64,000 nt of DNA, from assembly GCF_003149515.1 (NCBI RefSeq), contig NZ_CP029145.1, positions 3,720,001 through 3,784,000 of the forward strand, written 5' to 3'. Positions 1 through 64,000 of the stretch are shown here, piece after piece. A program made the position numbers and the translations under genes. The notes beneath the pieces were generated by a model. That model made no database searches. It saw only the letters and a program-made list of their open reading frames with translations, and had not been told where the DNA came from. The first letter of the stretch is position 1; each line of letters begins with the position of its first letter. The DNA comes from Hymenobacter nivis. GTDB lineage: Bacteria; Bacteroidota; Bacteroidia; Cytophagales; Hymenobacteraceae.

Positions 1-873
1 GTTCAGGGCGGCGGCTTTCACCATGGCGTACTCGCCCGATACGTTGTAGGCCGTCACGGGTAAGTTAGTGCGGTCCTTCACCTCGCGGATGATGTCGAGG
101 TAGCTCAGGGCGGGCTTAATCATCACCATATCTGCGCCTTCGGTTTCGTCGAGGGCTAGCTCGCGCAGGGCCTCGCGGCGGTTGGCGGGGTTCATCTGGT
201 AGCTTTTCTTGTCGCCTTTTTTGGGGGCCGAGTCCAGCGCGTCGCGGAAAGGGCCGTAAAACGCCGAGGCGTACTTAGCCGTGTAGCTCATGATGCTCAC
301 GTGCTGGAACGCGTTGCTGTCCAGCATATCCCGAATCCAGGCCACGCGCCCGTCCATCATGTCCGAGGGCCCGATGATGTCGGCGCCGGCACGGGCCTGG
401 GCCAGGGCCATCTGGCCCAGTACCTCTAAGCTAGCATCGTTGAGGATTTCGCCGGTGTCCACGTCCACCACGCCGTCGTGGCCGTCGCTGCTGTAGGGGT
501 CCATGGCCACATCGGTCATAATCACCACCTCCGGGAACTGCCGCTTGATGTCGGCCACCGTTTTCAAATACAGCCCGTCGAGGTTGGCCGACTCGCGCGC
601 CAACCGGTCCTTCAGGCTGTCGCTGATGCTCGGAAACGGCGCGAACGACTTGATGCCTAACTCCACGCAGCGCCCGACTTCATCAATCACCGTATCGGCC
701 GAGTAGCGGTAGATGCCGGGCATGGACTTCACCTCCAGCCGCTGGCTGTGGCCTTCGATGAGGAATAGCGGAAAGATAAAATCGTGGGCGGTGAGGCGGG
801 TTTCCTGCACCATGTCGCGGATTACCTGCGATTTACGGTTGCGGCGGGGGCGGTCGATGGGAAGAATCGGCAT
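1..873 (-). CDS. hemB: Porphobilinogen synthase (delta-aminolevulinate dehydratase), 3' end outside window
   Basis: Condenses two 5-aminolevulinate molecules to porphobilinogen in haem synthesis, in the cytoplasm. The frame opens with an ATG at 873 and runs for 291 codons to the window edge without a stop; the family is about 325 residues, so some 35 C-terminal residues are missing. Two active-site lysines are visible, K200 in SYTAKYAS and K253 in MIKPALSYLD. The segment DVAMDPYSSDGHDG (121-134) has aspartates where zinc-type enzymes carry cysteines, so this looks like the Mg-dependent, zinc-free type. A weak -7-like TTCCTTTG lies about 20 nt upstream. The left neighbour is unknown. Confidence 0.96.
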   Translation of the reverse strand, partial: MPILPIDRPRRNRKSQVIRDMVQETRLTAHDFIFPLFLIEGHSQRLEVKSMPGIYRYSADTVIDEVGRCVELGIKSFAPFPSISDSLKDRLARESANLDGLYLKTVADIKRQFPEVVIMTDVAMDPYSSDGHDGVVDVDTGEILNDASLEVLGQMALAQARAGADIIGPSDMMDGRVAWIRDMLDSNAFQHVSIMSYTAKYASAFYGPFRDALDSAPKKGDKKSYQMNPANRREALRELALDETEGADMVMIKPALSYLDIIREVKDRTNLPVTAYNVSGEYAMVKAAALN

Positions 874-966
874 AAAAATTTCAGGGACTAGCAAAGGAAT
901 GTAACCGCACTGGGGCCCTGGAGGTTGCGCCCCCGGGGCCCCAGCGGCCAGAAGTAAGCGGTCGAA

Positions 967-1569
967 TTAAGCCTTTTTCTTCGCAGTTTTCTTTGGACTG
1001 AACAGCTTGTAGAGCAGAAACAGCACCACCAGGCCGGCAGCCGTGTAGCCTAGCGCGGTGAAAAATCCGACCCCAAAAATGAGGTTCACCAGCGCCGCCA
1101 GGCCCGCCAGCACGGCCAGCACCACGCCGATAAAAAACAAAGCCACGCGCCCTAGTCCTGCCTCGGCTGTGCGCTGCGTGTGGGCTATGGCCCCGGCAGC
1201 CCGGCGGTGGGGTTGCAGCTGCGCTAGCAACTCCGGCGCGGCCGAGGGTTGGGGTAAAGGGTGCAGTGCCAGCAATTGCCGCGCTTGGTTCCGCACCGAC
1301 TGGCCAAAGCTTTTGCGGGCCGGGGCCCCTGTTGCAACTGCTGTTACGGTTGCCGGGGCCCCTAGAGCAGTGTCTGGCGCTTCGGCTGAGGCGGTGGTGA
1401 CTGGCGCTACGAGGGCCCCAGCCGGCGCAGGGCGCGTACCCCGCGCCAGGGCCCCGGGGCTCGCACCAACAGGCGTAGTGAACCGGAAGGCGACCTGCTC
1501 GCTCCGGCAACCGGCCACCAAGCTTAGCACGAATAAAAAGGCAACCGGGCGTAAGCGTACAGAAATCAT
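967..1569 (-). CDS. Putative lipoprotein with two C-terminal membrane helices
   Basis: No function recognised. The 200-residue product starts with a lipoprotein signal peptide ending LSLVAGC (Cys21), followed by an Ala/Pro/Thr-rich low-complexity stretch to about residue 120. Two hydrophobic segments follow (about 139-161 and 163-187), then a lysine-rich tail SPKKTAKKKA. It would be anchored by a lipid at one end and by helices at the other. It lies between rocD and hemB on the same strand, 16 nt after the rocD stop, so co-transcription with rocD is plausible. Similar Bacteroidota lipoproteins of unknown function are common. Confidence 0.75.
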   Translation of the reverse strand: MISVRLRPVAFLFVLSLVAGCRSEQVAFRFTTPVGASPGALARGTRPAPAGALVAPVTTASAEAPDTALGAPATVTAVATGAPARKSFGQSVRNQARQLLALHPLPQPSAAPELLAQLQPHRRAAGAIAHTQRTAEAGLGRVALFFIGVVLAVLAGLAALVNLIFGVGFFTALGYTAAGLVVLFLLYKLFSPKKTAKKKA

Positions 1570-1585
1570 GGAGGGAGGCCCCGGG

Positions 1586-2842
1586 CTAGAAATCCCGGAT
1601 TACGTCCGCAATTACGTCGCAGGCCTCGTGTAGTTGTGCCTCGGTGATGACGAGCGGCGGCGCGAAGCGGATGATGTCGCCGTGGGTGGGCTTGGCCAGC
1701 ACGCCGCGTTCCATCAGGCTCACGCACACGTCCCAGGCCGTGCGGCCGTCGGCAGCGGGCCGGATGACCACCGCGTTGAGCAGGCCGCGGCCGCGCACCA
1801 ACGCCACCGTGGCGGGGCACTCGGCCTGCACCTGCCGCATGCGCTGCCGGAACATCTCGCCCAGGCGGGCGGCGTTCTCAGCCAGCTCTTCGTCGATGAG
1901 CACGTCCAGCGCCGCCCGCATCACGGCGCAGGCCAGCGGGTTGCCGCCAAATGTGGAGCCGTGCTGCCCAGGCTGAATCGTGAGCATGATTTCATCATCG
2001 GCCAGCACCGCCGACACCGGCAATACGCCGCCGCTCAGGGCCTTGCCGAGGATGAGAATGTCGCCGCGCACTGCCTCGTGGTCGGAGGCCAGCAGCTTGC
2101 CCGTGCGCCCCAGGCCGGTCTGGATTTCGTCGGTAATCAGCAGCACGTTGTGCTCCTTGCAGAGCGCGGCGGCCTGGGCCAGGTAGCCCACGGCGGATAG
2201 TACCACGCCCGCCTCGCCCTGGATGGGCTCAATCAGAAAGCCGCACACGTGCGGGTCTTGCAGGGCCGCGGCCAGGGCCTCAATGTCGTTGTAAGGCACC
2301 ACCTGATAGCCGGGCGTGTAAGGCCCGAAGCCGCCCGTGCTCTCGCCGTCGGTGCTGAAGGAGATGATGCCCGTGGTGCGCCCGTGGAAGTTGTGCTCGG
2401 CCACCACAATACGGGCCTGGTTGGGCGCAATGCCCTTTTCCTGGTAGCCCCACTTGCGGGCCAGCTTGAGGGCCGTTTCCACAGCCTCCGCCCCGGAGTT
2501 CATCAGCAAAGCCTTGTCGTAATTGAACAGCTCGCACAACTGCTGCTCAGCTGCCCCGAGTTGGTCATTGAAAAACGCCCTTGAAGTCAGCGTTAGCAGC
2601 TGCGCCTGTTCCGTTAAGGCCCCGATGATGCGCGGGTGGCAGTGCCCTTGGTTCACGGCCGAGTAGGCGGAGAGAAAGTCGGAGTACCGCTTGCCGTCCA
2701 CGTCCCAGAGGTACACGCCCGCGCCGCGGGCCAGTACCACCGGCAGCGGGTGGTAGTTGTGGGCCCCGTAGCGGTCTTCGAGGGCCATGAGTTGCTCGGC
2801 TCGGCTATCGGTGGTGGGCAGGGCGGGGGCGGGAAATTGCAT
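1586..2842 (-). CDS. rocD: Ornithine--oxo-acid aminotransferase
   Basis: PLP-dependent class III aminotransferase converting ornithine and 2-oxoglutarate to glutamate semialdehyde and glutamate (arginine/proline metabolism). The open frame extends further upstream, but ATG 2842 (MQFPAPAL) was chosen because homology begins soon after ([14 protein letters not shown]) and a -7 element lies about 25 nt upstream; this gives 418 residues, the usual size. Visible are the PLP-phosphate region [18 protein letters not shown]238 in [15 protein letters not shown], and the Schiff-base lysine K267 in [10 protein letters not shown]. It is divergent from the RidA gene, which handles reactive enamine/imine intermediates of PLP enzymes. 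Confidence 0.93.
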
Positions 2843-2869
2843 GAAAGGGGGGGATGGGTGACGGGTAAT

Positions 2870-2877
2870 CAAAAGTA
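2870..2877 (-). promoter_or_regulatory. Bacteroidota-type -7 element (TACTTTTG) of rocD
   Basis: Reading the minus strand, TACTTTTG matches TAnnTTTG exactly and lies 27 nt before the rocD ATG. No clear -33 TTG was found at the expected distance. Inference from consensus and position only. Confidence 0.5.
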
Positions 2878-2958
2878 AGCACGAACGCGGCAGGGCCCCG
2901 CCGCCCGCTGGCCACCCAGCGGCGGCCCCGCCATCGTATGGGCCGCGCCCGCCGCCGT

Positions 2959-2966
2959 TACCTTTG
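2959..2966 (+). promoter_or_regulatory. -7 element (TACCTTTG) abutting the RidA start codon
   Basis: TACCTTTG is an exact TAnnTTTG match ending only 4 nt before ATG 2971. If transcription starts 5-8 nt after the element, as usual in this phylum, the mRNA would begin at or next to the AUG, giving a leaderless or nearly leaderless message. Confidence 0.5.
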
Positions 2967-2970
2967 CCCC

Positions 2971-3360
2971 ATGCAAGCCCTTCACCACCCCAACGCACCC
3001 GCCGCCGTGGGGCCCTATGCGCAGGCCATCGTCGCCGGCGGCTTCGTGTTTTGCTCCGGCCAAACGCCGCTCGTGCCCGCCACCATGCGCATCGAGGCTC
3101 TTACCATCGAGGACCAGACTCGGCAGGTACTGGCTAACCTGGCCACGGTGCTCTCGGCGCAAGGCCTGGGCCTGAGCGACGTTGTGAAAACGTCGGTGTT
3201 CCTGAAAAACTTCGCCGACTTTGCCCGCATGAACGCCGTGTACGCCGAAGTATTCGGGGCCCACCGCCCGGCCCGCACCACCGTCGAGGTGTCGCGCCTG
3301 CCGCTGGAGGCCCTGGTCGAAATCGAGTGCATCGCCGTGCTGCCTGCCGATGCCCGCTGA
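2971..3360 (+). CDS. ridA: RidA family reactive intermediate deaminase
   Basis: Small cytoplasmic trimeric protein of the YjgF/YER057c/UK114 family that hydrolyses reactive enamines and imines released by PLP enzymes. The 129-residue frame starts at ATG 2971, just behind a TACCTTTG box. Family signatures are [26 protein letters not shown], read as GPYAQA plus SGQ near residues 12-32, the central [18 protein letters not shown], and the C-terminal substrate-binding arginine in [11 protein letters not shown] followed by VEIECIAV. It is divergent from an ornithine aminotransferase gene, a fitting partner. Its stop overlaps the next gene by 11 nt. Confidence 0.93.
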
Positions 3361-3544
3361 GCCCACGCGCCCCACGCTGGAAGAGTTCGCCGCCCGGCCC
3401 CTGCTGCCTGGCGATTACTACACCACGCCTGAGGGTTACCTGGTTTTCACGGCCCAGTACCACCAGCGGCGCGGCTACTGCTGCCGCAACGGCTGCCGCC
3501 ACTGCCCCTGGAATTTTAGGCCCCCGGGGCCCCCGTCGGCATGA
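3350..3544 (+). CDS. DUF5522-type small cysteine/histidine protein
   Basis: The 64-residue product matches the pattern of DUF5522 proteins in Bacteroidota: an N-terminal helix, then [20 protein letters not shown] and the cysteine-rich motif [14 protein letters not shown], suggesting a metal-bound knuckle. Function is unknown. The ATG at 3350 overlaps the end of ridA (stop 3358-3360) by 11 nt in another frame, which implies translational coupling and one transcript. Confidence 0.8.
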
Positions 3545-3633
3545 AAATGAAACGGGTAGTTGGTAATTGGCAGACTTTTACCGATATTTGCGGCCCGTTT
3601 CCCTGCTTTGTAATTTCTAATCCCCCCGATATC

Positions 3634-3873
3634 ATGGCCCGAGTTTGTGATTTGACCGGCAAGCGCACCCGCGTTGGCAACAACGTGTCGCACGCCAATA
3701 ACAAAACCAAGCGCAAGTTCTACCCGAACCTGCAAAAGAAGCGCTTCTACATCCCCGAGCAGGACGCCTGGGTGACGCTGAAAGTAGCTACTTCCACCAT
3801 CCGCACCATCAACAAAAACGGCATCACGGCCGTGTTGAAAAAAGCCAAGGAGCAAGGTTTCGTAGTATACTAA
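3634..3873 (+). CDS. rpmB: 50S ribosomal protein L28
   Basis: Ribosomal protein L28 (79 residues). ATG 3634 was chosen because the family begins [11 protein letters not shown]; an upstream in-frame start at 3541 would add a non-homologous extension. Visible are [19 protein letters not shown] and the basic C-terminal half with TIRTINKNG. It precedes rpmG and a DUF4295 gene, an order common in Bacteroidota, but is separated from them by two strong hairpins and a fresh promoter. Confidence 0.97.
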
Positions 3874-3876
3874 CTG

Positions 3877-3928
3877 AGCGCGCCGTCGGGCGGGCTGGGC
3901 CACTGGCGCCCGGCCCGCCGACGGCGCT
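3877..3928 (+). terminator. First of two tandem hairpins after rpmB
   Basis: GC-rich inverted repeat whose arms (about AGCGCCGTCGG..CGGGC against GCCCG..CCGACGGCGCT) begin 4 nt after the rpmB stop. No T-run follows, so it may act as an RNA-end stabiliser or a partial terminator. Confidence 0.55.
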
Positions 3929-3933
3929 TACTG

Positions 3934-3988
3934 CCAAAGCCAGCGCCGATGCGCCAGCCCCCGGGCCGGGCATCGGCGCTGGCTTTGG
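3934..3988 (+). terminator. Second tandem hairpin between rpmB and rpmG
   Basis: Perfect 19-bp inverted repeat: CCAAAGCCAGCGCCGATGC at 3934-3952 and its complement at 3970-3988, with a GC-rich 17-nt loop. No T-run. It sits 5 nt after the first hairpin. Confidence 0.6.
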
Positions 3989-4064
3989 TGGGCCCCCAGG
4001 GCCCTGGCACGGCCGGAAATGCCCTGGCTGATAAGACTATAAATAAGCAATAGGTGCTTCATCT

Positions 4065-4095
4065 TTTGCGGTTTCCCCAAAAGGCCGTACCTTTG
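4065..4095 (+). promoter_or_regulatory. Promoter of rpmG-DUF4295 (TTTG-N19-TACCTTTG)
   Basis: TTTG at 4065-4068 and TACCTTTG at 4088-4095 are separated by 19 nt, matching the Bacteroidota housekeeping promoter. ATG of rpmG is at 4128, so the leader is about 25 nt. This is the clearest two-part promoter in the window. Confidence 0.75.
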
Positions 4096-4127
4096 CAATC
4101 CTAAAACCAAAAACAACCCCCGTCGAG

Positions 4128-4310
4128 ATGGCCAAGAAAGGAAACCGGGTGCAGGTTATCATGGAATGCACCGAGCATAAGAACTCGGGGCTGCCGGGCA
4201 CCTCGCGCTACATCACCACCAAGAACCGCAAGAATACCCCCGAGCGCATCGAGCTGAAGAAATTCAACCCGATCATGCGTAAAATGACCGTTCACAAAGA
4301 GATTAAATAA
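4128..4310 (+). CDS. rpmG: 50S ribosomal protein L33
   Basis: Ribosomal protein L33, 60 residues, starting [17 protein letters not shown] with the family signature [20 protein letters not shown] (split here: YITTKNRKN then RIELKKFNP). Only one cysteine is left of the CxxC pairs seen in zinc-binding L33, so this is the zinc-free type. It has its own promoter at 4065-4095 and is followed 8 nt later by a DUF4295 gene. Confidence 0.97.
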
Positions 4311-4318
4311 CCTGCGTT

Positions 4319-4483
4319 ATGGCTAAGAAAGTAGTAGCAACTCTGAAAACCACGGAGAACGCCAAGAACTGGGCAAAGGTCATTCGCGCCGTGAAATCGG
4401 AGAAGACGGGCGCCTATACCTTCAAGGAGGAAATGGTGCTCCTCGACAAAGTACAGGAGTTCATCACCACTGGTAACAAGTAA
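4319..4483 (+). CDS. DUF4295 small basic protein, probably ribosome-associated
   Basis: A 54-residue lysine-rich protein starting MAKKVVATLKTTENAKNWAK, matching the short DUF4295 family confined to Bacteroidota. It begins 8 nt after rpmG and ends just before a strong terminator, so rpmG and this gene form a two-gene transcript. Location next to L28 and L33 suggests a ribosomal role, which is inference. Confidence 0.88.
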   Translation: MAKKVVATLKTTENAKNWAKVIRAVKSEKTGAYTFKEEMVLLDKVQEFITTGNK

Positions 4484-4500
4484 GCTGCCGGCCGTTGAAT

Positions 4501-4539
4501 AACAAGAAAGTCCCGCCTTTGTGGGACTTTCTTGTTTTA
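4501..4539 (+). terminator. Rho-independent terminator after DUF4295
   Basis: Arms AACAAGAAAGTCCC (4501-4514) and GGGACTTTCTTGTT (4523-4536) are perfectly complementary and followed by TTTT. It closes the rpmG transcript. Confidence 0.9.
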
Positions 4540-4648
4540 TGGGGGTATGAGGTAAATGTTTGGACAGGACGGACGGTGGCAAGTGCTCCGCGCGCCCTTG
4601 CCCGACTAATTCCTGGCCCCGTACCCTCTTCCCTCATTCCCTTCCCTC

Positions 4649-5626
4649 ATGGGCCTCTTCGATTTTTTTAAGAAAGACAAGGACAGCAAGGAGCAGCAAG
4701 CCTCGCTCGACGCGGGCCTGGAAAAAACCAAGACTAGTTTTTTCAACCAGCTCAGCAAGGCCGTGGTCGGCAAAAATACGGTCGACGAAGCCGTGCTCGA
4801 CGACCTGGAAGCTCTGCTGGTGCACGCCGACGTGGGCATCGACACGACGGTGAAGGTGATTGACCGCATCGAGCAGCGCGTGGCCCGCGACAAATACGTG
4901 AGCACCAATGAGCTGGACCGCATCCTGCGGGAGGAAATTGCCGCCTTGCTCGAAGACAACAACACCGGCTCGACGGCCGTGCTCGAGCGCGGCGACGCGG
5001 CGCAGGGCGCGGGGCCCTTCGTGATTATGGTGGTGGGCGTGAACGGCGTAGGCAAAACCACGACCATCGGCAAGCTGGCCCACCGCTTCCACAGCGCCGG
5101 CAAAAAGGTGGTGCTGGGGGCCGCCGACACGTTCCGGGCCGCGGCCGTCGACCAACTCATCATCTGGGGCCAGCGCGTGGGCGTGCCCGTGGTGAGCCAC
5201 GGCATGAACACCGACCCCGCCTCCGTGGCCTACGACGCCGTGCGCAAGGGCGTGGAGCTGGGGGCCGACGTAGTAATCATCGACACCGCCGGGCGTCTGC
5301 ACAACAAGGTGAACCTGATGAACGAGCTCACCAAAATCAAGCGCGTGATGCAGAAGGTGATTCCCGACGCGCCGCATGAGGTACTGCTGGTGCTGGACGG
5401 CAGCACGGGCCAGAACGCCTTTTTGCAGGCCAAGGAGTTCACCAAGGCTACCGAGGTATCGGCCCTGGCCATTACTAAGCTCGACGGCACAGCCAAGGGC
5501 GGGGTGGTGATTGGCATTTCGGACCAGTTCAGCATCCCCGTGCGCTACATCGGGGTGGGGGAGAAGATGACCGATTTACAGCTCTTCGACAAGCACACCT
5601 ACGTCAATTCGCTGTTCCGCAAGTAG
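4649..5626 (+). CDS. ftsY: Signal recognition particle receptor FtsY
   Basis: SRP receptor GTPase targeting ribosome-nascent chain complexes to the inner membrane. 325 residues: an N domain (about 20-105), then the G domain with P-loop GVNGVGKTT (130-138), AADTFRAAA (158-166), DTAGRL (212-217) and [10 protein letters not shown] (276-285). The long acidic A domain of proteobacterial FtsY is absent; an amphipathic start [12 protein letters not shown] probably contacts the membrane, as in other short FtsYs. It follows the ribosomal-protein transcript as a separate unit. Confidence 0.97.
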
Positions 5627-5680
5627 CCGCGGGCACTAAATCGCCCCGGCCGGCCGTTGCGGTCGCAAAGCCTTTTTGCC

Positions 5681-6139
5681 ATGCGTCTTTCCTTTGCTTC
5701 GCTACTTGCACCAGTTCTGTTTGTAGGGGCCCTGGCCTCGTGCAGCTCCGGCGGCAGCAACGCCGAGCCGCTGATTCCCTACGCGCCGGTCAACCTCGTA
5801 ATCGACCTCACCAACCAGCAGTACCGGGCCCTGCGCTTCGACAACGGCGTGGTGACCCTGCCCGTGCAGGGCCCCGCCGGCACCGGCGGCGTGAAGGGTG
5901 TGCTGGTGGTGCGCCAGAACGCCAGCAGCTACCTGGCCTTCGAGCGCAATTGCCCTTACCACCCCTACGATGCCTGCTCGCTGGTGAGCCTCGACCGCTC
6001 ATCGAGGTTGTTTTTGCGCGACTCCTGCTGCGATTCGCGCTTCAGCCTCGCCGGCCAGGTCATTGGGGGCCCCGCGGTGCGGCCCCTGCGCGCGTATGCT
6101 ACCAGCCTGCAAGGCACGCAATTAAGCATCATTAACTAA
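5681..6139 (+). CDS. Rieske-like lipoprotein lacking the usual cluster ligands
   Basis: 152-residue product from ATG 5681 with a lipoprotein signal peptide ending GALASC. The C-terminal half resembles a Rieske fold: NCPYHPYDACS, then DSCCDSRFSL and the closing GGPAVRPLRAY typical of Rieske domains. The canonical CxH..CxxH ligand pattern is not present: the first box is C-P-Y-H and the second is CCDS without histidine. A [2Fe-2S] cluster of the standard kind is therefore unlikely. Similar cysteine-altered lipoproteins occur in Bacteroidota; function unknown. Transcribed after ftsY with a 54-nt gap. Confidence 0.75.
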   Translation: MRLSFASLLAPVLFVGALASCSSGGSNAEPLIPYAPVNLVIDLTNQQYRALRFDNGVVTLPVQGPAGTGGVKGVLVVRQNASSYLAFERNCPYHPYDACSLVSLDRSSRLFLRDSCCDSRFSLAGQVIGGPAVRPLRAYATSLQGTQLSIIN

Positions 6140-6179
6140 GCGTCCAGCGCATTTTTTTAACTTTTTTTCTACTCTCATC

Positions 6180-6210
6180 TTGCGCTAACCGGGACAGCGC
6201 CGTAAGTTTG
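6180..6210 (+). promoter_or_regulatory. Promoter of tRNA-Asn (TTG-N20-TAAGTTTG)
   Basis: TTG at 6180-6182 and TAAGTTTG at 6203-6210 are spaced by 20 nt and lie 31 nt before the tRNA, matching the phylum consensus. Confidence 0.7.
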
Positions 6211-6241
6211 CAGTCCGAAAACGCCGGTTTCGGAACGAAAT

Positions 6242-6315
6242 GCTTCCTTAGCTCAGCCGGTTAGAGCATCTGACTGTTAATCAGAGGGTCCCTGGTTCGA
6301 GCCCAGGAGGGAGCG
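6242..6315 (+). tRNA. tRNA-Asn (anticodon GTT)
   Basis: 74-nt cloverleaf: acceptor GCTTCCT pairs with AGGGAGC (one G-U), D arm from GCTC, anticodon stem TCTGA/TCAGA with loop CTGTTAA, and T arm CCTGG-TTCGAGC-CCAGG. The discriminator is G at 6315 and CCA is not encoded. Confidence 0.95.
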
Positions 6316-6328
6316 CTACAAGTCTGAA

Positions 6329-6366
6329 ACGCCCCGCAAACCATGTGTTTGCGGGGCGTTTTTCTT
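6329..6366 (+). terminator. Terminator after tRNA-Asn
   Basis: Perfect 13-bp stem ACGCCCCGCAAAC / GTTTGCGGGGCGT with a 5-nt loop, followed by TTTTCTT. Confidence 0.92.
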
Positions 6367-6393
6367 GGGGCCTCTGGTAGGATTCAATGCATA

Positions 6394-6436
6394 AAAAGGG
6401 CCCCCTACCAAACTGGTCGGGGGCCCCTTTTTTATG
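6394..6436. terminator. Second terminator-like hairpin, bidirectional
   Basis: Arms AAAAAGGGCCCCC and GGGGGCCCCTTTTTT pair with one bulged base, flanked by an A-run and a T-run, so it could stop transcription from either side: the tRNA unit (+) and the small gene at 6631-6840 (-). Confidence 0.7.
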
Positions 6437-6630
6437 GCTCCAGTTTCTGGGCGTCGGCTTGGCTGGGTGCCGGTGTCCGTATTCGTGCGGTTAATATACA
6501 CGGTTTAGGTTAAAACCTGTTGCAACGTGCGAAATAAAATAATTTTGTGTAGGAGGTGCTTGCGCTGGGGCCTCGGCTTAGGCTGCCCACTCGTGAAGTG
6601 GCCGGGGCCCCACAGCCCAGCGGCGCGTTT

Positions 6631-6840
6631 CTAGCGGACGGGTTTGGCTGGGGTGCTGTCGAGGGCCTGCCGCACTTCGCCCCAGCTCATCTCACCGGCC
6701 ACGTAGCGCTGGTACAGCTGCTGCGCGTGCGGTGGGGCCTTGGCCTTCAAGCCGGGAATAACGGCTTGCATCTGGGTCAGTACCCAGGCGCGTTGCTGCG
6801 GCGTTTGGGCACTGGGGCCGAATTTTGGATCGTGTACCAT
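6631..6840 (-). CDS. Small hypothetical protein
   Basis: 69 residues from ATG 6840 (MVHDPKFGPSAQTPQQRAW). The C-terminal half (LYQRYVAGEMSWGEVRQAL) is a predicted helix pair with a pattern vaguely like short antitoxin helices such as VbhA, but no toxin gene is adjacent, so that reading is weak. An in-frame start at 6891 would add 17 residues. The bidirectional terminator at 6394-6436 lies downstream. Function unknown. Confidence 0.45.
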   Translation of the reverse strand: MVHDPKFGPSAQTPQQRAWVLTQMQAVIPGLKAKAPPHAQQLYQRYVAGEMSWGEVRQALDSTPAKPVR

Positions 6841-7101
6841 TGAGCAAGGGGTAGCGCTTGCGGAGTTGCAGTAGCAAAGTTCAACAGGCATTGAGCCCCC
6901 ACGGTGTAGTCAACTACTGATTTTTGTGCGCGAAAAACACTGGTAATTACTGAATTATTGACATATAAGCCCGGCGCTACCCGAGGAAAGACGACCGGGC
7001 AGGGCCTCAACTGGTAGCGGCTGTAACCACGCACCAGAATTAGGCCGCCCGTGCCAACTTTTCGGGCGGGGCCCCGGCGCTAAAAATTCAACATGGCGTT
7101 A
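6841..7101. other. Intergenic stretch without a recognisable gene
   Basis: Short frames exist but none has a convincing start or family pattern. The right end leads into the promoter of the RsbQ-type gene. Confidence 0.5.
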
Positions 7102-7109
7102 TACCTTTG
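7102..7109 (+). promoter_or_regulatory. -7 element (TACCTTTG) before the RsbQ-type gene
   Basis: Exact TAnnTTTG match 69 nt before ATG 7179; no clear -33 TTG at the right distance. The leader would be about 60 nt. Confidence 0.5.
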
Positions 7110-7178
7110 GGCACGTGAAACCCGTGCCTTAACGGCAACAATGCCGGCTCTGGACCAGCGCCGGTGGGCCCCTTGAAT

Positions 7179-7982
7179 ATGAATGCTTTACAACGCAACA
7201 ACGTCAAAGTTTCGGGGCAGGGCACGCAAGCCATCGTGTTTGTGCACGGCTTCGGCTGCGACCAGCACATGTGGCGGCTGATTGCCCCGGTCTTTGAGGT
7301 CCACTACCGGGTGGTGCTGCTCGACCTGGTGGGCGCTGGCCAGTCGGACCTGGCCGCTTACGACCCGGCCCACTACGCCGCGCTGGGCGCCCACGCGGCC
7401 GACGTGCTAGCGGTGCTGCGGACCCTGGGCCTGCACGGCGTTGTGCTCGTGGGCCACTCGGTGGGCGCCACCATCGGGGCGCTGGCCGCTGCGCAGGAGC
7501 CGGTGCGAGTGGCCCGGCTGGTGCTGGTGGCACCCACGCCCCGGTTCCTCAACGACGACGGCTACCTTGGGGGCTTCGAGCCGGCCGACCTGGAGGAGCT
7601 GTTTGGGGCCTTGGATGATAATTACCTGGCCTGGGCCGCGGATTTGGCCCCAGTGGTGATGGGCTACCCCGACCGGCCGGAGCTGGCCGCCGAGCTCACC
7701 CGCAGCTTTTGCCGCACCGACCCGGTGATTGCCCGGCACTTTGCCCGCGTCACGTTCTGGAGCGACCATCGGGCCGACCTGGCCCGCGTGCGTACCCCGA
7801 CGCTGATCCTGCAAAGCGCCCGCGACGCGCTGGTACCGCTGGCGGTGGGGGTCTACCTCAACCAACACCTGCGGGGCAGCCAGTTGGTGGTGCTCAACAC
7901 CCTGGGTCACTGCCCGCACCTGAGCGCCCCGCGGGCTACCACCGCGGCTATCGAACAGTTTCTACCCCCACCCGTACGCTAA
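7179..7982 (+). CDS. rsbQ: RsbQ-type alpha/beta hydrolase
   Basis: 267-residue alpha/beta hydrolase closely patterned on Bacillus subtilis RsbQ, the partner of the PAS-PP2C phosphatase RsbP in energy-stress signalling and a relative of the plant receptors KAI2 and D14. Similar stretches include FVHGFGCDQHMW, LLDLVGAGQSDL, VGHSVGA, FCRTDPVIARHFA and GHCPHLS. The triad is S94, D216 and H244, close to S96/D219/H247 of RsbQ. ATG 7179 was preferred over 7164 because homology starts at NNVKVSGQG. The stop is 4 nt before a PAS histidine kinase, so the two are almost surely translated together. Likely role: binding or hydrolysing a small ligand to control the kinase (inference). Confidence 0.9.
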   Translation: MNALQRNNVKVSGQGTQAIVFVHGFGCDQHMWRLIAPVFEVHYRVVLLDLVGAGQSDLAAYDPAHYAALGAHAADVLAVLRTLGLHGVVLVGHSVGATIGALAAAQEPVRVARLVLVAPTPRFLNDDGYLGGFEPADLEELFGALDDNYLAWAADLAPVVMGYPDRPELAAELTRSFCRTDPVIARHFARVTFWSDHRADLARVRTPTLILQSARDALVPLAVGVYLNQHLRGSQLVVLNTLGHCPHLSAPRATTAAIEQFLPPPVR

Positions 7983-7986
7983 AGGC

Positions 7987-9180
7987 ATGAGCCCCGACGC
8001 CGACGAGTGCCTGCCCAAGCTAGACCTGCGCCTGACCCAGGAAAACCCGGAGGACCTGTACGAGCACGCCCCCTGCGGCTACTGCTCGTGCCTGCCCGAT
8101 GGTACGCTGGTGAAGCTCAATGCGACCCTGCTCGGCTGGCTGGGCTACGCCCGTGAGGAGCTGGTGGCGCGCCAGGCCCTGCCGCAGCTACTCACGGTGG
8201 GCGGCCGCCTGCACTTTGAAACGCACGGCATACCCCTGCTGCTACTCTACGGCCAAGTGCACGAACTAAGCTACTCGCTGCGCCGCAAAGACGGCACCGC
8301 GATGCCCGTGCTGCTGAGCGCCGTGCTGGTGCGCGAAGTCGACGGCACGCCCCTGGTGGTACGCGCCATGCTGTTCGACATTACCGAGCGCCGCAAGTAC
8401 GAGCAGGAGATGCTGCGCGCCAAGGCGCTGGCGGAGGAACGGGGGGCGCAGCTGGCCTGCGCTAATGCCCAGCTTATAGCCCAGAACGAGCAGCTCACGC
8501 GCACTATCGCCGATCTCGATGGCTTCGTGTACACGGCTTCGCACGACCTCAAGCAGCCCATCGACAACATGATGGGCTTGTTTGAAGAGCTCAAGCGCAC
8601 CGCCACCTTCGCCGACCCCGAGGCGGCGGGCATGCTGGGCATGTTCGGCGGGGCCGTGCAGCAACTAGTGGGCACCATCGAGGGGCTGGCCGAGGTGGTG
8701 CAGGTGCAGCGGCAGCTAGAGGAAGTGGCCGTCGAAACCGTGGCGTTGCAGCACTTGGCCGAGGAGGTTGTGCGAAGCCTGCAGCCGCAGGCCAGCGAGT
8801 TGGGCGCCCGGTTTGAGTTCGACTTTGCCGCCGTGCCTACGCTGCGCATGGCCCGCCCGGGCGTGCAGAGCCTGCTCTACAACTTGCTCAGCAATGCGTT
8901 GCGCTACGCCCAGCCCGGGCGCCGGCCCCACGTGCGCGTCAGCACCGCCCGGGCCGGCATGGGCACCGTGCTGACGGTGCAGGACAACGGCCGCGGCATC
9001 GACCTGGAGCGTCACCGCCGCCACCTGTTCCAGCTCTTCCGCCGCTTCCACCCCGAAGTGGCCGGCTCGGGCGTAGGCCTGTACTTGGTGCAGCGGCTGG
9101 TGCACCAGGCCGGTGGCCGCGTGGAAGTGGACAGCACTGTGGGCCAGGGCACTGCCTTCCACCTCCACTTCCCCGGGTAG
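7987..9180 (+). CDS. PAS-domain sensor histidine kinase paired with RsbQ
   Basis: 397 residues, no membrane segment, so cytoplasmic. Order: PAS domain (about 20-135, including DLYEHAPCGYCSCLPDG and a PAC end DITERRKYEQ), a coiled coil (136-175), a HisKA-type dimerisation helix with phospho-acceptor H186 in ASHDLKQP, and an HATPase_c domain with N box LLSNALRYA, G1 DNGRGID and G2 GSGVGLYLV. No receiver domain and no response regulator gene is adjacent, so its target is elsewhere. The PAS domain may sense a small ligand delivered or made by the upstream hydrolase. Confidence 0.9.
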   Translation: MSPDADECLPKLDLRLTQENPEDLYEHAPCGYCSCLPDGTLVKLNATLLGWLGYAREELVARQALPQLLTVGGRLHFETHGIPLLLLYGQVHELSYSLRRKDGTAMPVLLSAVLVREVDGTPLVVRAMLFDITERRKYEQEMLRAKALAEERGAQLACANAQLIAQNEQLTRTIADLDGFVYTASHDLKQPIDNMMGLFEELKRTATFADPEAAGMLGMFGGAVQQLVGTIEGLAEVVQVQRQLEEVAVETVALQHLAEEVVRSLQPQASELGARFEFDFAAVPTLRMARPGVQSLLYNLLSNALRYAQPGRRPHVRVSTARAGMGTVLTVQDNGRGIDLERHRRHLFQLFRRFHPEVAGSGVGLYLVQRLVHQAGGRVEVDSTVGQGTAFHLHFPG

Positions 9181-9357
9181 CCCGCAGGCCCCTTGCGGGC
9201 GCTACGGGCGCGGCGGCCTGGTCGTAGGCGCGCAGCATAGCCAAGGCTACTACAACGAAAAGAACAGCCAAGCCGGTGGTGCCAGAAGAAGCGCTGGAGC
9301 GCGGGCGGTGCATGGCGAAACGGAAGGAAGAAACAGCCAAAAAATTTACCTAGCGCG

Positions 9358-9506
9358 TTTTTCAGGTCTGTGTACCGTTTGGCCGCTGCCGGTTCGCCAG
9401 CTTTTTCAGCCGACCGATTTGTCGCCAGGGAAAACAAATAGCTGTTAGTCAACCGGTCGGCCGGTTGAAAAAGCCGACGGGCCGGGCCGTACACTGACCT
9501 GAAAAC
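9358..9506. repeat. Palindromic dispersed repeat, copy A
   Basis: 149-bp element with inverted ends TTTTTCAGGTC (9358-9368) and GACCTGAAAA, and an inner inverted pair GCCAGCTTTTTCAGCCG / CGGTTGAAAAAGCCG. A second copy at 35053-35198 shares ends, core and order. Non-coding; looks like a MITE or mobile palindrome. Confidence 0.75.
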
Positions 9507-9524
9507 TGCTGTAATTATCAATAA

Positions 9525-10574
9525 TAGGACTTACGCAAAAAGTGTAACTTGAAAGGAAAAGCCATGAAAGTGACGGCACAACTGTACGGGCAGTTTTTGG
9601 TGAGCAGCCAGGTCAACTACACGGGGACGTATCTGGCCGAGCATCTGGAGGGCCTCTCGCACGACAACGTGCGCTATTTTCTCAAAACCCGGCGTTTCAC
9701 CCCCCGCCAGCTCTGGCAGCAAGTACGCCCACAGGTGATGCTCAGCGCGCGGGGCTACGTCCTGTTTGACGACACGGTGCTCGACAAGCACCACAGCCGG
9801 CGCATCGAACTCGTACGCCGCCAGTACAGCGGCAACGCCCACGGCGTGATTGCCGGCATCGGCCTGGTGACGTGTGTGTACGTCAACCCCGAAACCGACC
9901 AGTTCTGGCTCATTGACTACCGCCTTTTCGCCCCCGACACCGACGGCAAGACCAAGCTCGACCATGTGGCCGACATGCTCGGGCAATTGGCCCCGCGCAG
10001 TATCCCATACCGCACGGTGCTCATGGATAGCTGGTACGCCACCACGGCCCTGTTCAAGTGGCTGCTGGACGAAGGCAAAACATTTTACTGCCCGCTGAAA
10101 AGCAACCGGCTCGTCGATGATTCCGGCGGCCAGCAGCCCTACCAGCCCGTGGCCTGCCTGTGCTGGTCGGCCGCCGAAGTAGAAGCTGGCAAAATCCTGA
10201 AAGTGAAGGGCATGCCCAAAGATTGCAAACTGAAACTCTTCCGCGTACTGGTGTCCACCCACCGGACGGACTACCTCCTCACCAACGAGGTTGAGCCCTT
10301 GCACACGGCCGCTGCCGAACACGAAAGCAGCGTCCGCTGGACGATTGAGCAGTTTCACCGCGAACTCAAGCAACTCACCGGCGTGCAGGCCTGCCAGTGC
10401 CGGCTGGCCCGCAGTCAGCGCAATCATATTGCCCTGGCCGTGCGCGCTTGGACCTGCCTTAAACAAGCCGCCTACCAAACCAAACAAACCGTCTATCAGC
10501 TCAAACAAGGCTTTTTGGATGAGTATATGCGACATGAATTACGCCAGCCTTCGCTCGCGTTTGCGTAAGTCCTA
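9525..10574 (+). mobile_element. Complete IS701-like insertion sequence
   Basis: 1,050-bp element bounded by a perfect 15-bp inverted repeat, TAGGACTTACGCAAA at the left and its complement at 10560-10574. It holds one intact transposase gene whose stop codon lies inside the right repeat. The terminal TA may belong to the target duplication. It inserted about 20 bp beside palindromic repeat A. No inactivating change seen. Confidence 0.85.
9564..10568 (+). CDS. IS701-like DDE transposase
   Basis: 334-residue transposase starting at ATG 9564 (MKVTAQLYGQFLVSSQ). DDE-type landmarks are DDTVLDKHHS (first Asp), LMDSWYAT (second Asp) and WTIEQFHRELKQLTG, the E-containing motif typical of IS4/IS701 transposases. 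The upstream in-frame start at 9549 is less likely. The gene fills the element and ends in the right terminal repeat. The IS701 assignment rests on motif pattern rather than a search. Confidence 0.88.
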   Translation: MKVTAQLYGQFLVSSQVNYTGTYLAEHLEGLSHDNVRYFLKTRRFTPRQLWQQVRPQVMLSARGYVLFDDTVLDKHHSRRIELVRRQYSGNAHGVIAGIGLVTCVYVNPETDQFWLIDYRLFAPDTDGKTKLDHVADMLGQLAPRSIPYRTVLMDSWYATTALFKWLLDEGKTFYCPLKSNRLVDDSGGQQPYQPVACLCWSAAEVEAGKILKVKGMPKDCKLKLFRVLVSTHRTDYLLTNEVEPLHTAAAEHESSVRWTIEQFHRELKQLTGVQACQCRLARSQRNHIALAVRAWTCLKQAAYQTKQTVYQLKQGFLDEYMRHELRQPSLAFA

Positions 10575-10841
10575 AATAAGAAAGCTAAAAGCTAAAGGCT
10601 CAATACTTGCGGCGCTTTTTTTGCGCTGCTGCCGTTGCGGATGGGGCCAGGGGGGAGCGAATATCCCGGTACGGCGCACTATGGCCCATCGGCACGCGGT
10701 TGGTTGGGCCGGGGCCCTGTTCTTTGAGCCCGGTTACCGGCCCGGTTGCGGCCTCTGCGGAAACGGGCTGGTCCGGCTTCGGGCCGGGGGGCCGTCCTTT
10801 GCCGGGCGCACTTTGCTTTTTCCCTTTTTTAACCCGCCGGA

Positions 10842-11864
10842 ATGGACTTGCTAACGGTATCGGGCCTCGGCCTTGCGGAGCGCGGCCGGGCCGTGTTGGC
10901 GCCCCTCAGCTTTGGGTTGCGCGCCGGCCAGCGCCTGGCCCTGGCCGGCGAGAGCGGGGCTGGTAAAAGCACGCTGCTCCAGCTCATTGCCGGCCTGGTG
11001 CAGCCCAGTAGCGGCACCGTGCACGTGGCCGGCCGCCGCGTGCGGGGCCCCGCCGAGGTGCTGGTGGCTGGCCACCCGGGCGTGGCATACCTCTCGCAGC
11101 GCTCCGAGCTGCCGCAACACCTGCGCGTGGAGCAGGTGCTGCGCTACGCCCACGCCCGCCCCGCCGTGGACGCGCCAACCTTGTACGCCCTCTGCCGCAT
11201 CGACCACCTGCTGGCCAACCGCACCGACCAGCTCTCGGGCGGCGAGCAGCAGCGGGTGGCTCTGGCTCGGCTGCTGCTGGGGGCCCCCCAGCTGCTGCTG
11301 CTCGACGAACCGTTCTCGAACCTTGACCGCACCCACAAGCGGCAGCTCCGCGCCGTACTCGACGACGTGGGCGCGCGCCTGGGCATCACCAGCGTGCTGG
11401 TGTCGCACGATGCGGCCGACACGCTGCCCTGGGCCGATGAAATCCTGGTGCTACGCCGCGGCCAGCTGGTGCAGCAGGCCCCCCCGGAGCAGCTGTACCG
11501 CCAGCCAGCCGACGCCTATACCGCCGCCCTCTTTGGCGATTATTACCTGGTGCGCGGGGCCGACCGCCAGGCCCTGACCGCCGCCGCCAAATCCTCCGCC
11601 ACTGCGGAACCCGCCGCCGGCACCGCCCTGCTCGTGCGCCCCGAAGGCCTGCGCCTCGGGGCCCCCAGCGCCGGCGCTGCGGCCGGCACAGTACGGGCCG
11701 TGCGCTTCATGGGCAGTTATTACGAGCTGGAAATTCAGCTCGCCGCCGCTACCGTGCGCCTGCCCGCCGCTGCCGCCGCCCTGGCCCCCGGCGACGCGGT
11801 GCACGTGGCCCTGGCCCCCGGCGCCGGCTGGGAAGTAAAGGACGACGGGGGAAGGGACGCGTAA
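10842..11864 (+). CDS. ABC transporter ATP-binding protein with TOBE domain
   Basis: 340 residues. Walker A GESGAGKST (36-44), Q-loop region YLSQRSELP, signature LSGGEQQ (131-137), Walker B LLLLDEP (151-156), and H-loop VSHDAADTLPWADE. After about residue 245 comes a TOBE-like regulatory domain (LLVRPEGLRLG...GTVRAVRFMGSYYELEIQL), as in importers of the PotA/FbpC/ModC group. No permease or binding-protein gene is adjacent, so the substrate cannot be told and it may be an orphan subunit. It is flanked by mobile elements. Confidence 0.88.
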   Translation: MDLLTVSGLGLAERGRAVLAPLSFGLRAGQRLALAGESGAGKSTLLQLIAGLVQPSSGTVHVAGRRVRGPAEVLVAGHPGVAYLSQRSELPQHLRVEQVLRYAHARPAVDAPTLYALCRIDHLLANRTDQLSGGEQQRVALARLLLGAPQLLLLDEPFSNLDRTHKRQLRAVLDDVGARLGITSVLVSHDAADTLPWADEILVLRRGQLVQQAPPEQLYRQPADAYTAALFGDYYLVRGADRQALTAAAKSSATAEPAAGTALLVRPEGLRLGAPSAGAAAGTVRAVRFMGSYYELEIQLAAATVRLPAAAAALAPGDAVHVALAPGAGWEVKDDGGRDA

Positions 11865-11879
11865 AGGCTGGATATAAAC

Positions 11880-12077
11880 AGGACTTACGTGAAACGTTGC
11901 CTTTGAGCCCCAGCGGGGCGGCTCGTCGGTCGTAAATAGCTGTAAATGAACGATAAAGCCCCGGCGGGGCGACCCAACAGACAGGGCCGCCCCGCTGGGG
12001 CTTTGGTTATGATAACCAACTCCTTACTGCCGCCGGGCCGCCCCGCTGGGGCTACCGGATGCCAAGTTGCGTAAGTT
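11880..12077. repeat. Possible non-autonomous element enclosing REP-like palindromes
   Basis: AGGACTTACG (11880-11889) and TTGCGTAAGT (12067-12076) are 10-bp matches to the two ends of the nearby IS701-like element, in the same inward orientation. The 198-bp interval contains no coding frame. It may be a MITE mobilised by that transposase, but the arms diverge after 10 bp. Confidence 0.35.
11906..12053. repeat. REP-like palindrome cluster (four copies)
   Basis: Four copies of an 18-bp palindromic word, consensus AGCCCCRGCGGGGCGRCY: 11906-11923 and 11957-11974 forward, 11985-12003 and 12036-12053 inverted. The paired opposite orientations resemble bacterial interspersed mosaic elements. Spacing is irregular, so this is not a CRISPR. 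Confidence 0.7.
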
Positions 12078-12429
12078 ATAAAGTAATTACTGCCGCGGCA
12101 AAGCTGTTTCGGCTACGCTCACCACGACGTGCTAATTGCCTGGCCTGAAAACCGCTCTAATTACTGCTGTTGCGCAGTGCCTTTGGACAAGTGCCACGCT
12201 ACCCTCTGCTGCATAATAGCAGTTAATTACAGGTTAATTTGACTATAATAATTTTAATTATCAATAAGAAAGATAACAGCTATATGCTCCGCACCCTACT
12301 GCGTTTTCGCAAACTACTTCGCGACGAGTATAAAAGCCAAAGGTCCAATAATTAAGACTATTTCTGTACATCGAATGCGGAGCTGTTCTGGCCCTCGCCC
12401 ACCTCGGTCTGGGTAAAAAAACGGGCAGT

Positions 12430-13146
12430 GGTCTAAACCGTGGTGATTTGTTTATTATGGTTATCGATACATATTTTGATTCTTGCATGGTGCAGGGTCA
12501 ATGATTCACTGAACGAACAGGATTTGCGAACCAAGACCCCGCAGCGGTGGCGGAGCGACCAGTTGAGGGCCTCCACGGTACTGGTTCGCCCGCTGCCTTT
12601 GGCGCTGGGCAGGTGCGCGTGGGCGAGCAATACCGTGGCATAGGCTTCCCAGGCATCCGTGTAGTACGTCGTATTGGTCTGCTAACGGGCGGGTAAGGCT
12701 TGAAAGAGCCGCCGCTCTGTGGCCGCTCCCCGGCAGCCCAATACCCCAGCCACGATGCGCCGGGAGGCCCGTTCGACTGCCAACCACCGCCATACTTTGC
12801 GCTTGCCGACAAAGGTCTACCCTTCATCCGGTTCCAATACCGCTTCTTCCGGCTCAACCACTTTCGTTCCAACCACCTTCGGTCCAACTACCTCCGGCTC
12901 AACCGCCTTCATTATGACTTTTTTATCCACCGCGCAATCGTCATGCGGGCAACACCCGTGACCCGCACCACGCTGCGTTGCGAGTTGCGCTCGACTAGCA
13001 ACTTGAGCCCCTGCTCGTACTGAGCGGCCCGCTGCGGCGCGGCGGGGGCAAAAACCGCCTGATGGCCGCAGTCGTAGCAGCGATACTTGGCTTTGCCGCG
13101 ACTTGCCCCATTTTTTTAGAGCCGTTGGCTGGCACACTTGGCACAC
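12430..13146 (-). pseudogene. IS1-family InsA/InsB transposase pseudogene
   Basis: Reading minus, the InsA part gives a CxxC zinc-finger-like start CAKCASQRL, an in-frame TAA, then KNGASRGKAKYRCYDCGHQ and a helix-turn-helix part ending RMTIARWIKKS and a stop. The InsB part gives EPEEAVLEPDEGWTFVGKRK, WRWLAVERAS and, after an in-frame TAG, TNTTYYTDAWEAYATVL followed by STVEALNWSLRHR and KSCSFSESLTLHHARIKI, the standard IS1 C-terminus. The two nonsense codons inactivate it unless they are read through. Confidence 0.8.
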
Positions 13147-13148
13147 GT

Positions 13149-13312
13149 TAAGTGCTCGTTCTTATTTAAACAGATAATCATACGGTCATGCTGAGCGCAA
13201 TCGAAGCATCTCTACCGCACACTAAATTAATCGTTTAACGAAGCGGTAGAGATGCTTCGACTGCGCTCAGCATGACGGCCTAATAATTCTTTTAATTCCG
13301 AACGAGCACTTA
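13149..13312. repeat. 160-bp MITE nested in IS1 copy 1, TA duplication
   Basis: Insert 13151-13310 has perfect 11-bp ends AGTGCTCGTTC / GAACGAGCACT and is flanked by TA on both sides (13149-13150, 13311-13312). The uninterrupted sequence with a single TA is present in IS1 copy 2 near 52733. Inside lies a long hairpin with arms beginning GTCATGCTGAGCGCA and running to CTCTACCGC. Confidence 0.88.
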
Positions 13313-13375
13313 GAATAGTTGAAATTATACATAAATATAATAGCTCATCACGATTTAGACCACCGCCAAAAAACG

Positions 13376-13690
13376 ATGGCTGCGCCCTTTATAACTGAGG
13401 GGCTCATTCGCCCCGGCAGCGCTGGCGCCACGGCCGGGCAGTGGCGCCGCCTGCCGTTGCACAATGCCTAGCCGGGGCTGCACGACGCCTTGGCTGGCCG
13501 ACCGGGCCCTGGTTTGGTTCGCCGGGGCCCGGGCGCCGTTGGCCGGGTTTTCGCCGTTGCCCGTCTAAACGCCCGAACCCCAGCGGGGCCCCGTGCGCAA
13601 TTTTGGAATACCAACCGCCGCGGAACCAAGCCGGTAAGCAACTGCTGAGTTGGTACACTTTCTCCTCAACACCCTGTTTTTTAGCTGTCT
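13376..13690. other. Intergenic stretch between IS1 copy 1 and a small secreted-protein gene
   Basis: GC-rich non-coding sequence. Contains one CCCCAGCGGGGC word like the REP cluster at 11.9-12.05 kb. No convincing frame. Confidence 0.45.
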
Positions 13691-14020
13691 ATGAAAACTG
13701 CTTTACTTGCTGCGTGCCTGTTGCTTTTGTTCTTAGGCGCGGCGGTGGCTGCCCCCCACGCCCTGCCGGGGCCCTGGTCCCACCGCGGAAGCGCCCGGCC
13801 GCTGCTGCGTTTCCTGGTAGCTACGCTGCGAGTGCCCGATCGCCAGGCGCTGGCCATCCAGCAAGTGCTTAAAACCCGCGCCCTGGGCACGCCCACCGCC
13901 GATGAGCTGGCCGTCCTGTTGCGCCCGGTGCTCACCGAGGCCCAGTTTGCCAAATTTCAGGACCTGGCCAGCAGCGAGCTGTTAGGCCCCAACCTGACGT
14001 ACCTGGCCTCACTGCACTAA
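13691..14020 (+). CDS. Small secreted protein of unknown function
   Basis: 109 residues from ATG 13691. The N-terminus MKTALLAACLLLLFLGAAVA is a clear Sec signal peptide with likely cleavage after AVAA. The mature part (about 88 residues) is helical and has no cysteines and no family I recognise. Standalone gene in a mobile-element-rich stretch. Confidence 0.6.
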   Translation: MKTALLAACLLLLFLGAAVAAPHALPGPWSHRGSARPLLRFLVATLRVPDRQALAIQQVLKTRALGTPTADELAVLLRPVLTEAQFAKFQDLASSELLGPNLTYLASLH

Positions 14021-14113
14021 GCCGGCCCAGGGCCAGCGGGCGCGCCGCGCCGCCAACGGGCCCCCAGGGCCCCGCTTGGGCGCATCTTTACGCCCCACCT
14101 AGCGCCCCGCCCC

Positions 14114-14563
14114 ATGACCCTCGCCTGGACTCTTCAGCCCTTCGCCACCTTGTCGGTGCCCGAGCTTTACGCGCTGCTCCAGCTGCGCAGCGCCGTGTTT
14201 GTAGTGGAGCAAACCTGTGCGTTTCAAGATATTGACGGCCACGACGCCGACGCGCTGCATCTGCTGGGCCGCACCGAAACCGGCGAGCTGGCAGCCTACG
14301 CCCGGCTGTTTCCGGCGGGCCGTAGCTACCCCGAAGCCAGCATTGGGCGGGTGGCGGTGGCCCCGGCGTTTCGCCGCCACGGCCTGGGGCGGCAGCTCAT
14401 GGGCGAGGCCCTGGCCCGGTGCGCGGCGCAGTGGGGCCCCCAGCCCATCCAAATCGGGGCGCAGCTCTACCTGCGCGATTTCTACCGCAGCTTCGGCTTC
14501 GAGCAAGTGGGCGAAGGTTACCTGGAGGACGACATTCCACACATCTACATGCTGCGGACGTAA
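14114..14563 (+). CDS. elaA: ElaA-family GNAT acetyltransferase
   Basis: 149-residue single-domain N-acetyltransferase. The N-terminus LSVPELYALLQLRSAVFVVEQ, then DIDGHDADALHLLG, is characteristic of ElaA proteins; the acetyl-CoA loop follows in IGRVAVAPAFRRHGLGRQLM. The end reads FYRSFGFEQVGEGYLEDDIPH. The substrate of ElaA proteins is not firmly known. ATG 14114 fits the family start. Confidence 0.87.
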   Translation: MTLAWTLQPFATLSVPELYALLQLRSAVFVVEQTCAFQDIDGHDADALHLLGRTETGELAAYARLFPAGRSYPEASIGRVAVAPAFRRHGLGRQLMGEALARCAAQWGPQPIQIGAQLYLRDFYRSFGFEQVGEGYLEDDIPHIYMLRT

Positions 14564-14607
14564 CAAAATATAGTATTGTGAAATATATATAATGGCTAAT
14601 AAAATTA

Positions 14608-14769
14608 ACAAATAAGGCGGTGGTCCAAAGCAGGATGATACCGGACCTTTAGTTTGTTAATTAAGTCAGCTTAAAAACACGTCAGGAAAGCTGGAAGGAC
14701 GAATATTCAGACATCATAAATTGAGTGAAATACCGAAATCATCTCGCTTTGGACCACCGCCACAAATAA
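14608..14769. mobile_element. IS1-related MITE with 8-bp target duplication
   Basis: 146-bp element 14616-14761 with inverted ends GGCGGTGGTCCAAAGC / GCTTTGGACCACCGCC (16 bp perfect, with ATGAT/ATCAT further in). Perfect 8-bp direct repeat ACAAATAA at 14608-14615 and 14762-14769. The outer bases match the IS1-family ends at 12.4 and 52.8 kb (GGCGGTGGTC-AAA). No coding capacity. Confidence 0.88.
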
Positions 14770-14870
14770 TACTTGCGATTAATAGCCTAATGTTTGCACT
14801 AGATTAATTACTTCTTGTTCTTGAGGTGGTCGGGTAGAAATGGACACGGAGAAAGTAACTTTCCCTTGTC

Positions 14871-15180
14871 ATGGAAGCAGCAAAACCAGCCGGTAGACGG
14901 CAGCGAACGAAGTATGATGCGGCCTTTCGGACCGAGGCGGTCCGCCGCGTAAGCCAGGATGGGCAAGCGGCGACGCGGGTCGCGCAGGCGTTGGGCATGA
15001 GCGAGGCCGTGTTGGGCAAATGGGTGCGGGCAGCTCGCAGCCAAGCGGCTCGTCCAGCAAGCGGCTCGTCCAGCAGGTAGTGAAGCGCTGGCGCAGGAAA
15101 ACAAGCAGTTACGGGCCCAATTGGCCCGCGCGGAAATGGAGCGCGACATTTTAAAAAAAGCGCTGACCATATTTTCGTAA
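14871..15180 (+). pseudogene. IS3-family orfA, broken by a 16-bp tandem duplication
   Basis: HTH_Tnp_1-like start (KYDAAFRTEAVRRVSQDGQ, ALGMSEAVLGKWVRAA). The unit AGCGGCTCGTCCAGCA at 15044-15059 is repeated at 15060-15075, shifting the frame. Removing one copy restores a 98-codon frame ending in a leucine zipper (ENKQLRAQLARAEMERDILKK) and TIFS-stop, the normal IS3 OrfA end. Confidence 0.85.
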
Positions 15181-15191
15181 CCGACGGGCCG

Positions 15192-16106
15192 ATGAAACGC
15201 TTCGCTTTCATTGCCTCACACGCCCCCTGTTGGCCCGTGCGGCAGCAGTGCCAGCTGCTGGGTGTCAGCCCCAGCGGCTACTACGCGTGGCAAAAGCGCG
15301 TCCCCGTTGCGGCGGCCGAGCCAGCGCTTGCCGCCTGGTAAGTGGCGGCCCAGCGCGTGTTCTTCACCCATGCCGGCCGCTACGGTCAACGCCGGCTACG
15401 GGCTCAGTTGCAGCGCGAAGACCACGCGGTAGGTCGGCAGCGGCTGCGCGGCTGGCTCATTGCCAGTGGCTTACGCGCCCGCTGCACCCGCACCAGCTCC
15501 CGGCCCCCGCGTACTACCCAGGCTAACCGGCAGGCCGTGGCCGCCGCCAACAAATTAGCCTCCTGGCCCGCGGCCACGGCCCCCAACCAAATCTGGGTCG
15601 GCGACATTACCTGCCTGGCCCTGGCCCTGGCCCTGGCCCTGGCCCTGGCCCTGGGGCAGTGGGCGTACCTGGCCTGCTGGCGCGATGCCGTTGAGCGGCG
15701 CGTGGTCGGCTGGCACGTGAGCGAGTCGCTGCATACGGACTTGATGCTGACCGCTTTTAACCGGGCCGTGGCCGTCTGCCAGCCCCCACCGGGCCTGCTC
15801 GTGCACGCCGACCGGGGCAGCCAGTACACCAGCGACGCTTTTACCTCGTTGCTGGACCGCACGCAGGCCATTGCCAGCCTGAGTCGGCCCGGCAATCCGT
15901 ATGACAACGCCCTGGCCGAAAGCGGCTGGAGCACGCTCAAAACCGAGCTACTGCCCCGTGGGGCCTGCTTCGCTGACCTGGAAGAGGCCCGCTTTGAACT
16001 GGCCGAGTACCTGGACCATTACTACAATACGCAACGGCTGCATTCCGCCCTGGGCTACTGCACCCCGCTCGAAATCGAACTCCACTACCGTTTCAACCTA
16101 CCTTAG
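15192..16106 (+). pseudogene. IS3-family orfB (DDE integrase) with a nonsense codon and a hexamer expansion
   Basis: 305-codon frame from ATG 15192, interrupted by TAA at 15339-15341 (LAAW-stop-VAAQRVF). After the stop the rve integrase core is readable: WVGDIT, HADRGSQYTS, NPYDNALAESGWSTLKTEL and YNTQRLHSALGY, giving D, D and E. Between DITCL and GQWAYLA a CTGGCC hexamer is repeated about six times (15612-15653), adding LALALALALA next to the first catalytic Asp. Confidence 0.85.
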
Positions 16107-16239
16107 CTTCGTGTCCACTGACACCCGACCACCTCAGCTACCGTGGGGCCCTTGCGGGTGATTGGCCGGCGCGGCGCGGGCGGCCGAACTTTGCCCGCGC
16201 TTGCGCCGCGGGTTCTGCGGCGGCTTGCTTTGTTGTGTT

Positions 16240-17091
16240 ATGCCGCGTTCCTTTCGTTTTTCGCTGCCCGCCGTGCCGGCCGTGCTGCTGGCCATTGTGA
16301 GCGTGCAGGCCGGCGCGGCCATTGCCAAGGGCCTGTTTCCGGTGCTGGGGGCGGCCGGTACTACCAGCTTGCGGATTGGCTTGTCGGCCCTCGTGCTGCT
16401 GGCGGTGGTGCGGCCCCGGCTGGGGCGGCTGGAGCCCGCGCAGTGGCGGGCCGTGGTGCCCTACGGCCTGGCGCTGGGGGCCATGAACTTCTTGTTTTAT
16501 TGCGCGCTGGCCCGCGTGCCGCTCGGCCTGGCCGTGACGCTGGAATTTGTGGGGCCCCTGGGGCTGGCGCTGGCCGGCTCGCGGCGCTGGCCCGACGGCG
16601 TGTGGGTGCTGCTGGCCGCCGCTGGCATTGCCCTCATTGCCCCGTGGCACGGCGCGGGCGTGGACCTGCTGGGGCTGGGCTTCGCGCTGGCCGCCGGCGG
16701 GTGCTGGGCCGTGTACATCGTGCTGGGCCAGCGCACGGCCGCCGTGCTGCCCGGGCCGGTGGCCGTGGCGGTCGGGATGCTCTTTGCCGCGCTGCCGGTT
16801 TTGCCCTTTGGCATAGCCAGCGGCAGCTTGTTGGGGCTCACGCCGCACCTGCTGCTGCTGGGCGGGCTGCTGGCGCTGTTCTCCAGCGTGCTGCCTTTTT
16901 CCCTGGAAATGCGGGCCCTCAAGTCGTTGCCTACCCGCACGTTCAGCATCCTGATGAGCCTGGAGCCCGTCGCGGCGGCCTTGTCGGGCTGGCTGCTGCT
17001 GGGCGAGCGGCTGACGGTGGGGCAGTGGCTGGCCGTGGGCTGCATTGGGGTGGCCAGCGCGGGCGCCACCCTCACCACCCGGCACCCCTAG
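16240..17091 (+). CDS. rhtA: EamA-family exporter, RhtA-like
   Basis: 283 residues, ten predicted membrane helices in two EamA repeats (about 10-130 and 150-280), in the inner membrane. The pattern AIVSVQAGAAIAKGLFP, TSLRIGLSALVLLAVVRP and VTLEFVGPLGLAL is that of RhtA-type threonine/homoserine exporters. ATG 16240 was chosen; upstream frame lacks homology. Substrate is inferred from family resemblance only. It lies 104 nt after the broken IS3 element. Confidence 0.82.
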   Translation: MPRSFRFSLPAVPAVLLAIVSVQAGAAIAKGLFPVLGAAGTTSLRIGLSALVLLAVVRPRLGRLEPAQWRAVVPYGLALGAMNFLFYCALARVPLGLAVTLEFVGPLGLALAGSRRWPDGVWVLLAAAGIALIAPWHGAGVDLLGLGFALAAGGCWAVYIVLGQRTAAVLPGPVAVAVGMLFAALPVLPFGIASGSLLGLTPHLLLLGGLLALFSSVLPFSLEMRALKSLPTRTFSILMSLEPVAAALSGWLLLGERLTVGQWLAVGCIGVASAGATLTTRHP

Positions 17092-17559
17092 CCTGTGCCC
17101 ACTAGCGAATGATGCGGGGCCCCCGCGGGCGCGCAGCCTTACCCGGCGCGCAGCAGAACGCGGCTTCGCTTTGTTCGGGTCATTTTTTCCGCTGCTCGGG
17201 GTGGGCCGCCGCCCGGTGCTCGCCCGCGCGGTTCTCGCCATGCGGCCATTGGCTGGTTAATGATCCCAGGAAAATCGGCCGAAACCTGTTCGTTTATTTG
17301 GCCTCAGTTTAGTAGCAATTGCTGGACAAACCGCACCGTAATGACCTGGAAACGCAGCCGCCGAATGCATGCTTCCGCCGTTTTAGCCAACTGGCAACGG
17401 TAATGTTTGCGCGTGGCTTCTGCGAAATATTCCCGTTTTTTTTTACGTTATTTCAGCTAACTGTAGTAATTTGTACGTAATGAAAAATAGGTGTCGGTTT
17501 ACTGCTTATTTGCATTACTTTTGCTCCACAATAATCACGCAATTTTATTTTTTGACAAC
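17092..17559. other. 468-bp intergenic region
   Basis: GC-rich on the left, turning AT-rich from about 17400 towards the start of the next gene, which suggests the promoter region. No gene, RNA or clear repeat seen. Confidence 0.5.
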
Positions 17560-17841
17560 ATGGCTTTGAATTTTGATGAATTTCAGAAAGTAGTTGAATC
17601 TGCCCAGCAGGCAGACGCCATGAAAGCGGACCTCAAACGTGCTTTGAAAAAAGTTACGGGGGCCCTGGATGCGTTGCAAGGTGCTCTCGGTGACATGGAA
17701 ACCGTTCTCGCCGACGATTACGTGGCCACGCCAAAAGAGCGCAAGCCGCGCCAGCCGCGGGCCCCCAAAGCCGAAACCGACGGTGGGGCCCCCAGCGCAA
17801 CGGGTAAAAAGCCCGGCCGCCCCAAGAAATCGGCCGAATAA
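17560..17841 (+). CDS. Small coiled-coil protein with AT-hook-like tail
   Basis: 93 residues from ATG 17560. Residues 1-50 form an amphipathic helix/coiled coil (FQKVVESAQQADAMKADLKR); the rest is basic and Pro-rich and ends GKKPGRPKKSAE, with the PGRPKK core of an AT-hook. This suggests minor-groove DNA binding, perhaps as a nucleoid-associated or regulatory protein (inference). No enzyme motif. Strong AT-rich upstream region and a good terminator downstream point to an independent, well expressed gene. Confidence 0.7.
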   Translation: MALNFDEFQKVVESAQQADAMKADLKRALKKVTGALDALQGALGDMETVLADDYVATPKERKPRQPRAPKAETDGGAPSATGKKPGRPKKSAE

Positions 17842-17859
17842 TCCTGCTGGTTATCAATA

Positions 17860-17899
17860 AAAACGCCCCCGCCTTTTAAATAAAGCGGGGGCATTTTTA
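17860..17899 (+). terminator. Terminator after the AT-hook-like gene
   Basis: 8-bp perfect stem GCCCCCGC / GCGGGGGC, extended by flanking A and T runs, with an AT-rich loop and T-run. Confidence 0.85.
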
Positions 17900-17900
17900 T

Positions 17901-18305
17901 TGACCTCGTTCGGAGTGGCGCGCACATTTTTCATTTTGCCAGCTAAGCGGACGCGGGTGCACCTAGTGTTTCTGAACTTAGAAAATATTTAGTGCTGTTG
18001 AAATGTGAAGTGGTTATCTGCGCTCCAAACCGTAAAAGGCATTTGGGTTTCATTCTTTCGTTGGCTTTTATTTTGGCGGCTATCAGGCGCTATCGGGGCC
18101 GTGATTGGCGTGGCCGTTGACTAAGCCCACACGAAAGAGCCGGTGCATAATTTAATTCGACTTGAATTATGCTATTCTTGGGTATTTGCTATTTAGTGGC
18201 TCATGCTATTGGTTGGAAGTTTATTGCCAGCAATTGTATTTACTGCTTTTCGCGTTGTTCATCGATGGAGCGTTACCTGTGCACAGCTGCCAATAAACCC
18301 AATAA
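17901..18305. other. Intergenic stretch without a supported gene
   Basis: An open frame from 18169 has no homology and runs into the terminator at 18309-18346, so it is not called. No other structure seen. Confidence 0.5.
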
Positions 18306-18308
18306 ACC

Positions 18309-18346
18309 AAAGGAGCCCCGGCCGCTGCGGCGGCCGGGGCTCCTTT
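18309..18346. terminator. Bidirectional terminator before the M61 peptidase gene end
   Basis: AAAGGAGCCCCGGCCGC pairs with GCGGCCGGGGCTCCTTT around a 3-4 nt loop; A-run and T-run on either side. It lies 21 nt after the stop of the minus-strand peptidase gene. Confidence 0.88.
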
Positions 18347-18366
18347 GGTTGCGGGGCCGTGGGGTC

Positions 18367-20181
18367 CTACAGGTTTTTTAGCCAGGTGGCGCGGGCGGCC
18401 AGTTGGTCGGGAGTGGCGGCGGGGTCGGGGGCGAAGTGGTAGCGCTGGATATCCTCAGCGGCGGTCAGCTTCACGCGCACGTCTTTGGCGGGGGCCCCGG
18501 CGCGGCTGGTGCTCAGGGCCAGATCGGCACCGGCGGGGCGGGCACTGATTTTATCCAGCATGCCGGCGTAGTTGCGGCGGTCCACAAAAGCGCCGTCTAT
18601 GGCCGTGAGCTGGTCGCCGGCGGCCACCCCGGCGGCTTGCAGGGCCGGGCTCACCTGGCGGAAGTACACGTCGTCGCCGCGCACCTGGAAGGCCACGGGG
18701 GCCCCCAGGGTGGCCAGCTGATGGCCGGTGTGCAGCACGGCGTCGTAGCGGATGCCGATGCGGCCGAAGTATTCCTTCAAAGGCAGCGGCTCGGCGCCCT
18801 GCACGTAGCGCCGGAAGAAGTCGCCGATTTCGGGGTAGGTAAGGGCGGTGAAGTCCCGAAAGAAGTTTTGCTCGCTGATGGGGCTATCGGGGCCGTATTT
18901 TTTGGCCAGTTGCAGTAGCACATCGCGCAGGCCGCGGGTGCCGTGGCTGAGTTCGAGCAGGCGCAGGTCGAGGGCGCTGGCGGTGAGGGCCCCGCGCTGG
19001 TAAATGTTGCCGTACTGGCGCTGCCCTTCATCGGAGAACGAGTTGAGGCCCAGTTTACTAAGCGAATATGTAGTGTCGGATCGGGTGCGGTCGTAGCGCT
19101 CCTCGTTGTGCAGCACCGAGAGGTAGTCGTCGAGCGGCACGAGGCCCCCGCGCAGCTGCATCATGTGCGAGGCCCACTCCGTCACGCCCTCGTACAGCCA
19201 CAGGTGCTGCGAGCCGGTGGGCTTCACGAAGTTGAAGTGCTCGATGATTTCGGAGTGGATATTGAGCGGCGTCACGATGTGGAAAAACTCGTGCGCGGCA
19301 ATATCCACCACGTTCTGGGCGAATTCCGGCGTCAGGGCCCCTTCCCGCAAAATGTACTCCGAGCTATAGGAGTGCTCCCAGGCCCCGGCCACTTTATCGC
19401 TGAACAGGTACAGGAAGGCATAGCGCTTCACCGGCAAGTCGCCGCCCAGGAAGGCCTGCGCGGCGCCCAGCATTTTCTGCATGTCGGCGAGCAGCGGCGT
19501 GGCCTGCACCAGGCCGGTGGCCGAGTAGCAGTACAAGGCCACGTCGGCGTTGCCGACCTTGGTTTTGGCGTTGGTGAGGTTGCCGAGCAGAATGGGCGAG
19601 TCCACGGCTTGGTCGTAGCTTTTGGCGTGGAAGTAGCCATCGGCGTCGGGCACGAGCACGGTGCCCACCGTCCAGGCACTGGGGTAGTTCAGCTTGAGGC
19701 GCAGCGGCTTGGCCTGCCAGCCCTGCGGATAGCCGAGCACCGTTTGGCCGTTCACCAGGGCGTGATCGGGCTCAAGCGACGAGCCGCACATACGGTAGAT
19801 GTTGTGCTCGGGCACCGGCGTGGCCCAGGTTTCGGCGATAGTGTAGCGGATTTCGCGGGTTTTGGTGGGCTGGGCCAGCTCCCACTGGTTGGGGCTGATT
19901 TGCTTGCTGCCCAGCGGCTTGCCATTGGCGTCGAAGGCCGCGAACTGGCGCACGTAGCGGCCCATGTCCATCACCTGGTAGGTGCCGGGCGCGGTGGCGG
20001 CGAACTGGTACACGGCCTGCTCCTTGCCGAGCTTGGGTGTTTCGAGCCGCACCCGGAACTGGTGGGGCCCCGCGGCGGGATCCATGCTCACGGTGTAGGT
20101 CAGCTCTTTGGGGGCCGGGGCGGCCACGGCGGGGGCAGCAGCCAGCAGCAGCGCGGCCAGGCCGAGAAAGGAGGTTTTCAA
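18367..20181 (-). CDS. M61-family metallopeptidase with PDZ domain
   Basis: 604 residues with a Sec signal peptide (MKTSFLGLAALLLAAAPAVA), so exported. An N-terminal beta-rich domain is followed by the catalytic domain with zinc motif HEFFH (297-301) and the third ligand in LYEGVTEW (E331), then a C-terminal PDZ domain (about 470-570; VSPALQAAGVAAGDQLTAIDG). This is the M61 glycyl-aminopeptidase family layout. It is divergent from the GH43 gene. Confidence 0.92.
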   Translation of the reverse strand: MKTSFLGLAALLLAAAPAVAAPAPKELTYTVSMDPAAGPHQFRVRLETPKLGKEQAVYQFAATAPGTYQVMDMGRYVRQFAAFDANGKPLGSKQISPNQWELAQPTKTREIRYTIAETWATPVPEHNIYRMCGSSLEPDHALVNGQTVLGYPQGWQAKPLRLKLNYPSAWTVGTVLVPDADGYFHAKSYDQAVDSPILLGNLTNAKTKVGNADVALYCYSATGLVQATPLLADMQKMLGAAQAFLGGDLPVKRYAFLYLFSDKVAGAWEHSYSSEYILREGALTPEFAQNVVDIAAHEFFHIVTPLNIHSEIIEHFNFVKPTGSQHLWLYEGVTEWASHMMQLRGGLVPLDDYLSVLHNEERYDRTRSDTTYSLSKLGLNSFSDEGQRQYGNIYQRGALTASALDLRLLELSHGTRGLRDVLLQLAKKYGPDSPISEQNFFRDFTALTYPEIGDFFRRYVQGAEPLPLKEYFGRIGIRYDAVLHTGHQLATLGAPVAFQVRGDDVYFRQVSPALQAAGVAAGDQLTAIDGAFVDRRNYAGMLDKISARPAGADLALSTSRAGAPAKDVRVKLTAAEDIQRYHFAPDPAATPDQLAARATWLKNL

Positions 20182-20388
20182 AGAAAAAATGGGAATGAGT
20201 GGGAAAATGCAGGCGCAAAGTACGGCAGCGGTAGCGCAGGTTGGCGCGGCTCACGTAAGCGGTTTGAGAGGCCCGGCACCGACAGCCCGGTGCCGAGGCA
20301 ACTTGCGTGAGTGGGTTGTGGGCCCCTGCAGCCCAGCCCTGCTTCCCACTCTTCACTCCTCACTTCCCGCTCTTCACTTCCCGCAGAA

Positions 20389-21369
20389 ATGTACACCAAT
20401 CCCATCCTCGACGACAACTTTCCCGACCCCACCGTCATTGGGGCCCCCGACGGCTGGTACTATGCCTATGGCACCCAGACCCGGCGGGCCGATGGGCAGA
20501 TTGTGAACATCCAGGTGGCCCGCTCGCGCGATATGGTGGCCTGGGAATACCTCGGCGACGCCCTGCCCCAGAAGCCCGCGTGGGCCGCGGGCACCCAAAA
20601 GTTCTGGGCCCCCCACGTGAGCCACGCCGCCGGCCGCTACTACCTGTACTACTCGGCCCGGCCCGACGACGCGCCCGACGGGGCCCTGGCGCTGGCCGTG
20701 GCCGTGGCCGACGCGCCCGCTGGCCCGTTTGTGGACGTGGGCCGGCCGCTGCGCCGGGGCCCCGGCTTCACCTGCATCGACCCAATGGCCTACGACGACC
20801 CCGCCACCGGCCAGCGCCTGCTGTACTGGGGCTCGGGCTTCGGGCCTCTGTGGGTGCAGGCACTGGCCGAAGACCGGGTGAGCTTCGCGTCTGATAGTGA
20901 GCCGCAAGCACTGATCTGGCCCAGCGGCCCGGCCGACGACGCGGCCAATTACCACCGCCTTATCGAGGCCAGCTGGGTGCACCGGCACGCAGGCTGGTAC
21001 TACCTGTTTTTTTCGGGCGATAACTGCTGCGGGCCCCGCGCCCACTACGCCGTGCTGGTAGCCCGCAGCCGCGCCGCCACGGGGCCCTACGAGGTGCAAC
21101 CCGCGCCCGTAGTGGCGGCCAACGCGCACTGGCTCGCGCCGGGCCACAACTGCGTCGTGGCCGATGCCGCCGGGCACGACTGGCTGGCCTACCACGCCAT
21201 TGACCCCGCCCAGCCCACCTTCGCTGCCATCGACGATTCGGAGGGCTACGCCCGCCGCGCCCTGCTGCTCGACCGCCTCACCTATGGCCCCGACGGCTGG
21301 CCGTGCGTGGCCGGCGGGGGCCCTTCGTGGCAGCCGCAACCCGCCCCCGCCGGGCCCCTCGTACCTTAG
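20389..21369 (+). CDS. GH43-family glycoside hydrolase
   Basis: 326 residues from ATG 20389, five-bladed beta-propeller hydrolase acting on arabinan- or xylan-type glycans. Expected catalytic acids: D13 in NFPDPTV (general base), D131 in CIDPMAYDD (pKa modulator), E193 in LIEASWVHR (general acid). No signal peptide at this start, so it would be cytoplasmic unless a start further upstream is used. The leader is a polypyrimidine stretch with CTTCACT-like repeats. No SusC/SusD genes adjoin it. Confidence 0.88.
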   Translation: MYTNPILDDNFPDPTVIGAPDGWYYAYGTQTRRADGQIVNIQVARSRDMVAWEYLGDALPQKPAWAAGTQKFWAPHVSHAAGRYYLYYSARPDDAPDGALALAVAVADAPAGPFVDVGRPLRRGPGFTCIDPMAYDDPATGQRLLYWGSGFGPLWVQALAEDRVSFASDSEPQALIWPSGPADDAANYHRLIEASWVHRHAGWYYLFFSGDNCCGPRAHYAVLVARSRAATGPYEVQPAPVVAANAHWLAPGHNCVVADAAGHDWLAYHAIDPAQPTFAAIDDSEGYARRALLLDRLTYGPDGWPCVAGGGPSWQPQPAPAGPLVP

Positions 21370-21400
21370 AAGCTCCTGCTTGAGGTATCGTCAGAGCGGT

Positions 21401-21482
21401 GTAGAAACGCATCCTTGCGTCTCCGGCTTGAACGACTTGTCCGAACATCGTTCAAACCGGAGACGCAAGGATGCGTTTCTAC
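21401..21482. repeat. 82-bp inverted repeat upstream of the T9SS protease
   Basis: Perfect 26-bp arms beginning GTAGAAACGCATCCTTGCGT, followed inward by TTGAACGA / TCGTTCAA. Could terminate GH43 transcription or be a mobile palindrome; GC-rich core and no T-run argue for the latter. Confidence 0.8.
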
Positions 21483-21551
21483 ATCCGTTCCAAGAGCCAA
21501 AAAATTAACTCAAACAGTTTCTTTGGCTTTCCCACCCCCGCGCCGCCGCTT

Positions 21552-23693
21552 ATGCCGCTTCTCTTTACGAATGCCTGCCGCCGGGCGGCGCTGCTGGCGC
21601 TGGCCGCCGGGGCCCTCGCCGGGTCCGCCGCCGCCCAGAGCCCCGGGTCCCTGGCTGCCCCCGAAGTGGCCTGCGGGCTGGTGCCGCTGGCGCCCGCCGC
21701 GCGCGCCGCCGGGGCCCCACTTATAATAGAGGCCCAGGTGCTGAGTGCCCAAAGCTTCTGGGACGCCAGCCGCCGGCACTTGTTCACCCGGCACCGGCTG
21801 CGGGTATTCAGCCTGCTGAAGGGCAGCGCGGCCGATACCGCCGGCCTGGTGGTCGTAACCGAAGGTGGTCGGCTAGGGCTTGATCAGCAGTTGCTTACCA
21901 ACACGTTGCGCCTGGCGCCGGGCCAGCAGGGCGTGCTGTTTCTGGCGCCCGCGCCGTGGCCCGGGCTGGGCCTGGCAGGCACTGCCTACGCAGTCTACAG
22001 CAGCGCGCAGGGCTTCGTGGCCTACGACCTGGCCCACGCCACCGCCGCCGACCCGGTGCGTACCTACCCGGCCATCGACGCCACTTTCTATCGGGGCCTC
22101 GACCCGCTGGGGGCCCAGGCGCGCCGCGCCTTGCAGCCTAACCCCGCCCTGGCCGCCGCCCAACGGCACCAGCTGGCCGCCGCTAAAGGCACGGCGGTAG
22201 CTACCATTTTGGGGATGCAGCCGGTGCAGCTCGCGGCGGGCACCGGGGCGGTGCTCACCATCCGGGGCAGCGGGTTTGGCGACGTGCGAGGCGCGGGCTT
22301 CGTGGAGTTTGCCAACGCCGACGACGGCGGGCGCACCTTCGAGCAGCCCCTGGCCACCGACTACGTGGCCTGGGCCGACGGGGCCATTCAGGTGCGGGTG
22401 CCGTCGTCGGGCGCGGGCGGGCATCCAGCCGGCTCGGGGCTGGTGCGCGTCACGCCCGACGGCGGCACAGTGGGCGCCAGCCCCCAGCTGCTCACGGTCG
22501 TGTATGCCCTCAGCAACGTAAAAAGTACCGACGCCCAGCCCACCGTGCAGCGCCCCAACCACGTGGCCACCAATGGGCTGGGCGGCCTCACGTTTCACTT
22601 CACGCCCAACTTTGGGGGCAACGCCGCTGCCGGCGCGGCCTGGCAGCGGGCCCTGGCCAGCTGGCGCTGCCAAACCGGTATGAACTGGGCCCTGGGCGAC
22701 GCCGCCCCCGCCAACGACATCGCCAGCGACGGCCGCAGCACAGTGGCCTTCGACCTGCCCAGCGCCGCGCTGCCGGCGGGCATTTTGGGGCGTACCACCA
22801 GCTACTACCAGGGCTGCTACGCGGCCGACCGCTCGGTGGTGTACTACGTGGGCGAAGTGGACATGCAGTTCAGCACCGTGGCCGCGTTTCAGTTTGGCCC
22901 GGCGCTGGCGCTGGGCTTAGCCATTGATTTTGAGACGGTAGCGGTGCACGAGCTGGGACACGCCCAGCAGTTCGGCCACCTCATCCGGCCGGGAGCCATC
23001 ATGCACTACGCCGTGGCCCGGGGCCAAAACTCGCGCCGCCTGGCCCCCGAAAGCGACGTGGCCGGCGGCCGCCAGGTGCTGCGCACCCGCAGCTTCCGCA
23101 ACCGGGGCTGCGGCGGCCCGGCGCTGCTGCCGGCCCCGCTCACGGCCCTCAGCGCCGCCGTGGAAGCTGGCGCGGGCCCCGTGCTGCGCTGGGCCACCCA
23201 GGCCGAGTGCTTCCTCGCCGGCTTCGTGGTGGAGCGCAGCGCCGGCCTCGACACCGCCGCGGCCACCGCCGGCTGGCAGCCCGTGGCCACCGTGGCGCTG
23301 GGGGCCCCCGGCGGCACCTACCAGGTAACCGATGCCCAGCCCGCCGCCCGCCTCGTGTACTACCGCCTGGCCCTGCTGCGCCCCGACGGCACCCGCGATT
23401 ACGCCGCGCCCCTGCCCGTGGCTCCCGACGCCGCGCCCCAGGTCGCGCTGTTCCCCAACCCCGTCACCGGCACGCAGCTCAGCCTCCAATACCCCGCCGC
23501 GGCCAATGCCACGGCCCTGACCTACAGCATCTACGACGAGCTGGGCCGCCGCTACCGGCTGGCCGCCGCCGCCGTGCAGCCCGGCCTCAACGTGCTCACC
23601 TTCGACGTGGGGGCCCTGCCGCGGGGCTTCTACATCTTCCGCTGGCAGGACGGGCAGGGCAACAACCAGAGCCGCAAGTTCCTGCGCTTGTAG
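21552..23693 (+). CDS. Secreted matrixin-like zinc protease with IPT domain and T9SS sorting tail
   Basis: 713 residues. Signal peptide (RRAALLALAAGALAGSAAAQ), an IPT/TIG domain (about 210-320; TGAVLTIRGSGFGDV), then a catalytic domain with HELGHAQQFGH (zinc ligands 466, 470, 476) and a downstream Met-turn IMHYAV, as in matrixin-type metallopeptidases. A fibronectin-like region follows and the end (VALFPNPVTG, then LPRGFYIFRW and SRKFLRL) is a type IX secretion sorting domain. Start 21552 was chosen because the upstream in-frame ATG lies inside the inverted repeat at 21401-21482. It should be exported to the surface or medium. Confidence 0.88.
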   Translation: MPLLFTNACRRAALLALAAGALAGSAAAQSPGSLAAPEVACGLVPLAPAARAAGAPLIIEAQVLSAQSFWDASRRHLFTRHRLRVFSLLKGSAADTAGLVVVTEGGRLGLDQQLLTNTLRLAPGQQGVLFLAPAPWPGLGLAGTAYAVYSSAQGFVAYDLAHATAADPVRTYPAIDATFYRGLDPLGAQARRALQPNPALAAAQRHQLAAAKGTAVATILGMQPVQLAAGTGAVLTIRGSGFGDVRGAGFVEFANADDGGRTFEQPLATDYVAWADGAIQVRVPSSGAGGHPAGSGLVRVTPDGGTVGASPQLLTVVYALSNVKSTDAQPTVQRPNHVATNGLGGLTFHFTPNFGGNAAAGAAWQRALASWRCQTGMNWALGDAAPANDIASDGRSTVAFDLPSAALPAGILGRTTSYYQGCYAADRSVVYYVGEVDMQFSTVAAFQFGPALALGLAIDFETVAVHELGHAQQFGHLIRPGAIMHYAVARGQNSRRLAPESDVAGGRQVLRTRSFRNRGCGGPALLPAPLTALSAAVEAGAGPVLRWATQAECFLAGFVVERSAGLDTAAATAGWQPVATVALGAPGGTYQVTDAQPAARLVYYRLALLRPDGTRDYAAPLPVAPDAAPQVALFPNPVTGTQLSLQYPAAANATALTYSIYDELGRRYRLAAAAVQPGLNVLTFDVGALPRGFYIFRWQDGQGNNQSRKFLRL

Positions 23694-23823
23694 CGTGGCC
23701 GATGGGCGTAAGCGTGTTGGCGCTCGATTTTTACGAGGAATTCTGCTGACGAGCTGCATGGTCCCCCTACGGTGGACGCGCTGTACGCCCAGGTCTTAGA
23801 AGCCATAGCTAAAATTGGCTTCA

Positions 23824-23847
23824 TTTGATAATGCATTCATTATCAAA
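23824..23847. repeat. Small hairpin TTTGATAATG / CATTATCAAA
   Basis: 10-bp perfect arms around CATT, followed by AAAATTTG and the GTGCC repeat. It may be a weak terminator or an operator of the methyltransferase gene. Confidence 0.5.
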
Positions 23848-23852
23848 AATTT

Positions 23853-23897
23853 GTGCCGTGCCGTGCCGTGCCGTGCCGTGCCGTGCCGTGCCGTGCC
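23853..23897 (+). repeat. Pentanucleotide repeat (GTGCC)9
   Basis: Nine perfect GTGCC units ending 21 nt before the methyltransferase ATG. Unit length is not a multiple of three and several in-frame GTGs lie in it, so unit-number change could alter leader length or an N-terminal extension. Confidence 0.95.
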
Positions 23898-23918
23898 GGA
23901 GGGCGTATCTTCGACCGC

Positions 23919-24794
23919 ATGATTGCATTTTCGTCTCCGGCTTTTTTTGGAAGCAAGAACATAAAGGACATCTTTTACGGGCTGTTGCGCCGCCGGCAAG
24001 CTGATTTGGTTGGTAAAGATGTATTGGACCTGCCCGCCGGTTACGGCGATACGGCCCGCTTCTTGACGGACTTGGGGGCGCGGGTAACGGGGGCCGATTT
24101 GTATCCGGAAATCTTTCGCTATCCCGCCATTCCGTGCGTAAAAGGCAATTTGAACGAGACGTTGCCCTTCCAGGCAGCAAGTTTTGATTGGGTTATCTGC
24201 CAGGAAGGCATCGAGCACATGCCCAATCAGTTGCACCTGTTTCAGGAGCTGAACCGCATCTTGCGGCCGGGGGGGCGGGCCATCATCACCACCCCGAACT
24301 ACTCCAATCTGCGTACCCGCGTGAGCTACGCCCTGCTGGAGAGCGAAACGTACCGCATCATGCCACCCAACGAGGTGGATTCGGTGTGGGCGGCCGAAAA
24401 TGCCCGGACCATCAACGACGTGTACCTCGGCCACATTTTCTTCGCCAACATCACCCGGCAGCGGGTATTGGCGGAGCTCTCGGGCATGCGGCTCATCGAA
24501 GTGCACCCCAGCCGAGTAAACTATACCTCGCTGCTGCTCTTGCCCTTGTACTATCCCTGGATTAAGCTGGCCGGCTGGTTTGCCCGGCGGCGGGGCCTCC
24601 GGCGGGAACAGCCTTCCGCCCAGCGCGCCGGGGTCTACGACGAGTTGGCGCAACTGAACGGCGACCTGAACGTGTTAGTCGGCGGCCACCTCATCCTGGA
24701 ATTTGAAAAGCGGGCGGAAGCTGCCGAAGTAATTGCGGGCCTGTCGGGCAAACTCGACACGGACGTTACGATGCCGGCCCCGAAAATATTCTAG
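23919..24794 (+). CDS. Class I SAM-dependent methyltransferase
   Basis: 291 residues from ATG 23919, preceded by TATCTTCG (one mismatch to the -7 consensus). SAM-binding motif I VLDLPAGYGDTARFL, acidic residue in VTGADLYPE, motif FDWVICQEGIEHM and post-motif LNRILRPGGRAIITTPN make it a Methyltransf_11/UbiG-type enzyme. A C-terminal part of about 130 residues is specific and could bind a sugar or lipid acceptor. Open reading continues upstream through the pentamer repeat via GTG codons. Substrate unknown. Confidence 0.85.
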   Translation: MIAFSSPAFFGSKNIKDIFYGLLRRRQADLVGKDVLDLPAGYGDTARFLTDLGARVTGADLYPEIFRYPAIPCVKGNLNETLPFQAASFDWVICQEGIEHMPNQLHLFQELNRILRPGGRAIITTPNYSNLRTRVSYALLESETYRIMPPNEVDSVWAAENARTINDVYLGHIFFANITRQRVLAELSGMRLIEVHPSRVNYTSLLLLPLYYPWIKLAGWFARRRGLRREQPSAQRAGVYDELAQLNGDLNVLVGGHLILEFEKRAEAAEVIAGLSGKLDTDVTMPAPKIF

Positions 24795-25041
24795 CCATTA
24801 ACCCAACTGCCTAGCAGAGCGGTCGCGGGGTGTGTACGTAGGGGCCAAGGCTTGCTCCCACCGTTTGCGCCCGCCCACTGCCTGGGCCCCAGCCTGCGGG
24901 GGTAAGCCCCTGGGCCGCGGCCGAAAAGCATGTGCACAGCGCCAGGGCCCAACGGAGTACACCGGGCCGGCTCACAAAGGGAGCGAGGGGAGAAGGCATT
25001 AGCCGTCAATGTTCTAGCGCTCCCAAGATAGGGCCCCGGCG

Positions 25042-25569
25042 CTAAAAGCTGGGCGGCGCGGCGCTGGCCACGGCTTGCGCGGCCGGGGCCACGGTGTAGG
25101 CGGCCAGCTGGGCCGCATCGAGGTTGCCGTTCAGCCACTCGGTTTCAATGTGGGCCCCCAGCCTTTGGTAGAAGCCGATGGCGGGCGCGTTCCAGTCCAG
25201 CACCTGCCACTTCAGGCGGTGGGCCCCGGTAGCGCGGGCCTCGGCCACCACGGCGTCGAACAGCAGCCGGCCCAGGCCGCCGCGGCGGGCGGCTTCGGTG
25301 ATGACTAAGTCTTCGAGGTACAGCATGCGGCCCTTCCAGGTGGAGTAGGCGGTGTAAAAAAGGGCCAGGCCGATGAGCTGCTGCTCCACGTTTTCAAGCA
25401 CGAAAAACCCGAAGATGGGCTGGGGCCCAAACCCGTCGCGCTGCATCGCGGCCAGGGTGTTGGTCACGGCGTCGGGCGCTTTTTCGTAGATGGCCAGCTC
25501 CTGGATGAGGGCTAGCACCTGGGGCAAGTCGGCGGCGGTGCCGCGGCGGAGAATGGGTAAAACAGTCAT
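25042..25569 (-). CDS. GNAT acetyltransferase, diamine (SSAT-like) type
   Basis: 175 residues. The pattern LIQELAIYEKAPDAV, DGFGPQPIF, YSTWKGRMLYLEDL and LKWQVLDWNAPAIGFYQRLGA is that of spermidine/spermine N1-acetyltransferase-like GNATs, so a polyamine or related amine is the likely substrate. The acetyl-CoA loop is RRGGLGRLL. Start 25569 was chosen by family length; the frame is open further upstream. The C-terminus carries an extra Ala-rich tail. TATCTTCG upstream is one base off the -7 consensus. Confidence 0.85.
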   Translation of the reverse strand: MTVLPILRRGTAADLPQVLALIQELAIYEKAPDAVTNTLAAMQRDGFGPQPIFGFFVLENVEQQLIGLALFYTAYSTWKGRMLYLEDLVITEAARRGGLGRLLFDAVVAEARATGAHRLKWQVLDWNAPAIGFYQRLGAHIETEWLNGNLDAAQLAAYTVAPAAQAVASAAPPSF

Positions 25570-25631
25570 AGTCAGTCGGCGGGGAGCAGCGAAGATAGCG
25601 CCGGGGCCCCGCTGGGCGGGTTGGAAGAAAA

Positions 25632-25680
25632 CAAAAAAGAGCAGTGCACAATGCCGCTCAAGGGCATCGTACACTGCTCA
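25632..25680 (-). terminator. Terminator of the small lipoprotein gene
   Basis: Reading minus, GAGCAGTGTACGATGCC pairs with GGCATTGTGCACTGCTC (few mismatches) and is followed by TTTTTTG. It separates the lipoprotein from the acetyltransferase gene. Confidence 0.8.
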
Positions 25681-25702
25681 TAAGCGCCTGATGGCAAGCA
25701 GA

Positions 25703-25930
25703 TTACATCTGCGGCTGCATGTTCTTAATATCCTGGGTGGCGTTCACCGAGTTCAGCTCACGCAGGGCGCTGGGTTGCTTGTTGCCCTTGGTGCTGTCGG
25801 GGGCGGGGGGCAACGGGGGCAAGGCCGTCACGTGGGCGTTGTCGTCGGTGGCGTCGGCCGACGAGCCGCAGGAGGTGAGCGAGAGCGAAACCAGGGCGGC
25901 CAGCAGGCCGGGGAACAGCAGCTTTTTCAT
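25703..25930 (-). CDS. Small lipoprotein
   Basis: 75 residues: MKKLLFPGLLAALVSLSLTSC is a classical lipoprotein signal with Cys21, followed by an unstructured Asp/Pro/Asn-rich mature part. No recognised family. Short independent transcript, with a TAACTTGC box upstream (one mismatch to the -7 consensus) and a good terminator downstream. Confidence 0.7.
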   Translation of the reverse strand: MKKLLFPGLLAALVSLSLTSCGSSADATDDNAHVTALPPLPPAPDSTKGNKQPSALRELNSVNATQDIKNMQPQM

Positions 25931-26031
25931 GAAGTAAAAACGGGTTTGGGGCCGCAAGTTACGCACGGTTGCCGGGCGGCGGCGGGCGGCTCCACGTAAT
26001 TGGCTGGGCCGGTGGGCCCCCGGGCGCCAAC

Positions 26032-28275
<2,244 letters not shown>

Positions 28276-28311
28276 GCGGACGGGAAAAGGCTGAAGCGCA
28301 GTAGTATTTTC

Positions 28312-28319
28312 CAAATATA
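28312..28319 (-). promoter_or_regulatory. -7 element (TATATTTG) of the prolyl oligopeptidase gene
   Basis: Exact TAnnTTTG match on the minus strand, 37 nt before the ATG. Confidence 0.5.
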
Positions 28320-28479
28320 GAATAACCGGCTGCATTAAAGATAACCTTATCTCCGGCCGCACTCCAAAAGGGAGGCGTATTTTCAAAATGCCAACAAGCA
28401 GCTGCTTTTAGTAGATGACTGGCATCCCCGATCTTTTAGAGATGGGCCCCACCGCAGTGTGTAGTGTGCCCTGCCCTGC

Positions 28480-29523
28480 CTACTGCGCCGTATCCGGCGC
28501 GGGCGGGGCCCCGGCGGCGGCGGCCAGCAGCCCGGGCAGCTGGGCGCGGAGCCAGGTCATTTCCTCGTCCACGCGCTGGCTCACGAGGCGCTCCACCTCC
28601 AGGCGCTGGGTGTGGGTGAGGAGTTCGGAGGCGGGGGGCGGGGCGGGGCTTTCGCCGGGGGCCCCGGCGGCCAGCACCAGGGCTTCGGCGCGCTTCACGC
28701 GGGCGGCGGCGTCGGCCACCGCGGCGGTGGCTTGCTCGGCGGCGGTTTTGGCACCGGCGGCGGCGTGGGCGGCGCTCAGGGTTTCGCGGCGCTGCTGCCG
28801 CCGCCACTGCCCCAGGCTGACGCGCAACATCACGTACAGCACCAGGCTGAGGATGCCTAAAATGAGGGCCAGCGGCGCGGCAAAGCGGTCGAGCAGGCTG
28901 GCCGTGGCCGACGGGGCGGCCGCGTCGGGCGGGAGCATGGCGCCGGGGTTGGCGTCGCGCACGGCCTGGGCCTCGGCGGTTTCGGCCAGGCCGGGGTCCC
29001 CGTTGTCGGCCGTAGCGGCGGTATCGGCGGTGGTGGGTACCATGGCGGCGGGCACGTCGCCGGGGGGCGTACCGTGGGCCACGTAGTTGGTGAGGGCCGT
29101 TTCGAGGGCTTGCAGGCGGGCGAGGCGGGCGGGGTCGCGGCGGCGGGCGGGGGAGGCCTTCAGCTGCTGCACAATGGCCTTCACCAGCGCCCCCAGCTGG
29201 GCCGGCGTACCTTTTTTGCCCTGGTAAATAACGCCCCGGCCCTCGATGGGCTGGTAGAGTACCGAGTACACGCGCAGGCTGTCGGGCCGCAGGCTGGCGG
29301 CCAGGGCGGGCAGGTCGGCGCCGGCGCAGCGCACGGTGCGCTTGAGGCCGGGCCGGCCAGCGTCGTCGTACACGAAGCGGGCCGTGGCGCACCAAATCTG
29401 CACCTTGGCCTCGTCGAGCGAGGGCTGGCCCAGGGGCGTTTGGGCCGGCGCGGGCCGGGCGGCGAGCAGGCCCAGGGGCAAAGCAAGCAGGAACGAAAAG
29501 CGGCGAAACATCATGTGGAGCAA
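28480..29523 (-). CDS. Membrane protein with signal peptide and coiled coil, unknown function
   Basis: 347 residues: a signal peptide (FRRFSFLLALPLGLLAARPAPAQ region), an extracytoplasmic domain with two cysteines (WCATARFVYDD and VRCAGADLPALA), an Ala-rich linker, one membrane helix near 213-233 (APLALILGILSLVLYVML) and a cytoplasmic Ala-rich coiled coil. Starts at 29523, 29514 or 29511 are all possible. It follows the LytTR regulator gene with a 75-nt gap and might share its transcript. No family recognised. Confidence 0.72.
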   Translation of the reverse strand: MLHMMFRRFSFLLALPLGLLAARPAPAQTPLGQPSLDEAKVQIWCATARFVYDDAGRPGLKRTVRCAGADLPALAASLRPDSLRVYSVLYQPIEGRGVIYQGKKGTPAQLGALVKAIVQQLKASPARRRDPARLARLQALETALTNYVAHGTPPGDVPAAMVPTTADTAATADNGDPGLAETAEAQAVRDANPGAMLPPDAAAPSATASLLDRFAAPLALILGILSLVLYVMLRVSLGQWRRQQRRETLSAAHAAAGAKTAAEQATAAVADAAARVKRAEALVLAAGAPGESPAPPPASELLTHTQRLEVERLVSQRVDEEMTWLRAQLPGLLAAAAGAPPAPDTAQ

Positions 29524-29598
29524 ACGACAAGTAGGGCCCGCAAAGTACGCCAGCCCGCGCCGGGTTAGAAGCGGCCGGGCTACAGCGCGGGCGCCAGC

Positions 29599-30333
29599 TT
29601 ACAGGCTCAGCAGCTCGCGGAACAGGCCCGACTGGCTGCGCGACACCTCCACGTCGGGCCCCTCGCGGAGGCTGATTTTGAGCGTGTTGCTGAACCAGGG
29701 CGCGATGCCGGCCACCCAGTGCAGGTTGATGATTTGCTGGCGGTTGGCCCGAAAAAAAACCTTGGGGTCGAGGCGGGCCTCCAGCTGCTGCAAGCTGCGC
29801 GGAATGAGCGGCCGGTGCTGCTCGAAGTACACCCGCGTGGCGCTGCCGCTGATTTCAAATAGCCGGATATCGGCCAGGCGCACAAACCAGCACCGCTCGC
29901 CGTCTTTCACAAACACTTGGTCGTGGGCCGCGAGGGTGGGCAGCGCCGGCTCGGGCTCCGCTGCTGGGGCCCCGGCGGCGGCGGCCAGCGGCCGGATTTT
30001 GGCCAGCGCCGCCGCCAGCCGGGTTTCGCTCACCGGCTTCAGCAAGTAGTCCAGCGCGTTGACCTCGAACGCTTGCAGGGCGTACTGGTCGTAGGCGGTG
30101 GTGAAGATGACGCGCGGGGCCGGCCCCTCCAGCGAGGCCAGCAGCTCGAACCCCGTTTCGCCGGGCATGTGGATGTCGAGGAACAGCACGTCGGGCCGCA
30201 GGGCGGCAATTTGCTGGCGGGCTTCGGCGGCGTGGCGGGCCTCGCCCACCACCGTCACCTCGGAGAAGGCGCGCAGCAGGTGGCGCAGCTCGGTGCGGGC
30301 CAGGCGCGAGTCGTCAATCAGCAAAGCGTTCAT
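29599..30333 (-). CDS. LytTR-family response regulator
   Basis: 244 residues: receiver domain (1-115) with phospho-acceptor D53 in FLDIHMPGE and the acidic pair DD at 7-8, a short Ala/Pro linker, and a LytTR DNA-binding domain (about 140-240; VFFRANRQQIINL). It overlaps the 3' end of the cognate LytS-type kinase gene by 20 nt, so the two are translationally coupled. Confidence 0.93.
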   Translation of the reverse strand: MNALLIDDSRLARTELRHLLRAFSEVTVVGEARHAAEARQQIAALRPDVLFLDIHMPGETGFELLASLEGPAPRVIFTTAYDQYALQAFEVNALDYLLKPVSETRLAAALAKIRPLAAAAGAPAAEPEPALPTLAAHDQVFVKDGERCWFVRLADIRLFEISGSATRVYFEQHRPLIPRSLQQLEARLDPKVFFRANRQQIINLHWVAGIAPWFSNTLKISLREGPDVEVSRSQSGLFRELLSL

Positions 30334-31459
30334 CGGCAATGCGCTTATCAGCAAGGGGTTCGTCGGCAAAGTATTTATCGGCAGCGGGTTGGGGCGCGGA
30401 GGCGGGCAGGCGCAGCTCGGCCAGCACGGTGTCGGGCAGCAGCGGGTCGGGGCCAATGGCAAAGGCCGCGGCCGGCCCAAACAGCAGGTGTAGGCGCTCC
30501 CGCACGTTGCGCACGCCCACGCCGGCGTGGCCGGGCCGGGGCTGGTAGGTGCCGGTGTTGCGCACGGCAATGCAGAGGCTGCCGTCGGCCGGGGCCCGGC
30601 GGGCGCTGAGGCTGAGCTGGCCGCCGGCCGGCCGCGGGGCCAGCCCGTGCTTGATGGCGTTTTCGACCAGCAGTTGCAGCGTCATGGGCGGCAGCAGCAG
30701 GGGCAGTGCGTCGGGGGCCACGTCGAGGCTATAGCGCAGGCGCTCTTCAAGCTGCAAAGCTTCGAGCTGGAGGTAGTTATCCACAATTTCCAGCTCGGTG
30801 GCCAGCGGCACCTGCGCGGTGCCGTTGCGCTGCATGGCGTAGCGCAGCAGCTCGGCCAGATGCGTCATCATGGCTCGGGCGCGGGCGGGGTCCTCCATCA
30901 CCAGGGCCCGGATGTTGTTCAGCCCGTTAAACAAAAAGTGCGGGTTGAGCTGGGCTTGCAGCGTGCGTAGCTCGGCCTCGCGGGCGGCGGCGGCCAGCTT
31001 CCAGCGGTCCACCTCGGCCTGTTTGTAGCGGTCGAGGTAGTGCAGGCCGAAGTAGCAGGCCGTCCACAGCCAGAGTACGAAATAGGTTTGCAGCACGTAG
31101 CCTACAAACTGGCCGCCGCCCGCCGGGCCGCCCAGGCTGGCCGGCGGCCGGATGACGAATGCAATGAGGGCCCCCAGCACCAGCTGGCTGCCCAGGGCGG
31201 CCGCGCCGTTGGCCAGCGCCAGGCGCCACAGCAGCCCGCCCAGGCCCAGCGCCCGCCAGCCGCGCCGCCCAAACAGCGTGCGCAGCCCGTGGCTGGTGAG
31301 CACCAGCACCGCCGCCATCGTCACCTGAATGGCCACCAGGTGCCAGGTAATGGCCACCGCGAAGGCGAACAAGTGAATCATTAGCAGCCCCAGGGCCCCG
31401 TACAGGGCCCAGCCGGCCACCTGCAACACCCAATAAAGCCGGCGGCGGGGAAGAAACAT
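30314..31459 (-). CDS. LytS/YehU-type sensor histidine kinase
   Basis: 381 residues. Four to five membrane helices (about 8-30, 35-58, 75-103, 118-140) followed by a His_kinase domain with H174 in LNPHFLFNGLNNI and an HATPase_c domain (LLVENAIKHGL, VGVRNVRERL). The C-terminus ends in a short imperfect repeat (DKYFADEPLADKRIADERFAD, split over repeats of ADKxx and ADExx) encoded by 15-bp-like units that also form the overlap with the regulator gene. It lies 31 nt after a membrane-protein gene. Confidence 0.93.
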   Translation of the reverse strand: MFLPRRRLYWVLQVAGWALYGALGLLMIHLFAFAVAITWHLVAIQVTMAAVLVLTSHGLRTLFGRRGWRALGLGGLLWRLALANGAAALGSQLVLGALIAFVIRPPASLGGPAGGGQFVGYVLQTYFVLWLWTACYFGLHYLDRYKQAEVDRWKLAAAAREAELRTLQAQLNPHFLFNGLNNIRALVMEDPARARAMMTHLAELLRYAMQRNGTAQVPLATELEIVDNYLQLEALQLEERLRYSLDVAPDALPLLLPPMTLQLLVENAIKHGLAPRPAGGQLSLSARRAPADGSLCIAVRNTGTYQPRPGHAGVGVRNVRERLHLLFGPAAAFAIGPDPLLPDTVLAELRLPASAPQPAADKYFADEPLADKRIADERFAD

Positions 31460-31490
31460 GGGGCGCGAGGAGAAGGGAGAAAAGAGAAAA

Positions 31491-32072
31491 TCAGGCAACG
31501 GCCGGGGCCCCTGACGGGAGCTGGGCCGCCCGCTTCTGGTACGATGCAAAGAGCACCGAGCCCAGCACCGCCAGGGCCCCCGCCATAAACGCTGGCAGGT
31601 AGTACAGCGTCGCTCCGCTGGTATTCAGCCCGATGACCAGGCAGCCGATGGCCATGACGCCCGCCAGCACGGCATAGGCTTTTTCGTGGTAAAACCAGGC
31701 GTAGGGAAACAAGTGGGCCCCCGTGATGACGCTGTACACGAGGATGAAGTACGCCGGCTGCCGCAGGTAAATGAACACCAGAAAAGGGAAATAAAACAGC
31801 TGGGCCACGTTCAGCCACAGCCCCAGCGGCTGCAACGGGTTACCCTTGACGGTCCACGTGGTACGGAAAACCTTGGAGAACCCAAACGCCAGCGGCATCA
31901 TCAGCCCGCTGAGGCAAAAGGTGAGGAACCCGCGGTGGGCCGGGCTGTTGGGCTGCGCCCAGATGAAGGCAATGGCCACCCACAGCAGCGTGGCGGCCGC
32001 AATAAAATCGACGCCGTTTTTGGCCTTCACCGAGAGTTCCAGCTTCAGGTCCGTCAGGTCTTGCGCGTGCAT
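31491..32072 (-). CDS. Multi-pass membrane protein in front of a LytS/LytTR pair
   Basis: 193 residues with about six hydrophobic segments (from VDFIAAATLLWVAIAFIW to LPAFMAGALAVLGSVLF). The motif SGLMMPLAFGFSKVF resembles a small family of uncharacterised bacterial membrane proteins, possibly DUF7010, which I cannot confirm. First gene of an apparent operon with the LytS-type kinase and LytTR regulator, so it may be their sensor partner or target. Confidence 0.75.
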   Translation of the reverse strand: MHAQDLTDLKLELSVKAKNGVDFIAAATLLWVAIAFIWAQPNSPAHRGFLTFCLSGLMMPLAFGFSKVFRTTWTVKGNPLQPLGLWLNVAQLFYFPFLVFIYLRQPAYFILVYSVITGAHLFPYAWFYHEKAYAVLAGVMAIGCLVIGLNTSGATLYYLPAFMAGALAVLGSVLFASYQKRAAQLPSGAPAVA

Positions 32073-32122
32073 GGGAAAGGGTCTTTTAGAGCGGTTCCTA
32101 GGTTGATGCACGCCTTGGATAT

Positions 32123-32188
32123 GAAGCTGTTTAGGAAGTCGTCAGCATGACGGTCAACCTTGAATTTCTAGCCTTCCTAAACAGCTTC
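32123..32188. repeat. 66-bp inverted repeat
   Basis: Perfect 16-bp arms GAAGCTGTTTAGGAAG / CTTCCTAAACAGCTTC, with an inner CGTCAgcaTGACG palindrome. Located between the hydrolase gene (ends at 32257) and the membrane-protein gene (starts at 32072), both on the minus strand. Confidence 0.8.
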
Positions 32189-32256
32189 TATAATTAATGC
32201 TCAGTGGCCCTGAAATCGTTTTAACTAGAAAAAGCGGTGGCCGCCCGCCCGGGGCC

Positions 32257-33216
32257 CTACTTGCCTGCCCCGCCCGGCTGCCGCAAAAAGGCGTCGGTTT
32301 GGGCGAAAAACCACTGCGGGTCGTCGTACATCAGGAAGTGGCGGCCGGCTTCTGAGAGCTCGATGCGCGCCTGCGGCAGCCGGGCGTACTGCTGGGTAAA
32401 AATGGCGCGGGTACTCTCCTTGGTGGCCCCGTACTGCTGGTAACCGGCCCACGAGCCCAGCACCAGCACCGGCTGCTGGATGCGCGCCAGCTCGGCCCGC
32501 AGGTCGGTGGTGTACAGGTCGTACATGGCCTGGGCCACGGTGGCGGGGTCGGAGGCCAGGCCCCAGCGCGCCACCTGCGATATGCGGGCCGAATCCGTGA
32601 CGAGCGCGGCTACCATCAGGCGCTCGGCGGCGGGCGTGAGGCGGCCTTGGCGCACCTGCTGGCGCAGTTGCTCGGCCTGCGGGCGGGCGGTTTCGGTGGT
32701 GGCGGCGGGGTTTTGCGCAGCCGAGAAGAAGGGCAGTGAATCCACAATCTCCAGCGGGCCCAGGGCCCCAGGGGCGGTGGCGGCCATCCACAGGGCCAAA
32801 AAACCGCCCAGGCTGTGGCCGATGACGACGGGCTGCTTCAGCTTTTGCGCCTTCACGTAGGCCAGCAGCTGGTCGCGGGCCCCCAGCAGCAGCGCCGCCG
32901 GCACTGGCTGCTGGGGCCCCACCTCGCCGAAGCCCGCCAGCGACACCACATGGCACTGGTGGCGGCCCTGGTAGCGGGCTACCGTTTCGTCCCACACCGC
33001 GCCGGGGCACGTCAGGCCCGGAATAAGCAGCACGGGCCGGCCCTGCCCCACCACGCGCACCGTGAAGGCAGGGTGGGCCGCCGGGGCCACCGGTGCGGCG
33101 GCTTGGGCGGCGGCCGGGTGGGCAGTGGTGGGCTGGGCGGCGGCCAGGCGGGCGGCGGCTACGGCCAGCCCCAGGGTGGCTACCGAAAAATAACGGGCAA
33201 GCGAGGTGGTGCGCAT
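32257..33216 (-). CDS. Exported alpha/beta hydrolase
   Basis: 319 residues from ATG 33216 with a signal peptide (RYFSVATLGLAVAAARLAAAQ). Hydrolase core: oxyanion region LLIPGLTCPGAVWDE, nucleophile elbow IGHSLGG (Ser), and a C-terminal His in EAGRHFLMYDDP. The acid residue is less clear. Function among esterases/peptidase-like hydrolases cannot be told. Same strand as the downstream LytS operon but separated by an inverted repeat. Confidence 0.82.
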   Translation of the reverse strand: MRTTSLARYFSVATLGLAVAAARLAAAQPTTAHPAAAQAAAPVAPAAHPAFTVRVVGQGRPVLLIPGLTCPGAVWDETVARYQGRHQCHVVSLAGFGEVGPQQPVPAALLLGARDQLLAYVKAQKLKQPVVIGHSLGGFLALWMAATAPGALGPLEIVDSLPFFSAAQNPAATTETARPQAEQLRQQVRQGRLTPAAERLMVAALVTDSARISQVARWGLASDPATVAQAMYDLYTTDLRAELARIQQPVLVLGSWAGYQQYGATKESTRAIFTQQYARLPQARIELSEAGRHFLMYDDPQWFFAQTDAFLRQPGGAGK

Positions 33217-33450
33217 GGCAGCGAAATGGCTGGGTTGGTGAAAGAATGGCCCAAACCTACCGGCCCGCCCCCGGGGCCCCAACGCCGTGCCCCGCGAGCG
33301 GCCCCCGCGCCCGCCCAACGGTAAAAAACGCGGGCTGAGTTGCGCGGCCCTTGGCTACGCCAGATGGGCTTGCTGGTCATTTTGGTGGAATAACCCGGGG
33401 CCCGCGCCCGGCGCGCCCGCCCAAGCCCAGCCAACGGCGTTACTTGCGCC

Positions 33451-33960
33451 ATGAACTTCCCCCTCATTATCGTCATGGGCGTCTCGGGCAGCGGCAAAAC
33501 CACCGTGGGCCAGCTGCTGGCCGCCCGCCTGGGCCTGCCGTTCTACGATGGCGACGATTTCCACCCGGCCGCCAACGTGGCTAAGATGGCCGCAGGCCAC
33601 CCCCTCACCGACGAAGACCGGGCCGGCTGGCTCGCCACCCTGGCCGCGTGCCTGGGCCAGTGGCGCGCGACCGGCGGGGCCGTGCTGGCCTGCTCGGCCC
33701 TAAAGGAAGCCTACCGCCAAACCCTGCAAGCCGGTGCCGGGGGCCCCCTCAGCTGGGTGTTTCTCGACACCGACCCCGCCGTGCTGCGCGCCCGCCTGGC
33801 CGCGCGCCAGGGCCATTACATGAAGGCCGACATGCTCGATTCGCAGCTGGCCACGCTCGAAAAACCCACCTACGGCCTACGCCTTACCGACGATGCGCCG
33901 CCCGAGACCCTGGTAGACCAGGTGGTAGAGCAGCTGCACCTACTACCAGCCGGGACCTAG
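33451..33960 (+). CDS. gntK: Gluconokinase
   Basis: 169-residue P-loop kinase phosphorylating D-gluconate to 6-phosphogluconate. GVSGSGKTT (10-18) is the P-loop, DGDDFHPAANVAKMAAGHPLTDEDR (read as DGDDFHP and LTDEDR) is diagnostic of GntK/IdnK, and ACSALKEAYRQTL plus RQGHYMKADMLDSQ follow. Single gene. A TTACTTGC box ends four nt before the ATG, a slightly altered -7 element giving a very short leader. Confidence 0.93.
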   Translation: MNFPLIIVMGVSGSGKTTVGQLLAARLGLPFYDGDDFHPAANVAKMAAGHPLTDEDRAGWLATLAACLGQWRATGGAVLACSALKEAYRQTLQAGAGGPLSWVFLDTDPAVLRARLAARQGHYMKADMLDSQLATLEKPTYGLRLTDDAPPETLVDQVVEQLHLLPAGT

Positions 33961-34075
33961 CGCAGCCTGCTCGGCAAGCTCCGTATTAGTCAGTCCGCGC
34001 TGATGGCCTGGGGCCCTGGCAGTGCCCGCAAATTTCGTTGGCGGGCCGGGGCCCAACGCCGGCGCCTGCCACGGG

Positions 34076-34801
34076 CTAGAGCTTGAGCAGGCCGTACTTG
34101 ACGATGCAGTAGAGGGCCCGGAACCCGTCGCGCCAGCCAATCTTTTTGCCCTCGGCGTAGGTGCGGCCGTAGTAGCTGATGCCCACTTCGTAGATGCGCA
34201 CGCCGGGCACGCGCGCCACCTTGGCCGTTACCTCGGGCTCGAAGCCGAAGCGGTTTTCCTTCAGGTCCAGGCCCTGGATGATGTCGCGCCGGAACAGCTT
34301 GTAGCACGTTTCCATGTCCGTCAGGTTCAGGTCGGTGGTCATGTTCGAGAACACCGTGAGCCAGTAATTGCCGATGCTGTGCCAGAAAAACAGGATGCGG
34401 TGGGGGTTGCCACCCATAAAGCGCGAGCCGAATACCACGTCGGCAAAACCCTTTAAAACGGGCTTAATCAGCAGGTTGTATTCCTCCGGGTCGTACTCCA
34501 AATCGGCGTCCTGCACGATAACGTAGTCGCCGGTGGCGGCCCGCAGGCCCGTGCGCAGGGCCGCGCCCTTGCCCCGGTTCACGGGGTGGGTGAGCAGGCG
34601 CAGGCCCAGGCTAGGGTGGCGCGCGGCGTAGGCGTTGATGGCGGCCGCTGAGTCGTCGGTCGAGCAGTCGTCCACCAAAATTATCTCCTTGCCAATGCCG
34701 TTGGGGAGCTGCAATTCGCGCAGCAAATCCAAAATTTGGTGAACGGTGCGGGCCTCGTTGTAAACGGGCACCACGATGGAGAGGGTGTCGAATTTGACCA
34801 A
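34076..34801 (-). CDS. Family 2 glycosyltransferase, DPM1-like
   Basis: About 241 residues, cytoplasmic face of the membrane. GT-A fold with [27 protein letters not shown] and the DxD region [12 protein letters not shown], then SRFMGG and [17 protein letters not shown], typical of dolichyl-phosphate-mannose-synthase-like enzymes. There is no ATG near the start: the best fit is TTG 34801 (MVKFDTL), the alternative is GTG 34861, which adds 20 non-homologous residues. No C-terminal membrane domain. It probably transfers a sugar to a polyprenyl phosphate. Confidence 0.87.
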
Positions 34802-35052
34802 GGCAGCGGGAATTAATTGCAGGAGTAAAGGGCAGGGATTTTTGGCACACCACCCGGCCACTCACGTTGTTTCACGCCACAAAAATCATCAATTAAATCA
34901 GCTGCTGCCAAAACCTGCCCTGTACTTCCCGGCCGCCTGCGGCAGTAATGGTTAAGCGAACTTCTTGAAATTGATTAGCCGAACGGCCGGCCAGCAACAA
35001 AGTTCGCCATCGCCGTTGCTGCCTGGGGCCCGGTCCCGGGGCCCCAGCGCAG

Positions 35053-35198
35053 TTTTCAGGTCCGTGTACGGTCCGCCAGCTTTTTCAGCCGGCCGACCGG
35101 TTGCCCCGCCGCCGTTTGTTTTCCCTGATGAGAAATGGTCGGCCGGCTGAAAAAGCCGGCGGACCGGCAACAACCAAGCTGTAAACTGACCTGAAAAA
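35053..35198. repeat. Palindromic dispersed repeat, copy B
   Basis: 146-bp element with inverted ends TTTTCAGGTC / GACCTGAAAAA and inner arms GCCAGCTTTTTCAGCCGG / CCGGCTGAAAAAGCCGGC. It shares design and much sequence with 9358-9506 (GTGTACgG and TTTGTTTTCCCTG also match partly). It ends 5 nt before the nucleotidyltransferase stop codon. Confidence 0.75.
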
Positions 35199-35203
35199 TC
35201 GCC

Positions 35204-36205
35204 CTAGCTGTAGTCAATCTCAGTGTTGTCGCCGATGTTGAGGCTGTGGTTGAGGCCCCGGAATGAGGCGTCGGAGCCCACGATGCAGTCGTGCATCACG
35301 GCCGAGCGCAGCTCGGAATACGAGCCGATGATGGAGTTGCTGATAATGGTGTGCTCGACGATGGTGCGGTCGCCGATGGCCACGTTGGGGCCGATGATGG
35401 AGTTTTCGATGCGGCAGCCGGGCCCGATGCTGACGGGCGGGATGATGACCGTGCCCACGAACTCGGGGTAGTCGCGCGGCTCCAGAAACTCGGGCCGGTT
35501 GAGCAGGCGCGCATTGGCTTCGAGCAGCGTGTCCTTGCGGCCGCAGTCGAACCAGTTGTCCACGGCGGCCGTGGTCATGGCCTCGCCTTGCTCAATGAGG
35601 TGCATCAGGGCGTCGGTGAGCTGGTACTCGCCGTGGGTGCGCACATTGCTGGCAATGAGCCACTCCAATGCTTCGGCCAGCTTCTCGGCGTCGGCCAGCT
35701 TATACAGGCCCACCAGGGCAAAGTTGGACTTGGGGATGGTGGGCTTTTCCACCACCTTGCGCACGCGGCCCCCGGGGCCCGTTTCCACGAGGCCGAAGAG
35801 CGAGGGCGTCTTCACTTCCTTCACGGCCAGTACCGAGCCCGGCGTGGCCAGCAGGGCAGGCAGGTCCACGTCCACAATGGTGTCGCCGAGTAAAATCAGC
35901 ACCCCGTCGGGGTCGTGCCGGAACGTGTCGCGCGCCAGCCACAGGGCGTGGCCCAGGCCCTCGCGGGGCTCTTGCAGCACGAAGGTCGCGTTCAAATTGG
36001 GATAGTGGCGGCGCACATAGCTTACCACCTTGTCGCCGAGGTAGCCCACTACAAACACGAACTCGGTGAGGCCGGCGGCCGTCAGCCGGTCGATGATGTG
36101 GCCCAGGATGGTGTTGCCGGCCACCGGCACCAGGCTTTTGGGCTGGGTGTGGGTGTGGGGGCGCAGGCGCGAACCAATGCCGGCAACGGGAATGATGGCT
36201 TTCAC
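35204..36205 (-). CDS. Sugar-1-phosphate nucleotidyltransferase
   Basis: 333 residues starting at GTG 36205 (VKAIIPVAGIGSRLRPHT). N-terminal nucleotidyl-transferase domain with the activator motif GIGSRLRPHTHTQPKSLVPV, GDTIVDVDLP and VEKPTIPKSNFALVGLY; C-terminal left-handed beta-helix hexapeptide repeats (GTVIIPPVSIGPGCRIENS and on). Similar to RmlA/GlmU-like thymidylyl- or uridylyltransferases; the exact sugar is not clear. A GTG start is chosen because homology begins there and no ATG lies nearby. Confidence 0.87.
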   Translation of the reverse strand: MKAIIPVAGIGSRLRPHTHTQPKSLVPVAGNTILGHIIDRLTAAGLTEFVFVVGYLGDKVVSYVRRHYPNLNATFVLQEPREGLGHALWLARDTFRHDPDGVLILLGDTIVDVDLPALLATPGSVLAVKEVKTPSLFGLVETGPGGRVRKVVEKPTIPKSNFALVGLYKLADAEKLAEALEWLIASNVRTHGEYQLTDALMHLIEQGEAMTTAAVDNWFDCGRKDTLLEANARLLNRPEFLEPRDYPEFVGTVIIPPVSIGPGCRIENSIIGPNVAIGDRTIVEHTIISNSIIGSYSELRSAVMHDCIVGSDASFRGLNHSLNIGDNTEIDYS

Positions 36206-36408
36206 AGCGGGGAAAAGTAAAAATGAGGAAACCGGCCGTACTTGCAGCTTCACTGGCCCGCAAGTACGGCCCCGGCCGGCAAACAACCGTTGGGCTACGG
36301 TTGCGTATGGGCCCCTGACGCTGGCCTCAACCGGCCGGGACGCCGTTCGGTTGGGCCCCGCGCCACTTTCTTTCGTCTTCAACCCCCTTCACCTTACCCG
36401 TTCTCTTC

Positions 36409-36987
36409 ATGAAACGCCTCCTCCTCTACTTCGCAGGCTTCATCATCCTGCTCTCGCAATCGTCGTGTGGCTACAACGGCATGGTCACCCGCGACCAGGA
36501 AGTGAAAAACAAGTGGGCCGCCGTGCAAAGCTCCTACCAGCGCCGCTCCGACCTGATTCCCAACCTGGTGAACACCGTGAAGGGCGCCGCCAACTTTGAG
36601 AAATCAACCCTCGAAGGCGTCATCGAAGCCCGCGCCAAGGCCACCAGCGTGCAGATTAACGCCGACCAGCTGACCCCCGAAAACCTCCAGAAATTCCAGG
36701 CCGCCCAAAGCCAGCTGTCCTCCGGCCTCGGCCGGCTGCTGGCCGTGTCGGAAAACTACCCCGAGCTGAAGGCCAACGCCAACTTCCAGGAGCTGCAAGC
36801 CCAGATTGAGGGCACCGAAAACCGCATCAACGTGGCCCGCAACGACTTCAACACCGCCACCACCGACTACAACACCTTCACCCGCTCGTTCCCGAATAAC
36901 TTGTTTGCCAACATGTTCGGCTTCAAGGAGAAGCCTTTCTTCGAGGCTGACGCCGCCGCCAGCAAGGCCCCCACGGTGCAGTTCTAA
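36409..36987 (+). CDS. lemA: LemA-family protein
   Basis: 192 residues, an N-terminal signal/anchor with lipobox-like LLSQSSC, then the LemA four-helix bundle (KNKWAAVQSSYQRRSDLIPNLVNTVKG, split as NKWAAVQ and RRSDLIPNLV) with the conserved motif YNTFTRSFPNNLFANMFGF near the C-terminus. LemA genes often precede TPM-domain genes, as here. The role is not firmly established. Confidence 0.93.
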   Translation: MKRLLLYFAGFIILLSQSSCGYNGMVTRDQEVKNKWAAVQSSYQRRSDLIPNLVNTVKGAANFEKSTLEGVIEARAKATSVQINADQLTPENLQKFQAAQSQLSSGLGRLLAVSENYPELKANANFQELQAQIEGTENRINVARNDFNTATTDYNTFTRSFPNNLFANMFGFKEKPFFEADAAASKAPTVQF

Positions 36988-36988
36988 A

Positions 36989-37087
36989 TTATCAGTGAAC
37001 AGTGAGCAGTGAACAGTTTGCACGCTGGGCAGCACGATTGCCTGCTTACAAACTGTTCACTGCTCACTGTTAATTGTTAACTGATAA
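36989..37087. repeat. Inverted repeat in the lemA-TPM spacer
   Basis: Arms TTATCAGTGAACAGTGAGCA... (36989-37020) and its imperfect complement at 37049-37087, built from reiterated GAACAGTGAGC words. The right arm ends 3 nt before the next ATG, so it could affect its translation. Confidence 0.8.
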
Positions 37088-37090
37088 GCT

Positions 37091-37549
37091 ATGAAATCTC
37101 CCCTTACCCCCGCGCAGGACGCGGCCCTGGTGGCGGCCATCCGCCAGGCGGAAGTCACCACATCGGGCGAAATCCGGGTGCACCTGGAAGACGCCTGCCC
37201 CACGCCCGAGCCCCTCGACCGGGCGGCGCAGGTGTTCGGCGAGCTGGGCATGCACCGCACCGCCCAGCGCAACGGCGTACTTTTTTACCTGGCCTGGACT
37301 ACCCGCCAATTTGCTATTGCCGGCGACGTGGGCATCAACTCAGTGGTGCCCGACGACTTTTGGGAAATCACCAAGGATGCGGTGCTCCGCGACTTCCGGC
37401 AGGAAAAGTACGTGGCCGGCCTTGAGCACGGCATCCGCCAAGTGGGCGAGCAGCTGAAGCGCTACTTCCCCTACGACGCGGCCACCGACCAGAACGAGCT
37501 GGACGACAGCATCTCCATTGGCGGCGATGAGCCGTCGCCCCGCTCATGA
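37091..37549 (+). CDS. TPM-domain protein, soluble form
   Basis: 152 residues without signal peptide: a single TPM domain (DUF477), with EVTTSGEIRVHLEDACP, AAQVFGELGMHRTAQRNGVLFYLA and VVPDDFWEITKDAVL. No membrane helix, hence cytoplasmic. It overlaps the following TPM gene by 4 nt (ATGA), so the two are coupled. Such pairs behind lemA are common in Bacteroidota; function unclear. Confidence 0.88.
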   Translation: MKSPLTPAQDAALVAAIRQAEVTTSGEIRVHLEDACPTPEPLDRAAQVFGELGMHRTAQRNGVLFYLAWTTRQFAIAGDVGINSVVPDDFWEITKDAVLRDFRQEKYVAGLEHGIRQVGEQLKRYFPYDAATDQNELDDSISIGGDEPSPRS

Positions 37550-38385
37550 GTAGGCTCCCCTACCTGCGGGCCGCTACCGCGCAGCTCTGGCTGCGCCGGG
37601 CGCTGGGCGTATTGCTGCTGGCCGTGCTGGCCGCCGCCGGGGCCCTGGCCCAGGGCCTGCCGCCGCGCCCCACCCCGCCGCGCCTTGTGAACGACCTGGC
37701 CCACCTGATGCAGCCCAAGGAGGCCGACGCGCTGGAGCAAAAGCTGGTGGCTTACAACGACAGCACCTCCTCACAAATTGCCGTCGTGACCGTGCCCAAC
37801 CTGGGCGGCAACGATATTGCCGACTACGCCCAGAAGCTGTACCGCGCCTGGGGCATTGGCCAGAAGGGCAAGAACAACGGCATTCTGGTGCTGGTGGCGC
37901 AGCAGGAGCACGCCGCCCGCATCCAAACCGGCCAGGGCCTGGAAGGCGCCGTGCCCGATGCCCTGGCCAAGCGCATCATCAGCAACACGTTGGTACCAGC
38001 CTTCAAGCAAAACCAATACTACGCCGGCCTCGACCGTGGCACCGACCAGCTCATTGCCCTGGCCCGCGGCGAGTACAAGGCCGACCCGGCCGATGCCCGC
38101 GGCCGCGGCCAAGGCGGCGGGGGCCCCGGCTTCGGCCTGATTGTCGCCATTCTGATTGCCATTTTCATCTTTATCCAGATTAGTCGCCGCGGCGGTGGCG
38201 GCGGCGGCGGCGGCCGTAGCGGTGGGTTTGGTCCCATCCTCTTCGGAGGGCTGGGCGGCTTTGGGGCCGGTGGTGGCTTCGGCGGTGGGGGCGGCGGCTT
38301 CGGCGGCGGTGGGGGGGGCGGCGGCGGCTTTGGTGGGTTCGGGGGCGGCAGTAGCGGCGGCGGCGGCGCCAGCGGCAGCTGGTAG
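37546..38385 (+). CDS. TPM-domain membrane protein with glycine-rich tail
   Basis: 279 residues: signal/anchor (WLRRALGVLLLAVLAAAGALAQ), an extracytoplasmic TPM domain (about 45-165; VNDLAHLMQPKEADAL, VTVPNLGG, KGKNNGILVLVA), one membrane helix (GLIVAILIAIFIFIQI) and a long Gly/Phe/Ser tail of about 75 residues. The tail is built from GGFGGGGGG-type repeats in GC-rich codons and could vary in length by slippage. Overlaps the preceding gene by 4 nt. Confidence 0.9.
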   Translation: MSRLPYLRAATAQLWLRRALGVLLLAVLAAAGALAQGLPPRPTPPRLVNDLAHLMQPKEADALEQKLVAYNDSTSSQIAVVTVPNLGGNDIADYAQKLYRAWGIGQKGKNNGILVLVAQQEHAARIQTGQGLEGAVPDALAKRIISNTLVPAFKQNQYYAGLDRGTDQLIALARGEYKADPADARGRGQGGGGPGFGLIVAILIAIFIFIQISRRGGGGGGGGRSGGFGPILFGGLGGFGAGGGFGGGGGGFGGGGGGGGGFGGFGGGSSGGGGASGSW

Positions 38386-38500
38386 GGGCCTTGGGCTCAA
38401 TCTTTTGCCGGTGCGGGTAGTATCATGCCGGGACAGTAGCGCTGGCTCCTTCCCTTTTTCACTCCCATTCCTTAATGCCGTACGTTCCCTTCGGTTTTCC

Positions 38501-38647
38501 TTGTTTCTGTTGCTCGGCGTCCTCAGTTTTTCCCTGAGCAGCTGCGCCGCCATTGCCGGTATCTTTAAGGCCGGGGCCTACACGGGCATCATTGGCGTGG
38601 TGCTCGTCATTGCCCTGGTTATCTTCGTTATACTCGTCACGAAGTAG
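38501..38647 (+). CDS. Short lipoprotein with one membrane helix; start uncertain
   Basis: The frame ends FKAGAYTGIIGVVLVIALVIFVILVTK, preceded by a lipobox-like LSFSLSSC and AAIAGIF. Homologous small proteins in Bacteroidota start with a charged N-terminus, but no ATG lies in this frame: the best candidate is TTG 38501, and GTG 38411 would give a long extension. An ATG at 38475 is one frame off, so a 1-nt deletion in the start region is possible. The stop codon lies inside the next inverted repeat. Confidence 0.5.
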   Translation: MFLLLGVLSFSLSSCAAIAGIFKAGAYTGIIGVVLVIALVIFVILVTK

Positions 38648-38734
38648 GATGCGGGGCTTGTTCCCGCCCGTCGTTGCACGAAAGCCGACTGAACCGTTCA
38701 ACGACGGGCGGGGACAAGCCCCGCACCCTACTTC
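38641..38734. repeat. 94-bp inverted repeat overlapping a gene end
   Basis: 36-bp arms (GAAGTAGGATGCGGGGCTTG... at 38641-38676, complement at 38699-38734) with few mismatches. The left arm contains the stop codon of the preceding small gene. The right flank resembles 12290-12333. Confidence 0.85.
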
Positions 38735-38828
38735 GTTTTCGCATTCCACTTCGTGAGCAGTATATCAGCAAAATCAGCGGCGGCGGCAACTAGGCCTAGA
38801 GCCCCGAGAAACCAGAGTTGTTAGTCAT

Positions 38829-38888
38829 TAGTTACTTGTTGTTGGTTGTTAACTAACGAGTTATAGGTTTGCTGACAACAAGTAACTA
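38829..38888. repeat. 60-bp inverted repeat
   Basis: Perfect 14-bp arms TAGTTACTTGTTGT / ACAACAAGTAACTA with an AT-rich loop containing further TAACTAACGAGTTA-like words. Confidence 0.75.
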
Positions 38889-38901
38889 GCATCTCAGTAA
38901 C

Positions 38902-38949
38902 CCACAAAAAAGCGGCGCTTCCCAGTTGGGAAGCGCCGCTTTTTTGTGG
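38902..38949. terminator. Bidirectional terminator before the fatty-acid hydroxylase gene
   Basis: CCACAAAAAAGCGGCGCTTCCC pairs perfectly with its complement around AGTT; A- and T-runs on both sides. Confidence 0.92.
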
Positions 38950-38962
38950 CTGGCCTGGGGCC

Positions 38963-39613
38963 CTACTCGCCCTGGCGGGCCCTGGGCATGGTGCCGATAA
39001 CGTGGTCCCAGAGGGTGCTGCTCACGCCAAAAGCCACCTCGTCTTGGCGGTAGTGGTGTTGGCTGTGGTGCGTCCACCACACTTTCAGAAAGTTTTTGGG
39101 CGGCGAATACGCGTGGATGGCGTAGTGCACAAACAGGTACGATGCGTAGCCGAACGTGAAGCCGGCCAGAATGCCGAACGCCCAGCTGCCAAACACCAGC
39201 CGGAAGATGAAAAACAGCAGCGACGCCACGAACACCGTGACGATGGGCGGCATGGCCAGCCGCGTCTTGTCTTTCGGAAACTCGTGGTGCACGCCGTGCA
39301 TTGTGTACTGGAACTTGGCCTTGCGCGGCGTGGTGGCCGGCAGGTGGTATAGGTAGCGGTGCACCGCGTACTCAATAAAGGTGAACAGGAGCAGCCCGCC
39401 CAAAAATAATCCCAGCGCCGAAAGCCCCGACAGGAAGCCATGGGTGAAGCCGTAGTACAGGCTCAGCAGCGTGGTAGCGACGAAAATGCCCACCGGCCAG
39501 GCAATGTGGGTGTGCGAGAGCCGCTCAAGCAGCGGGTTTTCGAAAAGCTGGGCCGACCCTTTGTGTTTGGGCCGCGGGGCGGCGGGGGTAGGAGCTGCGG
39601 GTGCTGATTGCAT
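38963..39613 (-). CDS. Sterol desaturase / fatty acid hydroxylase family membrane enzyme
   Basis: 216 residues, four membrane helices. The di-iron histidine boxes are EYAVHRYLYH, MHGVHHEF, HYAIH and HHSQHHYR, as in fatty acid 2-hydroxylases, which hydroxylate acyl chains of sphingolipids or other lipids. Bacteroidota make sphingolipids, so lipid A or ceramide acyl chains are plausible substrates (inference). A TAAATTTG -7 box lies about 36 nt upstream. Confidence 0.9.
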   Translation of the reverse strand: MQSAPAAPTPAAPRPKHKGSAQLFENPLLERLSHTHIAWPVGIFVATTLLSLYYGFTHGFLSGLSALGLFLGGLLLFTFIEYAVHRYLYHLPATTPRKAKFQYTMHGVHHEFPKDKTRLAMPPIVTVFVASLLFFIFRLVFGSWAFGILAGFTFGYASYLFVHYAIHAYSPPKNFLKVWWTHHSQHHYRQDEVAFGVSSTLWDHVIGTMPRARQGE

Positions 39614-39648
39614 AAGGTGTTGATAAAGTACGCGAACGCTTCGGCCCG

Positions 39649-39656
39649 CAAATTTA
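39649..39656 (-). promoter_or_regulatory. -7 element (TAAATTTG) of the fatty-acid hydroxylase gene
   Basis: Exact TAnnTTTG on the minus strand, 36 nt before the ATG at 39613. Confidence 0.5.
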
Positions 39657-39673
39657 CGCCCCCCGGCCTAAAC

Positions 39674-40204
39674 CTAAACGGGGGCTCCGGCCGGAAAGCC
39701 GGCTTGGGCCAGTGCGGGCAACAATGCGGCCAGTGGCTCGCGGGTTTCTGCAAAGCGCAAGCGGGCCTGGCTATAAAACTGCTGGCGGGCCGCCAGGGTT
39801 TCGGCCAGCGCCGCGGCCAGCTGGAGCCCCGCGCCCGCCAGCAGCGGCCGCCGCGCCGCGCCGCCCCGCTCCAGGCGCCGGGCCAGTACGGCTACTGGCA
39901 CATCAAGCCACAAGGTGAACGTGCTGGAATTGAGCACGTTGAGATTGCCGTGGAAGCAAGGGGTGCCGCCGCCCGTGGCCAGCACCAAGGGCCCTGGGCG
40001 GGCCACCACGGCCCGCAGCGCGTCGGCCTCTAATTGCCGGAAATTGGCCTCGCCGTGCTCGGCAAAAATGGCCGGGATGGCCTGCCCGGCCCGCGCCACG
40101 ATCTCGGCATCCAGGTCCAGAAACCGCCAGTTGAAGTGCTGGGCCAGGGCCTGGCCCAGCGTGGTTTTGCCCGAGCCGGGCATGCCGAGAATGGAAAGAT
40201 GCAT
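39674..40204 (-). CDS. aroK: Shikimate kinase
   Basis: 176 residues from ATG 40204, phosphorylating shikimate in aromatic amino acid synthesis. P-loop GMPGSGKTT (7-15), DLDAEIVARAGQAIPAIFAEHGE with F-R-Q-LE (the substrate-binding FRxLE pattern) and LATGGGTPCF. It is the last gene of a minus-strand run with the Opp-type permease, though the 72-nt gap leaves co-transcription open. Confidence 0.93.
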   Translation of the reverse strand: MHLSILGMPGSGKTTLGQALAQHFNWRFLDLDAEIVARAGQAIPAIFAEHGEANFRQLEADALRAVVARPGPLVLATGGGTPCFHGNLNVLNSSTFTLWLDVPVAVLARRLERGGAARRPLLAGAGLQLAAALAETLAARQQFYSQARLRFAETREPLAALLPALAQAGFPAGAPV

Positions 40205-40276
40205 GAGCGACAAGGTAGTTATTGGCTTATTTTTTAGTGCATGACGGCCGTTTTGTGCCATGCGCACTGCACTAGC

Positions 40277-41335
40277 TCAATTGATTTTCACCCGCGGGTC
40301 GAGCACAGCGTAGAGCACGTCCACGGCGATGTTGATGAGCACGAACAGGGCCGCCACGAACAGCGTGGCGCCCATCACGACCGGGAAATCGAGGTTTTCG
40401 ACGGCCCGCAGCGTGACGGTGCCCAGGCCCTTCCAGTTGAAAATGTACTCGATGAAGAACGCGCCCGCCATCAGCGAGGCCAGCCAGCCCGACACGGCCG
40501 TGACCACTGGGTTCAGGGCGTTGCGCAGGGCGTGGTGCAGCACGGTGGCGCGGTAGCTCAGGCCCTTAGCCCGCGCCGTGCGGATGTAATCCTGCCCCAG
40601 CACATCCAGCATACTGGAGCGCGTGAGCTGGGTGATGACCGCCAGCGGCCGCACGCCCAGCGCCACGGCCGGCAGCAGCAGGTTGCGCAGTACCAGGTGC
40701 CGTACGCCCGTGAATGGGTCGTTTTCAAAGAGTTGGCCCGTCAGGCTAAGGCCCGTCCAGTGGCTCCAGTAAAAGCCAAACGTGACGGCGATGAGGATGG
40801 CCGCCACGAATGAGGGCACCGAAATACCTAGCACCGAAGTCGTCACCAGGGCCCGGTCCAGGGCCGACTGGGGCCGCAGCGCCGCCAGCACGCCCAGGGC
40901 TACGCCGCCCACGCTGGCAATGAGCATGGCCGCCAGCGCCAGCCACAGCGTGCCGGGGAAATAGTCGAGTAAGATGCGGAGCACGTCCTTGTTGCTCTGG
41001 AACGAGCGCCGCAAATACGGCACCTTCAGCACCAGCGCCCGGGGCCCCAGCGGCAGCACCGTGAGGCCCCCGTAACGGGCCCGCCCAGCCGAGTCGCGCG
41101 GGTGCACGCCCAGCGGCGACACGTCGTTGAGATAGCCCACCAGGCGCTGGGGCAGGGGCTGGTCGAGGCCCAGGTCGGCGTTGATGGCGGCCTTGGTAGC
41201 CAGGTCGGTGCGTTGGCCGGCCAGCAGGGCGGCGGGGTCGCCGGGCAGCACGTTGAACAGAAAGAACACCGTGCACGCCACGCCCACCAGCACGAGCAGG
41301 CCCTGGCCCAGGCGGCGGAGGAAAAAGCTGAGCAT
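40277..41335 (-). CDS. Opp/Dpp-type ABC transporter permease
   Basis: 352 residues, six membrane helices, DppB/OppB-like: N-terminus FFLRRLGQGLLVLVGVACTVFFLFNVLPGDP (shown as RRLGQGLLVLV and NVLPGDPA), and the EAA-type loop VTQLTRSSMLDVLGQDYIRTARAKGL (as YIRTARAKGL). No OppC, ATPase or binding protein gene lies next to it, so the partners must be elsewhere. Large periplasmic insertion after the first helix. It follows BT_3928-type gene by 11 nt. Confidence 0.88.
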   Translation of the reverse strand: MLSFFLRRLGQGLLVLVGVACTVFFLFNVLPGDPAALLAGQRTDLATKAAINADLGLDQPLPQRLVGYLNDVSPLGVHPRDSAGRARYGGLTVLPLGPRALVLKVPYLRRSFQSNKDVLRILLDYFPGTLWLALAAMLIASVGGVALGVLAALRPQSALDRALVTTSVLGISVPSFVAAILIAVTFGFYWSHWTGLSLTGQLFENDPFTGVRHLVLRNLLLPAVALGVRPLAVITQLTRSSMLDVLGQDYIRTARAKGLSYRATVLHHALRNALNPVVTAVSGWLASLMAGAFFIEYIFNWKGLGTVTLRAVENLDFPVVMGATLFVAALFVLINIAVDVLYAVLDPRVKIN

Positions 41336-41346
41336 GGGGCCCCAGG

Positions 41347-42522
41347 CTAATACAGCTTCTCCACGTCGTACAAGTTCGGCACGTCGTGGTAATGGTACTT
41401 GGCCAGGATTTTGCCGTCCCGCAGCACCATCAGCCCGGGGTTGGAGCGCACCATGGACTTGAGCACGGTGGCGTCGGCGGTGTAGTAGGGCACGGCCAGG
41501 TTCACGTCGTGGCGGAAGGCGTCGAACTTGGCCGGGCTGGTGCTCGTGATGGCCAGCACGTCGATGTGCTTGCGCGATTTCTCGGCTGCGGCCAGCAGGG
41601 TGTTGATGGGCGCGAACCGTTCGCGGTCGGCCTTATTGCTATTCTGGACGATGATAATCAGCTTGTTGCCGGTCAGGATTTGCTTAGTCACATCGTTGCC
41701 TTCGAGGTCGTACACCGCAAAATCGGTAATGGTGGGGCGCGACTTTTCGGGGTTCAGCACCGTCATGGCCTGGTACTTCCAGGTCGAATCGGTCGGGAAT
41801 TGGTCGAACTCCTTGGTTTCGCCGTTGCGGGTGAAGGTGTAGCGGTAGCGGGCCGCCTCTGGGGCCTTCATCAGCTGCGGAATGCTGTTGCCCACTTTGT
41901 AGGGCAGGAAATCGAAGTACGGCTGGTGGCCCAGGGCCCGCATACCGATGCCCACGGCCAGGGCCGTGGCCACGGTCATCATCATCAGGCCCATGGTGCC
42001 GGGGGCGAAGGTGCGCCGCAAAAACCGCTGGTTCCGGAACACCACGCCCCACAACCCCAACAGCACCAGGTTTTTGGTGAACGAGGCCCAGGGCGTGAGC
42101 TTGAGAAAGTCGCCGAAGCAACCGCAGTCCGTCACCTTGTTGAAGGCGGCCGAATAGAAAGTGAGGAAACCGAAAAACACCAGCAGTACCAGCAGCACCC
42201 ATAGCGTTTGGCGCAGGTACCAGCGCAGCAGTACGGCCACGCCCAAAATTACCTCCAGCGAACTGAGGAAGATGGACAGGAAACGGGCGGCATCCTTAAA
42301 GTGCAAAAAAAACGGGCTGATGTCCTTGGCAAATACCTCGAAATATTCCTCCAGCTTGTAGGCGGTACCTACCGGGTCGTTCAACTTAATCAGTCCCGAA
42401 AACACGAACAGGGCCCCCAGCGCCACCCAGCACACACGGGTGAAGTAGCGCAGCGGCCGGGGCGGCGACATCGGCGGGGACGGCACGCTGGCGGCCGAGG
42501 CGTGGGGGGCAGGAATGGGCAT
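41347..42522 (-). CDS. DoxX/MauE-like membrane protein, BT_3928 type
   Basis: 391 residues. Four helices of a DoxX/MauE-like domain (about 28-190) with FNKVTDCGCFGDFLKLTP, a paired-cysteine motif suggestive of disulphide or quinone redox chemistry, followed by a periplasmic thioredoxin-like domain (about 250-380; ITGFAVYDLEGND region and NLAVPYYTADATVLKSMVRSNPG). Upstream neighbour is DUF1599, a Bacteroidota-conserved pairing; the tpiA gene often found next is replaced here by an ABC permease. Confidence 0.85.
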   Translation of the reverse strand: MPIPAPHASAASVPSPPMSPPRPLRYFTRVCWVALGALFVFSGLIKLNDPVGTAYKLEEYFEVFAKDISPFFLHFKDAARFLSIFLSSLEVILGVAVLLRWYLRQTLWVLLVLLVFFGFLTFYSAAFNKVTDCGCFGDFLKLTPWASFTKNLVLLGLWGVVFRNQRFLRRTFAPGTMGLMMMTVATALAVGIGMRALGHQPYFDFLPYKVGNSIPQLMKAPEAARYRYTFTRNGETKEFDQFPTDSTWKYQAMTVLNPEKSRPTITDFAVYDLEGNDVTKQILTGNKLIIIVQNSNKADRERFAPINTLLAAAEKSRKHIDVLAITSTSPAKFDAFRHDVNLAVPYYTADATVLKSMVRSNPGLMVLRDGKILAKYHYHDVPNLYDVEKLY

Positions 42523-42571
42523 GGCGAAAAAGACAGTAAGGAAACGGCGGGCGGGCCCCTGGGGCCCCGGG

Positions 42572-43108
42572 CTAGGCCCCGTTCAAAATCAAGGCAAACA
42601 CGGCATAGTTGAGCATGTCGCGGTAGCTGCCCTCTACGCCTTCCGAAACCTGGGCCACGCCGCCGAGGTTCTCCAATTGCTTCACGCGGTGCAATTTCAT
42701 CAAAATCAAGTCCGTGATGCTGCTCACGCGCATCTGGCGCCAGGCCTCGCCATAGTCGTGGTTTTTGGCCAGCAGCAGGCGGCGGTTTTCGGCGGCTTCG
42801 TGGTCGTAGGCGGCGGCCACGGCGTCGGGGCCTATGTCCAGGGGCGTGCCGGCGGGCAGGTGCAGTTGCATCAGGGCAATGAGGCAGTAGTTGACGATGG
42901 CCACGAATTCTTCGTCCACGCTGTCGGCAATCTGCTGGCTGCCAACTTCCTGAATGGTACGGATGCGGTTGGCCTTGATAAAAAGCTGGTCCGTGACGGA
43001 CGGCAGGCGCAAAATGCGCCAGGCCGTGCCATAGTCGTGGGTTTTGGCCAGGAACAGCTGGCGGCAGCGCGCCAGCAGCAGGTCGTAGTGCGCGGGGGTG
43101 GCGGTCAA
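42572..43108 (-). CDS. DUF1599 (nucleotide modification associated) protein
   Basis: 178 residues of two tandem repeats, each with a KTHDYG / KNHDYG motif and SVTDQLFIKANRI-like helix (LAKTHDYGTAWRILRLPS... and LAKNHDYGEAWRQMRVSS...). DUF1599 proteins are annotated as possibly nucleotide-modification associated; role unproven. No ATG is available: the TTG at 43108 (MTATPAHYDLLL) fits the family start; an ATG at 43282 would add a long antisense-to-folP stretch. The start region touches an 8-mer repeat array. Confidence 0.82.
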   Translation of the reverse strand: MTATPAHYDLLLARCRQLFLAKTHDYGTAWRILRLPSVTDQLFIKANRIRTIQEVGSQQIADSVDEEFVAIVNYCLIALMQLHLPAGTPLDIGPDAVAAAYDHEAAENRRLLLAKNHDYGEAWRQMRVSSITDLILMKLHRVKQLENLGGVAQVSEGVEGSYRDMLNYAVFALILNGA

Positions 43109-43110
43109 GG

Positions 43111-43143
43111 GGTGAATGAGTGAATGAGTGAATAAGTGAATTT
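43111..43143. repeat. 8-mer tandem array upstream of DUF1599
   Basis: GTGAATGA units (GTGAATGA twice, GTGAATAA, GTGAAT). Its complement TCATTCAC matches the CATTCACG array in folP, so the two arrays face each other across the divergent promoter. Confidence 0.8.
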
Positions 43144-43236
43144 GGCCGTGGTATTGTTGCCCTTCACCGCCGCAAGTTCGCCCCGCCCGGCGGATATTGA
43201 GCCACCTTGCCCCGCCCGGCTTATCCCAACCCACCC

Positions 43237-44139
43237 ATGCTTTCCCCCCCGCTCGCCCCCGCCCATTCACGCATTCACGCATTCACGCATTCACTGCTGA
43301 GCCCCCACGGCCGCCTGCTCGACCTGCGCCGGCCGCGGGTGATGGGCATCCTGAACGTGACGCCCGACTCGTTTTTTTCCGGCAGCCGCGTGGCTGGGGA
43401 GGCCGACCTGCTGGCCCGCGCCGGGGCCCTGCTCGCGGCCGGCGCCACCGTGCTCGACGTGGGCGCCTATAGTACGCGCCCCGGCGCTGCCGACGTGCCC
43501 GTGGCCGAGGAGCTGGCCCGCCTACTGCCCGCCGTTGGGGCCCTGCGCCGCACGTTTCCTGGCGTGTTTCTGTCGGTCGATACCTTCCGGGCGGCCGTGG
43601 CCGAGGCCGCCGTGCACGCCGGCGCCGACCTGGTGAACGACGTGGGCGGCGGCACGCTCGACGCCGAAATGTTCGCCACCGTGGGCCGCCTACGCGTGCC
43701 CTACGTGCTGATGCACATGCGCGGCACGCCCCAAACGATGAGTAAGTTGACGGACTACGAAGACGACTTGGTGCTGACGCAGCTTCGGTTTTTCCGCGAT
43801 GGGCTGGCTGCCCTGCGCGCCGCCGGGGCCCACGACGTGGTGCTCGACCCCGGCTTCGGCTTCGCCAAAACCGCTGCCCAGAGCTACGCGCTGCTGCGCC
43901 GCCTGCCCGAGCTGGGGGCCCTGGGGCGGCCCGTGCTGGCCGGCCTCTCCCGCAAAAAAATGGTGTATGGGCCCCTGGGCCTCACGCCCGAGGCGGCCCT
44001 CAACGGCACCACGGCCCTGCACGTGCTGGCCTTGCAGGGCGGGGCCCGCCTGCTGCGCGTGCACGACGCGGCCGAGGCTACGCAAGTAATTCAGCTGTAT
44101 TTGAATATCTTTAAGCCAGAAGGCGCCAGCATAGGCTGA
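43237..44139 (+). CDS. folP: Dihydropteroate synthase
   Basis: 300 residues, condensing pABA with dihydropterin pyrophosphate in folate synthesis. The TIM-barrel core begins RRPRVMGILNVTPDSFF, then ATVLDVGAYSTRPGA, LSVDTFR, VLMHMRGTPQTM, DPGFGFAKT, AGLSRKKM and RVHDAAEA. ATG 43237 was chosen; the first 20 residues before the domain are encoded by the 8-mer array. cdaA follows 96 nt later, a usual Bacteroidota pair. Confidence 0.94.
   Translation: MLSPPLAPAHSRIHAFTHSLLSPHGRLLDLRRPRVMGILNVTPDSFFSGSRVAGEADLLARAGALLAAGATVLDVGAYSTRPGAADVPVAEELARLLPAVGALRRTFPGVFLSVDTFRAAVAEAAVHAGADLVNDVGGGTLDAEMFATVGRLRVPYVLMHMRGTPQTMSKLTDYEDDLVLTQLRFFRDGLAALRAAGAHDVVLDPGFGFAKTAAQSYALLRRLPELGALGRPVLAGLSRKKMVYGPLGLTPEAALNGTTALHVLALQGGARLLRVHDAAEATQVIQLYLNIFKPEGASIG
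43264..43295 (+). repeat. 8-mer tandem repeat (CATTCACG x3 plus CATTCACT) inside the folP start region
   Basis: Four units within codons 10-20. Because 8 is not a multiple of 3, loss or gain of one unit would shift the folP frame. Confidence 0.9.
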
Positions 44140-44235
44140 GCAGAGCAAGTTTTTGCATTCTGGCCGCGGTTTACTGGCAAAAAATTGCGTTCTTCGCAAC
44201 GCCGGGGCGGTTTTCAAAATCTTTGCTTTGCCTGG

Positions 44236-45114
44236 ATGCCCCCGCCGGGGCCCCGGGCCATTATCCCACCCTTCAGCGTCCTACCCGTGTCCGGCCCGTT
44301 CCCCGTCGACTTTTTGCGTTTCGGTTGGACCGACGCGGCCGATGTGCTGCTGGTGGCCGTGCTGCTCTACCAACTCTACAAGCTGCTGCGCGGCTCGGTG
44401 GCCCTGAGCGTGGCCGTGGGCTGGGCCTCGCTCTACCTGTTGTACCTGGTGGTGAAGGCGTTGGGTATGGAATTGCTCACCACCATCTTGGGCGAATTTA
44501 TGAGCGTGGGCGTGCTGGCCACCATCATTTTGTTCCAGCAGGAAATCCGCCGGTTTTTGCTGACGGTGGGGCAGGCTACGGCCTTCGAACGGGTGCGGCG
44601 CTGGCGCTGGGGCTCGAACGCCGCCGAGCTGCTAGCCGTCGAGCCTTTCGTGGAAGCCGCCAAAAGCCTGAGCAACAAGTACACCGGGGCCCTTATCTGC
44701 TTCAGCCAGGCCTCCGACCTCAGCGCCTACGCCGAATCGGGCGACTGCCTCGATGCTGAGGTAAGCAAGCGCCTGCTGTTGAGCATTTTTAATAAAACCA
44801 GCCCGCTGCACGACGGGGCCGTGATTGTGGCTAATGGCCGCCTGCAAGCCGCCCGCTGCATCCTGCCGGTGAGCGACAACCCCGCCGTGCCCGCCGCCCT
44901 GGGCCTGCGCCACCGCGCCGCCATCGGCCTCACCGAAATCACCGATGCCGTCGTGCTGGTGGTCAGCGAAGAAACCGGCCAGATGAGCCTCGTGCGCCGC
45001 GGCGAGGTGTACCGCGGCCTCGATGCACCCACCCTGGCCGCCCGCCTCGGCGAGTGGCTGGGCGTGGACAATCGCTCCGCCGGCCAGCCCGTGTCCGTGG
45101 CTACCGCCACCTAG
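44236..45114 (+). CDS. cdaA: Diadenylate cyclase (c-di-AMP synthase) CdaA
   Basis: About 292 residues: three membrane helices (DAADVLLVAVLLYQLYKLL; SVAVGWASLYLLYLVVKAL; FMSVGVLATIILF), a coiled coil, then a DisA_N domain with LHDGAVIV (DGA motif) and LGLRHRAAIGLTE (RHR motif). It makes cyclic di-AMP, the phylum's osmotic and cell-wall second messenger. Start ATG 44236 is used; GTG 44287, nearer the first helix, is an equally good choice. Follows folP in the same direction. Confidence 0.93.
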   Translation: MPPPGPRAIIPPFSVLPVSGPFPVDFLRFGWTDAADVLLVAVLLYQLYKLLRGSVALSVAVGWASLYLLYLVVKALGMELLTTILGEFMSVGVLATIILFQQEIRRFLLTVGQATAFERVRRWRWGSNAAELLAVEPFVEAAKSLSNKYTGALICFSQASDLSAYAESGDCLDAEVSKRLLLSIFNKTSPLHDGAVIVANGRLQAARCILPVSDNPAVPAALGLRHRAAIGLTEITDAVVLVVSEETGQMSLVRRGEVYRGLDAPTLAARLGEWLGVDNRSAGQPVSVATAT

Positions 45115-45160
45115 CCCCGGGAGGGGCACAAAGCCCAAGCTACACGCATAGAATGCGGAT

Positions 45161-45484
45161 TTATACCTGTTCCGCGTCGAGCAGCGAGGCCGCTACTTGA
45201 TAGCCAGGGGGGCCTTCGGGCTGCAGCTCGCTGAGCGAGGCGGGGGGGTGGCACAGCACGAGGCAGCCGCCGCGCTGGCGCAGGCGGTCGGCCCCCTGGC
45301 GCAGCAAAAACAGGGCGTGGGTGTTTAAATTGGCCAGGCTGCTGCAATCGACCCACACGCGGCGCTGGGGCTGGCGCAGGGCCCAGCGCAGGGCCCGGGC
45401 TAAGGGCGCGAGGCCCGCCCAGCCGTCGCTATCGGTGAGAATGAGGAGGCAGCTGTTGGGCAAAACTTCTTGGTAGACACGCAT
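45161..45484 (-). CDS. STAS-like protein
   Basis: 107 residues from ATG 45484. The pattern RVWVDCSSLANLNTHALFLLRQGADRLRQRGG (shown as VWVDCSSL and ALFLLRQGADRL) is that of an anti-sigma-factor-antagonist STAS domain, although the phosphorylatable serine position is uncertain. Single gene, between cdaA (convergent) and the LuxR-type regulator. Its regulatory partner is not apparent. Confidence 0.7.
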   Translation of the reverse strand: MRVYQEVLPNSCLLILTDSDGWAGLAPLARALRWALRQPQRRVWVDCSSLANLNTHALFLLRQGADRLRQRGGCLVLCHPPASLSELQPEGPPGYQVAASLLDAEQV

Positions 45485-45822
45485 GACGGCTGGGCTTGTG
45501 GGAGGAAAGCGCCGGGCCCCCGGGCAGTTCGCGGGGCAGGGTGGTGGGTTGGCTGGCGCGGTGGGGAAGGCAACGCGGCAATCCAAGCTTCAAGCGTGTG
45601 CCATTGGATGGTAAACGCCTGAAGAGAAGAAGATATTGCAAATATACCAGCCAGGTCCAATGCTTTTACCTGGAAATATACTGATTTCACTTACGGACTA
45701 TACGGAGGAAACTGCCAGGAACCGGGAGGCGCTGCGTCGGCCGTTTTGTCTTAAATAATTGAAGGATTGGTGCTTAATTCAAAGAAGCTCGCATAATTCC
45801 CACCAGTGCCGCTGTGCTACAC
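45485..45822. other. 338-bp intergenic region
   Basis: AT content rises between 45610 and 45820. No gene, RNA or clear repeat seen. Confidence 0.5.
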
Positions 45823-46491
45823 CTAATCCAGCAGGCCCTCCGTTACGGCCCGGTGGATGAGGGCAGCGGTGTTCTTGGTTTGGGTTTTTTCCAGAATGTG
45901 CTGGCGGTGGGTTTCAACGGTGCGCTTGCTGGTGAAGAGCTTGGCGGCAATTTCGTTGGTGGTGAGGCCCGCGGCCAGCAGCTGAAGCACCTCCAGCTCG
46001 CGGGTGGTGAGGCGGCGGGCGCGCTGGCTGTTGGCCAGCGCCGCGGCCGTGGGGCCATGGGCAGCCGGAGCAGGGGCCAGTAACTGGTGCAACAAGCTCA
46101 GCCCCAGCTCCGAGCACAGGTACAGCTCGCCGGCCGCCACGGCCCGGATGGCCGCCAGCAACTCAATTTGCCCGGTGCTTTTGAGCAGGTAGCCCTGCGC
46201 GCCGGCTGCAAACAGCTCCCCAATGCGCTGGGGCTCGGCCACCATCGTGAGCACTAATACGCGCAGGGCGGGGTACTCGGCGCGCAGGCGCGCGGTGGTG
46301 GCCAGGCCGTCGAGCACGGGCATGGCAAGGTCGAGCAGTACCACGTCGGCGGGCGTGGTGGGCAGGCAATCGAGCAGCTCCTGGCCGTGGCTGGCTTCGC
46401 CCACCACTTCCAGGTCGGCCTCGGCGGCCAGCAGGGCACGCAGGCCGTTGCGCACAATGGAATGGTCGTCGACTACAAAGAGGCGGATCAT
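45823..46491 (-). CDS. NarL/LuxR-type response regulator
   Basis: 222 residues: receiver (1-120) with DD at 8-9, phospho-acceptor D54 in VVLLDLAMP, and a C-terminal LuxR helix-turn-helix (LTTRELEVLQLLAAGLTTNEIAAKLF and TVETHRQHILEK, shown split). No histidine kinase gene adjoins it, so it may answer to an orphan kinase such as the PAS kinase at 7987-9180 (speculative). A TATCTTGG box upstream is one base off the -7 consensus. Confidence 0.92.
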   Translation of the reverse strand: MIRLFVVDDHSIVRNGLRALLAAEADLEVVGEASHGQELLDCLPTTPADVVLLDLAMPVLDGLATTARLRAEYPALRVLVLTMVAEPQRIGELFAAGAQGYLLKSTGQIELLAAIRAVAAGELYLCSELGLSLLHQLLAPAPAAHGPTAAALANSQRARRLTTRELEVLQLLAAGLTTNEIAAKLFTSKRTVETHRQHILEKTQTKNTAALIHRAVTEGLLD

Positions 46492-46741
46492 GTCCGCCGG
46501 TGAAAAAAAGTGGGGCCCCGCGCCCCGCGCCGGTAATGCCGACCAGCCGGGAAGGTGAAGGGATGCATAGCGCTGGTTATTAACAGTAAACAGTGTAGCC
46601 AAGATAGAGAATTTTTTGAATATTCAATGGGTGTGCTTAGCTGAAAATTGCCGCGGGCGGCAGGGGCCGGGGCCCAACCCTATGCGGGGCCCTGCGTTAG
46701 CAAGCCCGCGCCCGTTGCGCCCCGTTTAGTCAATTCCCACC

Positions 46742-47101
46742 ATGAAAATCGCCACCGAAAACCAAGACAAAGGCTTCCTGCCCGACGGTCGCCACCTGGT
46801 CGAAATCACCGGCATCGAAGAAGGCACCAGCGAGCACCAGAACGTGCCGTTTTTCGCCGCGCGCATGGAAAGCGCCGATGGCTTCGTGAGCCAGCGCTTC
46901 TACAATTCGCCCGCCGGCCATCCCATCATCCTGTCGCTATATGCGGCCGTGGGCATCCAGCCCCACGACGGCAAAGACCTGGACACCAAAGAGCTGATCG
47001 GCAAACACCTATCGGTGGAAGTGAGCGACCATAACTACACCGATCCCACCACCGGCAACGAGCGCAGCATCCGCCAGGCCACCGGCTTCCGGGCCGCGTA
47101 G
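46742..47101 (+). CDS. Conserved hypothetical protein, DUF669-like
   Basis: 119 residues, soluble, no signal peptide. The pattern (FLPDGRHLVEITGIEEGTS, FFAARMESADGFVSQRFYNSP, GKHLSVEVSDHNYTD) vaguely recalls DUF669-type proteins near phage replication genes, where a single-strand DNA binding role has been proposed. No phage genes surround it. A strong terminator follows. Function unknown. Confidence 0.65.
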   Translation: MKIATENQDKGFLPDGRHLVEITGIEEGTSEHQNVPFFAARMESADGFVSQRFYNSPAGHPIILSLYAAVGIQPHDGKDLDTKELIGKHLSVEVSDHNYTDPTTGNERSIRQATGFRAA

Positions 47102-47120
47102 CCGGGGCCCCAGGGCCCTA

Positions 47121-47163
47121 AAAAGAAAGGCGTCGCCCCGGCTGGGGCGACGCCTTTCTTTTT
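47121..47163. terminator. Bidirectional terminator between the DUF669-like gene and kbl
   Basis: AAAAAGAAAGGCGTCGCCCC pairs perfectly with its complement around GGCT, with A-run and T-run. Confidence 0.92.
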
Positions 47164-47164
47164 G

Positions 47165-47267
47165 GTTGTCCGTTGCTCGTTGCCAGTTGTCAGTCACTTG
47201 ATGAGCAACGGACAACTGACGACGAGCAACTGACAACTAACGGATGACAACGAGCAACTGACAACTT
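47165..47267. repeat. Repeat region at the kbl 3' end
   Basis: Inverted pair GTTGTCCGTTGCTC (47165-47178) / GAGCAACGGACAAC (47203-47216), then two direct copies of ACGAGCAACTGACAACT. The last copy overlaps the kbl stop codon. Confidence 0.7.
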
Positions 47268-48462
47268 ACTTCAACACTTCCAGCTTCTTACCCACCTTTA
47301 TGAAGGCGGCAATGGCTCGGTCGAGCTGGGTGCGGGTGTGGGCGGCGCTGAGTTGCACCCGAATGCGGGCTTTGCCCTGCGGCACCACGGGGTAGTAGAA
47401 GCCGACCACGTAGATGCCTTCGGCCAGCATTTGGGCGGCAAATTCCTGGGCCAACTTGGCGTCGTAGAGCATGACGGGCACGATGGGGTGCTCGCCGGCG
47501 GGGATGGCGAAGCCGGCGGCCGTCATCTTTTCGCGGAAGTACTTGGTGTTCTCTTCGAGCTGGTCGCGCAGTTGGGTGCTTTCCGTCAGCAGCTCCAGCA
47601 CGCGCAGCGAGGCCCCCACAATGGCGGGCGCTAAGGTGTTGGAAAACAGGTAGGGACGGCTACGTTGGCGCAGCATGTCCACAATTTCCTTGCGGCCGCT
47701 GGTGAAGCCGCCCATGGCTCCGCCCAGGGCCTTGCCCAGCGTGCCGGTGATGATGTCGACGCGGCCCATCACGCCGCGCATCTCGTGGGTGCCGCGGCCG
47801 GTTTTGCCCAAAAAGCCGCTGCTGTGGCACTCGTCCACCATCACCAGGGCCTGGTACTTGTCGGCCAGGTCGCAGATTTTGTCGAGCTGGGCGATGGTGC
47901 CGTCCATCGAAAACGAGCCGTCGGTGACGATGATGCGGTGGCGCGTGCCCTTGGCCTGGGCGTCCTGGAGCTGCTTTTCCAGGTCGGCCATGTCGTTGTG
48001 CTGGTAGCGGTAGCGCTGGGCCTTGCACAAGCGCACGCCATCGATGATGGAAGCGTGGTTGAGGGCGTCGGAAATGATGGCGTCCTGCTCATTAAACAGC
48101 GGCTCGAATACCCCGCCGTTGGCGTCGAAGGCGGCGGCGTACAGAATGGTATCCTCGGTGCCCAGGAACTCGGCCAGCTTGGCTTCGAGCTGCTTGTGAA
48201 TGTCCTGGGTGCCGCAGATGAAGCGCACCGAGCTCAGGCCGTAGCCGTGGGTGTCGATGGCTTCCTTGGCGGCCCGGATGACCTCGGGGTGCGAGCTGAG
48301 GCCCAGGTAGTTGTTGGCGCAGAAATTCAGCACTTCGCCGGCTTCTTCGGTGTCGATTTCCGCGCCCTGGGGCGAGGTAATTACGCGCTCTTTCTTGAAG
48401 AGGCCGTTGTCTTTGATTTCCTGGAGCTGCTGCTGAAGGTCGGGCTGGAGGGTGGCGTACAT
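47266..48462 (-). CDS. kbl: Glycine C-acetyltransferase (2-amino-3-ketobutyrate CoA ligase)
   Basis: 398 residues, PLP-dependent alpha-oxoamine synthase that cleaves 2-amino-3-ketobutyrate with CoA to glycine and acetyl-CoA. [55 protein letters not shown] and the Schiff-base lysine K244 in GTLGKALGG match Kbl. Together with tdh at 51009-51995 it completes the threonine-to-glycine route, but the two genes are 2.5 kb apart and on opposite strands. Confidence 0.93.
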
Positions 48463-48503
48463 GGATGGGGAGTGAGGATAACTTTAGAACAAAGTTGGAA
48501 AAT

Positions 48504-49103
48504 TTAATTCGTTGCCGGGCCGCCAGCAGATGCGGTACCGCACCGTGGCGCGGTGGGCGGCCGGGATAAGCTCTCGGGGCCCGAGAAGCTGTATAGCAAA
48601 CAGGTCAATACAAACCAGGTTCCGTCGCGCAGCTCCCAAATCTGGTAAGAGTATCCCTTCCACAGGGCCCGACGTCTGAACGAGCGTCGGCTGTCGTAGC
48701 TCGTAATACCGGACACATCGGCCAGCGCAAAATGTAGTGCCGTACCAGCGTTGGTGTACGTGGCCGCCTGCGCGGTGCGGTCAATCGTCAGAGAGGCCCG
48801 CCGGTTGTGGCGCCAGTAGGTTAGGTGCAGCCAGAGGCCGCTGCCTCCCCAGCACAGTAGCACGGCGGCTAGTAGTAAGCTTAGGCCTGCCAGTGTGAGC
48901 TCATCGGCCAAGTGTACCGCGACGCTACCCATTGCAGCTCCCATCCACAACAGTGTGCCAGCCAGCAGCAGCGACAGCATATTTCGCCAGGGGCGGCTTT
49001 GGAAAACCACTACTGGCTTGTCCATTTTTTGGCTGTTGAAATGCAGCGCGTACGGGGCCCCCAGTATGAGTATAAAAGGCACGAGCAGCAGCAGATTCCA
49101 CAT
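48504..49103 (-). CDS. Membrane protein, PH-domain-like, unknown function
   Basis: 199 residues. Three hydrophobic segments (LLLLVPFILILGAPYAL; MLSLLLAGTLLWMGAAMGSV; LTLAGLSLLLAAVLLCW) then a cytoplasmic domain with a bacterial-PH-like pattern (ASLTIDRTAQAATYTNAG, WFVLTCLLYSFSG). No known partner. It may be co-transcribed with kbl, 41 nt downstream. Confidence 0.65.
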   Translation of the reverse strand: MWNLLLLVPFILILGAPYALHFNSQKMDKPVVVFQSRPWRNMLSLLLAGTLLWMGAAMGSVAVHLADELTLAGLSLLLAAVLLCWGGSGLWLHLTYWRHNRRASLTIDRTAQAATYTNAGTALHFALADVSGITSYDSRRSFRRRALWKGYSYQIWELRDGTWFVLTCLLYSFSGPESLSRPPTAPRCGTASAGGPATN

Positions 49104-49331
49104 GCCGTAAAGTTACCCATGCTTGCCACCGGCGACAAAAACGGCCGCGTGGGCGCGGCCGGTTGGGCGTTGGCATTCAGCGCTATAAATCTGAATGCAA
49201 ACCAGTTTGGCGGCGCCAACATGCGGCTGAATATACCGTAGAACAAAGTCAAGCCAGGGCGTGCGCGCGCCTGTCCGTTCTTTTTTTTCCGCCTGGGCCC
49301 CTGGCCACCCGGCGCCTTATTCCGTTTCGCC

Positions 49332-50942
49332 ATGCAAGCCCCCCAGAACCGAACAATTGTGCGCGGCAGCGAGCGTACCGCCCTGCCCCAGGCCCGCGCC
49401 GTGCGGCCCATCGCCCCCGACGAGCCGCTGGAAGTGACCGTGCGCCTACGCCCCCAGGGGGCCCCGGCAGACCTGTCGCCCAGCGCCTTTGCCGACCAGG
49501 CCCCGGCGGCCCGTACCTACCTCACCCGCACCGAGCTGGCCGCCCAAATGGGCGCCGCCCCGCAGGACGTAGCCGCCGTGACGGCCTTTGCCGCCGCCCA
49601 CGGCCTGGCCGTGGTGCGCGCCGACGCTGCCCAGTGCTACGTGGTGTTGGCTGGCCCGGCCGGGGCCCTGAGCACCGCCTTTGGCACCGAGCTGCACCAG
49701 TACGAGTCGCCGGCCGGGCGCTACCGGGGCCGCACGGGGCCCCTGACGGTACCAAAGGCCCTGGGCGACATTGTGGCGGGCGTATTTGGGCTTGATGACC
49801 GGCCCCAGGCGCGGGCGCACTTCCAGGTACGGGGCCCCGCGGCGGGGGCCGTGGTGGCCCGCGTGGCGGGGCCCTCGTTCACGCCGCCGGCGCTGGCCAA
49901 GCTGTACAACTTCCCGGCCGGGCTCGATGGGCATGGCCAGTGCATTGGCCTTATTGAGCTGGGCGGCGGGTTTCGGCCAGACGATTTGACGGCCTACTTC
50001 ACCCGCCTGAAACTGCCCGTGCCAGCCGTGGCCACGGTGGGCGTGGACGGCGGTAGTAACCAACCCACCACCGCCCAGGGCGCCGACGGCGAGGTGATGC
50101 TCGACATCGAAGTCGCCGCCGCCGTGGCCCCCGGGGCCCGCCTCGTGGTGTATTTCGCCCCCAACACCACCCAGGGCTTCCTGGATGCCGTGACGGCCGC
50201 CGTACACGACCAGGTGAACCAGCCGACGGTGATTTCCATCAGCTGGGGCGGGCCCGAAAATACCTGGACGACGGGGGCCCTCGACCAGTTCAACCAGGCG
50301 TTTCAGGCGGCGGCGCTGCTGGGCATCACCGTGTGCTGCGCGGCCGGTGACAACGGCTCGGGCGACGGCGTGGCCGATGGGCAGCCGCACGCCGACTTTC
50401 CGGCCTCCAGCCCGTTCGCGCTGGCCTGCGGCGGCACCAGGCTGACGGCGGCTGGCGCCAAAATCGGCAGCGAAGTGGTGTGGAACGCGGGCCCCGGCAG
50501 CGCCACCGGCGGCGGCATCAGCGCCCACTTTCCGGTGCCCGCGTACCAGAAAACCCTGAAGCTACCCATCGCCGCGCAAGCCAAGGCCGCTCAGCCCGGC
50601 CGCGGCCTGCCCGACGTGGCCGGCAACGCCGACCCTGCCTCGGGCTACGAGGTGCGCGTGGATGGCCAGGATTTGGTAATTGGCGGCACCAGCGCCGTAG
50701 CCCCGCTCTGGGCTGGGCTGGTGGCGCTCTTCAACCAAAAGCTGGCCAAGCCCGCCGGGTTTCTCAACCCGCTGCTGTACGGCTCGTTGGCCGGCCGGGG
50801 GCTGCTGCACGATATCACCTCGGGCACCAACGGCGCTTACGCCGCCCGCGCCGGCTGGGACGCCTGCACCGGCTGGGGTAGCCCCAACGGCGCGGCCCTG
50901 CTGGGGGCCCTGGCGGCCGCTCCGCCAACCAAACCTGCCTGA
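49332..50942 (+). CDS. Sedolisin (S53) acid serine peptidase
   Basis: 536 residues with an N-terminal pro-domain (about 1-165) and a sedolisin catalytic domain. Catalytic residues: E254 and D258 in GEVMLDIE, oxyanion D340 in AAGDNGSG, S454 in GGTSAVAP. No signal peptide at the chosen start, so export would need another route or an upstream start. Kumamolisin-like enzymes act at low pH. Single gene in front of tdh. Confidence 0.92.
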   Translation: MQAPQNRTIVRGSERTALPQARAVRPIAPDEPLEVTVRLRPQGAPADLSPSAFADQAPAARTYLTRTELAAQMGAAPQDVAAVTAFAAAHGLAVVRADAAQCYVVLAGPAGALSTAFGTELHQYESPAGRYRGRTGPLTVPKALGDIVAGVFGLDDRPQARAHFQVRGPAAGAVVARVAGPSFTPPALAKLYNFPAGLDGHGQCIGLIELGGGFRPDDLTAYFTRLKLPVPAVATVGVDGGSNQPTTAQGADGEVMLDIEVAAAVAPGARLVVYFAPNTTQGFLDAVTAAVHDQVNQPTVISISWGGPENTWTTGALDQFNQAFQAAALLGITVCCAAGDNGSGDGVADGQPHADFPASSPFALACGGTRLTAAGAKIGSEVVWNAGPGSATGGGISAHFPVPAYQKTLKLPIAAQAKAAQPGRGLPDVAGNADPASGYEVRVDGQDLVIGGTSAVAPLWAGLVALFNQKLAKPAGFLNPLLYGSLAGRGLLHDITSGTNGAYAARAGWDACTGWGSPNGAALLGALAAAPPTKPA

Positions 50943-50959
50943 CGGGCGCGGGCCGGCGG

Positions 50960-50967
50960 TATCTTTG
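50960..50967 (+). promoter_or_regulatory. -7 element (TATCTTTG) of tdh
   Basis: Exact TAnnTTTG match, 41 nt before ATG 51009. Confidence 0.5.
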
Positions 50968-51008
50968 CGGCCGATTTACGTTTCTCGTCTATTCTTTATT
51001 CTAGCGCA

Positions 51009-51995
51009 ATGGCCCCCACCCCCGGCGATACCCCCACCTTACCCGGCACCGTGCTCGTTATCGGCGCCTGCGGCCAGCTCGGCCTTGAACTGACCGCCGC
51101 CCTGCGCCAGCGCTACCAGCCGCAAAACGTGGTGGCGGCCGACGTGCGGCCTCCCAAAAACCCGGAGACACTGGCCGGGGGGCCCTTCGAGCTGCTCGAC
51201 GTGCTGGACAAGGACCGCCTGGAAGACCTCATCCGGCAGTACCGGCCGGTGCAGGTGTACCACCTCGCTGCCCTGCTCTCGGCCACGGCTGAGAAGGACC
51301 CGATGTTTGCCTGGAAACTGAACATGGACGGCCTGCTGAACGTGCTGAACCTGGCCGTGCAATACCGCGTGCCGCAGGTGTACTGGCCCAGCTCCATCGC
51401 CGTGTTCGGGCCCGACACGCCCCGCGAGCACACCCCGCAAACCACCGTCATGAACCCCAACACGGTGTACGGCATCAGCAAGCTGGCCGGCGAGCAGTGG
51501 TGCGAGTGGTACCACCGCCACCACGGCCTCGACGTGCGCAGCCTGCGCTACCCGGGCCTCATCGGCTACAAGAGCCTGCCCGGCGGCGGTACCACCGACT
51601 ACGCCGTTGACATTTACCACAAAGCCGTGGCCGGCGAGAATTTCGAGTGCTTCCTGAAGGCAGATACATACTTGCCCATGATGTACATGCCCGACGCGCT
51701 AAAGGCCACCCTGGACCTGATGCACGCCCCGGCCGACCGCATCAAGGTGCGCACCAGCTACAACCTGGGCGCCATGAGCTTCTCGCCCGCCAAAATCACG
51801 GCCGCCATCCAGCAGGAAATCCCTGGTTTCCAGGTTAGCTATGCGCCCGACGGCCGCCAGGCCATTGCCGATTCCTGGCCCGCCAGCATCGACGACTCGG
51901 CCGCTCGCGCCGACTGGGGCTGGGCCCCGGAGTTCGATTTGGCCAAGATGACCCAGGACATGCTGACGCACTTGAAAGAGCCAGTGGTAGCATAA
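51009..51995 (+). CDS. tdh: L-threonine 3-dehydrogenase, short-chain (SDR) type
   Basis: 328 residues, extended SDR with NAD-binding GACGQLG (19-25) and active-site Y153/K157 in TVYGISKLAG. The overall pattern (LDVLDKDRLEDLI, LSATAEKDP, RSLRYPGLIGY) is that of the UDP-galactose-epimerase-like TDHs found in Bacteroidota and animals, converting threonine to 2-amino-3-ketobutyrate, the Kbl substrate. IS1 copy 2 starts 12 bp after its stop. Confidence 0.92.
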   Translation: MAPTPGDTPTLPGTVLVIGACGQLGLELTAALRQRYQPQNVVAADVRPPKNPETLAGGPFELLDVLDKDRLEDLIRQYRPVQVYHLAALLSATAEKDPMFAWKLNMDGLLNVLNLAVQYRVPQVYWPSSIAVFGPDTPREHTPQTTVMNPNTVYGISKLAGEQWCEWYHRHHGLDVRSLRYPGLIGYKSLPGGGTTDYAVDIYHKAVAGENFECFLKADTYLPMMYMPDALKATLDLMHAPADRIKVRTSYNLGAMSFSPAKITAAIQQEIPGFQVSYAPDGRQAIADSWPASIDDSAARADWGWAPEFDLAKMTQDMLTHLKEPVVA

Positions 51996-52007
51996 TAAGA
52001 AAAAACG

Positions 52008-52791
52008 GGCGGTGGTCTAAACCGTGGTGATTTGTTTATTATGGTTATCGATACATATTTTGATTCTTGCATGGTGCAGGGTCAATGATTTACTGAACGA
52101 ACAGGATTTGCGAACCAAGACCCCGCAGCGGTGGCGGAGCGACCAGTTGAGGGCCTCCACGGTACTGGTTCGCCCGCTGCCTTTGGCGCTGGGCAGGTGC
52201 GCGTGGGCGGGCAACACCGTGGCATAGGCTTCCCAGGCATCCGTGTAGTACGTCGTATTGGTCTGCTAACGGGCGGGTAAGGCTTGAAAGAGCCGCCGCT
52301 CTGTGGCCGCTCCCCGGCAGCCCAATACCCCGGCCACGATGCGCCGGGAGGCCCGTTCGACTGCCAACCACCGCCATACTTTGCGCTTGCCGACAAAGGT
52401 CCACCCTTCATCCGGTTCCAATACCGCTTCTTCCGGCTCAGCTACTTTCGTTCCAACCACCTTCGGTCCAACTACCTCCGGCTCAACCGCCTTCATTATG
52501 ACTTTTTTTTATCCACCGCGCAATCGTCATGCGGGCAACACCCGTGACCCGCACCACGCTGCGTTGCGAGTTGCGCTCGACTAGCAACTTGAGCCCCTGC
52601 TCGTACTGAGCGGCCCGCTGCGGCGCGGCGGGGGCAAAAACCGCCTGATGGCCGCAGTCGTAGCAGCGATACTTGGCTTTGCCGCGACTCGCCCCGTTTT
52701 TTTAGAGCCGTTGGCTGGCACAATTGGCACACGTTAGAATAGTTAAAATCATACATAAATATAATAGCTCACCACGATTTAGACCACCCCC
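52008..52791 (-). mobile_element. IS1-family element, copy 2, inactivated
   Basis: 784-bp element nearly identical to copy 1 without its MITE. Left end GGCGGTGGTCTAAACCG, right end CACGATTTAGACCACCCCC. The left flank is AAAAAACG, the same 8 bases as the target duplication of copy 1, but the right flank (GTAGTTAT) does not match, so there is no target duplication. Confidence 0.82.
52014..52735 (-). pseudogene. IS1-family InsA/InsB transposase pseudogene, copy 2
   Basis: Same two interruptions as copy 1: TAA before KNGASRGKAKYRC in the InsA part, and TAG before TNTTYYTDAWEAYATVL in InsB. The InsB end reads KSCSFSKSLTLHHARIKI here against SES in copy 1. It preserves the intact site of the MITE that sits in copy 1. 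Confidence 0.8.
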
Positions 52792-52838
52792 GTAGTTATT
52801 AAACGGCCCTTCTCAGCCCACACTGCTCTGTCCGCTCC

Positions 52839-53444
52839 CTACTCCACCACCAGCCCGTACTTCTCCAATAACCCCGGCAGGCTGGCCAGGGCGAACTGGG
52901 CCCCCGCGAGGCCGTTGGCTTCGGGGTCGAGGGCGAGGCCGGTGGCAGTGCGGAAATCGGCCCCGGCCAGCTGGGTGTCGTGGAAGACGGTGCCGGCCAG
53001 CGAGCAGTCGGCGAACAGGGCCCCGGTGAGGTCGGCGTTGGTGAAGTCGGCCTCGTCGAGGATGCAGTGGGCGAAGCGGGTGGCCGGCATTTTGCGGCCC
53101 CCGAAGGTGGCGTAGCGCAGCTGGCAATGGTCGAAGTGCACGCCGAAGAATAGGTCGCGGCAGGCGCCGAAGGGTACGCCCAGTAGCTTGCAGCCGTCGA
53201 AGGCCACGTTTTGCAGGGCGGTTTGGGTGAGCTGGGCCGCGGCCAGGTTGCAGCGCTCGAAGCGGCAGTCGAGGAAGCGCAGGCGGCTGAGGTCGGCCCC
53301 GCCAAAGTCGCCGCCGATGAAGTGAAACTGCTCGAATTCGGGGCCCTCGGCCAGCAGACGGCGGCCGTCCCAGCGCTCCACTACTTGGTCGGACGGGAAA
53401 CGAGTGGGTGGGCGCAGCACAACGGGTTTGCGGGACGGTTTCAT
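52839..53444 (-). CDS. Pentapeptide-repeat protein
   Basis: 201 residues, right-handed quadrilateral beta-helix of A(D/N)LXX-type repeats: GGADLSRLRFLDCRFERCNLA, DEADFTNADLTGALFADC and AGADFRTATGL (each shown in part). Cytoplasmic, no signal peptide. Some family members shield DNA gyrase, but the repeat alone does not show this. A TACTTTTG -7 box lies 28 nt upstream of ATG 53444. Confidence 0.85.
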   Translation of the reverse strand: MKPSRKPVVLRPPTRFPSDQVVERWDGRRLLAEGPEFEQFHFIGGDFGGADLSRLRFLDCRFERCNLAAAQLTQTALQNVAFDGCKLLGVPFGACRDLFFGVHFDHCQLRYATFGGRKMPATRFAHCILDEADFTNADLTGALFADCSLAGTVFHDTQLAGADFRTATGLALDPEANGLAGAQFALASLPGLLEKYGLVVE

Positions 53445-53471
53445 GGGTACGGAAGGCGAACGGTGGGGCCC

Positions 53472-53479
53472 CAAAAGTA
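53472..53479 (-). promoter_or_regulatory. -7 element (TACTTTTG) of the pentapeptide gene
   Basis: Exact TAnnTTTG on the minus strand, 28 nt before the ATG. Confidence 0.5.
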
Positions 53480-53542
53480 GCGCCGCCGGCCGGCGCGCTT
53501 CATGCGGCGCACGGGCAAAGGCACTTTCTTTGCAGCCCGCTT

Positions 53543-54340
53543 ATGCCGTTACTCCCGCTTGCTTCCGCCTGGCTGGCCGTCGTTGATTCGTACTGGGCCA
53601 CCCTCACGTACCCCGTGGGGCTGGGCCTGGCCGTATGCCTGGGCAGCTGGCTGGCCCAGCGCCAGTACCTGCGCCACGGGCGGGCCTGGAAGCCCATTGG
53701 CGTGGAAGGCGGCATTTTTAGTATGTTCGGCCTGCTGCTCTCCTTCACGATGGTGGCCTCGGGCACGGCCGTGAAAGCCCGCGACGCCACTGTGCACGCC
53801 GAGGCCAGCAGCATTTCCGACCTGCACCGCCAGAGCCAGCTGTACCCGCCCGCGCTGCGGGCCCAGGTGCGGGCCTATCTGCTGGCGTCGTTGCGCGACC
53901 AGCTGGCCCACCCCACCCCCAACGCCGCCGAGTGCCTGCGCCTGGTGCACCGCGCCGACTCACTCAACCGCGCCCTCGACGCCGGCCTGCTGGCCCACCT
54001 GGCCGGGGCTCCCGCCGACCGCCCCGTGGTGCAGCAGGCGCTGACGCTGGCGGCGGCCAAAAATGCTAATTATTTCGCCTTGCTTTATACGTTTCGCGAG
54101 CGCACGCCGCGCACCATTCTGGTGGCGCTGGTGGTGGTTTCGCTGGGCATGGGCTTTTTGATTGGCTTCATGAACCGCTTCCAGGATTTTCCCAACCAGC
54201 TCATTCCCATCGTTTTCGTCGTCACGGTGGCCGTGCTCGTCACCACCATCCGCGACCTCGACAACCCCGGCCGCGGCGTGGTGACGCCCGATTACGACGA
54301 CCTCTCCAACGTGGAAGCCGTCATCCGCCGGGGCCCCTAG
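53543..54340 (+). CDS. DUF4239-like membrane protein
   Basis: 265 residues from ATG 53543. Helices near 18-38 and 58-78, then a cytoplasmic region of about 110 residues and two more helices (ILVALVVVSLGMGFLIGFM; LIPIVFVVTVAVLVTTI). The pattern GIFSMFGLLLSFTMVASGTAVKARDATVHAEA (as LLLSFTMVASG and RDATVHAEA) matches DUF4239 proteins of unknown function. TTTCTTTG upstream is one base off the -7 consensus. Confidence 0.8.
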   Translation: MPLLPLASAWLAVVDSYWATLTYPVGLGLAVCLGSWLAQRQYLRHGRAWKPIGVEGGIFSMFGLLLSFTMVASGTAVKARDATVHAEASSISDLHRQSQLYPPALRAQVRAYLLASLRDQLAHPTPNAAECLRLVHRADSLNRALDAGLLAHLAGAPADRPVVQQALTLAAAKNANYFALLYTFRERTPRTILVALVVVSLGMGFLIGFMNRFQDFPNQLIPIVFVVTVAVLVTTIRDLDNPGRGVVTPDYDDLSNVEAVIRRGP

Positions 54341-54417
54341 CGGGCCCGGCATAACCTCGGCCGGCCTTTCGCAGTTTAGCGCAAATGGGCCGCCGCGCTC
54401 ATCTTTTTTTCTTGCCA

Positions 54418-54837
54418 ATGGTTGCTCGCTCCGTTTATTTTGAAAATGCCGTGGGGCGCGTTTGGGAAGAACCCCTGCACTACCTGCGGCTCGACTACTA
54501 CGCCGCCCCGCGCGAGGAGGTGGCCTTTCGGGCCTTGCTCACGCACGCGCTGCACGCCCTGGTGCGGCGGGGCTGGGGCAAAATGCTCATCGACCAGCGC
54601 AAGATGGCGCCCTACTCCGACGCCGAGCGCGCCTGGATGTTGGACGAGTGGTTGCCGCGCGCCATCCGCGAGGGCGGCTACCGCTATGGCGCCGTGGTGC
54701 TGGCCGAAAACCCCTTCGCCCGCGTCAGCATGACGCGCCTCTCCCTGGCGGCCCGCGAACTGGGCAACACTTACAAAACCTTCGACACCGAAGCCGATGC
54801 CGCGGCCTGGCTCACGCAGGCTGTGGTGGCGCGGTAA
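54418..54837 (+). CDS. SpoIIAA-like (STAS-type) small protein
   Basis: 139 residues from ATG 54418. FENAVGRVWEEPLHYLRLDYYA, WGKMLIDQRKMAPYSDAERAWM and the closing KTFDTEADAAAWLTQ (shown in part) match SpoIIAA-like domain proteins, whose role is unknown. Cytoplasmic, standalone. Confidence 0.75.
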   Translation: MVARSVYFENAVGRVWEEPLHYLRLDYYAAPREEVAFRALLTHALHALVRRGWGKMLIDQRKMAPYSDAERAWMLDEWLPRAIREGGYRYGAVVLAENPFARVSMTRLSLAARELGNTYKTFDTEADAAAWLTQAVVAR

Positions 54838-54865
54838 CCGCTTCCATAGTTCTATAAAAGCAAAT

Positions 54866-54894
54866 AGGGGCCCCGGGCAATGCCTGGGGCCCCT
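54866..54894. repeat. GGGGCCCC hairpin
   Basis: AGGGGCCCCGGGCA pairs with TGCCTGGGGCCCCT (one mismatch). Made of the over-represented GGGGCCCC word; no T-run. Confidence 0.7.
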
Positions 54895-54900
54895 GTCACG

Positions 54901-54999
54901 TAGAAACTGTCATGCTCATCTGGCGAAGCATCTTATCAGGGCTGAATGACCTGTTCGGCCCTGATAAGATGCTTCGTAAGCTCAGCACGATAGTTTCTA
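54901..54999. repeat. 99-bp inverted repeat before the OYE gene end
   Basis: Outer arms TAGAAACT / AGTTTCTA, inner perfect arms CGAAGCATCTTATCAGGGC / GCCCTGATAAGATGCTTCG. Shares CATGCTgAgC and GAAGCATCT words with the MITE in IS1 copy 1. Confidence 0.8.
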
Positions 55000-55000
55000 T

Positions 55001-56080
55001 TCAGCTAGGCGCTTGCCGCGGCTTGGCGCGCTCGTACTGCACGGGCCAGGCCACGTCGGCGCCCAACTCGTGGGCGGCGTGCAGCGGGAAGTAAGGGTCG
55101 CGTAGCTCCTCGCGGGCCAGCAGCACGAGGTCGGCCTGGCCACTGGCCACAATTTCCTCGGCCTGGGCCGCGGTGGTGATGAGGCCCACGGCCCCGGTGG
55201 CCACGCCGGCCTCGCGGCGGATGCGCTCGGCAAATTCGACCTGATAGCCGGGCGCGCTCGGGATGCTGGCGTGGGGCACATTGCCGCCCGTGGACGTGTC
55301 GATGAGGTCGGCACCTTCGGCTTTCAGCACTTTCGCCAGCTCCACCGAATCCTCAATGGTCCAGCCGCCCTTCGTCCAATCGGTGGCCGAAATGCGCACG
55401 AGTAGCGGCAAGTGATTGGGTAATAGGGCCCCCACGGCGCGCACCACTTCCACCGTCAGGCGGATGCGGTTCTCGAACGAGCCGCCGTACTCGTCGGTGC
55501 GCTGGTTGCTGAGGGGCGAGTAGAACTCATGCAGCAGGTAGCCGTGGGCGGCGTGGATTTCAATAATCTGAAAGCCTGCCGCCAGGGCCCGCACCGTGGC
55601 GGCCCGGAAATCGGCAATAACTTTTTGGATGCCCGCCGCGTCCAGCGCCATCGGCTGCGGGTAGTCGTAGTTGAACGGCGCGTCGCCGGGGCCCACCACC
55701 TGCCAGCCACCGAAGAACACCGGCACGGCGCCGCTGCCCTTCCAGCTGGTGTAGGTGCTGGCCTTGCGGCCGGCGTGGGCCAGCTGAATGCCGGGCACGC
55801 TGCCCTGGGCCACGATGAACGTGTTGATGCGCCGTAGGAAATCGACGTGCTCATCTTTCCAGATGCCGAGGTCGTCGGGGGTGATGCGGCCCTCGGGCGA
55901 CACGGCGGCCGCCTCGCAGATGACGAGGCCCGCGCCGCCCACCGCCCGGCTGCCCAGGTGAACCAGGTGCCAGTCGTTGGCGAAGCCGTCGATGCTGCTG
56001 TACTCGCACATGGGCGACACGACGAGGCGGTTTTTGAGGGTGACGCCGCGCAGGGCGAAGGAATCGAAGAGGGAGGGCAT
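55001..56080 (-). CDS. Old yellow enzyme family NADPH dehydrogenase (NamA/YqjM-like)
   Basis: 359 residues, FMN TIM barrel reducing activated alkenes with NAD(P)H. Signatures: LKNRLVVSPMCEYSS, with Cys as in YqjM, IQLAHAGRKAS, EIHAAHGYLLHEFYSPLSNQRTDEYGGSFENR (as HAAHGYLLHEF and RTDEYGGS) and the GGNVPHA phosphate region. ATG 56080 gives the usual size. Possibly detoxifies reactive alkenes; the natural substrate is unknown. Single gene. Confidence 0.92.
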   Translation of the reverse strand: MPSLFDSFALRGVTLKNRLVVSPMCEYSSIDGFANDWHLVHLGSRAVGGAGLVICEAAAVSPEGRITPDDLGIWKDEHVDFLRRINTFIVAQGSVPGIQLAHAGRKASTYTSWKGSGAVPVFFGGWQVVGPGDAPFNYDYPQPMALDAAGIQKVIADFRAATVRALAAGFQIIEIHAAHGYLLHEFYSPLSNQRTDEYGGSFENRIRLTVEVVRAVGALLPNHLPLLVRISATDWTKGGWTIEDSVELAKVLKAEGADLIDTSTGGNVPHASIPSAPGYQVEFAERIRREAGVATGAVGLITTAAQAEEIVASGQADLVLLAREELRDPYFPLHAAHELGADVAWPVQYERAKPRQAPS

Positions 56081-56257
56081 GGGCAAGGGGGTAAGGACTA
56101 ATAACCGGGGCCCCGGCCGATGGTTTGGGGCCCCGCGGCCCGGGGTGGCCGGGGCGGGTATTCCCCCAGCCTTACCCCAATTACGCCGCGCCGGTTGCGC
56201 CGGGGCCCCACGCGGCGGGGCAGCGGCGCCCGCCCGGGCGGTAGCGGCGGCGGGCAA

Positions 56258-56265
56258 TACCTTTG
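56258..56265 (+). promoter_or_regulatory. -7 element (TACCTTTG) of the EEP-family gene
   Basis: Exact TAnnTTTG match, 60 nt before ATG 56326. Confidence 0.5.
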
Positions 56266-56325
56266 CTCGGGCCCCTTGGGGGCCCCACGCACCGGTTGCT
56301 CTTCGCTTCTCTTTCTCGTTCGCCC

Positions 56326-57177
56326 ATGTTCAAAAAGGTTTTTCTCGCCGCGCTCTTGCTGAGCACGTTGGCCGGCCCGCTGGCGGCCCAAACCCTGAAG
56401 CTAGCCACCTACAACATTCGCTACGACAACAAGCAGGACACGGCCAACGCCTGGCTCCGGCGGCTGCCGTACATGGCGGGGCTCATTAAGTTTCAGGATT
56501 TTGACCTGTTTGGCACCCAGGAAGTGCTGCACAACCAGCTGCTAGACCTGGCCGGGGCCCTGCCTGGCTACGGCCACGTGGGCGTGGGCCGCGACGACGG
56601 CAAGGAGGCCGGCGAATACGCGGCCATCTTCTACAAAAAAGCCAAGTTCGAGCTGCTTAAACAGGGCACGTTCTGGCTCTCGCCTACCCCCGCCGTGCCC
56701 AGCAAGGGCTGGGACGCCGCGCTGCCGCGCATTTGCACCTGGGGCCAGTTTCGCGACCGGAGCACGGGCTTCGTGTTCTACTTCTTCAACACCCACTTCG
56801 ACCACGTCGGCGTGGTGGCCCGTCGCGAAAGCGCCAAGCTGATTCTGGCCCAAGTGCAAGCCCTGGCCGGCACCGCGCCCGCCGTGCTGAGCGGCGACTT
56901 CAACGTGGACCAGCGCAACGAAAGCTACGCCCTGGTCAACGCCTCGGGCCGGCTGAAGGACGCCTACACCACGGCCGCGCTGGTGTACGCGCCCAGCGGC
57001 ACGTTCAACAACTTCGACCCCAAAACTAAGTCCGACGCCCGCATCGACCACATTTTCCTGAGCCCGGCGTTCACCGTGGCCCGCTACGGCATCCTGACGG
57101 ACACCTACGGCGGCGGCAAAATGCCCTCCGACCACTACCCCGTGGCCGTGGACGTGCGCTACGCCCGGCCCAAGTAA
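56326..57177 (+). CDS. Secreted endonuclease/exonuclease/phosphatase family hydrolase
   Basis: 283 residues with signal peptide (MFKKVFLAALLLSTLAGPLAA). EEP-fold motifs: LATYNIRYDN, GTQEVLHNQL (metal-binding Glu), NTHFDHVGVVARRESAKL, GDFNVDQ and SDHYPVAVDV (catalytic His). Family members include phosphodiesterases, nucleases and inositol phosphatases, so substrate is open. It lies 112 nt before the Gfo/Idh/MocA gene on the same strand, and both products are exported. Confidence 0.9.
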   Translation: MFKKVFLAALLLSTLAGPLAAQTLKLATYNIRYDNKQDTANAWLRRLPYMAGLIKFQDFDLFGTQEVLHNQLLDLAGALPGYGHVGVGRDDGKEAGEYAAIFYKKAKFELLKQGTFWLSPTPAVPSKGWDAALPRICTWGQFRDRSTGFVFYFFNTHFDHVGVVARRESAKLILAQVQALAGTAPAVLSGDFNVDQRNESYALVNASGRLKDAYTTAALVYAPSGTFNNFDPKTKSDARIDHIFLSPAFTVARYGILTDTYGGGKMPSDHYPVAVDVRYARPK

Positions 57178-57289
57178 GGGCAACCCGCCCGCGGAAAGAT
57201 GGGGCCCCGGCAAGCGCGGCCTTAGCAACGCAACCCCCGGCCCGGCACGTAAAGCCAAGCTGCTGCTCATCATTCCATCTTTTCGCGCT

Positions 57290-58651
57290 ATGTTTCAAGA
57301 ATCTTCCGCCCCGGCCTTCGTGCCCGAGGCCGACGCCCCCGCCGTGGGCGCCACCGACGCCTCGCGCCGCCAGTTCATCAACTACGCCGGGCACGGCCTG
57401 CTGGCCACCGCCGTGGCGGGGGCCCTGCCCCTGGCTGCCGCCGAAGCAGCCGACCTGAGCGGCTTCGGCACCCAGGCCCAAACGCCCACCGGCGACCTCG
57501 ACATCAAGCTGCCGCCGCTGGATGCCTCCACCGACCCCAAGGCCGGCCCCTTCCCCAACCCCGACGCGCCCGACCAGCGCGTGGGCTACGCCATTGTGGG
57601 CCTGGGCCACCTCACGCTGGCCGAAATTTTGCCCGCCTTTGGGCAGTGCAAGCACGCCAAGGCCGTGGCCTTGGTGAGCGGCAACGCCGACAAAATGGCC
57701 ACGGCCGCCAAGCAGTACGGCATCAAGCCCAGCAGCTGCTACTCGTACCAGACCTACGACCAGCTGAAGGATAACCCCGAGGTGCAGGTCATTTACATCG
57801 TGCTGCCCAACGCGCAGCACCACGAGTTCACCATCCGCGGGGCCCGGGCCGGCAAGCACATCCTCTGCGAGAAGCCGATGGCCAACTCTGTGAAGGAGTG
57901 CGAGGAAATGATTGCCGCCTGCAACAAGGCCAGCAAGAAGCTGATGATTGCTTACCGCATTCAGTACGAGCCCCTGAACCGGGCTGCCATGAAGCTGGTG
58001 CGCGACAAAACCTATGGCAAAACCAAGCTTATCCAAATGATGAACTGCCAGAACCAGGCCTACGACCAGCAGTGGCGCCACAAAAAAGCCCTGGCCGGCG
58101 GCGGCTCCTTGCCCGACGTGGGCTTGTACTGCCTCAACACCACGCGCTTTTTGCTGGGCGAAGAACCCAACGAGGTTTCGGCCCATATTTACAGCACACC
58201 CGGCGACGACCGTTTTAAGGAAGTGGAAGAGAGCGTGAGCTTTACGCTGCGTTTCCCGAGCGGAGTTATCTCGCAGTGCATGAGCGGCTACGGCTCGTTC
58301 AACGCCAAAAGCTACGCCGTGCACGCCGAAACCGGCACCATCAAAATGGACCCGGCTTTTCCCTACAAAGGCCTGAAGCAGGAGCTGGTGCACGCCCCCA
58401 ACGGCAAGCAAGTAACCGAAATCCCCAACGACCCCGACAAGCAGCAGTTTGCCCTCGAAATGGACCACATGGCCGAGTGCGTGCGCAACAATAAAACGCC
58501 CTATACCCCGGGCGAAGAAGGCCTTCAGGACCAGCGTATTATGGAAGCTATCTACCAGTCGGCCAAGGAGAACCGGCCCGTGAAGCTGACCGCTGGCGTG
58601 GGCAAAACGGATGCCTTCCGGGGCCCCGCGCCCGCCGAAGAACCGGCGTAG
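57290..58651 (+). CDS. Tat-exported Gfo/Idh/MocA oxidoreductase (glucose-fructose oxidoreductase-like)
   Basis: 453 residues. A twin-arginine motif SRRQFINYAGHGLLATAVAG (as SRRQFI and GLLATAVAG) lies at 24-45, preceded by an unusual N-terminal extension. The Rossmann domain has GYAIVGLGHLTLAEILPAF, the dinucleotide-binding EKPMANS motif (HILCEKPMANSVKECEEM) and a C-terminal substrate domain. GFO-type enzymes bind NADP and oxidise sugars in the periplasm; cofactor loading before Tat export fits. A decayed pirin gene follows. Confidence 0.9.
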   Translation: MFQESSAPAFVPEADAPAVGATDASRRQFINYAGHGLLATAVAGALPLAAAEAADLSGFGTQAQTPTGDLDIKLPPLDASTDPKAGPFPNPDAPDQRVGYAIVGLGHLTLAEILPAFGQCKHAKAVALVSGNADKMATAAKQYGIKPSSCYSYQTYDQLKDNPEVQVIYIVLPNAQHHEFTIRGARAGKHILCEKPMANSVKECEEMIAACNKASKKLMIAYRIQYEPLNRAAMKLVRDKTYGKTKLIQMMNCQNQAYDQQWRHKKALAGGGSLPDVGLYCLNTTRFLLGEEPNEVSAHIYSTPGDDRFKEVEESVSFTLRFPSGVISQCMSGYGSFNAKSYAVHAETGTIKMDPAFPYKGLKQELVHAPNGKQVTEIPNDPDKQQFALEMDHMAECVRNNKTPYTPGEEGLQDQRIMEAIYQSAKENRPVKLTAGVGKTDAFRGPAPAEEPA

Positions 58652-58733
58652 CTTTGGCCGGCCTTTCCTACACTGCGGCAACGGCGCGGGCCCCCAGGGC
58701 CCCGCGCCGTTGCCTTTTCTACCCTTCCAAGCT

Positions 58734-59594
58734 ATGTCCCTCCGCACTGTCCGGTAGCAGCACCGGGCCGTCAATGACCCCATTGCCGACCTGCTGACCT
58801 ACCAGGCCCTGCCCACCAATTCGGTCGATTACGTCGACCCGTTTCTGTTCCGCAACCACCACGGGCCCCAGGTGTACCGGCTTTATAACCAGGGCCTTCC
58901 TTTCGGCCCGCACCCGCACTGCGGGTTCAGAACGGTGACGTTCATCCTGTAGGGCGACGTCCTGCACAAAGTACAGCAGCAGCTACGAGAGCGTGGTTGC
59001 GGCCGGCGGCGTGCAGTGTGTGACGGCCGGCGCGGGGCTGATTCACGCCGAAGTGCCGTCCGACGAGTTCAAGGAAGCCGTTGGGGGCCTGGAGATTTTG
59101 TAGCTCTGGATAAACCTGCCGGCCGAGCATAAGATGGCCGACCCGCACTACACCGGCCTTCAAAATCTTAATATTTAGCTGGTTACGGCCGTCGCCGGCG
59201 TTGCCATCCACGCCGTATCGGGCGAGTGGGCAGGCACCGTGGGGAGGCATCGCGTCGCTGATTGACGTGCACCTGGCCTGGCTCGATTTTGCGGCGGGGG
59301 CCCGGGTTGTGCTGCCCGTTGCGGCGGTGCGCACCATTTTCTTCTATACCGTGGCCGGCCAGCTGCGCGCCAACGGCACCGAAACCCAGGACCGCCAGCG
59401 TGTTGGAATTCAACCACGACGGCGATAAACTGACCGTCGAGGCCTTCACCGACAGCGTGGTGCTGCTCGGCCACGCCCTGCCCCTCAAAGAGCCTAAGGT
59501 GGCCTACGGCCCCTTCGTGATGAACACCTAAGCCGAAATCCAGCAAACCTACCAGGACTACCAACTGGGCAAATTCGGTACCTGGAACGGATAG
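58734..59594 (+). pseudogene. Pirin-family pseudogene
   Basis: ATG 58734, then stops and frame changes throughout. Readable fragments: DPFLFRNHHGPQVY, PFGPHPHCGFRTVTFIL, CVTAGAGLIHAEVPS, LWINLPAEHKMADPHYTGL and a C-terminal VAYGPFVMNT-like end. Pirins carry the HPHRGFETVTY iron-binding motif; here it reads HPHCGFRTVT. In-frame stops include TAG at VR-stop-QH, FIL-stop-GD, EIL-stop-LW and NI-stop-LV. The dioxygenase-like pirin is therefore non-functional. Confidence 0.85.
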
Positions 59595-60041
59595 CCGCGC
59601 CGCAACCGCAACAAATAAGGCCGCCGGTTCGCAACCCCTGAAATTGGTAAAAAACCAATTTTCTTCTTTACCAGGTGCCGGCCCCGGCACCGTATAGGAT
59701 TACCGAAGCGGCGCCGGGGCCAGCTACGTGTTGGACACACGGGCCCGGACGGTTAGGCTAAAATGAGGATAGTTTTAAATTTATTTTCGGGCCGGGAAGT
59801 GAATTTAGACCAGCAATTATGCTAGAAATATGGTAGTTTATATGAGATGAATGCAAATAGCTATGTACCGCGCAGAAAGCGCTTAAAATGAATTGTGGGC
59901 CCAATAAATTCGGTGTTAATTTCATTAAAATCAGCAGCAGTCAACTAATAATGCCTGGCATTTTGCAAAAACAGTTTATGCATAATTTTTAGTTGTACTT
60001 CCTTAGCAGTCAATCTTTCATTCGATTTTCTATCATGCCCC
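59595..60041. other. AT-rich intergenic region before the sugar operon
   Basis: 447 bp, AT-rich from about 59760 to 60040, in contrast to its GC-rich surroundings. Contains a small hairpin (AATTGGTAAAAAACCAATT, 59643-59661). Probably carries the promoter of the rfbF operon; no clear -7 element was identified. Confidence 0.5.
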
Positions 60042-60950
60042 ATGAAAGCAGTAATCTTAGCGGGCGGCTACGGCACCCGCATTAGCGAAGAGAGTGGCGT
60101 GCGCCCAAAACCCATGATTGAGATTGGGGGCAAGCCGATTCTGTGGCACATCATGAAAATTTATGCCCACCACGGCATCACCGAATTTGTGGTGTGCTGC
60201 GGCTACAAGGGACACATGATTAAGCAATACTTCGCCGATTACTTCCTGCACAACTGCGACGTTACTTTTCGCATGGACCGCGACGAGATGCAAATCCACC
60301 GTACCCACGCCGAGCCTTGGACCGTGACGCTGGTGGATACCGGCCAGGAAACTATGACCGGCGGCCGCCTGCGCCGCGTGCGCGAGTACGTGGGCAACGA
60401 AACGTTTTGCCTCACTTACGGCGACGGGGTGAGCGACGTGGACATTCGCGCGTCCATCTGGCACCACCGGGCCGAGGGGGCCCAGGCCACGCTGACAGCC
60501 GTGCGCCAGCCGGGCCGCTTCGGCATGTTTAACCTGGCCGAGAACGACGACCGGGTAAGCAACTTTGAAGAGAAACCCGAAGGTGAAGCCACGCCGTGGA
60601 TCAACGGAGGCTTTTTCGTGCTGGAGCCCAGCGTGTTCGAATATATTGAGGACGACACGACGGTGTGGGAAAAAGCGCCCCTCGAAAGGATGGCCGCCGC
60701 TGGGGCCCTCTCGGCCTACCGGCACACGGGCTTCTGGCAGCCCATGGACACGCTGCGCGACAAGAACGTGCTGGAAGACCTGTGGAAAAGTGGCCGGGCG
60801 CCGTGGAAAGTGTGGGACATAGCACCAGCCGCTGCTGCTGCCGAAGACGTGAACGTGCCCCTGGCCGGCATCCTGGCCGCCGCTGGCACCCGCCAGGGCC
60901 CCCGCGGCCCGGCGCACGAAAAATTCGCACGGATTGACGTACCTATGTAG
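60042..60950 (+). CDS. rfbF: Glucose-1-phosphate cytidylyltransferase
   Basis: 302 residues, making CDP-glucose from CTP and glucose 1-phosphate. [26 protein letters not shown] (as [11 protein letters not shown] and [10 protein letters not shown]), [21 protein letters not shown] and [10 protein letters not shown] are RfbF signatures. A 40-residue Ala/Pro-rich C-terminal extension (from about 262) exceeds the usual 257-residue length. The ATG at 60042 is used. First gene of a tight run; the SDR follows 19 nt later. Confidence 0.93.
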
Positions 60951-60969
60951 AGGAAATAATTTCGACTTT

Positions 60970-62064
60970 ATGAGCATTCCTACGCGCATTCTGATTACGG
61001 GCAACATGGGCTATGTGGGCCCCGGGGTGGTGCGCCACCTGCGGCACACCTTTCCCGCCGCTGAGCTGATTGGCTACGACGCGGGCTACTTTGCCCACTG
61101 CCTCACCGGCCCCCCCCGGCTGCCCGAATCGTATCTCGACCGCCAGGAATTTGGCGATGTGCGGACGCTGCCCGCGGCCTTGCTGGCGGGCGTGAACGCC
61201 GTGGTGCACCTGGCTGCCATCTCCAACGACCCGATGGGCCAAACCTACGAGGAGGCCACGCTGGCCGTGAACCACCGCGCCGGCATCCGGCTGGCCGAAA
61301 TGGCCAAGGCGGCGGGGGTGCGGTCCTTTGTGTTTGCCAGTAGCTGCAGCATCTACGGGGCCGGCGGCGAAGGCGCCAAAACGGAAGATTCGGCCCTGAA
61401 TCCACTCACGGCCTACGCCCGCTCCAAGGTGCTGAGCGAGCAGGATTTGGCCCCGCTGGCCGGCACGGGCTTCACGGTAACATGCCTGCGCTTCGCCACG
61501 GCCTGCGGCTGGAGCGACCGGCTGCGGCTGGACCTGGTGGTGAACGACTTCGTGGCCGGGGCCGTGGCCAGCGGCGACATCAACATCCTCAGCGACGGCA
61601 CGCCCTGGCGGCCGCTCATCCACGTGCTCGATATGGCCCGCGCCATCGAATGGGCCGTGGCGCGCGAGGCCAGCAACGGCGGCGAATACCTGCGCGTGAA
61701 CGTAGGCACCGACGTGTGGAACTACCAGGTGCGCGAGCTGGCCGCCGCCGTGGCCGAGGCCCTGCCCGGCACCAGCGTGCACCTGAACGCCGACGCGCCA
61801 CCCGACAAACGCTCGTACCGCGTCGATTTCAGCTTGTTCCGAGCGTTGGCGCCCGACCACCAGCCCCTGCGCACCCTGGCCGGCACCATTGCCGAACTGC
61901 GCGACGGCCTGCGCGCCATGGGCTTCCACGACGCCGAGTTCCGCAATTCGCCCCTGATGCGCCTGCGGGTGCTCGGTGACTTGCGCGCCAGTGGCGCCCT
62001 GGGGCCCGACTTAGCCTGGGCCCCCGCCGCTACCGCGCCTGCATTGGCGGAAGCAACGGCCTAA
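60970..62064 (+). CDS. SDR family NAD(P)-dependent sugar epimerase/dehydratase
   Basis: 364 residues. Rossmann motif GNMGYVGPGV (GxxGxxG), ASSCSIYG and YARSKVLSEQ, so the YxxxK pair is kept. Substrate-domain motifs VLDMARAIEW and VNVGTDVWNYQVREL. Resembles the epimerase partner found next to rfbF in clusters that convert CDP-glucose to modified deoxysugars; it is not the canonical rfbG (CDP-glucose 4,6-dehydratase), whose motifs I do not see. ATG 60970 was chosen, giving a 19-nt spacer. Confidence 0.85.
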   Translation: MSIPTRILITGNMGYVGPGVVRHLRHTFPAAELIGYDAGYFAHCLTGPPRLPESYLDRQEFGDVRTLPAALLAGVNAVVHLAAISNDPMGQTYEEATLAVNHRAGIRLAEMAKAAGVRSFVFASSCSIYGAGGEGAKTEDSALNPLTAYARSKVLSEQDLAPLAGTGFTVTCLRFATACGWSDRLRLDLVVNDFVAGAVASGDINILSDGTPWRPLIHVLDMARAIEWAVAREASNGGEYLRVNVGTDVWNYQVRELAAAVAEALPGTSVHLNADAPPDKRSYRVDFSLFRALAPDHQPLRTLAGTIAELRDGLRAMGFHDAEFRNSPLMRLRVLGDLRASGALGPDLAWAPAATAPALAEATA

Positions 62065-62188
62065 GTATTGAGCTTTTAGCTGATAGCTTTCTTGTTGATG
62101 ATTAGTTGGTTGCATCCGAATTAATGCGTGATTAATTCAGGCCAGGTATTTAGTATCCTTCCCTGCCAATCCTTCTCCCTCCTTATTG

Positions 62189-62737
62189 ATGATTTTTACC
62201 GAAACCAAACTGTCGGGAGCGTTCATTATCGATGTGCAGCGCCTGAGCGACGAGCGCGGGTTTTTTGGCCGTTCGTGGTGCGAAGACGAGTTTGCCGCCC
62301 ACGGCATTGCCATGCCGCCGGTGCAGGCCAACCTGTCGGCGAATCCCCGCCGCGGCACCCTGCGCGGCATGCATTACCAACTGCCGCCCCACGAAGAAAC
62401 CAAGCTGGTGCGCTGCACGCGCGGGGCTATTGTCGACGTGATTGTGGACCTGCGCGAGGAATCGCCCACGTACAAGCAATGGATTGCGGTGGAGCTGACG
62501 GCGGATAGCTACCGGATGCTGTTCGTGCCCGGGCGGTTTGCCCACGGCTTCCTCACCCTTGAAGACAACACCGACGTGGCCTACCAGGTATCGGCCAAGT
62601 ACACGCCCGGCGCCGAGCGGGGCCTGCGCTGGAACGACCCCGCCATCGGCATCGAGTGGCCGTTCGCGCCCGTGCTGGTGTCGGCCAAAGACGCGGGGCA
62701 CCCCGATTTCCAGCCGCTGTCCATCGCGGCTGGCTAA
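62189..62737 (+). CDS. rfbC: dTDP-4-dehydrorhamnose 3,5-epimerase family protein
   Basis: 182 residues, cupin-type epimerase. RGFFGRSWCEDEF, NPRRGTLRGMHYQ with HYQ at the active site, EETKLVRCTRGAIVDVIVDLR and FAHGFLTLEDNTDVAYQVS (each shown in part) match RfbC/RmlC. ATG 62189 is preceded by TTG 62186. The associated sugar here is presumably the CDP-linked product rather than dTDP-rhamnose, since rmlA/B/D are absent (inference). Gap to the SDR is 124 nt. Confidence 0.9.
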   Translation: MIFTETKLSGAFIIDVQRLSDERGFFGRSWCEDEFAAHGIAMPPVQANLSANPRRGTLRGMHYQLPPHEETKLVRCTRGAIVDVIVDLREESPTYKQWIAVELTADSYRMLFVPGRFAHGFLTLEDNTDVAYQVSAKYTPGAERGLRWNDPAIGIEWPFAPVLVSAKDAGHPDFQPLSIAAG

Positions 62738-62778
62738 ACAATACTTTTTCTCTATAACAGACTTTTGCTCAGCTATTC

Positions 62779-64000
62779 ATGATTATTGTTGACAATGCTT
62801 TAGCGGCGCGCGCCCGCGCCGGCCGGCCCATTCGGGTGGCCATGATCGGGGCTGGGTTCATGGCCAAGGGCGTGGCCCGCCAAATTTGCCGCTACGTGCC
62901 CGGCATGGAGCTGGTTGCCATTGCCAACCGCACGCTGGCCCACGCCCGGCAGGCCTACGCCGAAACCGACGTGCTCGGCGTGGCCGAAGTGGGCACTGTG
63001 GGGGCCCTGGAAGTCTGCATCGAACGGGGCCAGCCCGCTATTACCGACGATGCCCTGCTTGTCTGCCAAGCTGCGGGCATTGATGCCATCATCGAAGTGA
63101 CTGGGGCCGTGGAGTACGGAGCCCACGCCGTGATGGAGGCCATCCGCCACGGCAAGCACGTGGTGCTGCTCAATGCCGAGCTCGATGGCACGGTGGGGCC
63201 CATCCTGAAGGTGTACGCCGACCGCGCCGGCATTATTTACACCGTGGCCGACGGCGACCAGCCCGGCGTGACGCTCAACCTGGCGCGCTTCGTGCAAGGC
63301 ATCGGCGTGACGCCCGTGCTGTGCGGCAACATCAAGGGCCTGCACGACCCGTACCGCAACCCTACCACCCAGGCGGGCTTTGCCAAGCAGTGGGGCCAAA
63401 ACCCGAGCATGGTCACGAGCTTCGCCGACGGCAGCAAAATCAGCTTCGAGCAGGCCGTGATTGCCAATGCTTTGGGGATGCGCGTGGCCCGGCGCGGCAT
63501 GCTGGGGCCCACTGTGGCCCCCGGCACCCCCGTAACCGAAGCCGCCAACTGGTACCCGGCCGAGGAGCTGCTGAGCGGCGGCCCCGGCCTCGTCGACTAC
63601 GTGGTGGGGGCCAGCCCGGGGCCCGGCGTGTTCGTGCTGGGTACCATCGACGACCCGGTGCAGCGGCACTATCTCAACCTATATAAACTCGGGGCGGGGC
63701 CCCTGTACTGCTTCCACACGCCCTACCACTTGTGCCACTTCGAAACGCCTACCTCAGTGGCGCGGGCGGTGCTGTTCCACGATGCGGCGCTGGCCCCCCG
63801 GGGCCCCATGTACGTGGAGGTGGTGACGGCCGCCAAAGTGCCGCTGGCTGCCGGCCAGGTGCTCGACGGCATCGGCCACTACCACACCTACGGCCTGGCC
63901 GAAAACGCCGACGTAGCCCAGCGCGAAAACCTGCTGCCCCTGGGGGTAGCCGAGGGCTGCACCCTGCGCCGCGACGTGCCCAAAGACTATGTGCTGACCT
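62779..64000 (+). CDS. NAD(P)-binding / SAF-domain-like oxidoreductase, cut by window edge
   Basis: At least 407 codons from ATG 62779, no stop before 64000. N-terminal Rossmann domain RVAMIGAGFMAKGVARQI, then NAELDGTVGPILK, a homoserine-dehydrogenase-like region (DGDQPGVTLNLARFVQGIG) and a C-terminal part with AAKVPLAAGQVLDGIG, a SAF-like segment. This gene type is recurrent behind rfbF-SDR-rfbC and likely acts in the same sugar pathway. Confidence 0.85.
   Translation, partial: MIIVDNALAARARAGRPIRVAMIGAGFMAKGVARQICRYVPGMELVAIANRTLAHARQAYAETDVLGVAEVGTVGALEVCIERGQPAITDDALLVCQAAGIDAIIEVTGAVEYGAHAVMEAIRHGKHVVLLNAELDGTVGPILKVYADRAGIIYTVADGDQPGVTLNLARFVQGIGVTPVLCGNIKGLHDPYRNPTTQAGFAKQWGQNPSMVTSFADGSKISFEQAVIANALGMRVARRGMLGPTVAPGTPVTEAANWYPAEELLSGGPGLVDYVVGASPGPGVFVLGTIDDPVQRHYLNLYKLGAGPLYCFHTPYHLCHFETPTSVARAVLFHDAALAPRGPMYVEVVTAAKVPLAAGQVLDGIGHYHTYGLAENADVAQRENLLPLGVAEGCTLRRDVPKDYVLT

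Follow-up and report, generated by a model that had tools for sequence, protein, structure and literature searches.

Two adjacent genes of Hymenobacter nivis, one for an RsbQ-type hydrolase (Q) and one for a PAS sensor histidine kinase (K), very probably each encode one half of a bipartite RsbQ-PAS sensor in the cytoplasm, whose output is the histidine kinase. Judged on sequence, the earlier reading of this pair as an RsbQ-RsbP-like system is largely right but not new: a preliminary description had implied that the coupling of RsbQ to a PAS kinase was novel, and Gram-negative examples of an RsbQ hydrolase with a PAS histidine kinase had already been published in 2011 (PMC3183031). What we add are sequence tests of membership, a sampling of the Bacteroidota and a set of clade-specific changes. 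Both genes lie in the stretch of 64,000 nucleotides analysed here (the window), with the following features:

7179 to 7982, plus strand: gene Q, RsbQ-type alpha/beta hydrolase of 267 aa (ATG at 7179, TAA at 7980-7982).
7458 to 7460, 7824 to 7826 and 7908 to 7910, plus strand: codons of the Q triad residues S94, D216 and H244, respectively.
7983 to 7986, plus strand: intergenic spacer of 4 nt (aggc).
7987 to 9180, plus strand: gene K, soluble PAS sensor histidine kinase of 397 aa without a receiver domain (ATG at 7987, TAG at 9178-9180; Pfam and structural model).
8050 to 8388, plus strand: RsbP-type PAS domain, residues ~22-134 (Pfam PAS_9 at 29-134, model and class alignment).
8206 to 8235, plus strand: F-alpha helix motif RLHFETHGIP, residues 74-83, equivalent to RsbP 53-62 (alignment).
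8374 to 8385, plus strand: FDIT, residues 130-133, a DIT-type exit motif closing the PAS, common to the Hymenobacter members (alignment).
8383 to 8601, plus strand: unbroken predicted helix, residues 133-205, a signalling coiled coil into DHp helix 1 (AlphaFold2).
8542 to 8544, plus strand: H186, predicted phospho-acceptor His, invariant in 23 aligned kinases (alignment).
8734 to 9177, plus strand: catalytic ATP-binding domain, residues 250-397, with N303, D333 and G360/G362/G364.

The two open reading frames announced in the preliminary description, an RsbQ-type gene followed after 4 nt by a PAS kinase gene, were recovered in place on the same strand, as were the Q triad and H186 of K. Upstream of the ATG at 7179 the open frame of Q reaches a GTG at 7164, and the start seen in relatives agrees with ATG 7179. 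By sequence, Q is a full-length member of the RsbQ family, nearer to RsbQ than to any other alpha/beta hydrolase of solved structure: its top match in the PDB is B. subtilis RsbQ (1wom, E 4.6e-79), aligned over 260 residues (Q residues 3-262) with the triad in register, followed by 3qvm and then by D14/KAI2 (best 5.5e-58). The triad residues stand in the contexts LVGHSVGAT (S94), LQSARDALVP (D216) and TLGHCPHLS (H244), and are unchanged in the 81 paired and 23 unpaired RsbQs examined. The 4-nt spacer between Q and K is consistent with a single transcript.

Pfam and the structural model agree with the earlier view of K as a soluble kinase lacking a receiver. The Pfam search returned HATPase_c (1.5e-22), PAS_9 (7e-10) and HisKA (9.7e-4, its score of 19.6 lying under the 26.9 cut-off), with no receiver and no further input domain. 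H186 lies within VYTASHDLKQP, and K has complete N, G1 and G2 boxes (N303, DNGRG at 333-337 and GSGVG at 360-364). In the AlphaFold2 model (23 sequences in the alignment, mean pLDDT 84.1, pTM 0.50), the PAS is followed by the helix 133-205, which includes H186, and then by another DHp helix and the ATP-binding domain (CA). Foldseek matches this model to PAS/LOV histidine kinases, 4gcz among them.

The class to which we compared the pair was defined by Nadezhdin, Brody and Price (2011), who described 45 RsbQ/PAS gene pairs and named them a bipartite sensing module, with the PAS fused to PPM phosphatases, histidine kinases (in Gram-negatives) or diguanylate cyclases (GGDEF), and who chose nine PAS class residues (PMC3183031). 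In RsbP, signalling was lost with Ala at L48, F55, Y59 or E72 and was weak in P86A, and Ala at L13 had a modest effect; RsbQ contacts the RsbP PAS through the region equivalent to the F-alpha motif of K, and F55A blocks both RsbQ binding and signalling (PMC3183031). The class sets are aromatic (FHWY) at position 55 and HY at position 59, the DIT motif was reported absent from every class sequence, and the paper's text names no Bacteroidetes (PMC3183031). More recently, an AlphaFold2 model of two RsbP with two RsbQ placed RsbQ between the PAS domains and linkers (PMC12143880).

We mapped RsbP positions onto K through a Paenibacillus member that matches RsbP numbering without gaps; relative to this numbering, the K PAS has one extra residue, which shifts the count by one upstream of the F-alpha helix. 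K carries C10, C13, L48, R53, H55, F56, H59, P62, E72 and P86, and thus agrees with the class at 9 of the 10 positions checked (P62 and all but one of the 9 class residues), the sole departure being L13 to Cys. The four positions essential in RsbP (L48, F55, Y59 and E72) are L, H, H and E in K, a match by residue class: F55 itself is not kept, and the His that replaces it falls within the FHWY set. At the other class positions (C10, L13, Q53, which is basic in the class, C56 and P86) and at P62, K has C, C, R, F, P and P. The absence of DIT, a descriptive remark on the 2011 set and not a class residue, does not extend to K, which has FDIT. The layout is that of the module, with the RsbQ gene immediately upstream and the PAS as the most N-terminal domain of K, and the linker is likewise helical (133-205), running into the DHp and on to a HATPase_c output.

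Pairing of Q with a PAS protein is conserved far beyond the window. A scan of named genomes with Q, which used Q peptide patterns and is biased to close relatives, gave 80 loci from several phyla. In each of the 80, an RsbP-type PAS open reading frame comes immediately after Q, the median distance between the Q stop and the PAS being 54 nt. The outputs among 81 downstream proteins were SpoIIE/PPM (34), HATPase_c (44) and Response_reg (13), a mix that matches the 2011 pattern. Two samples with less of this bias gave the same picture. Conserved adjacency, whose absence was the first refuting condition of the preliminary description, was also found across the Bacteroidota: 345 genomes yielded 19 RsbQ matches in 16 genomes, with a PAS within about 20-70 nt in 13 of the 19. 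RsbQ is present in 125 of 150 Hymenobacteraceae genomes, and there a PAS follows every one of the 30 RsbQs most like Q (at least 64% identity, that of the window among them), one of these PAS being broken by stops. Because it is conserved across so many genomes, adjacency of Q and K by chance is excluded. Distances between Qs and between their PAS partners are strongly correlated (Mantel r 0.80; the highest of 2000 permutations gave 0.16), a co-divergence expected for a unit, which common descent of neighbours alone also gives.

Two further ideas drawn from these comparisons were set aside. F25, C27, H30, M31 and N148, kept in paired and lost in unpaired RsbQs, were not taken for a pairing signature, since the patterns used to fetch the paired set contain these residues (FGCDQHMW and DDNYLAWA). 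The idea that Hymenobacter acquired the module from Actinomycetota, prompted by 62% identity to Cellulomonas, was dropped, the Q tree giving no strongly supported placement. A literature search on RsbQ together with Hymenobacter or Bacteroidetes returned nothing relevant.

Exceptions to the pairing weigh against the bipartite-sensor reading. In genome G098, a locus syntenic with the window retains an intact K (PAS 92% identical) next to a Q reduced to a pseudogene by multiple frameshifts, and elsewhere in the genome an intact Q precedes a broken PAS (these reciprocally decayed loci are L142 4086-6016 and L096). In genome G142, an RsbP-type PAS kinase (L143 5074-6351, minus strand; PAS 67% identical) is present with Asn at position 55 and no RsbQ anywhere in the genome (best hydrolase match 1.1e-12), so that K can exist without Q. 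The two cases, one of each kind, fit a pair that may act in trans or be retired. As proof of a contact role for position 55, the Asn of G142 was not accepted: it is merely suggestive, 5 of 80 paired PAS domains having Ala or Ile there. Output halves also vary elsewhere. In two Paenibacillus loci (L060 5761-6297 and L077 5776-6411), RsbQ is followed by a PAS-plus-coil open reading frame of ~180-210 aa without an output domain, and in a Rhodospirillales MAG (L073 5743-6228) an in-frame TAG in the linker splits the PAS kinase, which resumes in frame.

Many Hymenobacteraceae RsbQs have no PAS partner, indicating that RsbQ is not always in need of one. Several PAS-less Hymenobacter RsbQs lie next to or near NDH-2 genes (Pyr_redox_2/NDH2_C; L122, L123, L124, L127, L128, L130, L132 and L133), often with a DUF2721 or TonB receptor gene beside them, and this group is possibly an RsbQ branch tied to respiration. 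The window's own genome holds a second RsbQ homologue of this NDH-2-linked group (L089 6544-7230, minus strand, that is G000:C1:4060576-4061280; 56% identity), which has no adjoining PAS and is frameshifted at its N- and C-terminus; it is flanked by an NDH-2 gene, a ModE-like HTH gene (by eye) and a TonB receptor gene. An NDH-2-like gene also lies near a paired RsbQ, in Fibrisoma (L048, 2301-3614). A third, long-branched group of PAS-less Hymenobacter RsbQs stands beside a molybdopterin-binding dehydrogenase gene (L139, L140 and L141). In other Hymenobacteraceae genera, PAS-less RsbQs from four genomes are directly followed by a small conserved protein of ~140 aa (KELKKANGDVFFEA..R; L135 4872-5294, L136 4872-5300, L137 4818-5270 and L138 4853-5263), which has no Pfam match and resembles small STAS/SpoIIAA-like proteins by eye only.

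No response regulator gene adjoins the Q-K pair, leaving K an orphan at the window locus; directly downstream is a DDE transposase gene (window 9549-10568). The receivers found in the window, one LuxR-type (45826-46623) and one LytTR-type (29602-30681), are too distant to be assigned to K. In related loci, a single-domain receiver directly follows the kinase (Chitinophagaceae L040 and L057), the pair has a PAS kinase and a receiver gene as neighbours (Hymenobacter L006 and L008), or the kinase is a hybrid (Pontibacter-type members). Judging by these loci, the usual partner of the kinase is probably a CheY-like receiver.

By analogy with B. subtilis RsbQ-RsbP, from which we infer physical contact between Q and K, the need for the triad and the signal route, the pair could operate as follows. 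A small hydrophobic ligand, plausibly butenolide-like, would enter the Q pocket, and Q, with its intact Ser-His-Asp triad, would dock on the F-alpha helix of the K PAS dimer. Ligand-dependent contact, or a hydrolysis product handed to the PAS, would shift the continuous PAS-DHp helix and alter autophosphorylation at H186, and the phosphoryl group would pass to a response regulator encoded elsewhere. A lead for the ligand step is the reported perception of butenolides by B. subtilis through RsbQ (Melville et al. 2024, Curr. Biol. 34:623; reference given in PMC13192556), and the AlphaFold2 model of PMC12143880 is a lead for the geometry of contact.

The 2011 paper offers two versions of such a sensor, and the weights that we attach to them are shares within this best explanation. 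In its sub-model 2, on which we are evenly divided, Q itself acts as the receptor, with hydrolysis either incidental or serving as a timer, and the PAS reads Q occupancy by contact, as happens with D14/KAI2 and their partners: D14 and KAI2 are close in sequence to Q, and the conserved part of the PAS is the F-alpha contact region (PMC3183031), but the invariant triad fits either version and sequence cannot separate them. In its sub-model 1, plausible yet on balance somewhat doubtful, sensing is done by the PAS, whose pocket receives the product of Q; this agrees with the invariance of the triad and with the null phenotype of RsbQ triad mutations in B. subtilis (PMC3183031), whereas no PAS ligand was found for RsbP (PMC3183031) and the FixL/Dos heme-ligand position is Phe in K. 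A reading of the two as neighbours without a functional link, with Q serving metabolism as an esterase and K working as a kinase on its own, is very improbable, for although the family has orphan RsbQs and one K without Q, order and spacing are kept across several phyla while output domains change, and the class-specific F-alpha motif goes with Q (PMC3183031).

Within the bipartite-sensor reading, the Hymenobacter members stand out by their PAS residues. His at position 55, Cys at position 13 and FDIT at the PAS end are found in the window and in all 8 Hymenobacter loci; position 55 is Phe or Tyr in 67 of 72 non-Hymenobacter loci, and at the PAS end 2 Actinomycetota have FDVT, while FDAT is seen in 17 of 81 members. 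The 2011 paper names position 56 as the one that supplies the heme ligand in FixL/Dos (PMC3183031); it is His in 40 of 72 non-Hymenobacter members and Phe or Tyr in Hymenobacter, which makes heme binding through this position unlikely in the Hymenobacter PAS. A bolder proposal, which we put forward as a long shot, is that the Hymenobacter clade remodelled the RsbQ-PAS interface (His for F55, Cys for L13 and the DIT exit) into a soluble two-component receptor for butenolide-like molecules, a bacterial counterpart of D14/KAI2 signalling with a phosphotransfer readout; the PAS-less RsbQs near NDH-2 would then be a second RsbQ branch with another partner.

These data document the RsbQ-PAS-kinase arrangement in Bacteroidota with sequence tests, and Hymenobacter offers natural experiments in the form of intact pairs, half-broken pairs, a kinase without RsbQ and RsbQs without a PAS. 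The signal controlling RsbP was still unknown as of the 2011 paper (PMC3183031). Reconstitution in vitro should be easy for a soluble two-gene kinase version, and with it ligand sensing by Q could be told from delivery of a product to the PAS.

Among the closest known systems is the B. subtilis RsbQ-RsbP pair of the sigma-B energy stress response, which shares with Q-K the triad and a hydrolase gene immediately upstream. Like RsbP, K has an N-terminal RsbP-type PAS, a helical linker and most class residues; unlike RsbP, a PPM phosphatase, it has a HisKA/HATPase output, His in place of F55, Cys in place of L13 and a DIT motif, and no sigma-B context is known for it. The preliminary description had called the pair an RsbQ-RsbP analogue in a two-component setting, of which the RsbQ-type hydrolase, the RsbP-type PAS and the pairing hold, the pair being better termed a member of the RsbQ-PAS class. 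Plant D14/KAI2 are homologous alpha/beta hydrolases with the same triad, but Q is more similar to RsbQ and its partner is a PAS kinase, whereas D14/KAI2 receptors signal via F-box proteins and not PAS kinases. With PAS/LOV histidine kinases such as 4gcz, K has in common the PAS-helix-DHp-CA layout, and differs from 4gcz in that its input is a separate hydrolase and its PAS is of the RsbP class. The Gram-negative RsbQ-PAS-histidine kinase modules are like Q-K in both their two-gene architecture and their class of output; unlike that set, reported without the motif, the Hymenobacter members carry DIT (PMC3183031).
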